In this document: positions 1 through 39,092 of the stretch, one piece after another
Position numbering within the stretch: the stretch's first letter is position 1
How the letters are laid out: each line of letters begins with the position of its first letter
DNA from: Deltaproteobacteria bacterium
Lineage (GTDB): Bacteria > Desulfobacterota > BSN033 > UBA1163
Assembly (NCBI GenBank): GCA_018333535.1
Contig: JAGXTA010000024.1
Location: 1-39,092, forward strand
Reading direction: 5' to 3'
Length of the DNA: 39,092 nucleotides
Translations under genes and position numbers: made by a program
The notes under the pieces: generated by a model
Told to the model about the DNA's origin: nothing
Database searches by the model: none
Seen by the model: the letters and a program-made list of their open reading frames with translations, nothing else

Positions 1-115
1 CAAGGGCTACCACAAAAGCATCATAGGCTCTGACCGGGTTATTAGGGGCCACGTAGTCTTCAATGCTGGGTGGAAACAGGCCGAGTTGAAAACGATCTCC
101 ATATCGATAGGCCAT
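1..115 (-). CDS. Transposase N-terminus, IS1182-like (partial, runs off window)
   Basis: Reading leftward from an ATG at 115, 38 codons are open to the window edge. The peptide begins MAYRYGDRFQLGLFPPS and continues IEDYVAPNNPVRAYDAFV, which matches the conserved opening of IS1182/ISNCY-type DDE transposases as I know the family. An AGGAGG ribosome binding site lies 7 nt upstream of the ATG. Only the start of the gene is visible, so intactness cannot be judged. It points away from atpD in the same direction and occupies the place where atpC would normally be found. Family assignment comes from motif recall, not from a search. Confidence 0.72.
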   Translation of the reverse strand, partial: MAYRYGDRFQLGLFPPSIEDYVAPNNPVRAYDAFVVAL

Positions 116-203
116 TGGGATTCCTCCTCTGTTGGGCTGCATTGTATCATATCGATATGGAGACAGGTAGAGTTTTTTCATTCGTTATGCTAAAAATTGT
201 TAC

Positions 204-256
204 CCCTCACCCTCCCCATTGTGACACAGTCTCTATAGGGAGAGAAGAAAAGTGAG
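204..256. repeat. CCCTCACC/GGTGAGGG-type palindromic repeat
   Basis: An imperfect palindrome opens with CCCCTCACCCTCCCC and closes with GTGAGGGG. Related sequences occur at 2727-2842, 5862-5942 and 30215-30266. It lies downstream of atpD and could act as a transcript 3' stem. Confidence 0.55.
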
Positions 257-333
257 GGGATTAACTTTGAATTTGGTATTTCGGTCATTTGAAAATTGTT
301 TCGAATTTCGTGCTTCGGATTTAGAATTTTTGT
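257..333. repeat. Single-arm AT-rich word repeat (AATTTCG/GTGCTTCG)
   Basis: Short words such as GAATTT, ATTTCGG and GTGCTTCG recur in a T-rich stretch directly after the atpD stop. The complementary wording (AATTCGAAGCACGAAATGG) occurs at about 22300, after radA. It has no coding potential, and I see no atpC remnant in it. Confidence 0.4.
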
Positions 334-334
334 T

Positions 335-1750
<1,416 letters not shown>

Positions 1751-1755
1751 TCAAT

Positions 1756-1836
1756 TGGAATGTAGATCGTAGAAAGTGGATAGTTGAAAATGAATTTTTT
1801 AATTCCACCTTCTACCTTCTACCGTCCACTTTCTAA
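1756..1836. repeat. Inverted word repeat between atpG and atpD
   Basis: The left arm carries GTAGA/TAGAAAGTGGA words and the right arm carries CTTCTACC/TCCACTTTCTA words. They can fold into a long imperfect hairpin that lies inside the atp operon. Confidence 0.6.
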
Positions 1837-2718
1837 TCATTTCTTCCCTTGGGCAAACCGTAAGGCTTCGGCGCCTGTCGTCACCTCTAAGAGTTCTTTG
1901 GTAATCGAGGCCTGTCTGGCCTTATTGAAACTCAGGGTGAGGTTTGAAATCATCTCTTCAGCGTTCTCTGAAGCCGATTTCATAGAGACCATCCGGGCGC
2001 CCTGTTCGCTTGCAACTGACTCGACCATGCCTTTGTAAATCTGAGCTTCAAGATATTTCGGAAGAAGATAGGCCATGATCTCTTCGGCTGTGGGTTCAAA
2101 AATGGGTTCTCCCTTGATCTCGCTTCCCTTCTTTAAAACCTCCGAACTCTCGAGGGGCAATAGTTTCATCACAGTTGGCTGTGTGGCAACGGCTGATTGA
2201 AAGCGGGTATAGATCAAATCCACTTCATCGTAGCGTGTTTCCTGAAACCCTTTGACGATCACCCCTGAGATTTCTTTTACCTCCTGAAGCGAGATCTCTT
2301 TTGAGATCTGGAGGAGGGTGTGATCGATGGGACAGGTCTTTCTCCGGAAAAGGTCATAACCCTTCCTTCCGATGAGAATGAGCCGGACCTCTTTGTCAGA
2401 ATGCTCATTGATAAATCGTGTGGCCTGAGAAATAACATTGGCGTTGTAACCGCCACAGAGACCCTTGTCCGACGTGATGAGGACGAGGCCAATGTGTTTG
2501 ACCTCCCGCTTGACGAGAAGGGGGTGGTCGATACGGGGAAGGGAAGGGGCCAGGCTTTCCATCAGTTCCTGGATCTTCTCGGCATAAGGCCTGGCTGAGC
2601 GGAGGCGATCTTCAGCCCGCTTGAGGCGTGAGACTGCGATCATCTCCATGGCGCGGGTGATCTGCTGGATGCTGATCACGCTTCGAATTCTTCTTTTGAT
2701 ATCTTTGGTTCCGGGCAT
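1837..2718 (-). CDS. atpG: ATP synthase F1 subunit gamma
   Basis: Central rotor shaft of F1, coupling c-ring rotation to the beta-subunit catalytic cycle. The product starts MPGTKDIKRRIRSV and contains the conserved N-terminal coiled-coil segment ITRAMEMIAVSRLKRAE. It ends with the matching C-terminal helix (ASENAEEMISNLTLSFNKAR, then QASITKELLEV). Length from the ATG at 2718 is 293 residues, normal for the family. A longer open frame to 2754 exists, but its extra residues are encoded by a CCCTCACC-type repeat, so I reject that start. It lies between atpA and atpD, separated from each by repeat-bearing gaps of about 100-130 bp. Confidence 0.96.
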   Translation of the reverse strand: MPGTKDIKRRIRSVISIQQITRAMEMIAVSRLKRAEDRLRSARPYAEKIQELMESLAPSLPRIDHPLLVKREVKHIGLVLITSDKGLCGGYNANVISQATRFINEHSDKEVRLILIGRKGYDLFRRKTCPIDHTLLQISKEISLQEVKEISGVIVKGFQETRYDEVDLIYTRFQSAVATQPTVMKLLPLESSEVLKKGSEIKGEPIFEPTAEEIMAYLLPKYLEAQIYKGMVESVASEQGARMVSMKSASENAEEMISNLTLSFNKARQASITKELLEVTTGAEALRFAQGKK

Positions 2719-2726
2719 TTTTCTTA

Positions 2727-2842
2727 ATTCCCCCTCACCCCTGCCCTCTCCCACCAGGGGAGAGGGAAAAATTTTTCTCGCTGAAGGGGGTTCCCTTTAA
2801 CTACCCTCACCCTTGATGGGGGAGGGATAGGGTGGGGGTGAT
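2727..2842. repeat. Pair of CCCTCACC/GGGTGAGGG palindromes between atpA and atpG
   Basis: Two successive hairpin-capable units occur, one with arms CCCTCTCCC/GGGAGAGGG and one with CCCTCACCC/GGGTGGGGG-like arms. They fill the whole gap between two ATP synthase genes. Confidence 0.65.
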
Positions 2843-2848
2843 ATCATT

Positions 2849-4366
2849 TTATGTTGTTACAAAATTCTTCTTATAATCCTGGGCTGCCTGATGGAGAAAT
2901 TTCGACATCTCATCAGAGAGCTGTTTTGTCTCTCGAATCTCTTTGGGAATCTGAGGGAACTTCTCCCGGACAAACGGGTAGAATCCTGCCTCAAAATCTT
3001 TAACCCTATCCACCGGAAGGTCATCGAGATAACCGTTTTCGGCAACGAAAATAATCATGATCTGATTTTCGACCGGCATCGGGTTATACTGGGGCTGTTT
3101 CAGGATTTCCACCAGACGTTCTCCACGAGTGATCTGGGCCTGAGTCGCCTTGTCCAGTTCTGAACCGAATTTGGCGAAGGTCACCAGTTCCCGGTACTGG
3201 GCAAGGTCGAGCCTGAGCATTCCCGCCACCTTCTTCATAGCCTTGATCTGGGCATTTCCACCCACACGTGAAACGGAAAGGCCGACCGAGACGGCAGGCC
3301 GGACACCGGCATAGAAAAGGTCGCCCTCCAGATAGATCTGGCCGTCGGTGATCGAAATGACATTGGTCGGGATGTAAGCGGAATAATCGCCAGCCTGTGT
3401 CTCCACAATAGGAAGCGCCGTAAGAGACCCGCCACCGAGTTCATCATTCAGTTTGGCGGCCCTTTCGAGGAGCCTTGAATGGATGTTGAAGATGTCGCCA
3501 GGGAAGGCCTCGCGGCCGGGCGGTCTCCTCAACAGAAGAGAGACCTGCCGATAGGCCACGGCATGTTTCCAGAGATCATCGTAGATGATCAGTGCATGGC
3601 GTCCTGTGTCACGGAACTCTTCGCCCATGGCAGCGCCTGCATAGGGGGCCACATATTGCATGGGTGCGGGGTCGGAAGCTGTGGCCGAGACCACGATGGT
3701 ATATTCCATGGCTCCGTATTCCTGAAGGGTATTGACGACCGAAGCCACGGTGGACTGCTTCTGCCCGATGGCAACATAGATACAGATCACATTGCCGCCT
3801 TTCTGATTGAGGATCGTATCCACGGCAATGGCTGTCTTTCCGGTCTGCCGGTCTCCGATGATCAACTCCCGTTGTCCTCTTCCGATGGGGATCATGGAGT
3901 CAATGCACTTCAGTCCGGTTTGAAGGGGTTCTTTCACCGGTTGCCTTTCGACCACATTGGGTGTGGTCCCCTCGATCAAACGGAGCTTTTCTGTATGGAT
4001 GGGACCTCTGCCATCAATGGGCTGTCCCACGGCATTGACAATTCTTCCGACCAGAGCATCCCCTACCGGGACGGAGAGGACCTTGCCCGTGCGCCTGACC
4101 TGGTTTCCCTGTTCAATATGGGCAATATCGCCAAGAATCATGGCTCCGATCTGGTCCTCTTCGAGGTTGAGAGCCATTCCGTATATTCCTCCCGGAAATT
4201 CGAGCATCTCAGAGGCCATACAGCTGGGAAGGCCTTTGATCCGGGCGATTCCATCTCCGGCCTCGATAACCTCTCCGATCTCCTCGGCCTCTGTCTTGAC
4301 CTGGTATTGTTCAATATGCCGTTTCAGGATGGCTGATATTTCTTCTGGCTTGATCTTCAGTTCCAC
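2849..4366 (-). CDS. atpA: ATP synthase F1 subunit alpha
   Basis: Non-catalytic nucleotide-binding subunit of F1, alternating with beta in the hexamer. It has 505 residues, the standard length. Walker A is GDRQTGKT at residues 171-178, the Walker B strand is ALIIYDD, and the arginine-finger region SVSRVGG is present. The start is GTG at 4366 with AAAGGGGTG just upstream. One oddity is residue 266: the segment after Walker B reads [11 protein letters not shown], where the family almost always has Ser (DDLSK). This is a single-codon TGG that could be a real substitution or a sequencing error. Gene order H-A-G-D is standard. The upstream gap contains GC-rich hairpins. Confidence 0.97.
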
Positions 4367-4375
4367 TTTTTCACC

Positions 4376-4474
4376 CCTTTTTCACCCCCACCCCCGCCTG
4401 CCAAAGAACTTGTTCGGCGGGCAGGCTCACCCTCCCCCCTGCCTACCGGCAGGCAGGCATCAAGGGTAAGGGGA
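4376..4474. repeat. GCCTGCC/GGCAGGC hairpins between atpH and atpA
   Basis: Two GC-rich stem-loops are visible: GCCTGCC...GGCAGGC at about 4396-4426 and CCTGCC-TACC-GGCAGG at about 4439-4454. They are flanked by CACCC/GGGTAAGGGG words. The same CCTGCC/GGCAGG unit is nested in the repeat at 24282-24391. Confidence 0.65.
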
Positions 4475-4487
4475 AATATGAAATAAG

Positions 4488-5030
4488 TTAGTAGGTTTTC
4501 ACCATCTCCTGCTTCATCTCTTCGAGACGATGTTTGACGCTTCCATCAATGATTTTGTTCTCGATCTTGACGATCACCCCTCCTAGAATCGACTCATCGA
4601 CCATCGGTTTGAGAAAGACCTGCTTCTTCGATGCGCGGGAAAGTTCTTTTTCGAGGCGCTGGATCAGATCCTCGGAAAGAGGAACTGACGTGACCACTTC
4701 TGCCGTCACCTTTTCGCGGGATTCCTGAGCAAGAGTAAAAAAAGCCTCGATGATGTTGGGAAGTCTCCTCTGCCGGCCCTGGTCGATGACCAGATTGATC
4801 CAGTTGAGGGTGATCGTGGAGATCTTCTCACCGAATATCTGAAAGAGGGCGCTCTTCTTCCCCTCGGGAGAGATCTGGAGATTGCTCATAAACTCTTTCA
4901 CTTCCGCATTCGATTCGAGACCGTTTTTAAGCCGGGTCAATTCCTCTTCAACCCGGTCGAGCGACTCCTCTGCCCGGGCCACCTGAAAGAGGGCCTCCGC
5001 ATAGCCTCTCACCACCGGATCACTTGCCAT
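4488..5030 (-). CDS. atpH: ATP synthase F1 subunit delta (OSCP-like)
   Basis: Peripheral-stalk subunit linking F1 to the b subunit. The product (180 residues from ATG 5030) begins MASDPVVRGYAEALFQVA and ends with the conserved C-terminal module (SILGGVIVKIENKIIDGSVKHRLEEM), typical of the delta/OSCP family. A GTG nine bases upstream (5039) is in frame, but the AAGGTAGG ribosome site is placed correctly only for the ATG. The start overlaps the end of atpF by 11 nt, implying translational coupling. Confidence 0.94.
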   Translation of the reverse strand: MASDPVVRGYAEALFQVARAEESLDRVEEELTRLKNGLESNAEVKEFMSNLQISPEGKKSALFQIFGEKISTITLNWINLVIDQGRQRRLPNIIEAFFTLAQESREKVTAEVVTSVPLSEDLIQRLEKELSRASKKQVFLKPMVDESILGGVIVKIENKIIDGSVKHRLEEMKQEMVKTY

Positions 5031-5514
5031 AGAGTTCACCTACCTTTGAGACATACTCCTCCACAAGGCGGCGGTGGTCTTCGGTATTGAGCGACTTGTT
5101 GATGACCTTCGATGCGGCCATGATGGAGAGGTCGGCAATCTTCTCCTGGAGTTCGAGGAGAGCCTTTTGCTTCTGGAGTTCGATCTCCTCCTGGGCCCTC
5201 TTCACGATCTGATTCGATTCCTGCTGGGCCTTCTGGACGATCTCCTTCCGCATGTTTTCGCCCAATCCTTTTCCTTCGTTAATAATCTTCTGCGCCTCGG
5301 AACGGGCCTCGGCGAGCTGGCGTTTGTAATCTTCCAGGAGAGCAGCAGCCTCCTGCTTCGTCTTCCTGGCTTCTTCTAATTGCTGTTGAATCGTCTCCTC
5401 CCTCTTCTTCAATCCCTTCAGGATAAGAGGATAGACCAGCTTCGCCAAAAGGATGAGGAGGATAAAGAAAGAGACCAGAGTCCAGATGATCAATCCTGGT
5501 TCTGCTTTAAACAT
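5020..5514 (-). CDS. atpF: ATP synthase Fo subunit b
   Basis: Peripheral stalk subunit b, anchored in the inner membrane. Residues about 7-28 form one hydrophobic segment (GLIIWTLVSFFILLILLAKL). The rest is a long charged, alanine/glutamate-rich helix (LEEARKTKQEAAALLEDYKR and onward), as expected for the right-handed coiled-coil stalk. It has 164 residues. GAGGGAG precedes the ATG. Only one b-type gene is present, unlike lineages that carry b plus b' (atpX). It overlaps atpH. Confidence 0.94.
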   Translation of the reverse strand: MFKAEPGLIIWTLVSFFILLILLAKLVYPLILKGLKKREETIQQQLEEARKTKQEAAALLEDYKRQLAEARSEAQKIINEGKGLGENMRKEIVQKAQQESNQIVKRAQEEIELQKQKALLELQEKIADLSIMAASKVINKSLNTEDHRRLVEEYVSKVGELYGK

Positions 5515-5539
5515 ATTCCGCTCCCTCTTTGTGGATTAT

Positions 5540-5586
5540 TCACGTGACCGTGTCCGTGACCATAAGGAGTCAGCTCCCTTATGATG
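5540..5586. repeat. Word repeat plus hairpin between atpE and atpF
   Basis: CACGTGACCGTGTCCGTGAC is a quasi-periodic CGTGAC word string. Next to it is a stem with arms CATAAGGAG and CTCCCTTATG at 5561-5583. It could form a stem-loop between the c-ring and stalk genes. Confidence 0.5.
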
Positions 5587-5601
5587 AATGAGGTTTATGT
5601 T

Positions 5602-5859
<258 letters not shown>

Positions 5860-5861
5860 TC

Positions 5862-5942
5862 ACCCTCCCCAAAACAGAGAAATCCCTCTCCCCAGTGGCA
5901 CAGGCGTGACGCCTGTGGCCACCAGAGAGGGTAGGGTGAGGG
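5862..5942. repeat. Nested palindromic repeat between atpB and atpE
   Basis: Outer arms are CACCCTCCCC and GGGTGAGGGG. A nested perfect hairpin CACAGGCG-TGA-CGCCTGTG lies at about 5899-5917. Both units resemble widespread REP-like palindromes. Confidence 0.65.
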
Positions 5943-5950
5943 GGCATTAT

Positions 5951-6694
5951 TTAATGTTCCGCATGAACGGCCTCGGCAATATACATGGAGGCCAGAATCG
6001 AAAAAATAAACGCCTGAATCAGTGAGACAAAGATCTCAAAGGCCATCATCACCACGGCCATCGCAAGAGGAAGGGGCGTGACGATGATGCTCTTGAACAT
6101 GATGATCATTGAGAGAAAGACCAGGATGACCAGGTGGCCGGCAGTCATATTGGCAAAGAGCCGGACAGCGAGAGAGAATGGCTTGGCAAACTGGCTGATG
6201 ATTTCAATGGGGAGCATGAGGGGAATAATCCAGAGGGGAACCCCCTTGGGAATAAACTTTTTGAGGTAGCCGAAAGGGCCATGCTTATAAATGCCTGCTC
6301 CCTGGGTGCAAAGAAAGACCACAATGGCCAGAGAAGCGGTCACATTGATGTTGGAGGTGGCCGTGAATCCCTTCGGAATCAGGCCGAGGAGATTACAGAA
6401 AAGGATGAAGAAGAAGAGGGTGGCGATGAAAGGAAACCAGGCCATCCCTTTCTCACCGATGGTTTCATAAATGAGGTTTGTCCTCAGATAGTCCACGACC
6501 GCTTCCATCAGATTCTGCAACCCCTTTGGAACCAACCTTCCCGCCCTTCCTGCGATGAAGAGGGTGAGAAAGACCAGCACACACGCAATCCACATCATGA
6601 TGACCGCATTGGTAATGGAGAGGTCGATGTTTCCGATCTTAAGGGGAATATAGACATGGGGCTGGAGGTGTTCCATTAAGTCTATCTTTTCCAT
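5951..6694 (-). CDS. atpB: ATP synthase Fo subunit a
   Basis: Stator channel subunit of Fo, inner membrane, 247 residues with five to six hydrophobic segments. The essential arginine lies in the conserved helix FSLAVRLFANMTAGH, and the family's C-terminal segment (FEIFVSLIQAFIFSILASMYI) is present. AAGGA precedes ATG 6694. The gene follows atpI by about 10 nt. Confidence 0.96.
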   Translation of the reverse strand: MEKIDLMEHLQPHVYIPLKIGNIDLSITNAVIMMWIACVLVFLTLFIAGRAGRLVPKGLQNLMEAVVDYLRTNLIYETIGEKGMAWFPFIATLFFFILFCNLLGLIPKGFTATSNINVTASLAIVVFLCTQGAGIYKHGPFGYLKKFIPKGVPLWIIPLMLPIEIISQFAKPFSLAVRLFANMTAGHLVILVFLSMIIMFKSIIVTPLPLAMAVVMMAFEIFVSLIQAFIFSILASMYIAEAVHAEH

Positions 6695-6704
6695 ATTCGA
6701 ATCC

Positions 6705-7016
6705 TTACCTCCCGATTTGCTTCCATGGGATCGATCCCAGCTTTCGATAAAACCGCATCGTTTTAATAATCAGAAAAAGGGTGAAGCAGATGGCGAAGGA
6801 GAGAAGGGCTGTTTGAAAATGGATCTCCTTCACTTTAGTCAACCCGTAGAAGATGAGGCCGAGCGCTGTGAGTCTTGCTATAAACCCACCCAGGGCAACG
6901 ACGACAGAAGTCAACTTGGAACGGTAGATGACTTTCGAAGAGATGAAGGTGGAGGCTAAGAAATTGAGGAGAGCCAACGTAAACCCCACCATTGTTCCAG
7001 AAAGAAACGGATTCAT
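6705..7016 (-). CDS. atpI: ATP synthase subunit I family protein
   Basis: Small membrane protein of the ATP synthase I chain family, thought to help assemble the c-ring. The product (103 residues from ATG 7016) has four hydrophobic segments and begins MNPFLSGTMVGFTLALLNFL. The start was chosen because AAGGA lies 6 nt upstream and it begins one base after the atpZ stop. A longer frame to 7100 is open, but it would read back through the atpZ end with charged, non-family sequence. Sequence conservation in this family is low, so the call leans on position and hydrophobicity. Confidence 0.75.
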   Translation of the reverse strand: MNPFLSGTMVGFTLALLNFLASTFISSKVIYRSKLTSVVVALGGFIARLTALGLIFYGLTKVKEIHFQTALLSFAICFTLFLIIKTMRFYRKLGSIPWKQIGR

Positions 7017-7017
7017 C

Positions 7018-7248
7018 TCAATCCTTTTTCTCTTTATCTTCTTTGATAAGCCGGAAGATGCTTCGAAAACCGGCTGCCGACCCAAAGATGAACCCCACAA
7101 TCATCAACCAGGGACGGGTGTTGAGGAGGTAATCTAAACCGTACCCTCCGAGAGCGCCGATCAGAACCGAAGCCAGCATTTCCACACCGATGCCACCGTA
7201 CCTGAACCAATCTTTCATAAATTTTTCTGGTTTTCGATTCTGGGGCAT
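7018..7248 (-). CDS. atpZ: AtpZ/AtpI-family F0F1 ATPase accessory subunit
   Basis: Short two-helix membrane protein. The glycine-rich first helix reads GIGVEMLASVLIGALGGYGL and the second is WLMIVGFIFGSAAGFRSIF, followed by a charged tail. This is the typical signature of AtpZ/AtpQ-like proteins placed first in ATP synthase operons. An upstream in-frame start at 7299 is open but overlaps the -35/-10 promoter described at 7271-7299, so the real start is probably ATG 7248 (76 residues) or ATG 7218. Neither has a strong ribosome binding site. Related proteins have been proposed to take part in Mg2+/Ca2+ transport or Fo assembly. Confidence 0.75.
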   Translation of the reverse strand: MPQNRKPEKFMKDWFRYGGIGVEMLASVLIGALGGYGLDYLLNTRPWLMIVGFIFGSAAGFRSIFRLIKEDKEKKD

Positions 7249-7270
7249 CGGGGAATTACAAAATGTGAAT

Positions 7271-7299
7271 TTCTTAACATACCTCAAAAAAGTTGTCAA
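7271..7299 (-). promoter_or_regulatory. Sigma70-type promoter of the atp operon
   Basis: On the minus strand, TTGACA (7299-7294) is followed after exactly 17 nt by TAAGAA (7276-7271), which is preceded by TGT (an extended -10). The predicted start of transcription near 7264 is only about 16 nt from ATG 7248, giving a very short leader. Confidence 0.65.
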
Positions 7300-7378
7300 T
7301 CAATTTTTGTTAAGAGCCTGAATCCGTGAATACTTCCTTCGCAAAAGGAGAGCGAAGCATGTTAACCATTTGAAATTG

Positions 7379-7816
7379 TTATGAAACGGAAATGGGATGG
7401 TCCACATTGAGGGGGCGGGGATGAAGGTCTTCTTCCCGGGCAACCTTCGCCTCCATCTCGCAATGACCATTAAGAGTTCCTCCCTCATTGATGATAAGCA
7501 CAGGGGTGATGAGGGTTCCAGAGAATTTGCCCGTCGAATGAATCTCAACCCGTTCTTCCGAATGGAGATCTCCCTCAACACAGCCGTTGATGATGATGAT
7601 GTTTACCCCTACCTTTCCCTTAATGAGGGCGGATTCGCCCACAATCAGAGTGCCGCTTTCGAAGATTTCTCCCTCAAATCTTCCATCCAGGCGGAAGACC
7701 CCCCGAAAGGTCATCTTCCCTTCAAACAGGGTCTCTTTTCCAAGAAAGGCGCTGATCTCTTCTGGTGCCGAGGAAGGGGTTGTGGTGCTTTTAGTGAAGA
7801 TGGATTTCCCTGACAT
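7379..7816 (-). CDS. Bactofilin (polymer-forming cytoskeletal protein)
   Basis: 145-residue protein with a central beta-helical repeat region. Its periodic short strands run FEGKMTFRGVFRLDGRFEGE, LIVGESALIKGKV, IIINGCVEGDL, VEIHSTGKFSGTL and LIINEGGTLNGHC, which is the bactofilin (BacM/CcmA) pattern. The unstructured polar N- and C-termini are also typical. Bactofilins form cytoplasmic filaments and in several bacteria organise ParABS partners or cell-shape enzymes. Its place right after parB and before the ATP synthase operon is consistent with a ParAB-associated scaffold, though that is inference. AAAGGAG precedes ATG 7816. No termination stem was seen between it and the atp promoter. Confidence 0.9.
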   Translation of the reverse strand: MSGKSIFTKSTTTPSSAPEEISAFLGKETLFEGKMTFRGVFRLDGRFEGEIFESGTLIVGESALIKGKVGVNIIIINGCVEGDLHSEERVEIHSTGKFSGTLITPVLIINEGGTLNGHCEMEAKVAREEDLHPRPLNVDHPISVS

Positions 7817-7844
7817 GGGCGACTCCTTTCAACCCTTAACGGAT

Positions 7845-7976
7845 AATTTCAAATGACAAAGTTCAAAGTTCAAATGAAATCTAAACGACAAAATGTCAAA
7901 TATAGAAAGCCCGAATTTTCAACATTTGGTATTTGACATTCATTTGAAATTTGGATTTTGAAATTTGAAATTCCCT
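7845..7976. repeat. Long AT-rich inverted word repeat between parB and bactofilin
   Basis: Left arm words are TTTCAAATGACAAA and GTTCAAATGAAAT. Right arm words are ATTTGACATTCATTTGAAAT and TTTTGAAATTTGAAA. The arms are complementary over much of about 45 nt with a central spacer. Confidence 0.65.
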
Positions 7977-7984
7977 ATGTTCTT

Positions 7985-8845
7985 TCATTTCCCAAGGATC
8001 GTTTCCACGATCCTTTCCAGGTCCTCAGGGGAATAGTATTCGATTTCGATCTTTCCCCTTTTCCCTCTCGCCTGGATCCGGACTTTTGTTCCCAGGTGCT
8101 GCCTCAGGGAGTCCTGGAGACTGTTGAGTTGATTTTCTAAATCGCCTTTTTTCTTTTCAATGGCGACTTTTTTCTTCGGCCTTTCCGACCATCGTTTTGC
8201 CCACGCCTCCGCCTCTCTCACCGAGAGGCCTTTCCGGATGATCAGGCCACAGAGCTCTTTCTGTTTCTCTCTGCTCTCCAGACTGAGGAGCGCTCTTGCA
8301 TGACCGGCCGTGATCCGGTTCTGGATGAGGTGGTTTTTAATTTCAGAGGATAGTTTGAGAAGGCGGAGGGCATTGGTGATCGTCGTCCGGTCCTTTCCGA
8401 CCCGCCTGCTCGCTTCTTCATGGCTGATATCGGATTTTTCTATCAGATCCCTGAAGCCTTCAGCCTCTTCAACGGGGTTGAGGTCCTCCCTCTGGAGGTT
8501 CTCAATGAGGGAGATTTCAAGGACTTCCCTGTCGTCTGCCTCTCTTACGATCACAGGGACTTCCTTCAATCCGGCCTTCTGGGCGGCCCGCCAGCGGCGC
8601 TCTCCTGCGATCAGTTCATAACCTCCGTCGATCCTCCTCACCATCAGTGGATCGAGGATTCCCTTCTCTTTGATGGTCTCAGCCAGTTCCAGGAGTTTCG
8701 ATTCGTCAAAATGCTTCCGGGGTTGAGAACGATGGGGACGGATCTCTTCAATCCCGCAGTAAAAAAGTCTCCTTTCCTCCGCTCCTTCAACTTCCGGGAT
8801 AAGGGCTCCCAGACCCTTTCCCAATGCCATTCTTTTAGTTGCCAT
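7985..8845 (-). CDS. parB: Chromosome-partitioning protein ParB/Spo0J
   Basis: CTP-dependent DNA clamp that loads at parS sites for origin segregation. The product (286 residues from ATG 8845) begins MATKRMALGKGLGALIPE, the family opening. It carries the ParB/RepB/Spo0J nuclease-fold motif LIAGERRWRAA, the preceding DPLMVR segment, and the helix-turn-helix region SHEEASRRVGKDRTTITNAL. A lysine-rich linker leads to the dimerisation tail. The start overlaps the parA stop by 11 nt, which indicates coupling. The longer frame to 8917 lies wholly within parA and is rejected. Confidence 0.95.
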   Translation of the reverse strand: MATKRMALGKGLGALIPEVEGAEERRLFYCGIEEIRPHRSQPRKHFDESKLLELAETIKEKGILDPLMVRRIDGGYELIAGERRWRAAQKAGLKEVPVIVREADDREVLEISLIENLQREDLNPVEEAEGFRDLIEKSDISHEEASRRVGKDRTTITNALRLLKLSSEIKNHLIQNRITAGHARALLSLESREKQKELCGLIIRKGLSVREAEAWAKRWSERPKKKVAIEKKKGDLENQLNSLQDSLRQHLGTKVRIQARGKRGKIEIEYYSPEDLERIVETILGK

Positions 8846-9611
8846 TTTTCTTTCCGTCGGCCATGATCTCACTGGCCAGATTGAGATAACTTTCCGCTCC
8901 CTTAGAATGGATATCATATAGGATGACAGGCTTCCCGTGGCTTGGAGCCTCGCTCAGCCGGACATTTCTCGGGATGACAGTTTGAAACACCTTCTCTTTG
9001 AAATGGCTCCTGACCTCCTCGACCACCTGGTGGGAGAGGTTATTTCGGATGTCGAACATGGTGAGGAGAATCCCTTCGATCTCCAGTCTCGGATTAAGGG
9101 ACTGTTTGATCAGACGGATCGTCTTAATCAATTGTCCCAGGCCTTCGAGGGCATAGTATTCGCACTGGAGAGGGATGATAACGGAATTCGCTGCCGTCAA
9201 AGAATTGATGGTCAGAAGCCCCAGGGAGGGAGGACAGTCGATAAAGATATAGTCATAATCCTCCTCGACCTCCTTGATCAGATGGGTCAGTCTTCTCTCG
9301 CGATCCTTCTCCTGAATGAGTTCCACCTCTGCGCCGATCAGGTCGGTATTCGAGGTAACCAGATCGAGATGGGCAAGGGAAGTTTTCTGAATCGTCTCCC
9401 GGAGCCCCGAACCTTTGAGCAGGGCTTGATAGATCGTCCCATTGGACTGCTCTTTGCTGAGACCGATTCCGCTTGTTGAGTTTCCCTGGGGATCGATGTC
9501 AATGAGCAGAACCCTCTTCTCTGCCACGGCAATGGAGGCGGAGAGGTTGACGGCGGTCGTCGTCTTTCCCACGCCTCCCTTCTGGTTGGCAATGCAGATC
9601 ACTTTCGCCAT
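8835..9611 (-). CDS. parA: Chromosome-partitioning ATPase ParA/Soj
   Basis: ParA-family deviant Walker ATPase (258 residues from ATG 9611), beginning MAKVICIANQKGGVGKTTTA with the signature lysine in KGGVGKTT. Walker B is YDYIFIDCPPSLGLLT, and the family segment PLQCEYYALEGLGQL is present. It works with ParB to segregate the chromosome origin. The start has AAGGA upstream. The open frame extends to 9695, but the extra residues come from an intergenic repeat. The order rsmG-parA-parB is typical of origin-proximal DNA. I did not notice a parS consensus in the window. Confidence 0.95.
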   Translation of the reverse strand: MAKVICIANQKGGVGKTTTAVNLSASIAVAEKRVLLIDIDPQGNSTSGIGLSKEQSNGTIYQALLKGSGLRETIQKTSLAHLDLVTSNTDLIGAEVELIQEKDRERRLTHLIKEVEEDYDYIFIDCPPSLGLLTINSLTAANSVIIPLQCEYYALEGLGQLIKTIRLIKQSLNPRLEIEGILLTMFDIRNNLSHQVVEEVRSHFKEKVFQTVIPRNVRLSEAPSHGKPVILYDIHSKGAESYLNLASEIMADGKKNGN

Positions 9612-9622
9612 GATGAATCCTT

Positions 9623-9714
9623 TGGAATGGCGGAATATTGGAATAATGGAATATTGGTTTTTTAAATCTTTTAACCCATTATTCCACTGTTCCATTCTTC
9701 CAGTATTCCAAATC
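9623..9714. repeat. GGAATATT/AATATTCC inverted word repeat before parA
   Basis: The left arm repeats GGAAT-A-TGG words (GGAATATTGG, GGAATAATGG). The right arm repeats CCATTATTCC, GTTCCATTCTTCC and AGTATTCC. It forms a long imperfect hairpin between rsmG and parA. Confidence 0.65.
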
Positions 9715-9758
9715 TGACTCTTTATAGCACAAAAGGGGGAGAGAGGGAAAGACTAAAG

Positions 9759-10415
9759 TTACAACTTCTCGAAGAGAAGGATCGACCGTTTGATAGAACT
9801 GAAAGGGAGGGAGAAGGTGGCGGTCTTGATCCATCGATACCGGTTTCTTGTGGACAGGGGAAGTCGTTTCAATTCCTCACCTCCACCTTCACCTTTCATC
9901 GCCAGAAGGATTCCTCCCTTCTTCAAGAAAGGAAAGCTGAGCAGGAGGAGGGTGTCGAGATCGGAGAAGGCTCTTGCAATCGTCCCATCGAACCGGCCTC
10001 CCAGGGCCTGGAGAATCTGCTTGTCTTGAACGCGGCCGTGTATCGCCTCAATTCCTTTTAGCCCCAGCGTTCTGATGATATGTCTCTGAAAGTCGACCTT
10101 CTTGCGGACCGAATCAATCAGGGTCACCTCCAAGGAGGGTTGGATCATTTTTAAGGGAATTCCTGGAAAGCCCGCACCTGAGCCGATGTCGAGGAGAGAG
10201 GAGATGTTGGGGAGATGGAGAAAGACCGACAGGGAATCGAGGAAATGTTTAAGGACAATCCCCTTTTCCGACCGGATGGCCGTGAGGTTGATCTTCGTAT
10301 TCCATTTGAGGAGTTCCCGGAGGTAGAGGTCGAAGGCCTCCACTGTCCTTTCACTTAAATTGATTCCAAAGGCTTTGGTCCCTTCCATAAAGAGTCTTCT
10401 GTTGTCGGTCTCCAT
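9759..10415 (-). CDS. rsmG: 16S rRNA (guanine-527-N7)-methyltransferase
   Basis: SAM-dependent methyltransferase (GidB) acting on G527 of 16S rRNA. It has 218 residues. The SAM-binding motif LLDIGSGAGFPGIPL lies near residues 74-88, the segment LTLIDS-type VTLIDSVRKKVDF follows, and the N-terminal YLRELLKWNTKINLTAI is characteristic. In many bacteria it sits beside mnmG and parAB; here parA follows but mnmG is absent, because the gene on the other side is divergent. ATG 10415 fits the family length. Confidence 0.94.
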   Translation of the reverse strand: METDNRRLFMEGTKAFGINLSERTVEAFDLYLRELLKWNTKINLTAIRSEKGIVLKHFLDSLSVFLHLPNISSLLDIGSGAGFPGIPLKMIQPSLEVTLIDSVRKKVDFQRHIIRTLGLKGIEAIHGRVQDKQILQALGGRFDGTIARAFSDLDTLLLLSFPFLKKGGILLAMKGEGGGEELKRLPLSTRNRYRWIKTATFSLPFSSIKRSILLFEKL

Positions 10416-10483
10416 TGATAAACATATATCATAGAAGCGCTTTTTTGGCTATCCGTAGGGCTTTTTCCTTTTCAAAATATTTA

Positions 10484-10512
10484 TTGCACTCTTTATCCAG
10501 GAGAAGTAGAAT
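10484..10512 (+). promoter_or_regulatory. Sigma70-type promoter upstream of the DUF4197 gene
   Basis: TTGCAC at 10484-10489 and TAGAAT at 10507-10512 are separated by 17 nt. A start near 10519 would give a leader of about 30 nt containing GAAAGGAG before ATG 10551. Confidence 0.5.
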
Positions 10513-10550
10513 TTCAGAAGTAAAAGGCCCATTTTGAAAGGAGTCCAGTG

Positions 10551-11264
10551 ATGATCGTTCGAATATTTTTAATCGTGTTGGTTGCACTGCTGATCGCACA
10601 ACCTGCCTCGGCCCAGCTTGACCGGTTATTGAAAGGGATTGGGCTGGGTGGACAGAAAGGGCTCAGTGATGCAAAAATCGGTGAAGGATTAAAAGAGGCA
10701 TTGAAGGTAGGGACAGAAAACACCGTGACTTTTACCGGTAAAACAGACGGGTTCTTTCTGAACCAGGCGATCAAGATCCTGATGCCAGAGAAACTCCGGA
10801 CCGTAGAAAAAGGGCTGAGGGCAGTGGGCTATGGTCCGCAGGTGGATGAGTTTGTCCTGAGCATGAACCGTTCAGCCGAGAAAGCGGCGCCCTTTGCCAA
10901 GCAGATCTTCTGGAATGCGATCGGAGAGATGACCTTTGAAGATGTGAGAAAGATCTTTTCAGGGCATGAGACCTCAGCCACAGAGTATTTTAAAGGCAAG
11001 ACTTCAGATAAGCTCACTGTCATATTCAAGCCGATCGTTGACAAAGTGATGAACGAAGTCGGTGTCACCCGTCAATATAAAGATCTGGTGGGACGATATG
11101 AATCTATCCCCTTTGTGAAAAAGGAGACCTTTGATATTGATCAGTATGTTGTCACCAAGGCGCTCGATGGATTGTTCCATGTGCTGGGCGAGGAAGAGAA
11201 GAAGATTCGCACAAATCCCGCAGCTCGAACCACCGACCTGCTCAAAGAGGTCTTTGGAAAATAG
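10551..11264 (+). CDS. DUF4197 family exported protein
   Basis: 237-residue protein with a clear signal peptide (residues 1-21, hydrophobic [20 protein letters not shown], cleavage after ASA). The mature part, beginning QLDRLLKG, has the DUF4197 hallmarks: [20 protein letters not shown], an [22 protein letters not shown] stretch, and the [13 protein letters not shown] segment. The molecular function of the family is unknown; most members are predicted periplasmic or outer-membrane-associated proteins. GAAAGGAG lies 7 nt before ATG 10551. It precedes two AsmA-type genes on the same strand, which hints at an envelope role. Confidence 0.78.
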
Positions 11265-11284
11265 AGAAAAGTTTTTCATTTTTA

Positions 11285-11316
11285 GGCTGTCATTCCGGTG
11301 CAAACCGGAATCCAGA
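11285..11316. repeat. GTCATTCCGG...CCGGAATCCAG repeat half-unit
   Basis: The palindrome ATTCCGGTGCAAACCGGAAT matches one half of the larger repeat at 16696-16779 (GTCATTCCGGCGAAAGCCGG). It is similar to the dispersed ATTCCNG repeats seen in many proteobacteria. Confidence 0.6.
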
Positions 11317-11357
11317 TTTATCCTGTCAGAATGGTGTCTCAAAAAAGGAGGGATGTC

Positions 11358-12932
11358 ATGAAAAAATGGATCAAAATAGGAATCATTGTCCTCGGCATAT
11401 TTGTTTTGCTGTTCATTGGCCTTAATATTTTGATTAAAAGCTATCTCTCCGGGGAAAGATTGAAGGCGATGATCCTTCCGAGGGCGGAATCTTTGACCGG
11501 CAGAAAGGTTTCCTTGGAGGATATCCGTGTCTCTCTCTTTAAGGGGGTAGTCGCAACAGGGTTAAGTGTGAAGGAGATGGATGGACAAAAGGATTTCTTT
11601 AAGATGAAGGAGTTTGTCCTCTCCTATCGGCTTTTACCCCTCCTGAAAAAACAGCTCGTCATCAGCAAGATAGAGATTCTCTCCCCATCCGTGACGATCG
11701 TAAAAGATCGACAAGGAAAGTATAACTTCAGCAGCATTACGGAGAGGGGTTCCCAGAAACCCTCGAAACCCGCTGAACCCGGAGAGCAAGGGCTTCCGAT
11801 CTCAATCAGTGCCGATCGATTGTTTGTCCAGAACGGTCAGTTGAAATTTGTTGATGAGGAGAAAGTGTTGCCGGATGTCTCGGGTGTCTTTGATATGGAA
11901 TTTGTGGGGTCAGTCGGGCAGGATGGAACCCCCCGGATGAAATCTGGCCAGATTTCGGTAAAAGAAATTAAAGCTGTTCTCAAGGGAGCTGAGATCATCA
12001 CTACAGGGAAGATCGACATGGATGAACAGACCCTTCGGGCCAATCTGAAGACAGCACTCGGAAAGGACAGCATTGATCTCACGGCAACGGTCAAAGATTA
12101 TCTCAAGGCGCCTGAGGTGACAGCCAATCTCTATGCAAAAGAACTGGATATTCAGAAGTGGATGGGCATCGGTGGTGAGGAGAAATCTACTAAAAAGGAC
12201 GTTTCAAAAGAACCGGAGGGCCCAAAAGGAAAGAGTACCCGACAGGCCGAAAGCGGGACGGACCAGAAACTGAAAGCCTCCGGACAGGTGAAGGTCGATG
12301 TGGCGAAATATCAGGGTTATACCATCAAAGGCCTGAGCATGAATTATCAGTATGTCAATGGAGTGGTAAAGATAGACCCTCTTGGACTCCAGTTTTCGGG
12401 AGGAGATGTTTACAATACCGAAGGAAATTTGGGAGGGAAATTTTATTTTAACAGCGCCCGGATTCAGGAGACCCTGAAAGGAGATGCGAATCTCAAACTC
12501 GGCAAAGGGGTGATTAAAGGCTCGCAGGTTTTCGATGCCATTTCATCTCTCACCGGCATTCAGGCTCTGAAGGACCCCATTGTTGATCAGGGTTCATTCC
12601 ATTTTGACATCAAGGAGGAGAAGGTATTGATAGACGGGTTTATCAGCTCGGCCCTTTTCAGGCTTTCCCCAAAAGGAACGATGGGTTTAGACCAGAAATT
12701 GGATATCCCCACCGAACTTAAGCTCTCTCCCGAGCTTAGTAAAAGCCTTTCCAAAGAGTTGACCAAGATGAAGTTCATGACGGATGACCAGGGATGGGTG
12801 GTTCTCCCTCTTAAAATAAAAGGCACAAACGAAAAACCGAATGTAAGCCTTGATATGGAAAGGGTGGTAAAGCAGATCGTTCCGGATTTGACCAGAGAGA
12901 TAGAAAAAAGACTGTTTCAGAAAAAGAAGTAG
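11358..12932 (+). CDS. AsmA-family inner-membrane-anchored envelope protein
   Basis: 524-residue protein with one N-terminal membrane anchor (residues about 5-27, IKIGIIVLGIFVLLFIGLNI) followed by a large periplasmic domain. The opening SYLSGERLKAMILPRAESLT and the segment GRKVSLEDIRVSLFKGVVAT are typical of the AsmA N-terminal chorein-like region, as are LLPLLKKQLVISKIEI and the run of beta strands with repeated GxV/LxV motifs. A lysine-rich low-complexity linker (EKSTKKDVSKEPEGPKGKST) splits the protein. AsmA-superfamily members (AsmA, TamB, YhdP) are implicated in lipid transport to, or assembly of, the outer membrane; the precise role here is unknown. The start was chosen for AAAGGAGG just upstream of ATG 11358. 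Confidence 0.85.
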   Translation: MKKWIKIGIIVLGIFVLLFIGLNILIKSYLSGERLKAMILPRAESLTGRKVSLEDIRVSLFKGVVATGLSVKEMDGQKDFFKMKEFVLSYRLLPLLKKQLVISKIEILSPSVTIVKDRQGKYNFSSITERGSQKPSKPAEPGEQGLPISISADRLFVQNGQLKFVDEEKVLPDVSGVFDMEFVGSVGQDGTPRMKSGQISVKEIKAVLKGAEIITTGKIDMDEQTLRANLKTALGKDSIDLTATVKDYLKAPEVTANLYAKELDIQKWMGIGGEEKSTKKDVSKEPEGPKGKSTRQAESGTDQKLKASGQVKVDVAKYQGYTIKGLSMNYQYVNGVVKIDPLGLQFSGGDVYNTEGNLGGKFYFNSARIQETLKGDANLKLGKGVIKGSQVFDAISSLTGIQALKDPIVDQGSFHFDIKEEKVLIDGFISSALFRLSPKGTMGLDQKLDIPTELKLSPELSKSLSKELTKMKFMTDDQGWVVLPLKIKGTNEKPNVSLDMERVVKQIVPDLTREIEKRLFQKKK

Positions 12933-12940
12933 GGGAGGCG

Positions 12941-13008
12941 GGGACGTTGTTTTCTATTTTGCTAACATAAGACCTGGAGCGAAAAAGTGAAATAGAAAAC
13001 AACGTCCC
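12941..13008. repeat. Perfect 19-bp inverted repeat between two AsmA-type genes
   Basis: The left arm GGGACGTTGTTTTCTATTT (12941-12959) is perfectly complementary to the right arm at 12990-13008. The 30-nt loop contains CATAAGA. The element at 35662-35725 has the same layout (GGGAC arm start, CATAAGA in the loop). It resembles stem-loops mobilised by Y1/RAYT transposases (inference). Confidence 0.8.
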
Positions 13009-13045
13009 TGATATCCCCGACATCTATATAAAAGGGGGTGGTCAT

Positions 13046-16000
13046 GTGATTTGGAAAATAATTCAGATTTATAAAAATAAACTAAAGCCCCGTCTTAAGA
13101 AGATACTCATCGGTCTTGTCATTTTCTTTGTCGTCTTTACCCTGGTTGGTTTTTTTGTTATCCCTCCTATCTTAAAATCTATTTTGATCAAGAAACTTTC
13201 GGAGAACCTTCATCGTGAAGTGGCGATCACCCAAATCAAGGTGAACCCCTATGCGCTCTCTTTAACGGTAAGAGGGTTTCAGGTGAAGGATCGCGGAAGT
13301 TCAGAAAGGTTTTTATCCTTTGATGAGCTTTTCGTAAACCTCCAGAGTCTCTCTGTTCTGAAATTTGCCCTGGTTCTAAAAGAGATCCGGTTGACGAATC
13401 CTTATGTTAAAATCAACCGTCTTTCAGACATGACCTTTAATTTCTCTGATTTGATTGAAAAGAGGACGGCCCCACCTGCGGAAAAAGGAAAACCATTAAG
13501 GTTTTCTTTAAATAACATTCAGCTCATCAATGGAAGCATTGACTTCTGGGATGGACCTAAGCAGACCAAGCATTCGGTTAATGAACTGAACATCGGCGTT
13601 CCCTTCATATCGAACATCCCCTCTCAGATTGATATCTTTGTCCAACCTGCTTTCTCCGCTAAAATTAATGAGACACCCTATAAGGTTCAAGGAAATACCA
13701 AACCATTTGGAGACACCCTTGAAACCGTTTTTGACATCAATATCAACGACCTGGACATTCCCTATTATCTTGCCTATCTCCCTATTAAATTAAATTTTAA
13801 GATCGTCTCCGCTTTTCTCGATGTTCAAGCAAAGATCTCGTTTCTTCAGCCCCGGGATAAATCGCCCTCCTTGACAGTGACGGGGGATGTGGCCTTAAAA
13901 AAAGTGGCGCTCGACGATAACAAGAAAAATACTTTATTCAGACTTCCACTTCTTGAAATCGGAATTGCGCCGACAGAACCTCTCCGACAGATCATTCACC
14001 TGTCAAAGATTTCCATCCAGTCTCCTGAACTGGAAGTACGGCGTGATGATCAAGGAGTCGTCAACCTTCAAACCCTCCTGCCCGAAAAAAGCGAGGCGAA
14101 ATCTGCTCCCAAGAAGGATGAAGAGTCAGCCCCTTTGGTTTTAGATATTGATGAGATACAACTTACGGGCGGAAAAGTCTCTTTCTCCGATCTTTCCAGA
14201 AATCCAACCTTTAAAACGATCTTTAATCCGATCGCCTTAAAGGTTGATCATTTCAGCAATGGTAAGGACAAGAAATCAGCGTACACACTTTCCCTTCAAA
14301 CCGAGGCCAAAGAAAACATCAAGCTTGAGGGTGAATTTTCGATGGACCCCCTGGGAGCAGGAGGGGCTTTGGAAATCAAATCTATTCCGTTAAAGAAATA
14401 TGCACCTTACTATCGGGATAACATCCTCTTTGACATTGAAGAGGGACGCCTCGACTTTTCTACACGTTACAAATATGGTAAAGGCGAAAAGGAACCAGAG
14501 GTCTTCCTTTCAGGACTCACCCTCGTCCTCAATTCCCTTCGTCTTAAGAAAGCTGAAGAGAATGAAGACTTTCTTAAGATCCCCAACTTTTCAATCCGAG
14601 AGACCGATGTTGATCTTGCAAAGAGGCAACTCAACATTGGGAAGGTCTCCATACAGAAAGGGGACCTCTCCATTAAACGTTTTAAAAATGGCGATTTGAA
14701 TCTCCTCAAGCTCTTTCCTCCTCCATCAGTATCCCCATCGGCATCCCAAGAAAAACCCGTGGAGGACAAAACAAAGGTTCCTGAAAAACCCTGGGCCGTC
14801 TTACTGAAAAATTTGTCGGTTGATGGTTATACGATTCGAGTGGAGGATCAAACACCCATTGAACCCGTGATGGTGGTTGTAGAAGATTTTAAACTGACAG
14901 GAGAAAATATCTCGACCGCAAAAAATAGCAAGGGCAAACTTACTCTTGACCTTCTTTTGAACAAGAAGGGAACCTTTTCCATGACAGGGATGGTTGGCAT
15001 CGATCCTGTCGCAGCAGATTTAAAGATGAATTTAAAAGGCTTAGAAATCGGGCCCTTCCAGTCTTATTTCACAGATAAAGTAAAAATCACTTTAACAGGC
15101 GGCGCCTTTTCATCGGCTGGTACCCTTTCCTTAGGGATGCCGGACAACAAGGAATTTAAAATGAACTACCGGGGCGAAGCCTCTTTAACCCATTTTGCAT
15201 CCATTGATAAGCAGAATGCCGAAGACTTCCTGAAGTGGGAGTCTCTCTCTTTCGATGATTTTAATGTGGGGCTGAATCCTCTCTTGATCGATGTCAAAGG
15301 AATCTCCCTTACCAATTTCTATACTCGCCTGGTTATCCAACCGAATGGATCACTGAATCTTCAGGAGATTATGGTAAAGGACGAGCCAAAGAAAGAGAAA
15401 GAAGCCTCTCCTCCTGTGACACAGGAGAAGGCGGCTTCTTCGCAGAAAGAAAAGGAGTCGGTTAAAAATATCAAAATCGGAACAGTTACCCTGCAGGAAG
15501 GGAGAGTTGACTTCTCGGATCAATCCCTCAAACCGGAATATTCGGTAAAACTGACTGAGATCGGAGGAAGGGTGTCCGGGCTTTCTTCCGAAGAGACGAC
15601 CCTGGCCGATATGGAACTTCGTGGGAAGCTGAACGATTATGCTCCCCTTGAGATCACGGGGAAGATCAATCCTTTGAAAGAAGACCTGCACGTCGATTTA
15701 AAAGTCCGGTTTAAGGATATGGATCTCAGTCCGATGACTCCTTATTCCGGGAAATATGTCGGATATACCATTGAGAAGGGCAAACTTTCTTTTGACCTGC
15801 AATATCTCATCGCCAAGAAGAAACTCGATTCTCAGAACCGTGTTTTCCTGGATCAATTCACCCTGGGAGACAAAGTTGAAAGTCCCCAGGCAACCAAATT
15901 GCCTGTCAAGCTTGCCATTGCCCTCCTAAAGGATCGAAAGGGAGAGATCAAACTGGACATCCCTGTCACAGGGAGTCTCGATGATCCTAAATTCAGTGTT

Positions 16001-16657
16001 TGGGGAATTATCCTGAAGATCATTGTCAACCTGATTGCAAAGGCTGCCACCTCACCTTTTTCACTTCTCGGGGCCATGATTGGAGGGGGAGAAGAACTCA
16101 GTTTCGTCGAGTTTGAATACGGAAGCTCCATGGTTGCCGAACCCAGTGCGAAGAAACTGAGCGCCATTGCGAAGGCTCTGAATGATCGGCCCTCCCTTAA
16201 AATGGATATCGAGGGGCGTGTGGATATGGAGAAAGACAGAGAGGGGTTGAAGCAGTATATGTTCAACAGAAAGCTAAAGGCGCAGAAACTGAATGAGATG
16301 GTCAAGAAAAGACAACCTGCCATTCCTTTGGATGAAGTGAAAATCGAAAAAGCGGAATACGACAAATATCTGAAAATGGCCTACAAAGAAGAGAAGTTCC
16401 CGAAACCGAGAAATGTTCTGGGCATGGCCAAGGACATCCCAGTACCTGAAATGGAAAAATTGATCCTGACTCATTTAGAGATCAAGGATGGGGATCTGAG
16501 AAACCTTGCTTCTCAGCGGGCCATGAAAGTAAAAGAAGCTATCGTCAAATCCGGTCCGGTTGAACCGGAAAGAATATTTATCCTTGAACCAAAATCTCTT
16601 ACCCCGGAAAAGAAGGAGAAGATCAAGGATAGTCGTGTGGATTTTAAGCTGAAATAA
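13046..16657 (+). CDS. DUF748 (AsmA-superfamily) giant envelope protein
   Basis: 1203-residue protein with an N-terminal membrane segment (residues about 20-42, ILIGLVIFFVVFTLVGFFVI). It opens with the DUF748 signature LHREVAITQIKVNPYALSL, and the segments FVNLQSLSVLKFALVLKEI and YVKINRL follow. DUF748 repeats recur (VTGDVALKKVALDD, RLPLLEIGIAPTEPLRQ and similar). Proline/lysine linkers lie near residues 350, 570 and 780. The C-terminal third has an OmpA-like half-domain (FEYGSSMVAEPSAKKLSAIA). Predicted to span the periplasm and act in envelope or lipid homeostasis; no substrate can be inferred. The start is GTG 13046 with AAAAGGGGG upstream; the ATG two bases earlier is out of frame and closes at once. 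Confidence 0.85.
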   Translation: MIWKIIQIYKNKLKPRLKKILIGLVIFFVVFTLVGFFVIPPILKSILIKKLSENLHREVAITQIKVNPYALSLTVRGFQVKDRGSSERFLSFDELFVNLQSLSVLKFALVLKEIRLTNPYVKINRLSDMTFNFSDLIEKRTAPPAEKGKPLRFSLNNIQLINGSIDFWDGPKQTKHSVNELNIGVPFISNIPSQIDIFVQPAFSAKINETPYKVQGNTKPFGDTLETVFDININDLDIPYYLAYLPIKLNFKIVSAFLDVQAKISFLQPRDKSPSLTVTGDVALKKVALDDNKKNTLFRLPLLEIGIAPTEPLRQIIHLSKISIQSPELEVRRDDQGVVNLQTLLPEKSEAKSAPKKDEESAPLVLDIDEIQLTGGKVSFSDLSRNPTFKTIFNPIALKVDHFSNGKDKKSAYTLSLQTEAKENIKLEGEFSMDPLGAGGALEIKSIPLKKYAPYYRDNILFDIEEGRLDFSTRYKYGKGEKEPEVFLSGLTLVLNSLRLKKAEENEDFLKIPNFSIRETDVDLAKRQLNIGKVSIQKGDLSIKRFKNGDLNLLKLFPPPSVSPSASQEKPVEDKTKVPEKPWAVLLKNLSVDGYTIRVEDQTPIEPVMVVVEDFKLTGENISTAKNSKGKLTLDLLLNKKGTFSMTGMVGIDPVAADLKMNLKGLEIGPFQSYFTDKVKITLTGGAFSSAGTLSLGMPDNKEFKMNYRGEASLTHFASIDKQNAEDFLKWESLSFDDFNVGLNPLLIDVKGISLTNFYTRLVIQPNGSLNLQEIMVKDEPKKEKEASPPVTQEKAASSQKEKESVKNIKIGTVTLQEGRVDFSDQSLKPEYSVKLTEIGGRVSGLSSEETTLADMELRGKLNDYAPLEITGKINPLKEDLHVDLKVRFKDMDLSPMTPYSGKYVGYTIEKGKLSFDLQYLIAKKKLDSQNRVFLDQFTLGDKVESPQATKLPVKLAIALLKDRKGEIKLDIPVTGSLDDPKFSVWGIILKIIVNLIAKAATSPFSLLGAMIGGGEELSFVEFEYGSSMVAEPSAKKLSAIAKALNDRPSLKMDIEGRVDMEKDREGLKQYMFNRKLKAQKLNEMVKKRQPAIPLDEVKIEKAEYDKYLKMAYKEEKFPKPRNVLGMAKDIPVPEMEKLILTHLEIKDGDLRNLASQRAMKVKEAIVKSGPVEPERIFILEPKSLTPEKKEKIKDSRVDFKLK

Positions 16658-16695
16658 TTAGTGTTTGTCTATAAACTAACGGTTTACAAAAAGAT

Positions 16696-16779
16696 CGTCA
16701 TTCCGGCGAAAGCCGGAATCCAGGACGCCCGATTTTCGTCGGGACCACGACTGGATGCCGGATCAAGTCCGGCATGACG
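16696..16779. repeat. Nested GTCATTCCGGC...GCCGGCATGAC repeat
   Basis: The outer arms CGTCATTCCGGC and CCGGCATGACG pair. Each half also folds by itself: TTCCGGC-GAAA-GCCGGAA and GCCGGATCAAGTCCGGC. It lies between the DUF748 gene and mscL. Confidence 0.8.
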
Positions 16780-16814
16780 GAAAAATCTAATTAAATTTCA
16801 TGAGGAGGTCAAAA

Positions 16815-17270
16815 ATGCTAAAAGAATTTAAAGAATTTGCTATGCGGGGAAATGTTCTGGATATGGCGGTCGGTATCATCATTGGAGCAGCCTTCGGCAC
16901 CATTGTGAATTCACTCGTTCAAGATGTGATCATGCCGCCCATTGGTCTGCTTCTCGGGAATGTTGATTTTTCCAATATTTTTGTTGTCCTCAAGGAAGGC
17001 AAGGTGGCCGGACCTTATGCCTCCGTGGCTGCAGCAAAGTCCGCAGGGGCCGTGACGATCAACTTCGGAGTGTTTGTGAATACCATCATCAGTTTTGTCA
17101 TCGTTGCCTTTGCGGTATTTCTCCTTGTCCGAACGATTAATCGATTGAGACGTCAAGAGGACACCCCTCCTCCTGTGCCAACGACCAAAGAATGTGCGTA
17201 TTGTTTCTCCGCGATTCCGATCAAAGCAACCCGTTGTCCACAATGCACTTCTGAACTGAAGGCAGGTTGA
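16815..17270 (+). CDS. mscL: Large-conductance mechanosensitive channel MscL with C-terminal zinc ribbon
   Basis: Inner-membrane pentameric tension-gated channel. Residues 1-110 match Msc[21 protein letters not shown], pore helix [20 protein letters not shown], and the second helix [20 protein letters not shown]. The usual cytoplasmic helical bundle is replaced or extended by a tail with CAYC (127-130) and CPQC (141-144), a four-cysteine zinc-ribbon-like motif. GAGGAGG upstream supports ATG 16815 rather than the ATG at 16800, which overlaps that ribosome site. The gene ends a few bases before the YihY-type gene region. Confidence 0.93.
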
Positions 17271-17299
17271 ACAACAGGGGACGGAAAAGGAGAACTGTT

Positions 17300-18628
17300 A
17301 TGATGTCACGCATCATCAATTTCTTCAAGACGGGCATCTGGGAAATCCGATTAAAGGATCTTCCGCCTATCAAGGCCTTTTTCATTAAATATCTGCGCAT
17401 CATCATCCTGGCCTCTCAAAGCTTTTTGAGAAATCACCGTCAAAAAACGGCTGCAGTTTTGACCTATTATTCTTTGCTCAATGTCGTTCCGGTGATCGCC
17501 GTGGCCTTTGCCATTTCTAAAGGTTTCGGTCTTGAAAAACTGATCGAAAAACAGATTCTGCAAATGGCAGAAAAGGCAAACTTGCAGGCGGATATCACAA
17601 GCCAAATTCTCCTGTTTTCTAATAGACTCCTTGATCAAGCCAAAGGGGGGATCATCGCAGGGGTTGGCGTTGTATTGCTCCTTTGGACGGTGATATCCAT
17701 ATTGGGAAAAATTGAGGAGTCCCTCAATGATATATGGGAGGTTAAAAGATCAAGGACCATTGTAAGAAAATTTAGCGACTACATTGCCCTCATGGTCTTC
17801 GCTCCTGTTCTCCTGATTATTTCCAGCAGTGCCACCGTCCTTTTAGCCAGCCAGATGAAGGTGATCGTCAATAAAATTGCCTTTCTCGGAATTTTTAGTT
17901 CAGCGATCCTTGTCCTCTTGAACCTATTGCCTTATGTTTCGATCTGGGCTTTGTTCACCATGCTCTACCTGGTTATGCCCAATACCCGAATTCCACTCAG
18001 GTCAGCCATAATAGGAGGGGTCTCGGCAGGGACGATTGCCCAGATTGTTCAGTGGTTCTATATAAAATTTCAGATTGGAGCCGCAAGTTACGGCGCCATT
18101 TACGGCAGTTTTGCGGCCCTGCCCCTTTTCCTGGCGATGCTTCAAATGAGCTGGATGATTGTCCTTTTCGGAGCTGAAATTTCTCATGCCAATGAACATT
18201 ATGAAACGTTCGGATTTCAACCGGATTATTCCCGGGCCAGCTTCTCATCGAAAAGGCTTCTCACCCTTAAGATATTTCACCTGCTGACCAAGAAGTTTTC
18301 TCAAGGAGAAAAAGCATTAGACGCCATACAGATTGCAGAGCTGTTGGAAATTCCGGTTCGCTTTGTGCGGCAACTCCTTGAAGAATTGATCGATGTTGGG
18401 CTCGTCGTTGAAACAACAAGCGGAACTAAACATCAAGTCACTTTTCAACCCGGCCGGACGATAGAAAACCTTACCGTAAAAGAGGTACTCGATGCCTACG
18501 AGCGGCGTGGAATCCCTTATGACACCGTTTCTCAATCGGATAAGGAAGAGAATATCTCCAACTATTTAAAAAATATTTCCGAAGTCGTCGAAAAAGCGCC
18601 CGGAAATGTCTTGATCAAAAAGATTTAA
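17300..18628 (+). CDS. YihY/BrkB family multi-pass membrane protein
   Basis: 442-residue protein. The N-terminal two thirds hold about six hydrophobic helices with family landmarks: AAVLTYYSLLNVVPVIAVAF, the segment SLNDIWEVKRSRT, and SYGAIYGSFAALPLFLAMLQ. The segment SWMIVLFGAEISHANEHYE also matches YihY/BrkB (once misnamed ribonuclease BN) proteins. The C-terminal 120 residues are soluble and contain a predicted winged-helix-like stretch (DAIQIAELLEIPVRFVRQLL), as in the longer members of the family. Transport function is unproven. AAAGGAGAA lies upstream of ATG 17300. It follows mscL by 29 nt, so cotranscription is likely. Confidence 0.88.
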   Translation: MMSRIINFFKTGIWEIRLKDLPPIKAFFIKYLRIIILASQSFLRNHRQKTAAVLTYYSLLNVVPVIAVAFAISKGFGLEKLIEKQILQMAEKANLQADITSQILLFSNRLLDQAKGGIIAGVGVVLLLWTVISILGKIEESLNDIWEVKRSRTIVRKFSDYIALMVFAPVLLIISSSATVLLASQMKVIVNKIAFLGIFSSAILVLLNLLPYVSIWALFTMLYLVMPNTRIPLRSAIIGGVSAGTIAQIVQWFYIKFQIGAASYGAIYGSFAALPLFLAMLQMSWMIVLFGAEISHANEHYETFGFQPDYSRASFSSKRLLTLKIFHLLTKKFSQGEKALDAIQIAELLEIPVRFVRQLLEELIDVGLVVETTSGTKHQVTFQPGRTIENLTVKEVLDAYERRGIPYDTVSQSDKEENISNYLKNISEVVEKAPGNVLIKKI

Positions 18629-18643
18629 GGAAACAAGGGACCA

Positions 18644-19615
18644 GTGAATCGAAGAAAGATAGGAACCGTTTCCGCAATTTTGTTCTGTCTTGGTTTAATC
18701 GTTTTCTCCTCGGTGGGCAATCCACAAGACTCCATTGCTAAAGACACCCTCAATAGTTCAATCTCGCTTGGAGGGCTGGAACGGACCTATCGGATCCACC
18801 TCCCTTCCGAACATGACCGAACAAAGATTGCGCCTCTTGTATTCCTCTTCCACGGAGGCGGTGGAACGGGCCAGGGAATGGAAAAGCTGACCCAGGGTGG
18901 ATTTAATCGTCTGGCGGACAGAGAGGGCTTTATCATCGTCTATCCGGATGGCATTGAGAAACACTGGAACGATGGACGGGGTCTTCAGGCCTATCGTGCG
19001 CACCGGGAAAATATTGATGATGTCGGCTTTATCTCTGCCCTGATCGAACACCTCATTAGGACTCTGAATGTTGATCCGAATCGTATCTATGTGGCGGGCA
19101 TTTCCAATGGCGGACAGTTTTCCCAGCGCTTAGCCTGTGAACTCTCCGATCGAATTGCGGCGATCGGGGTAGTGGCCATCCAGTTACCAGAGAACCTTCC
19201 CTCATCTTGTGCTCCGAAGAGGCCTGTTTCCGTATTGATGATGCCCGGGACAGAGGATCCCCTCGTGCCCTGGGAGGGCGGAGAGATCGGATTCAGGAGG
19301 GGCCGGAAATTCGGAAGGGTTCTATCCGTTCCTGAATCAATGAGGTTCTGGGCGAAACAAAACCAGTGTCTTGGATCGTCTGTGGTCAGCTATGAACCGG
19401 ATCGAGATCCAAAGGATGGCACACGGGTTCGACGTGAAGCCTATGTTCCATGCGGCGAGGGGGCCGAAGTCGTTCTTTATGCCGTTGAAGGTGGAGGACA
19501 CACCTGGCCCGGCGGAGATCAATATCTGCCGGCGGGGATCATCGGAAGAACGAGCAGGGATATCGACGCCAATGAAGTGATATGGAATTTCTTCAAAAAA
19601 CATGCCCTGCGGTGA
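18644..19615 (+). CDS. Secreted PHB depolymerase/feruloyl-esterase-like hydrolase (LpqC type)
   Basis: 323-residue alpha/beta hydrolase with an N-terminal signal peptide (residues about 1-24). The oxyanion segment PLVFLFHGGGGTGQGME, the nucleophile elbow GISNGG (Ser154), the acid-bearing region PGTEDPLVPW and the C-terminal histidine motif EGGGHTWPGG fit the PHB depolymerase/CE1-like esterase family (polyhydroxybutyrate depolymerase, LpqC, feruloyl esterase). It acts outside the cytoplasm on an ester substrate that cannot be deduced. The start is GTG 18644, 15 nt after the previous stop, so it probably shares that transcript. Confidence 0.85.
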   Translation: MNRRKIGTVSAILFCLGLIVFSSVGNPQDSIAKDTLNSSISLGGLERTYRIHLPSEHDRTKIAPLVFLFHGGGGTGQGMEKLTQGGFNRLADREGFIIVYPDGIEKHWNDGRGLQAYRAHRENIDDVGFISALIEHLIRTLNVDPNRIYVAGISNGGQFSQRLACELSDRIAAIGVVAIQLPENLPSSCAPKRPVSVLMMPGTEDPLVPWEGGEIGFRRGRKFGRVLSVPESMRFWAKQNQCLGSSVVSYEPDRDPKDGTRVRREAYVPCGEGAEVVLYAVEGGGHTWPGGDQYLPAGIIGRTSRDIDANEVIWNFFKKHALR

Positions 19616-19713
19616 GAGTCTTTCTAAAAGGCTGGAAAATTCTTAAAAAATAGGATATAAGAAAACCTCTCCATGGGGGTGGGGAAATAATCATTCAGAA
19701 GGGTGGATATCTC

Positions 19714-20700
19714 TTGAAAAAGATTGCCATTAAAGGGACAGGGTCTTTTTCACCGGAGCGGGTTGTTCCAAATTCTTATTTTGAAAAGATCATCGACACG
19801 AGCGATGAATGGATTACGACCAGGACGGGAATAAAGGAACGGAGAATGATTGAGAAAGGTCAGGCCATGTCTGACCTTGCTACTCTCGCCTCTGCATCTG
19901 CCCTCCAAATGGCGGGCATCTCCGCCGATGAACTGGACCTGATCATTATCGGGACCTCGACGGCTGACATGCTCAGCCCCTCAGCAGCCTGTATGGTCCA
20001 GTACCGGTTGGGTGCGAAGAAGGCCGTGGCCTTCGATGTGAATGCTGCCTGTCCGGGATTTATTTATGGACTGGCAGTCGCCCAGAAGTTTATGCAGGAT
20101 GGGTCCTATAGCAAGGCCCTGGTGGTAGGCGGCGAGATCGTTTCGAACCGGCTCGATTATAAAGACCGATCCACCTGCGTCCTTTTCGGTGACGGAGCAG
20201 GCGCGGTCGTCCTCGAACATTCCAATGGAAAGGATAACGGAGAGATCCTGGCCATGGACATCGAGTCCGACGGAGATCTCTGGCATCTGATCCATGTGCC
20301 CGGAGGAGGGTCGCGAATCCCTCCTTCCCATGAAATGCTGAATGAGGGTCTTCAGTATTTGAAGATGAATGGCAATGAGGTCTTCAAACACGCGGTCCGC
20401 ACTCTGGTCGATTCGGCCCGTAAGATCATGGCACAACAGGGAATTACGAGTGAGGAAATAGACTGGTTCATCCCCCACCAGGCCAATATCCGGATTATGG
20501 ATGTCGTGGCGGAAAAGTTGGGGATTCCCACCGAAAAGGTGATTGTCACCGTCCACAAGTATGGCAACACGTCAGCCGCCACCATACCGGTTGCCTTTGA
20601 TGAGGCGGTCCGAAGCGGTCAGATCCGGAAAGGCGATCTCGTCCTGGTCAGTTCTTTCGGGGCCGGTTTGACCTGGGGGGCCGCTCTCTTCAGATATTGA
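19714..20700 (+). CDS. fabH: Beta-ketoacyl-ACP synthase III
   Basis: 328-residue thiolase-fold condensing enzyme. The catalytic triad is visible as Cys113 in NAACPGF, His255 in IPHQANIRI and Asn285 in KYGNTSAAT. It condenses acyl-CoA with malonyl-ACP to start type II fatty acid synthesis. The segments DTSDEWITTRTGIKERR and SSFGAGLTWGAALF are classic. The start is TTG 19714, behind AAGGGTGG. It stands apart from other fab genes; no plsX, fabD or acpP is adjacent. Confidence 0.95.
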   Translation: MKKIAIKGTGSFSPERVVPNSYFEKIIDTSDEWITTRTGIKERRMIEKGQAMSDLATLASASALQMAGISADELDLIIIGTSTADMLSPSAACMVQYRLGAKKAVAFDVNAACPGFIYGLAVAQKFMQDGSYSKALVVGGEIVSNRLDYKDRSTCVLFGDGAGAVVLEHSNGKDNGEILAMDIESDGDLWHLIHVPGGGSRIPPSHEMLNEGLQYLKMNGNEVFKHAVRTLVDSARKIMAQQGITSEEIDWFIPHQANIRIMDVVAEKLGIPTEKVIVTVHKYGNTSAATIPVAFDEAVRSGQIRKGDLVLVSSFGAGLTWGAALFRY

Positions 20701-20723
20701 TACGTTCCTCCTTCCATTATTTT

Positions 20724-20752
20724 TTGACCTCAAGAATCCTTTCTGCTACAAT
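20724..20752 (+). promoter_or_regulatory. Sigma70-type promoter upstream of radA
   Basis: TTGACC (20724-20729) and TACAAT (20747-20752) are separated by exactly 17 nt, with TGC before the -10. A start near 20759 would give a long leader (about 175 nt) that contains the inverted repeat at 20808-20905. Confidence 0.65.
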
Positions 20753-20807
20753 GCCCCCATCTTTTCTCAAGGACCAAAGAAAAATTGTTTAACGGTGACG
20801 ATGCTCG

Positions 20808-20905
20808 TATCGAAGTAAATCGAGAAGGCCCGACCACGGGAAGCTGGAAATGAGAAGTTCGAGCTTCAAGTTTCGATATGCGAGCCTCGATACGAGCTTC
20901 AACAA
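20808..20905. repeat. GCTCGTATCGAA/TTCGATACGAGC inverted word repeat in the radA leader
   Basis: GCTCGTATCGAAG on the left pairs with CCTCGATACGAGC on the right. Internal words CGAGCTTCAAGTTTCGATA give alternative pairings. It lies between the promoter and the radA start, so it would be in the mRNA. Confidence 0.6.
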
Positions 20906-20935
20906 CGATAAACGTTCATTTTAATTGATCATCTT

Positions 20936-22300
20936 ATGGCTAAAGCCAAAACCCAATTTGTCTGCCAGTCCTGCGGATATCAGGCTCCGAAATGGTTGGG
21001 GAGGTGCCCGGGATGTCAGGAGTGGAACACCTTTGTAGAGGAACGGATCGTTGAGGAGAAGGTACCTGAACGAAACCTTCTTGGTTTTGAGAACGAAGCT
21101 GTTCCAACAGCCATCACTGAGATTGTTGCTGAAGAAAAAGGGAGATTTCAGATCGGTATCAGTGAATTCGACCGCGTCCTGGGAGGAGGGATTGTTTTCG
21201 GATCCGTGATCCTGGTCGGAGGCGACCCGGGGATTGGTAAGTCAACCCTTCTTCTTCAGATGATGCATTGTTTGGCATCGAAGGGGAAAAAAGTTCTTTA
21301 CATCTCCGGAGAGGAGTCGCTTCAGCAGTCAAAGATGAGGGCTGAACGATTGGGAGTTTCATCAGAACACCTCTTTGTGGTTTCTGAGACCTCCTTAGAA
21401 AAAATTCTCCAGGATATCCAGGCGCTCAGACCTTTGACCGTGGTGGTTGATTCGATTCAAACCATTTATTCCTCTGAACTTCCTTCGCCACCCGGATCGA
21501 TCACTCAAGTCAGGGAAGCATCCAGCCGGTTGCTCTATCTGGCAAAGCATCTCTCGATCCCCATCTTTCTCATCGGCCATGTGACTAAGGAGGGTTTTAT
21601 TGCAGGGCCAAAAGTTCTGGAGCACATGGTGGACACCGTTCTCTATATTGAAGGGGAAGCCAATTACGCCTTCCGGATCCTGAGGGCTGTTAAAAACCGT
21701 TTCGGTTCCACCAATGAAATCGGGGTTTTTGAGATGAAAGATTCAGGGCTGGTGGAGGTGAACAGTCCTTCCGAGTTCTTTCTATCCGGGAGGACCCAAC
21801 ACGCTTCCGGTTCGGTGGTGATGCCCAGCATCGAAGGCTCAAGGCCTATTCTCATCGAACTTCAAGCCCTGGTCGTTCCAACGAACTTCGGCGTTCCCCG
21901 GAGAACCGCTCAGGGAGTAGATGCCAACCGGGTTTCGCTTCTCGTGGCGGTGATGGAAAAGAGGCTGGGGGTCCACCTTAACAATCAAGACATCTTTCTT
22001 AATATCGCTGGGGGGATAAAGGTGGAGGAACCCGGCGCGGATTTAGGTGTGTTCGCTGCCATATCGTCAAGTTTCCGAGACAAAGTGATTGATCCTGAAA
22101 TAGCCGTTTTTGGAGAAGTGGGACTGGGGGGCGAGGTGAGGGGAGTGAGCCAACCGGAGGTGAGGGTGAAGGAAGCAGCGAGAATGGGGTTTAAACGAAT
22201 CCTTCTGCCCAAACCGAATCAGGAGAAGGTAAAAGGGGTCAAAGAGATCGAATTGATTGGCGTGAGGAGCGTTAAAGAAGCAGTCGAAAGGCTATTTTAA
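20936..22300 (+). CDS. radA: DNA repair protein RadA/Sms
   Basis: 454-residue RecA-like helicase that aids branch migration in recombination and repair. The N-terminal zinc finger is C10-x2-C13...C24-x2-C27. The Walker A loop GDPGIGKST is at residues 96-104. The RadA-specific KNRFG motif appears in AVKNRFGSTNEIGVFEM. The C-terminal Lon-protease-like domain ends with ILLPKPNQEKVKGVKEIELI. It starts at ATG 20936. Confidence 0.96.
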   Translation: MAKAKTQFVCQSCGYQAPKWLGRCPGCQEWNTFVEERIVEEKVPERNLLGFENEAVPTAITEIVAEEKGRFQIGISEFDRVLGGGIVFGSVILVGGDPGIGKSTLLLQMMHCLASKGKKVLYISGEESLQQSKMRAERLGVSSEHLFVVSETSLEKILQDIQALRPLTVVVDSIQTIYSSELPSPPGSITQVREASSRLLYLAKHLSIPIFLIGHVTKEGFIAGPKVLEHMVDTVLYIEGEANYAFRILRAVKNRFGSTNEIGVFEMKDSGLVEVNSPSEFFLSGRTQHASGSVVMPSIEGSRPILIELQALVVPTNFGVPRRTAQGVDANRVSLLVAVMEKRLGVHLNNQDIFLNIAGGIKVEEPGADLGVFAAISSSFRDKVIDPEIAVFGEVGLGGEVRGVSQPEVRVKEAARMGFKRILLPKPNQEKVKGVKEIELIGVRSVKEAVERLF

Positions 22301-22330
22301 ATTCGAAGCACGAAATGGATTTTAAAAGGG

Positions 22331-22463
22331 AATCAGGTTACCAGGAAATCAGGAGGCAGAGTATCAGAGGATCAGGTTATCAGGAAGAAAAAGACGAAAA
22401 TTGTTTAACCTGATACCCGGATATCCTGATATCTACAACCTGATCACCTGATATTCTGATAGC
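22331..22463. repeat. ATCAGG/CCTGAT inverted word repeat after radA
   Basis: The left arm repeats ATCAGGTTA and CAGGAAATCAGG words, and the right arm repeats AACCTGAT, ATATCCTGATA and CACCTGATA. It forms a large imperfect stem of about 50 nt per arm. Confidence 0.7.
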
Positions 22464-22547
22464 CGCTAACCATTGTTTCGAATTGGTCCGAGACGGACGC
22501 TTCGCCCGACATTCGGATTTCGAATTTATTCTTATGAAGGAGGTTTT

Positions 22548-24281
22548 ATGAAGAAGCGAATCATCGGGTATCTTTTGATCGTCTCTATTGTTCTGTCTTT
22601 CTCTTCGGTCCAGGCGCAGGAGAAGCCTGCTGGCCCAGGAGAGGTTTATGATTCCGCAATGGAGCTCTTTCATAAAGGCAAATATCAGGAGGCCATTGAG
22701 GGGTTTTCAAAACTGATCCAGTCCTTTCCTACCAGTCGCTTAGTCTCCTATTCCCACTATATGATGGGACAGTCCTTTCTGAGGACGGAAAGGTTTGAAG
22801 AAGCCATTCAGAAGTTCGAATACTATCTCAATGCCTATCCGGAGGGAGACCGCACGAGAGAATCGGAGCAGGGGTTGAGAGTGGCCAGGGAGAAGATCAG
22901 ACCGAAGAAGGAGATCGGCGGAACAGTGGTGGAAGTGAAACCTGCTCCGGAAGAACCGAAAAAGGCAGGGGTTCCGAGAGTCATTGAAGAACCCAAAAAA
23001 GAAGAAGTCAGGAAAGTTATTGAGGAGCCCAAGAAGATAGAGGTGGCGAAGGTTCCGGAGGAGACGAAGAAGGAAGAAGTAAAGGTTCCCATCAAGGAGG
23101 AAGTGAAGCCCCCCCCAGAGAGAGCCGTGACAGGTGTCGTTCAAGAGGCAAAAAAGGTGAAGAGGCGGGTCTGCGCTCAGATTTCGTATATAGACGGAAA
23201 GAACCTCGTTGAAGTGGAAAAGAGGATCAAGGAGTTGAAGGATGCGGGTGTGGACACGCTCATCTTCAGGGTGTTTCAGAATAAAGGGGACCGGATGTAT
23301 AAGTTTGTGAAGGCTCGTCATGAGGAAGGGGTCTTCTTCAAGACTGAACATGGACTGGTCATCGATGATGTTTTAGGGAAGATAGCGGAGATTGTCCATC
23401 GCCATGGGCTTGAGCTCTTTGCCTGGATGACAACGCGTTATGCGACCTACGGTGTCGACAAACATGCGGGTTATCGATCCAGAATCTACAATTTCGAAAC
23501 GAAGAAGATGGAGATCGGAAGGGGGTTTAACCTGTTTCATACCGATGTCCTGAAGCGGCTCGAGGGACTCTTTCGTGACCTCGGCCGTTATCCGATCGAC
23601 GGGATCCTGTTTCAGGATGACCTGATCCTCCGGCACAATGAGGACTTCAGCCTCGAAGCTAACAAGGCCTTCTTAAAAGATTTTGGTTATTCTCCCAACC
23701 CGGATATCTTTTATATCGACCCTTATAAATCGGAGTCCGGAAAGTATTATGTCAAAGGATATACAGAGCAGTTCTGGACCTGGGCCAATTGGAAAAACCG
23801 GTATCTGATGGATGTGGCCAAGCGGCTGGTCGGGGCGGCCAGGGAGTCCAATCCGAAATTGCAATTTGCGATCAATCTCTATTTTGAAGCCGTACTGAAC
23901 GATACCAATGGCGTCGCCTGGTTCTCACAGACTTTGGAGGAGGCCCTTAAGAAGGAGTTCGACTACTATGCCATCATGGCCTATCATCGGCAGGCGATGA
24001 AAGGCAGGAATATCGAACTGAAAGAGTCGATTGATTTGATGGCCGAAGCCGCACAGAGGGCGGTCAAGTCCGTGGGCGATCCCTCTCGAGTGATGATGAA
24101 AATCTGGATCCTTGACTGGAAAAGCAATGAAGCCGTGGGTCTTGATCTGGCTCCGCAGAAAGAGATCGAAGAGATATTGACGAAGATTTTAGAACAGGGG
24201 GAGGTCAGTTTGGCCTTTGTCCCCTACACCCATCAATTTCCTCTCCATCAACTGAAAGGGAAGTGGACGGTTACAAAATAG
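22548..24281 (+). CDS. Secreted TPR protein fused to a PgaB-C-like glycoside hydrolase domain
   Basis: 577-residue protein. A signal peptide (residues 1-24, ending VQAQ) is followed by TPR-like repeats at about 30-120 (SAMELFHKGKYQEAIEGFSK, then YMMGQSFLRTERFEEAIQKF). A linker of EEPKKxEV-type repeats (about 140-205) leads to a TIM-barrel-like hydrolase domain at about 210-575. That domain resembles the C-terminal domain of PgaB (GHL13/GH153): ISYIDGKNLVEVEKRIKELK, then DAGVDTLIFRVFQN, LFAWMTTRYA, and the acidic active-site segment DGILFQDDLIL near residue 355, comparable to the FHDD of PgaB. The N-terminal deacetylase domain of PgaB is absent. It could cleave an exopolysaccharide such as partly deacetylated poly-N-acetylglucosamine (inference). 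AAGGAGG precedes ATG 22548. Confidence 0.72.
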   Translation: MKKRIIGYLLIVSIVLSFSSVQAQEKPAGPGEVYDSAMELFHKGKYQEAIEGFSKLIQSFPTSRLVSYSHYMMGQSFLRTERFEEAIQKFEYYLNAYPEGDRTRESEQGLRVAREKIRPKKEIGGTVVEVKPAPEEPKKAGVPRVIEEPKKEEVRKVIEEPKKIEVAKVPEETKKEEVKVPIKEEVKPPPERAVTGVVQEAKKVKRRVCAQISYIDGKNLVEVEKRIKELKDAGVDTLIFRVFQNKGDRMYKFVKARHEEGVFFKTEHGLVIDDVLGKIAEIVHRHGLELFAWMTTRYATYGVDKHAGYRSRIYNFETKKMEIGRGFNLFHTDVLKRLEGLFRDLGRYPIDGILFQDDLILRHNEDFSLEANKAFLKDFGYSPNPDIFYIDPYKSESGKYYVKGYTEQFWTWANWKNRYLMDVAKRLVGAARESNPKLQFAINLYFEAVLNDTNGVAWFSQTLEEALKKEFDYYAIMAYHRQAMKGRNIELKESIDLMAEAAQRAVKSVGDPSRVMMKIWILDWKSNEAVGLDLAPQKEIEEILTKILEQGEVSLAFVPYTHQFPLHQLKGKWTVTK

Positions 24282-24391
24282 TTCGGAGTTCGCCTGCCTG
24301 CACGAAGCGTTTCGGCGAAGGCAGGGAGTCGGGAGTTCGGAGTAGATTCCAAAACCAAAGTCTCCGAACTACGAACCAATTACTCCGAACT
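24282..24391. repeat. GTTCGGAGTTCG/ACTCCGAAC inverted word repeat with nested GC hairpin
   Basis: Left arm words GTTCGGAGTTCG and AGTCGGGAGTTCGGAGTA pair with TCTCCGAACTACGAAC and ATTACTCCGAACTG on the right. A CCTGCC...GGCAGG unit is inserted in the left arm. The same vocabulary occurs at 30141-30214 and 36760-36797. Confidence 0.75.
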
Positions 24392-24596
24392 GTTTTAATC
24401 CTTCAGTTTGAGCCAGACGTTGATGGTTGAGATCTGCTCCTCTTCTCTTTTCCTTCATGGTGTTGATTTTCCCCTGCCTTCCTAATCATAAAATTGCCAT
24501 AAAATCAAATTTTTGGTATATGTAGTACAACTCAAGATGGAGAGATTTAATTTTTGAATAGAAAGTTAGGATTCAGACCCTATTTTTAAAAGGATA
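24392..24596. other. Gene-free spacer before the defence island
   Basis: No convincing gene. The sequence becomes noticeably A/T-rich (24480-24595) compared with the left flank and could mark the edge of acquired DNA. I see no tRNA or attachment-site repeat in it. Confidence 0.4.
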
Positions 24597-24711
24597 GGAT
24601 GAGTTAAGGCGACTGTGTCGGGCAGCTCACCTTTTCATTATTTCTTCAAGATGGCGGAAGAGACGACTGAGCCGCCATATAGTCAATAAGCCCATAGCCC
24701 GGAGAAACCTT
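24597..24711 (+). pseudogene. Decayed fragment of an hsdM 5' end
   Basis: This stretch aligns almost base for base with the intact hsdM at 27167-27270. Shared blocks include GGATGAGTTA-GGCGACT-TGTCG, CAGCTCAC and GCCGCCATA-AGTCAA. It corresponds to hsdM codons 21 to about 55. The copy has an in-frame TAA right after ATGAGT and a one-base insertion relative to the intact gene, so it cannot be expressed. It begins after an A/T-rich spacer and stops about 70 nt before the abiE promoter. It shows that hsdM-related sequence once abutted this side of the abiE genes. Confidence 0.82.
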
Positions 24712-24779
24712 TTCTGACCTGGCTGAGGGACTTGCGGTTCACCAAATGCGCAGCAATTCATCTTTTAAGTGAACTACAT

Positions 24780-24823
24780 CACTCCTGATATACTTTGGGG
24801 TTGGAATAAGTATATCAGAAGTG
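24780..24823. promoter_or_regulatory. Inverted-repeat operator candidate for AbiEi autoregulation
   Basis: The left arm CACTCCTGATATACTT (24780-24795) and right arm AAGTATATCAGAAGTG (24808-24823) are complementary at 15 of 16 positions, with a 12-nt spacer. The -35 element lies in the spacer and the right arm fills the -35/-10 interval, so a bound protein would block RNA polymerase. AbiEi antitoxins are known to repress their own promoters through inverted repeats. Confidence 0.7.
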
Positions 24824-24830
24824 CTATAAT
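24801..24830 (+). promoter_or_regulatory. Extended -10 promoter of the abiEi-abiEii-hsdM unit
   Basis: TTGGAA (24801-24806) and a perfect TATAAT (24825-24830) are separated by 18 nt, and TGC precedes the -10. Transcription would start near 24837, about 30 nt before ATG 24868. Confidence 0.68.
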
Positions 24831-24867
24831 TTATCTAATAGATGAAATTTTACGCTCTGGATATACT

Positions 24868-25674
24868 ATGCAGACCATATCCGGTTTAGGGAAAATTGAG
24901 AGAGAAAGGTTAGCGGCGCTTATTCGGGGTACGAAAGGAACCGTTTCGGTTCCAGAGGCGGCCGGTATCTTGAAGGTTTCGCCTTCCGAAGCTTCCAAGA
25001 TGTTGTCAAAGTGGGCGAGCAAGGGCTGGCTTTCTCGCGTGCGGCAAGGGCTTTATATTCCCGTCTCAATCGAATCTCGAACCATTGATGTTCCCTTAGA
25101 AGACCCCTGGGTCATAGCGGACCGCTTGTATTCTCCTTGTTATATCGGAGGCTGGAGCGCAGCAGAGTATTGGGGCCTGACAGAGCAAATCTTTCGCACT
25201 GTTGTCGTAATGACAACGCAGAAACCAAGAAATCGAAAGCCGGTCATCAAAGGAACAGGATTCCTCCTACGGACAGTATCAGAGAAAAGTATGTTCGGAC
25301 TGAAACCTATCTGGAGAGGACAGGTAAAGATATCAGTCTCAGATCCAACCCGCACCATACTTGATATGCTGAGTAATCCCCAGCTTGGGGGTGGAATCCG
25401 TTCCACTGTCGATGTATTTAGAGATTACCTGAGGTCAGAGAATAAGAAGATAGATTTGTTGATCGAGTATGCGGATCGATTGGGAAATGGTTCTATATTT
25501 AAACGGCTCGGTTTTCTGTTGGAGCAATTTGCTCAGGATGAACAGAACATGATCAAGCTCTGTCAAACCAGACTCACAAAGGGAAATTCCAAGTTAGATC
25601 CAAAACTGCCTGGCGACAAATTGGTCACGCGATGGAGACTGTGGACTCCTAAGAATTGGGCAAAGGAGCGCTGA
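24868..25674 (+). CDS. abiEi: AbiEi-family antitoxin (type IV toxin-antitoxin)
   Basis: 268-residue protein. Residues 1-66 form a winged helix-turn-helix: ISGLGKIERERLAALIRGTK, then TVSVPEAAGILKVSPSEASK and SKGWLSRVRQGLYIPV, the AbiEi antitoxin domain. The middle (DPWVIADRLYSPCYIGGWSA, AEYWGLTEQ, VVVMTTQK) and the DPTRTILDML segment match the AbiEi C-terminal domain. In this family the antitoxin represses the operon by binding inverted repeats and counteracts the nucleotidyltransferase toxin. The start ATG 24868 agrees with family N-termini; an in-frame GTG at 24769 would overlap the promoter and operator and is rejected. The stop is one base before the toxin start. Confidence 0.88.
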   Translation: MQTISGLGKIERERLAALIRGTKGTVSVPEAAGILKVSPSEASKMLSKWASKGWLSRVRQGLYIPVSIESRTIDVPLEDPWVIADRLYSPCYIGGWSAAEYWGLTEQIFRTVVVMTTQKPRNRKPVIKGTGFLLRTVSEKSMFGLKPIWRGQVKISVSDPTRTILDMLSNPQLGGGIRSTVDVFRDYLRSENKKIDLLIEYADRLGNGSIFKRLGFLLEQFAQDEQNMIKLCQTRLTKGNSKLDPKLPGDKLVTRWRLWTPKNWAKER

Positions 25675-25675
25675 T

Positions 25676-27097
25676 TTGATTAGCCGTCTGGAAATATTGG
25701 ATTTTTCCAGGGAGTTTGGACTCACTTCAAATATTATTGAAAAAGATTATTTACTTGGATGGATATTAGGTGGTATCTCACAGCACAGCGAATTAGGTTC
25801 CGAATGGGTTTTCAAAGGCGGGACCTGCCTGAAAAAGTGTTATTTTGAAACCTACCGCTTTTCAGAGGACTTAGATTTTACAATTAAAAACCCTGATCAT
25901 TGCAATCAAGAGTTCTTGACAGATGCGTTCAAAGAAGTTGCCGATTGGGTTTATGAGAAAGCCGGCATTGAGATTCCGAGAGAGTTAATTCATTTCGAGA
26001 TTTATAGAAATCCACGTGGAAAATTATCGGCACAGGGCAGGATCAGCTATCGTGGCCCGTTGCAACGAGGTGGCGATTTACCCCGTGTAAAATTGGATCT
26101 AACCAATGACGAGATTTTAGTCCTTGATCCTGCGAACCGGGAGGTACATCATCCTTATTCTGATAGGCCAGAAGAAGGTTTCCATATTCTTTGCTATTGC
26201 TTCGAAGAGCTCTTCGCAGAAAAAATCAGGGCTTTGGGAGAGCGATTGAGACCACGAGACCTTTACGATGTTATCCATTTATATCGGCATGAGGGTATAA
26301 GACCAGATCGAGCTTTGCTGATGCGCACGCTCGAAGAGAAATGTAGATTCAAAGACGTTTCGGTCCCGACAATGGCCATTCTTGAGGAAAAACCGGGAAG
26401 AATCGAATTAGAAGCTGAGTGGGAAAACATGCTGGGACATCAATTGCCTGTTCTGGTACCTTTCGAACAATTCTGGACGGAGCTCCCAAAGGTTTTTGAG
26501 TGGATGTATCGTTCTATAGAAAAAACACTACCGCCTCCGATGCCACTCATGGGGATGGCGGTCGATAAATCATGGCGTGCACCTGCCATGCCTCGCGCCT
26601 GGCATTCGACGACACCGCTCGAGGTCATACGTTTCGCCGCTGCAAATCGACTGTGCGTGGATTTGACGTACGGCGGTACCCGTCGATTAATAGAGCCATA
26701 TTCGTTGCGTCAGACGCGTGAAGGGGACCTGTTGCTGTATGCAGTAAAACATAATACCGGAGAGGATAGGTCATACCGGACTGATCGTATTCAACGCGCG
26801 GAAGTTACAAAGATACCATTCAAGCCTCGATATGTCGTTGAGCTAACTGCCTCTGGTCCGATTTCAGCGCCGCCCACACTCCGTACGGCCATATCAAAGC
26901 CGACAAGGGGTATCTCAATTAGGTCTTCCCAGAAAAAAAGAACACCAAGCTATGGACCTAAATATATTTTCAAATGTCCTCTGTGCGGAAAACAGTTCTC
27001 ACATAAATCGAACGAGTCCTCTCTGAACAAACATAAGAACAAGCAAGGATATCCTTGCCCCGGTAGAACTGGGATATACACAACCACAAAATATTAG
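25676..27097 (+). CDS. AbiEii-type nucleotidyltransferase toxin fused to WYL-like and zinc-finger domains
   Basis: 473 residues, considerably longer than typical AbiEii toxins (about 300). Residues 1-285 are the toxin: nucleotidyltransferase motif GGT (48-50) with DLD (65-67), motif KLDLT (139-143), and the motif E182-K183...R194-D195-x-Y197-D198 (EKIRALGERLRPRDLYD). Residues about 314-385 resemble a WYL domain: LEVIRFAAANRLCVDLTYGG, then RRLIEPYSLR, LLLYAVKH and RSYRTDRI. Residues 434-461 form a CCHC finger (C434, C437, H453, C461; FKCPLCGKQF at its start). The WYL-coding DNA is visibly more GC-rich than the flanking parts, suggesting a mosaic gene. The start TTG 25676 has AAAGGAG upstream and nearly touches the abiEi stop. 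Its stop is 8 nt before hsdM and overlaps that gene's ribosome site. Possible roles for the added domains are ligand sensing and nucleic-acid binding (inference). Confidence 0.85.
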   Translation: MISRLEILDFSREFGLTSNIIEKDYLLGWILGGISQHSELGSEWVFKGGTCLKKCYFETYRFSEDLDFTIKNPDHCNQEFLTDAFKEVADWVYEKAGIEIPRELIHFEIYRNPRGKLSAQGRISYRGPLQRGGDLPRVKLDLTNDEILVLDPANREVHHPYSDRPEEGFHILCYCFEELFAEKIRALGERLRPRDLYDVIHLYRHEGIRPDRALLMRTLEEKCRFKDVSVPTMAILEEKPGRIELEAEWENMLGHQLPVLVPFEQFWTELPKVFEWMYRSIEKTLPPPMPLMGMAVDKSWRAPAMPRAWHSTTPLEVIRFAAANRLCVDLTYGGTRRLIEPYSLRQTREGDLLLYAVKHNTGEDRSYRTDRIQRAEVTKIPFKPRYVVELTASGPISAPPTLRTAISKPTRGISIRSSQKKRTPSYGPKYIFKCPLCGKQFSHKSNESSLNKHKNKQGYPCPGRTGIYTTTKY

Positions 27098-27105
27098 GAG
27101 AAACC

Positions 27106-28596
27106 ATGGCTAACTCGGCCATTGTTCAAAAACTCTGGAATTATTGCAACGTCCTTCGTGATGATGGGATGAGTTATGGCGACTATGTCGAACAGCTCAC
27201 TTATCTGTTGTTCCTCAAAATGACCGATGAGAGGACAAAGCCGCCATACAGTCAACCCAGCATAGTGCCGGCGGAATATAGCTGGCCCGCGCTTATTAGC
27301 AAGGATGGTAGTGAGCTTTTTGAACACTACAGAAAAGTTTTGGAAGAACTGGGAGGCAAGAAAGGACTACTTGGCCTTATTTTCGGTAAATCCCAGAACA
27401 AAATCCAAGATCCGGCAAAGCTGAGACGTCTTATCGTCGATCTCATTGACAAAGAAAACTGGTCAATGATGAGTTCTGATGTCAAAGGGGACGCCTACGA
27501 GGGGCTTCTAGAGAAAAATGCACAAGACCTTAAGTCCGGAGCGGGACAGTACTTTACTCCCCGAGAACTGATCCGAACCATGGTCGATGTTATTGCTCCG
27601 GAGCCTGGAGACAAGATCTGTGATCCAGCGTGCGGAACGGGAGGCTTTCTCTTCTTATCTCATAAATACATCATTGAACACTACCCCAATATGACTAAAG
27701 AAGAGAAGCGGAGGTTGAAGGAAGATACTTTCAAAGGCTGGGAAATCGTCCAAGGGACAGCCAGAGTCTGCGCGATGAACTTGCTTCTCCACGGGATAGG
27801 TGGAGACAAGAAAATGCCAATCATAGTGAGTGATTCTCTGGCCGGCGACCCTGGGGAACGCTTTGATATCGTCCTTACGAATCCTCCATTTGGGAAAAAG
27901 AGCAGCGTCACGATAGTCGGGGAAAACGGCAAGGTTTCCAAAGAAAAAGAGATTGTGGAGCGCGACGATTTCTGGGCGACGACATCCAACAAACAACTTA
28001 ACTTCCTTCAGCACGTAAAGACATTACTCAAACCCAATGGCCGAGCGGGAATTGTTGTTCCTGATAACGTGCTGTTTGAAGGCGGGGCCGGCGAGACTGT
28101 GCGTCGAAAATTGCTTCACGAATGTGACGTTCACACCCTGCTGAGACTTCCCACCGGTCTGTTTTATGCCCAAGGTGTCAAAGCAAATGTCCTCTTCTTT
28201 GATCGCAAACCAGCCAGCGAAACCCCTTGGACTAAAAAGCTCTGGATATATGACCTCCGCACCAATAAACACTTCACTCTGAAGACCGATCCTTTGCAGC
28301 GAAAAGACTTAGACGAGTTTGTGCAGTGTTACAATCCATCCAGTCGCCATGATCGTAAACCCACCTGGTCAGAAAAGAACCCTGATGGTCGCTGGCACTC
28401 CTACGATTATGAGGAACTAATCAGCCGCGACAAAGCCAGCCTCGATATTTTCTGGCTCAGAGACGAAAGTCTGGAGGAATCTGACAAGCTGCCAGACCCT
28501 GGAGTTCTCGCCCAAGAAATCTTAGAGGATCTTGAAGCCGCTCTCGAACAATTCAGGGAAATTGCAGAAGATTTAGGGCAAGAGAGTAGAAAATGA
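27106..28596 (+). CDS. hsdM: Type I restriction-modification DNA methyltransferase subunit HsdM
   Basis: 496-residue adenine-N6 methyltransferase subunit. The N-terminal helical domain (KLWNYCNVLRDDGMSYGDYV, then EQLTYLLFLKMTDE) precedes the catalytic domain. The latter has the SAM motif DPACGTGGF (173-181) and the catalytic NPPF motif (259-262). GQYFTPRELIRTMVDV is the usual link. TAGGAG overlaps the abiEii stop and serves ATG 27106, so the gene is the third in the abiE transcription unit. No specificity (hsdS) or restriction (hsdR) gene follows within the window; a toxin-antitoxin pair on the other strand does. An earlier broken copy of its 5' end lies at 24597-24711. Confidence 0.93.
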   Translation: MANSAIVQKLWNYCNVLRDDGMSYGDYVEQLTYLLFLKMTDERTKPPYSQPSIVPAEYSWPALISKDGSELFEHYRKVLEELGGKKGLLGLIFGKSQNKIQDPAKLRRLIVDLIDKENWSMMSSDVKGDAYEGLLEKNAQDLKSGAGQYFTPRELIRTMVDVIAPEPGDKICDPACGTGGFLFLSHKYIIEHYPNMTKEEKRRLKEDTFKGWEIVQGTARVCAMNLLLHGIGGDKKMPIIVSDSLAGDPGERFDIVLTNPPFGKKSSVTIVGENGKVSKEKEIVERDDFWATTSNKQLNFLQHVKTLLKPNGRAGIVVPDNVLFEGGAGETVRRKLLHECDVHTLLRLPTGLFYAQGVKANVLFFDRKPASETPWTKKLWIYDLRTNKHFTLKTDPLQRKDLDEFVQCYNPSSRHDRKPTWSEKNPDGRWHSYDYEELISRDKASLDIFWLRDESLEESDKLPDPGVLAQEILEDLEAALEQFREIAEDLGQESRK

Positions 28597-28830
28597 CGCT
28601 AACAATTAAGATTTGGTTGGTGATTGGATCATTGGAAAACGGAAAATTGAGGGAACGCTGGTTCTAAAACAACTTGGCGGTTGAACCAAAAAGGACAAGG
28701 AGATATTTCTTATGATCCCCGGTATTTTCATTGTTTTCCAGAATGGAGTGACGTCCAGATACCCTTCGAGGGCCTCAGGGCGAACGGTGGCACCCACACA
28801 CACAGCCATCCGGTGCCTTCCTTTCAGCGC
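28597..28830. other. Gap after hsdM: no intact hsdS
   Basis: An ATG overlapping the hsdM stop (28593) opens only 24 codons, and another frame around 28618-28684 gives a short open tail. Either could be the scar of a lost downstream gene, but I cannot identify it. A TTCGAGGGCCTCAGGGCGAACGG repeat unit occurs near 28764-28787, related to the one at 33080-33101. Confidence 0.4.
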
Positions 28831-29241
28831 TTAGCCGAAGGGATTAATTACTTCAAGACCAGGATAATCGAAATCATTGGCATTCCGCGTCACCAGCCGT
28901 AACTCGTGGTGCAATGCTGTGGCAGCAAGAAGACTGTCGATGGTGGGGACTGGCCGTCCTGCCTCTACGAGGAGCCGGCCCCAGCGGTTAGCTACAGCAA
29001 GGTCAACCGTAAGCACCCGACCCTCGAACCAAGCCGGAAGCTCGTGCTCCAACCAGAGACGTAACTTCTCCCGCCGCCTTCTATCGGGGAGGGCCTCAAT
29101 GCCCTTGCGGATTTCACCAAGTGTCAGAACGCTCACAAAGAGCGCCTCAGCAGGGATCTGATCGAGCCATGAGATGACCGCCTTGTTCGGGTTACGGCGG
29201 ATTGTCTCTGATACAATATTGGTATCGAGCAGATAACTCAT
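28831..29241 (-). CDS. PIN-domain ribonuclease toxin (VapC family)
   Basis: 136-residue PIN domain. The acidic active-site residues are visible: D6 in LLDTNIVSE, E43 in LTLGEIRKG, D102 in PTIDSLLAATAL, and D123/D125 in TRNANDFDYPGLEVINPF. VapC toxins are Mg2+-dependent RNases that usually cut tRNA or rRNA. The start ATG 29241 overlaps the antitoxin gene's stop by 4 nt, the usual coupling in such operons. Confidence 0.92.
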   Translation of the reverse strand: MSYLLDTNIVSETIRRNPNKAVISWLDQIPAEALFVSVLTLGEIRKGIEALPDRRRREKLRLWLEHELPAWFEGRVLTVDLAVANRWGRLLVEAGRPVPTIDSLLAATALHHELRLVTRNANDFDYPGLEVINPFG

Positions 29242-29489
29242 GAAATTCCGGCCTCGCGTGTGAGGGTTTGCTCACGCCTCAGGTCAAGCTCCAGGCCGTA
29301 AAGTGGTGAGCAGCGCATGAATTCGACGAAACTACTTTTTGGGCGTTTGAGACGTTCGTACTCCTTGCTTGAAATCACGACAGCGGTCGGTTCCCCGTGA
29401 ACAGTGATTTTCTGCGGGCCTTCTTTTGCTGCCTTCTTGATCACTTCGCTCAAGCGGGCCTTTGCCTCCTGAAGCTGCCACATGCTCAT
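29238..29489 (-). CDS. Phd/YefM-family antitoxin
   Basis: 83-residue protein whose N-terminal half is the Phd/YefM DNA-binding fold: MSMWQLQEAKARLSEVIKKA, then EGPQKITVHGEPTAVVIS and KEYERLKR. The C-terminal tail (SFVEFMRCSPLYGLELDLRR) would be the toxin-binding part. It neutralises the adjacent PIN toxin and probably represses the promoter at 29521-29549. GAGGAAG lies upstream of ATG 29489. Confidence 0.9.
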   Translation of the reverse strand: MSMWQLQEAKARLSEVIKKAAKEGPQKITVHGEPTAVVISSKEYERLKRPKSSFVEFMRCSPLYGLELDLRREQTLTREAGIS

Positions 29490-29520
29490 GAGAACTTCCT
29501 CTTCTAGTCCTTCTGGTCAG

Positions 29521-29549
29521 ATTTTAGCATTTTCAGAATGGATTTGCAA
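29521..29549 (-). promoter_or_regulatory. Promoter of the Phd-VapC pair
   Basis: On the minus strand TTGCAA (29549-29544) and TAAAAT (29526-29521) are separated by 17 nt, with TGC before the -10. A start near 29514 is 25 nt from the antitoxin ATG. Confidence 0.58.
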
Positions 29550-29557
29550 AGGATGCT

Positions 29558-30124
29558 TTATTCTTTGGGTTTGAGCCAGGCGGGATCGGCACGATCATTT
29601 TCGGCCTGTTTTGGCAAGACCTTCTCCACCATATTCTTCACTTCGTCCCTCTCTCTTTCCCGCTCCTTGACCTTAACTTCCAACTCTTTGATCTCAGCTT
29701 TCAGCTTCCGTTTGAGACTGTCAGGTTTAAATTTCGCATCCGCCAGTTCCTTCTCCTTCTGCTTCAAATCGGAATAGACGAGATCATAATTCTTCTGGGC
29801 GTTTTGAAGTTTATCGTTCCACTCCTTCATCTTAGCCCTCCACCACTCCTCTCCCCTGCCCAGAAGGTCTTTTTTTTCAGGCGTGGGTTCGGCCGTTGGC
29901 CTTGTGGCCTCCGGTCCTATGGGTGGTCTGACAGGTGGAGGAGAGGGCTTCTCGGAAGGAGTTCTTCTCTGGATCTGATCCCGGTACTTCTCGGGAACGA
30001 GTGTGAAATCATCGGCGAAGTGGACGGTGCCCTTCTCATCCACCCATCGATAGATCTCCTGGCCGAAGGCCATCCATGATGACGATACCAACACCATCAA
30101 TATTAAAAGTAGTGTTCTTCTCAT
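29558..30124 (-). CDS. DUF4124 domain exported coiled-coil protein
   Basis: 188-residue protein: signal peptide (residues 1-21, ending MAFG), then the DUF4124 motif EIYRWVDEKGTVHFADDFTL, a proline-rich linker (PPPVRPPIGPEA), and a long charged helix (LQNAQKNYDLVYSDLKQKEK and onward) likely to form a coiled coil. DUF4124 is a small beta domain of unknown function common in proteobacterial periplasmic proteins. ATG 30124 follows GGGGA. The open frame reaches 30289, but the extra residues come from two repeats and overlap polA. Confidence 0.82.
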   Translation of the reverse strand: MRRTLLLILMVLVSSSWMAFGQEIYRWVDEKGTVHFADDFTLVPEKYRDQIQRRTPSEKPSPPPVRPPIGPEATRPTAEPTPEKKDLLGRGEEWWRAKMKEWNDKLQNAQKNYDLVYSDLKQKEKELADAKFKPDSLKRKLKAEIKELEVKVKERERERDEVKNMVEKVLPKQAENDRADPAWLKPKE

Positions 30125-30140
30125 AGGATTTCCCCTTTTA

Positions 30141-30214
30141 CAGTTCGGAGTTCGTAGTCGGGAGTTCGGAGTAGGAAACTGAAATCTCCGAACTACGAAC
30201 TCATTACTCCGAAT
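30141..30214. repeat. GTTCGGAGTTCG/ACTCCGAA inverted word repeat
   Basis: Left arm GTTCGGAGTTCGTAGTCGGG with AGTTCGGAGTAGG; right arm TCTCCGAACTACGAAC with ATTACTCCGAATG. It is nearly the same element as 24282-24391 without the nested GC hairpin. Confidence 0.75.
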
Positions 30215-30266
30215 GCCCCTCACCCCCTCCCTCTCCCCTCGGAGGGGAGAGGGGAAGGGTGAGGGG
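30215..30266. repeat. CCCTCACC/GGTGAGGG palindrome after polA
   Basis: CCCCTCACCCCCTCCCTCTC pairs with GAGAGGGGAAGGGTGAGGGG through a central CCCCTCGGAGGGG. It is the most regular of the family copies in the window and sits directly after the polA stop, so it may stabilise the transcript end. Confidence 0.75.
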
Positions 30267-30270
30267 CGGT

Positions 30271-32931
30271 TCAATGGGCTTCTGCCCAATTTTTTCCGGA
30301 ATGGATCGAGACCTTGAGGGGAACGGAGAGTTCCATGACCGTCTCCATTTCAGTCCGGATCATCGGGAGTGTCTTTTCGATCTCTTCTTCAGGGACCTCA
30401 AAAACCAGTTCGTCGTGGACCTGCATGATCATCTTAGTTGAAAAATGGAGCTCCTCCAAACGGTTCTGGATCCGGATCATCGCTACCTTGATGATGTCTG
30501 CGGCTGTTCCCTGTAAGGGTGTGTTGATGGCCATTCTCTCAGAGGCCTGCCGGATGGCGACCGTTGGGGAGTTTATCTCCGGCAGGTAACGCCGCCGGTT
30601 AAGAAGGGTGGTGACAAAGCCCTTCTTCCTGGCCTCGTCCACAATTCCTCGGGTATAGGTTTGGACTCCGGTATATTTTTTAAAATATTCATCGATGTAG
30701 GTTTGGGCAATTTTAGGTTCTATCTTTAACTGCTGTGATAAGCCATAGGCGCTCATTCCATAGATGATGCCGAAATTGATCACCTTGGCCTCCCTTCTCA
30801 TGGCCGGCGTCACCTGTTCCAGGGGAACGCCGAAGATCTCGGAGGCGGTTCGGTTATGGATGTCTTCATCCCTTTGGAAGGCTTCGATCAGCACCTCATC
30901 GTGGGAGAGATGGGCCAGAATCCGCAATTCAATCTGGGAGTAGTCCGCAGAGACAATGACATACCCCTTCTCAGGGATGAAGGCCTGACGGATACGGTTT
31001 CCCTCATCCGTGCGGATGGGGATATTCTGAAGGTTGGGATCGCTTGAGGAGAGCCTTCCCGTAGCGGTGACCGTTTGATTGTAGGAGGTGTGGACGCGGC
31101 CTGTTTCCGGATGAAGCAGTTTGGGCAGGGCATCGATATAGGTCGATTTCAGTTTGGTAAGATTTCGATACCCGAGTATCTCGAGAGGGAGATCATGATG
31201 GAGGGAGAGTTTTTCCAGAACCTCGACATTGGTGGAGACTCCTGTTTTCGTCTTTTTGATCACGGGCAGTTTCAGTTTATCAAAGAGGATCTTTCCTAAC
31301 TGCTGGGAGGAGTTGATGTTGAAGACTTCACCGGCCAGCCCGTAGATCTGATCCCTCTTCCGGAGAAGCTGGCTTTCGATCTCTTTCGAAAAATCCCCGA
31401 GTTGATCGATATCGATCTTTACCCCGTTCATCTCCATCTTTGCCAGGACAATGGCAAGCGGCATCTCCAGCCTGTCGAAGAGTTCTTCAAATCCTCCCTC
31501 CTTCAGTTTCGGAACGAGGAGATGGGAGAGCTGGAAGGTCACATCCGCATCCTCACAGCTATAATCCCTGGCCTTTTCAAGATCGACCTGATCAAAGGTC
31601 ATCCCCTTTCCTCCAACCACTTCCTTGTAGTCGGTGACGCTACGGTCCAGATATTCACGGCTGATCTCACCGAGGTTGTGATTGTGTTTCGTGGGATTGA
31701 GAAGGTAGGAGGCAATCATCGTGTCGCAGAGAATCCCTCGCATGGCGATGCCATGGTGTTTCAGGACAATCCAGTCATATTTGATGTTTTGTCCCACCTT
31801 CTTCACCTCCTCATCCTCGAGGAGCGGTTGCAACTTTTCCAGCACCCAAGGAAGAGGAAGTTGCCCGGCCTGCCGATGGCCAAGGGGAATATAGAAGGCC
31901 TGATGGAGCGTATGGGAGAGACTGATTCCAACGGGTTTAGCCCACATTGGATAGAGCGAAGTGGTCTCGATATCGATGGCAAAGCATTTCGATTCCTTCA
32001 GGTCTTGTAACAATGAAAGGAATCCATCCTGATCCGTGATCAGACGATAATCCCGGTCCGGCTTTCCTTCCGGAGCTTCTTCAGAAAATTCCCTGAGAAG
32101 TTTATGGAACTCCAATTCTTTAAAGAGACCCTTGAGGCTTCCCGGGTCCGGAGGAAAGATAACGAAATCCTCTTTCCGAAAGGTGACGGGGACATCGGTC
32201 TGAATCGTGGCTAACTTGCGGCTGAGTCGCGCGAGTTCGCAGTGATTTTCCAATTTCTCCTTCAATTTTTTCTGGGGGACCTGGTCTAAATGATCGAGGA
32301 GGTTCTCGATCGATCCGAAGGCTTTGATCAATTCGATTGCTGTTTTCTCTCCGATTCCAGGGACACCCGGAATGTTGTCAATGGCATCTCCTGCCAGGCC
32401 CATCACCTCCACCACCTGTTCAGGCCCCACCCCGAAGCGCTGCCTCACCTCCTCCGCCCCAAATCTTTTTTCCTTCATCGTATCATAAATCTGGATTTGA
32501 TCGTTCACCAGTTGTAGGAGGTCCTTGTCTCCGGTAATGATCACCACATCGAGTTCCGATTCCAACCCTTTTGCTACGGTTCCGATGAGATCATCTGCTT
32601 CGTATCCCTCCATCTCCAATGTGGCAATGCGATAACCTTCGGTGATCCTCTTGATATAGGGGATCTGGGGGATGAGTCCTTCCGGCATGGCGGGCCGGTT
32701 GGCTTTATATTCCTGATAGGTCTTGCTTCGGAGGGTGGGCGCCTTCGAGTCAAAGACCACGGCAAGATAGTCGGGCCGGTGATCTTTAAGCACCTTGAGG
32801 AGCATCTGGGTGAAGCCGTAAATGGCATTCGTCGGAAAACCTTTTGAATTGGAGAGGTGGCGGATGGCGTAGAAGGCCCGGTAGATGTAGGAAGAACCGT
32901 CAATCAGAAAGAGTTGAGGGCGATTGGACAT
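30271..32931 (-). CDS. polA: DNA polymerase I
   Basis: 886-residue three-domain enzyme for Okazaki fragment processing and repair. The N-terminal 5' nuclease has LFLIDGSSYIYRAFYAI, the arch segment YQEYKANRPAMP, ITGDKDLLQLV, and GDAIDNIPGVPGIGEKTA. The 3'-5' exonuclease retains its acidic residues (FAIDIETTSLYP, NIKYDW, YSCEDADV), so proofreading is likely intact. The polymerase domain has motif A VSADYSQIELRIL, the O helix RREAKVINFGIIYG, and motif C QVHDELVFEV. The start ATG 32931 gives the canonical N-terminus. It is separated from its neighbours by repeats on both sides. Confidence 0.97.
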   Translation of the reverse strand: MSNRPQLFLIDGSSYIYRAFYAIRHLSNSKGFPTNAIYGFTQMLLKVLKDHRPDYLAVVFDSKAPTLRSKTYQEYKANRPAMPEGLIPQIPYIKRITEGYRIATLEMEGYEADDLIGTVAKGLESELDVVIITGDKDLLQLVNDQIQIYDTMKEKRFGAEEVRQRFGVGPEQVVEVMGLAGDAIDNIPGVPGIGEKTAIELIKAFGSIENLLDHLDQVPQKKLKEKLENHCELARLSRKLATIQTDVPVTFRKEDFVIFPPDPGSLKGLFKELEFHKLLREFSEEAPEGKPDRDYRLITDQDGFLSLLQDLKESKCFAIDIETTSLYPMWAKPVGISLSHTLHQAFYIPLGHRQAGQLPLPWVLEKLQPLLEDEEVKKVGQNIKYDWIVLKHHGIAMRGILCDTMIASYLLNPTKHNHNLGEISREYLDRSVTDYKEVVGGKGMTFDQVDLEKARDYSCEDADVTFQLSHLLVPKLKEGGFEELFDRLEMPLAIVLAKMEMNGVKIDIDQLGDFSKEIESQLLRKRDQIYGLAGEVFNINSSQQLGKILFDKLKLPVIKKTKTGVSTNVEVLEKLSLHHDLPLEILGYRNLTKLKSTYIDALPKLLHPETGRVHTSYNQTVTATGRLSSSDPNLQNIPIRTDEGNRIRQAFIPEKGYVIVSADYSQIELRILAHLSHDEVLIEAFQRDEDIHNRTASEIFGVPLEQVTPAMRREAKVINFGIIYGMSAYGLSQQLKIEPKIAQTYIDEYFKKYTGVQTYTRGIVDEARKKGFVTTLLNRRRYLPEINSPTVAIRQASERMAINTPLQGTAADIIKVAMIRIQNRLEELHFSTKMIMQVHDELVFEVPEEEIEKTLPMIRTEMETVMELSVPLKVSIHSGKNWAEAH

Positions 32932-32935
32932 AAGC

Positions 32936-33024
32936 GTTGTCGTCGAATGGTCGAATGGTCACATCGTCTTATAGTCGTCTTAAAGACGATGTGACTAATG
33001 ACTGAGAGACTAAAAGACTATGCG
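32936..33024. repeat. Word repeat with GTCACATCGTCTT/AAGACGATGTGAC hairpin upstream of polA
   Basis: GTCACATCGTCTT and AAGACGATGTGAC form a 13-bp stem (about 32957-32995). It is flanked by strings of GTCGAATG and AGACTA words. It occupies the region where the polA promoter would be expected. Confidence 0.65.
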
Positions 33025-33074
33025 ACTCCCTATACTTTTGCATCTTAGGGTCTGCGCATGAATAACATGAACAA

Positions 33075-33167
33075 CCAGCCCGTTCACCCTTCGAGAGCCT
33101 CAGGACGAACGGTTTTTTTCCGAATGTCCTGAGCAAAGTCGAAGGAAAAACTCACCACGAAGGGTCA
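33075..33167. repeat. CCTTCGA...CTCAGGACGAACGG repeat
   Basis: Dispersed repeat with CGTTCACCCTTCGAGAG, CTCAGGACGAACGG and the inverted GTCCTGAGCAAAGTCGAAGG. A related single arm lies near 28764-28787. Confidence 0.6.
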
Positions 33168-33207
33168 TTGGCAAATGCACTTGTTCAAGTCATTTGTACG
33201 CAGCCAC

Positions 33208-34122
33208 TCAGCGAGTAGATGTTTGAACCCGGTTTCCGCCCGAATGTTTGGCCATGTACATGGCATCGTCTGCCGATTTGACAAACCTCTCCATATCCAT
33301 ATGTTCTTTGAATTCAGCCAGACCGATGCTCACCGTGATCTTCTCGAATCCAGCCTCTTCGATCGTTGAACGGATTCGTTCGGCAATGTGGAGGGCCTGA
33401 TCGCGTGTAGCGCCGATAAGAAGGGCGGCAAATTCATCCCCTCCGTAGCGATATCCGGAATCAACATTGCTACGGATGGATTGCCTAACAATCTCACCAA
33501 TCTTTTTCAAAACCCGATCCCCTTCAATATGTCCGAAGTGATCATTATAATTTTTGAAATTGTCGAGGTCGAACATGATCAGCGAGAGGGAGGTTTTCTG
33601 GCGTTTCCTCCGGACCAGTTCGGATTCCAGCGTTTTGAAAAAATGGCGGTGGTTATAAAGGCTGGTCAGGTCATCCGTAATGGATAGCCGCCGCACCTCC
33701 TCCTCCAATTTTTCCTTCTCTTTCAGGATGAGGTATTTTTCAAGCGTCTGGTTGACGATATGGACCAGATGTTCATTTTCAAAGGGCTTCTTGATGAAGT
33801 CCGAAGCGCCTTCCTTGAGGGCCTGAATGGCGTTGTCCAGCGTGGCATAGGCGGTCAGCATGATAACACATTGAATGGGATTGATCCCCCTGATCCTTCG
33901 CAGGGCTTCGGCCCCATCGATACCGGGAAGGTTAATGTCCATCAAGATGACATCCGGCTTCTCTGCCTCTGTTTTTTCCACTCCTTCTTCTCCGGTAGAT
34001 GCCGTGATGACTTCGTATCCTTCATAGACAAGAAGTTTCCGGATGATCTCCCGTGTATCCGGTGCATCGTCGACGATCAATGCCCTGCCTTTTGTCTCTT
34101 TATAAACGGACTGATCTTCCAT
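33208..34122 (-). CDS. Response regulator with GGDEF (diguanylate cyclase) output
   Basis: 304-residue protein. Residues 10-125 form a receiver domain with phosphoacceptor D62 (ILMDINLPGIDG), acidic pocket VDDA, and KKPFENE near 111-117. Residues 143-304 form a GGDEF domain (SITDDLTSLYNHRHFF, metal-binding FDLDNFK, and RYGGDEF at 225-231), so it should make cyclic di-GMP. The inhibitory I-site RxxD is not canonical: the residue expected to be Arg is Ser218, with D221 retained. The start ATG 34122 lies 23 nt inside the end of the sensor kinase gene; the open frame reaches 34206 but that part is kinase sequence read in another frame. A two-component pair is implied. Confidence 0.92.
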   Translation of the reverse strand: MEDQSVYKETKGRALIVDDAPDTREIIRKLLVYEGYEVITASTGEEGVEKTEAEKPDVILMDINLPGIDGAEALRRIRGINPIQCVIMLTAYATLDNAIQALKEGASDFIKKPFENEHLVHIVNQTLEKYLILKEKEKLEEEVRRLSITDDLTSLYNHRHFFKTLESELVRRKRQKTSLSLIMFDLDNFKNYNDHFGHIEGDRVLKKIGEIVRQSIRSNVDSGYRYGGDEFAALLIGATRDQALHIAERIRSTIEEAGFEKITVSIGLAEFKEHMDMERFVKSADDAMYMAKHSGGNRVQTSTR

Positions 34123-35656
34123 CTTCCTTCTCCTTAAAGGCCGGGAGAGTGAAATAGAAAACGGAACCTTTCCCCGGCTGGGATTCAACCCAGATCCTTC
34201 CCCCATGTTCTTCGATCACCCGTTTGGCAATGGAAAGGCCCAGGCCCGTGCCGCCGTATTTTCCCCCTTCGACCTGGTAAAATTCCTCGAAGATCTTCTG
34301 GAGTTTATCCTCCGGGATGCCTATCCCGGTATCCCGGATTTCGTGAAAGATATCGTCACCCTTATGACTGGCAATGATCGAAACCTTTTCTCCCTCCGGA
34401 GTAAATTTGAAGGCGTTGGAAAGGAGATTGATAAAGATATCGTGAAGCCGGTTTCGGTCAGCATACACAAGGAGATCTTCGGGAATATCAACCCGGATGG
34501 TGAGGTTTTTATCCACCGGTTTCACCTCATGGATATATCCCTCCACTACTTCAGAGAGGAGGATCGGCTCTTGATCGATGAGGAGGCGGCCTGATTTGAT
34601 CCGGGTGAGGTCCAGCATATGATCCATGGTTGCCTGGATCCGGTTCGTGTTTCTCTGGATCGTAAGAAGATGGGACCTCAAGTCATCAGGCACATTCCCT
34701 CCTTTCCCTGAAAGGATGAAATCAATATTGGCTTTAACGGCGGTAAGCGGGGTCTTTAGTTCATGGGAGGCCATCCCGATGAATTTCATTCGGGTCTCAT
34801 CCGCTTCCTTTAACTCGAGGTTGACCCTCTCCAGCTCGATTTTGGCAGACTGGAGGCTTTCAAGCATTTTCAGTGTCACTGTCCTGGCATTGTTGATCTC
34901 AGCGATGTTCTCCTCCAGTCGATGGGTCCGTTCCTCCACTTTTTCCTCCAGGCCATTCCTGGAGTCTTTCAACTGAAGGGTCATCTGATTGAAGGCTCGG
35001 GCAAGATCTCCGATCTCATCTCTGGAGCGAATTTGAACGGTCTGCGACAGATTACCCCCCGCGATCTTCTCCGTGGCTAAAGCCAGCTCTTCGATGGGCT
35101 TCAGGAGAATGCGGGTGAAGATGAGGGTGAGCAGAAATCCAATTCCAATGACTCCCATGGCGACGAAGAGGATATCCCTCTTCAGGTCGAACATTCGTTC
35201 TTCCACCTGGCTAAAAGAGAGGCCGAGATGGAGAGTTCCGAGGCTCTGACCATCCTTGGATTGGATGGGATGAGTGATGAGGTAGGCGTTTCGGGGATCG
35301 ATGGATTTTCGAATGGCATGGGCCACCCATTCGCCATGACTGTTTATAACGGTAAAGAAGATGACATCTTTTTCCATCGCCATCCTTTCGGCGATTCCCT
35401 GTAAGACAGGGCGATTGGTCAGGCCGGTTCCCTGTTCGAAGAGAAGGTTGATGGAACGATTGGAAAGAAAATTGTTGATGATGGATTTTCCATAAGCATC
35501 TAATTGGCTATGAAGTTGGGAAGCCTCTCTTCCAAGGAAGAACCATCCGAAGGCGCCGGAGGTGATGACGACCAGAAAGATCATGGCCATGAGAAATTTG
35601 ATGGTCAGACTGATTCGGAAGCGGAAAAAGGATTTAAGAAATGATTTCATATCCAA
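34100..35656 (-). CDS. Membrane sensor histidine kinase (HAMP-HisKA-HATPase)
   Basis: 518 residues. Two membrane segments (about 19-41 and 162-182) bracket a periplasmic sensor region of about 120 residues. A HAMP domain follows (LLKPIEELALATEKIAGG), then a coiled coil, the dimerisation/phosphoacceptor helix with His298 (MASHELKTPLTA), and the ATP-binding domain with N box NLLSNAFKF, G1 DTGIGIPED and G2 GGTGLGLSI. The input ligand is unknown. Output is most likely through the overlapping GGDEF response regulator. The start is TTG 35656 or ATG 35650; neither has a convincing ribosome site. The stem-loop at 35662-35725 sits directly upstream. Confidence 0.93.
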   Translation of the reverse strand: MDMKSFLKSFFRFRISLTIKFLMAMIFLVVITSGAFGWFFLGREASQLHSQLDAYGKSIINNFLSNRSINLLFEQGTGLTNRPVLQGIAERMAMEKDVIFFTVINSHGEWVAHAIRKSIDPRNAYLITHPIQSKDGQSLGTLHLGLSFSQVEERMFDLKRDILFVAMGVIGIGFLLTLIFTRILLKPIEELALATEKIAGGNLSQTVQIRSRDEIGDLARAFNQMTLQLKDSRNGLEEKVEERTHRLEENIAEINNARTVTLKMLESLQSAKIELERVNLELKEADETRMKFIGMASHELKTPLTAVKANIDFILSGKGGNVPDDLRSHLLTIQRNTNRIQATMDHMLDLTRIKSGRLLIDQEPILLSEVVEGYIHEVKPVDKNLTIRVDIPEDLLVYADRNRLHDIFINLLSNAFKFTPEGEKVSIIASHKGDDIFHEIRDTGIGIPEDKLQKIFEEFYQVEGGKYGGTGLGLSIAKRVIEEHGGRIWVESQPGKGSVFYFTLPAFKEKEDGRSVRL

Positions 35657-35661
35657 TCACA

Positions 35662-35725
35662 AGGGACACTTCCCAATTTTTCCCATAAGATAACTTCCCA
35701 ATGATAAAAATTGGGGAGTGTCCCT
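35662..35725. repeat. 20-bp inverted repeat with CATAAGA loop upstream of the kinase
   Basis: The arms at 35662-35681 (AGGGACACTTCCCAATTTTT) and 35706-35725 match at 19 of 20 positions. The 24-nt loop contains CATAAGA, as in the element at 12941-13008. Confidence 0.8.
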
Positions 35726-35728
35726 ATT

Positions 35729-36751
35729 TTAAGCCGGCTCATAGATGCAGTAAGGTTCCTCTGCCATGTAGTCTCCGGAGATTTCGTAGGCACGGGCCCG
35801 GCAACCTCCGCAGACCTTTCTAAATTCACAGGGGCCACATTTCCCCTTATAACCATCGAAATTTCGAAGATCCCGGAAGATGCGGGACTCCTCCCAGATC
35901 TCCCGGAAGGGTTTTTCCCTGACATTTCCGCAGTCCAATTCGAGATAGCCGCAGGGTTGAACCTGACCCATATGGGAGATAAAGCAGAAGGAGATGCCTC
36001 CGAGGCAACCACGGGTCATGGCATCGAGTCCATGTGTTTGAGGAGTGATCTTCTTTCCCTCTTTTTTCGCCCGCTGACGGAGGATGCGATAATAATGGGG
36101 AGCACAGGTGGCCTTGAGCTGGAGGTCCACCTGATCGTTCTGTTCGTAAAACCAGTTGAGGGTTTTTTCATAATCGAGCGCGGAGATCTCCTGTTCCTGA
36201 AGTTCCTTTCCCCTCCCTGTGGGGACGAGCAGAAAGATATGATGGGCCACGGCGCCGAGGTCAATGGATAGACGAAGGATCTTTTCAATCAGATGGAGGT
36301 TGGCCCTGGTGATCGTTGTATTGATCTGGAAGGGAAGGTCATATTTTTTTGCGATCTCAATGCCCCGGAGCGATCCCTCAAGGGCCCCCTTCACTCTTCG
36401 GAAGGCGTCATGCGTCTCCGCATCAGGGCCATCGAGGCTGACGCTGATCCTCTGGATCCCGGAGGCCTTCATTGCTTTGACATTCTCTTCGGTGATCAGG
36501 GTGCCATTGGTGGCCATCACCATCCGGAACCCTTTCTTCGTTCCATACTCGGCCAGATCGAAGATATCGGCCCGGAGTAGGGGTTCTCCACCGGTGAGGA
36601 TGATGACGGGTTTGCCGATGGTGGCGATCTCGTCCATCACACGGAAGCATTCCTGTGTGGTTAATTCACCCGGGTAGGGCCCCCGCTCTGAAGAGGCGCG
36701 GCAGTGGACACAGGCGAGGTTACAGCTCCGGATCAGTTCCCAGGCTACCAT
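35729..36751 (-). CDS. ahbD: Radical SAM heme b synthase, AhbD type
   Basis: Radical SAM/SPASM protein (340 residues from ATG 36751). The SAM [4Fe-4S] motif is CNLACVHC (CxxxCxxC), with ILTGGEPLLR and VSLDGPDAETHDAFRRV after it. The C-terminal SPASM-type region has cysteines in MTRGCLGGISFCFISHMG, QPCGYLELDCGN and CGPCEFRKVCGGCRARAYE. The pattern fits AhbD, which removes the last two propionate carboxyls of iron-coproporphyrin III to yield heme in the siroheme-dependent pathway. The hemB gene directly upstream supports a tetrapyrrole role; a related NirJ-type enzyme is the main alternative. An in-frame start at 36832 exists, but its 27 extra residues are encoded by the GTTCGGAGT word repeat. 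The best start is therefore uncertain. Confidence 0.8.
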   Translation of the reverse strand: MVAWELIRSCNLACVHCRASSERGPYPGELTTQECFRVMDEIATIGKPVIILTGGEPLLRADIFDLAEYGTKKGFRMVMATNGTLITEENVKAMKASGIQRISVSLDGPDAETHDAFRRVKGALEGSLRGIEIAKKYDLPFQINTTITRANLHLIEKILRLSIDLGAVAHHIFLLVPTGRGKELQEQEISALDYEKTLNWFYEQNDQVDLQLKATCAPHYYRILRQRAKKEGKKITPQTHGLDAMTRGCLGGISFCFISHMGQVQPCGYLELDCGNVREKPFREIWEESRIFRDLRNFDGYKGKCGPCEFRKVCGGCRARAYEISGDYMAEEPYCIYEPA

Positions 36752-36754
36752 TCT

Positions 36755-36848
36755 CAATTGAAAGTTCGGAGTTCGGAGTTCGGAGTTCGGAGTTTTTAAT
36801 TTTTGATTCTTAACTTTCAATGGATCATTCATTATTCATAACTCATAA
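36755..36848. repeat. Tandem TTCGGAG words plus AT-rich tail between hemB and ahbD
   Basis: Four near-tandem copies of GTTCGGA occur at about 36765-36791, followed by AT-rich words (AACTTTCAATG, TTCATAACTCATAACTC). It is a single-arm relative of the 24282 and 30141 elements. Confidence 0.6.
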
Positions 36849-36850
36849 CT

Positions 36851-38213
<1,363 letters not shown>

Positions 38214-38825
38214 ATGAAATCATACCGTTGGCTCTCAATCATTTTGATTCTCTTTTTCGTGTTCGGTTGTGCAAAGGGAGGGACTTATCTCGTTCGCGTT
38301 CAATATCAACCCGTCAAAGAATTTCCTTCACTCTCAGGGAAGGTCGGCCCCACGCTTGGCCTCGTCTCTTTTAAAGACGAGCGCCCGGATCAACTCTACA
38401 TTGGTCGCCATACTCCCCATGAGGGGCCCTTAAGTTATTTCAAAAGTGACCCCTTTCCTCTGAATCAGGCGATGATGAATTCGATATCCAATACCCTTTC
38501 CCGTTTTGGAGTGAAGACGATTCCGATATCCAATTGGGATGGGAACCCCGAGTCTCTGAAGAATATCGAGGCCGATTCTGTCCTGATGATCGAGATCAAG
38601 AGGTTCTGGACAGAAGGGAAGGCCGGCACATTTCGAACGAATGCGAAGACTTCGGTCCACTTCGTCATCCATTTAGGAGTGAAAAAAGAGGGGAAGGTCT
38701 TTACGAGAAATGTCGAGGTGGAGAAGGAGGCGACACTGGCCAGATTGACACCGGAAAGGGTGGAAATGATGGTCAACCAGGCCCTGGCCGACATCTTCGA
38801 TGGTTTCTTTTCGAACCCCTATTAA
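38214..38825 (+). CDS. YajG-like outer-membrane lipoprotein
   Basis: 203 residues with a lipoprotein signal: a positively charged start, the hydrophobic run LSIILILFFVFG and lipobox cysteine 19 (VFGC). The mature part (LGLVSFKDERPDQLYIGRH, then ALADIFDGFF near the end) has the alternating beta/helix pattern and spacing of the YajG family, but the match is moderate and the function of that family is unknown. AAGGAGG precedes ATG 38214. It stands alone on the plus strand before the transposase-like fragment. Confidence 0.7.
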   Translation: MKSYRWLSIILILFFVFGCAKGGTYLVRVQYQPVKEFPSLSGKVGPTLGLVSFKDERPDQLYIGRHTPHEGPLSYFKSDPFPLNQAMMNSISNTLSRFGVKTIPISNWDGNPESLKNIEADSVLMIEIKRFWTEGKAGTFRTNAKTSVHFVIHLGVKKEGKVFTRNVEVEKEATLARLTPERVEMMVNQALADIFDGFFSNPY

Positions 38826-38875
38826 ATATATTTGAAATCTGTCTTAAATCCCCTCCCCCTTTCGATGCTGATCGT

Positions 38876-38903
38876 GTCCCATAAGTTGGGGGGCTGGACA
38901 CAA
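38876..38903. repeat. Possible terminal inverted repeat of the right-hand element
   Basis: TGTCCCATAAGTTGGGG followed by GGCTGGACA begins with TGTCC and ends with GGACA. It lies about 30 nt before the fragment starting at 38930. Only one end is visible. Confidence 0.35.
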
Positions 38904-38929
38904 GGGGAGAACTGTGTTATAGATAGGCC

Positions 38930-39092
38930 GTGCGGATATGCGGCCAGGAGTTTAGCGACGAAATTTGTGACCGAATCCGGGCTACCATTGAATCGGAGCC
39001 GACGATATCGCGTCGGGCATTGTCGTTGCGCGTCTGCCAGTGGCTCAACTGGAAGAGTCCCAATGGCAAGCCGAAGGAGATGAGCTGTCGGG
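38930..39092 (+). CDS. N-terminus of an IS4-type transposase or DruA-like (DUF4338) protein (partial)
   Basis: 54 codons are open to the window edge from GTG 38930, which follows an in-frame TAG at 38924. The peptide begins MRICGQEFSDEICDRIRATI, then ISRRALSLRVCQWLNWKSPN and KPKEMSCR. This layout (a short CG.EF start, Arg/Leu-rich R.L..RVC.WL.W, then K.MSCR) is the N-terminal region I associate with certain DDE transposases and with the DruA/DUF4338 proteins. The catalytic part lies outside the window, so transposase versus Druantia-type protein cannot be decided. Confidence 0.5.
   Translation, partial: MRICGQEFSDEICDRIRATIESEPTISRRALSLRVCQWLNWKSPNGKPKEMSCR

Follow-up and report, generated by a model that had tools for sequence, protein, structure and literature searches.

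The window, that is, the whole stretch of 39,092 nucleotides that was analyzed, contains an AbiE-type operon whose toxin gene runs in one frame from a nucleotidyltransferase (NTase) through a WYL domain and a basic linker into a predicted zinc finger. The features of the locus are as follows:

24785-24795 and 24808-24818, forward strand: putative AbiEi operator, a perfect 11-bp inverted repeat (CTGATATACTT ... AAGTATATCAG) read from the sequence
24868..25674, forward strand: abiEi, antitoxin and autorepressor (PF13338, 9.7e-9; PF09407, 5.9e-5; PADLOC AbiEi model PDLC02271, 8.9e-115)
25676..27097, forward strand: abiEii-WYL-finger toxin gene, 473 aa, TTG start (Pfam, PADLOC, conservation in relatives)
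25676..26530, forward strand: NTase (MenT/AbiEii) part of the toxin, residues about 1-285 (PF08843, 4e-39 at residues 35-267; Foldseek)
26606..26854, forward strand: WYL domain, residues about 311-393 (PF13280, 77/77 relatives; Foldseek to DriD, PafBC, BrxR, and CapW)
26855..26953, forward strand: predicted disordered basic linker, residues about 394-426 (pLDDT <50 at 393-424; family composition)
26954..27094, forward strand: predicted C-terminal CCHC zinc finger, C434-x2-C437-x15-H453-x7-C461, with the conserved tail GRxGxxVxTKY (ligand conservation; PDB profile match)
27106..28596, forward strand: hsdM-like N6-adenine methyltransferase (PF02384, 1.9e-69; PF12161, 6.1e-13; PADLOC MTase_I model PDLC03026, 1.5e-199)
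28831-29489, reverse strand: Phd/YefM antitoxin and PIN-domain (VapC-like) toxin pair, a second toxin-antitoxin module that faces the end of hsdM

The cognate AbiEi, consisting of a wHTH and a C-terminal domain, is encoded in the same operon as the toxin. Its start is probably the ATG at 24868 (268 aa) and not the GTG at 24769 taken by the ORF caller, given the position of the ATG behind the promoter and repeat and the length of most relatives (264-280 aa). The operator repeat overlaps a promoter-like TTGGAA (24801-24806) and TATAAT (24825-24830) with an 18-nt spacer, a consensus match of a kind no commoner in this region than in shuffled sequence. A promoter and inverted repeat ahead of abiEi are the layout expected of an autoregulated AbiE operon, and we regard both as putative. 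Among relatives, no conserved operator sequence was found upstream of AbiEi, the sequence there not being conserved and the repeats being inconsistent.

The toxin gene starts at 25676, one base past the abiEi stop at 25674, and AAAGGAG at 25662-25668 lies 7 nt before its TTG. The frame is uninterrupted over 473 codons and constitutes a single intact gene. In comparison with a 77% identical relative (L005), substitutions in the NTase, WYL, and finger parts fall mainly at third codon positions, with a weaker bias in the linker (11/11/18 by codon position), indicating that the frame is genuinely translated throughout. A sequencing error fusing two genes, which the earlier sequence-only reading had named as a possible flaw in its case for a continuous frame, is ruled out by this bias and by the same frame in dozens of independent genomes.

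The first part of the toxin has the hallmarks of AbiE, a DUF1814/PF08843 NTase with the motifs GG[ST]...DxD, KLD, and K..R..RPRDLYD, here KGGT (47-50), SEDLD (63-67), KLD (139-141), and the K..R..RPRDLYD stretch (183-198). As a whole, these motifs are nearly invariant across 81 relatives: K47, G48, G49, S63, D65, L66, D67, D141, E178, K183, D195, and D198 are identical in all 81 full-length sequences, and T50 of the GGT motif is Thr in 80. By Foldseek, the NTase is nearest to MenT4 (6y56, 1.2e-8), TglT/MenT3, and JHP933. The PADLOC AbiEii model PDLC02317 (396 positions) covers toxin residues 1-398 with an E value of 9.8e-182. The same genome contains three further AbiEii-like genes (contigs C175, C150, and C18), which are shorter and 28-39% identical to the toxin across the NTase.

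The downstream hsdM begins 8 nt beyond the toxin stop codon and has its own AGGAG. Between hsdM and the opposite-strand PIN/Phd pair, the window holds no hsdS- or hsdR-sized frame, leaving the type I restriction-modification (R-M) set incomplete.

The C-terminal extension

In classical AbiEii toxins of the same phylum, 2-68 residues follow the NTase in 31 of 32 cases, against about 190 in the window toxin, agreeing with the earlier claim that standard toxins end after this part. Residues 315-377 match PF13280 (E 2.9e-5; 24.4 bits vs. the curated cut-off of 21.8), and all 77 scanned members match both the AbiEii and the WYL models. The W-Y-L tripeptide is absent, being L352-L353-L354 in the window toxin and mainly aliphatic across the family. 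The superfamily does not conserve these letters strongly; its conserved features are a cysteine and four basic residues (Makarova et al. 2014; PMC4012209). In our own matching to the published positions, R337, R365, R368, R371, and C327 fit this signature, with conservation in 65, 76, 79, 73, and 76 of 81 sequences, respectively; R337 is replaced by proline in 14 of the 81. Y332 and I339-E340-P341-Y342 are invariant in the 81 full-length sequences.

We modeled the protein with AlphaFold2 on a 77-sequence alignment (pLDDT 85.7, pTM 0.77); only the linker, at residues 393-424, fell below pLDDT 50. After the NTases, the full-length model matched DriD with ssDNA, PafBC, CapW with ssDNA, and BrxR in Foldseek. 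The isolated tail (residues 305-473), modeled with lower overall confidence (pTM 0.48), had DriD, PafBC, BrxR, and CapW as its top matches, DriD with 26% identity and 2.2 Å over 85 columns, and gave Hfq and Sm proteins weakly. The model and the Foldseek matches support an Sm/SH3-like barrel fold for the WYL part. The structural search was needed for this link: DriD scored an E value of only about 0.3 with the WYL profile, and phmmer, given just the WYL region, matched no WYL protein in the PDB.

Binding of ssDNA by PafB requires R181, Y196, R211, and R214. The family motif R365-S-Y-R368-x-D-R371-I keeps the R-x2-R spacing of PafB and lies opposite RSWRLDRM of DriD in the profile alignment. By this spacing and profile alignment, and not by an inspected superposition, R368 and R371 would correspond to PafB R211 and R214, R365 to R208, and R337 to R181. 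By the same reckoning the position of PafB Y196 holds L, V, or I in the family, so the ligand may differ from the ssDNA of PafB. In contrast to the ssDNA-sensing transcription factors, the toxin has no WCX extension after the WYL domain. The putative roles of the tail as sensor and nucleic-acid binder, both proposed in the sequence-only reading, gain support from its resemblance in fold to WYL domains that bind ssDNA.

The linker, with 21% K+R and 2% D+E across the family, and the finger are both strongly basic. We predict a zinc finger from four Cys/His ligands at finger-like spacing: C434 and C437 are present in all 81 full-length members, and H453 and C461 in 80 of 81. None of the Pfam finger models exceeded its cut-off on the window protein (best 18.5 bits vs. 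23.2), whereas C2H2 fingers in the PDB do match the family finger profile (best E 9.2e-9 for a whole sequence and 2.9e-4 for a single finger). In a search of 390 genomes, with up to 18 candidates per genome scored, 13 of the 15 matches to the finger profile were these very toxins; the finger thus belongs to this protein, and we rejected the idea of a general mobile domain in this phylum. A complete toxin, a WYL domain, and a CCHC finger in one frame, with the four ligands as first written, are thereby borne out, although in the profile check of the tail only the WYL part, and no single Pfam finger model, passed the cut-off.

About nine members, roughly a tenth of the family, have no finger in frame (L032, L033, L036, L037, L046, L063, L067, L081, and L082), the frame ending at about 400-427 aa. 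In L067 the finger is present in another frame, and in L032 the frame continues into an hsdM remnant; these members are either natural variants or products of decay. Such losses, together with the subthreshold Pfam finger scores, are what an ordinary AbiE toxin with a degenerate, functionally neutral extension would show. We consider that explanation highly improbable, as it is contradicted by the 99-100% conservation of the WYL core and the four finger ligands at about 50% identity across many phyla.

Family distribution and gene neighborhood

A scan covering 84,980 species genomes gave 237 confirmed relatives, of which we kept 80 loci with toxins 48-77% identical to that of the window, mostly across residues 1-473. 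They come from delta-, gamma-, beta-, and alphaproteobacteria, Nitrospirota, Acidobacteriota, Planctomycetota, Elusimicrobia, WOR-3, and one actinobacterium; further relatives are found on Rhizobium and Thiodictyon plasmids. Phage records contained no match to the toxin, and viral contigs contained two near-full-length relatives. The distances computed from the NTase and WYL parts correlate with r 0.79 (Mantel, 0 of 500 permutations) and those from the NTase and finger with 0.59, indicating that the parts were inherited together. Judged from these comparisons of sequence, the three-part toxin is an old, distinct, and widespread subfamily of AbiE (type IV) and neither an artefact nor a recent fusion.

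This history bears on a proposal that the WYL domain had been captured late, made because its DNA is more GC-rich than both sides. The compositional part is correct for the window, where GC is 54.6% at 26520-26759 and about 46% on either side, but there is no such trend in the family: The WYL part exceeds the NTase in GC in just 41 of 81 members, and the mean difference is near zero. With the GC rise confined to the window copy, and with all three parts and their order kept throughout many phyla and their distances correlated, late capture is ruled out.

AbiEi lies directly upstream of the toxin in nearly all loci of the main family. A divergent clade (Sinorhizobium, Sphingomonas, and Streptomyces) is 24-29% identical and retains the NTase and WYL-like parts; the finger is kept in two of its three members, and the third ends after the basic linker. 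No convincing AbiEi was found within the 6-8 kb searched on each side of the three. A further toxin, L192, is 33% identical to the clade and has no AbiEi detected in the 1.5 kb of flank read. These divergent members are L117:8001-9395, L174:6001-7398, L173:6001-7239, and L192:1498-2751; the gene after L117 is presumably a DUF3800. The GGT motif reads GGN in the three members of the clade and GGS in L192, and we therefore found no support for a tie between the change to GGN and the loss of AbiEi, which the three fit but L192, with no AbiEi detected, does not. As the finger is absent in some members and AbiEi undetected in the divergent clade, neither appears strictly essential.

The four toxins with no AbiEi detected nearby share the architecture, and their NTase would need some other silencing. 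This could be provided if the WYL-finger part were a self-inhibitory lid on an otherwise standard AbiE toxin, rendering it intrinsically less active and leaving AbiEi as a repressor only. A pTM of 0.77 is consistent with fixed packing of NTase and WYL, but nearly all members of the main family retain AbiEi, and we rate a lid as improbable.

The genes 3' of the toxin vary. Several families of type I methyltransferase occur there, as do type I nucleases, a SNF2 helicase, RadC, HNH, TPR, and a NACHT-associated domain. Where the hsdM of the window recurs in related loci, its nearest neighbors are Fic (L029 and L017), HipA (L021), or RhuM (L017) and not hsdS or hsdR. Among the other WYL loci for which enough sequence was available, 12 of 78 have a type I R-M gene directly behind the toxin, as does 1 of 35 loci of classical AbiE (one-sided P = 0.045). 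The sets were unmatched for taxon, L021 among the 12 is probably an hsdM fragment, and L063, scored as distant, probably belongs with the 12, as PADLOC places a REase_I directly behind it. Within 8 kb, the enrichment over classical AbiE has P = 0.087. We take this marginal enrichment as a hint only. The sequence-only reading had suggested looking for the architecture next to abiEi and hsdM in other genomes; abiEi precedes the toxin in nearly the whole main family, hsdM follows it in only a few loci, and a regular pairing with hsdM or with type I R-M finds no support, as most WYL loci have no adjoining R-M gene. In L012:9444-9599 and L013:2811-2912, the first 52 or 37 hsdM codons remain behind the toxin and are followed by unrelated sequence, a pattern suggesting that AbiE and hsdM were linked ancestrally and that the linkage has decayed more than once.

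Alternatively, the tail might serve for docking or regulation, with a neighboring R-M complex or AbiEi as its partner, such that the toxin kills when type I R-M fails or is engaged. The window and the 12 loci do carry type I methyltransferase or nuclease genes of several unrelated families directly behind the toxin, yet the association is weak, its controls are unmatched for taxon, most WYL loci have no R-M gene alongside, and the hsdM of the window comes without hsdS or hsdR. We give docking slightly less credence than a lid and think it improbable.

Possible mode of action

MenT-type NTases lengthen tRNA acceptor ends or stems (PMC10435456, PMC11541572), and Serratia AbiEii perturbs tRNA levels (PMC7725324); from these we infer that tRNA is a likely target of the window toxin. 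The antitoxins of MenT1 and MenT3 work via induced autophosphorylation of the toxin, the site in MenT3 being S78 (PMC11375011), and by motif position T50 is its counterpart.

Combining sequence and predicted structure, we tentatively propose, at slightly less than an even chance, that in this AbiE toxin a nucleic-acid ligand on the WYL domain gates the modification of tRNA, and that the finger serves as a nucleic-acid anchor. AbiEi would repress the operon and silence the NTase, possibly by antitoxin-induced phosphorylation of T50, as at S78 of MenT3. Upon phage infection or DNA damage, ssDNA or an oligonucleotide would occupy the arginine groove of the WYL domain and lift the inhibition; the freed NTase would extend tRNA acceptor ends, stopping translation and aborting the infection. 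The finger and basic linker would anchor the toxin to the nucleic-acid ligand or the tRNA substrate. The toxin would thus bring its own trigger and not depend solely on the loss of the antitoxin. The proposal draws on the nearly invariant NTase motifs, the fold nearest to MenT4, MenT3, and JHP933, of a tRNA-extending family, and the adjacent AbiEi, as well as on the WYL match to ssDNA-bound DriD, the conserved PafB-type arginines, and the basic linker and finger. Against it we count the loss of the Y196 aromatic, the variability of R337, the missing WCX, and the absence of the finger or AbiEi in some members. The more specific version, in which the WYL domain senses ssDNA or a phage-derived oligonucleotide and tRNA nucleotidylation follows, with sensor, anchor, and effector in one polypeptide restrained by AbiEi, we hold with less conviction, at perhaps a third.

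The main rival reads the WYL domain and finger as a substrate-recognition arm that holds tRNA or another RNA for the NTase, with no sensing and with AbiEi as the sole regulator. The Sm/SH3-like barrel with its weak Hfq and Sm matches, the basic linker and finger, the AbiEi kept in nearly all main-family loci, and the missing ssDNA-binding aromatic of PafB are all compatible with such an arm. However, classical AbiEii/MenT toxins modify tRNA without one, the WYL arginines match those of ligand-sensing WYL domains, and finger-less members exist. An arm of this kind seems to us unlikely, if the most credible of the alternatives to a ligand-gated toxin.

Comparison with known systems

The locus shares with AbiE type IV systems (AbiEi/AbiEii, and MenA/MenT in mycobacteria) the order of AbiEi and AbiEii, the near-invariant NTase motifs, the MenT-like fold, and the upstream wHTH AbiEi antitoxin with a putative repeat-flanked promoter; it differs from classical AbiE in its toxin, which is about 190 residues longer and adds the WYL domain and CCHC finger. 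DriD, PafBC, CapW, and BrxR share the WYL fold, the best DriD and CapW matches having 1.6-2.7 Å over 72-85 columns, and the arginine pair that PafB needs for ssDNA binding is also present in the window WYL. Those proteins, however, are wHTH transcription factors with a WCX, whereas the window WYL is carried by an enzyme and lacks the WCX and the W-Y-L aromatics.

The sequence-only reading held that such a toxin would differ from the classical AbiE pair. The AbiEii-WYL fusion itself is not new: It was printed in 2014 and lies inside a PADLOC model. The WYL-DUF1814 (AbiGII-like NTase) fusions of Makarova et al. 2014 are the same two-domain pair, with a nucleotide or nucleic-acid ligand predicted; the main text of that paper gives the fusion in one phrase, without the finger, AbiEi pairing, distribution, or motif analysis (PMC4012209). 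PDLC02317 takes in the same subfamily under the generic name AbiEii and ends before the linker and finger; since it spans the NTase and WYL domain, defense-system callers already count the subfamily as AbiEii. In the literature searched, which included few subscription papers, we saw neither the finger nor an AbiEi-toxin pair of this form described, and we found no experimental study of any family member; the three-part toxin seems never to have been studied. Recognizing it divides genes that the callers lump as plain AbiEii. A WYL domain with ssDNA-binding relatives and conserved arginines makes the question of what triggers AbiE during phage infection directly testable in one protein.
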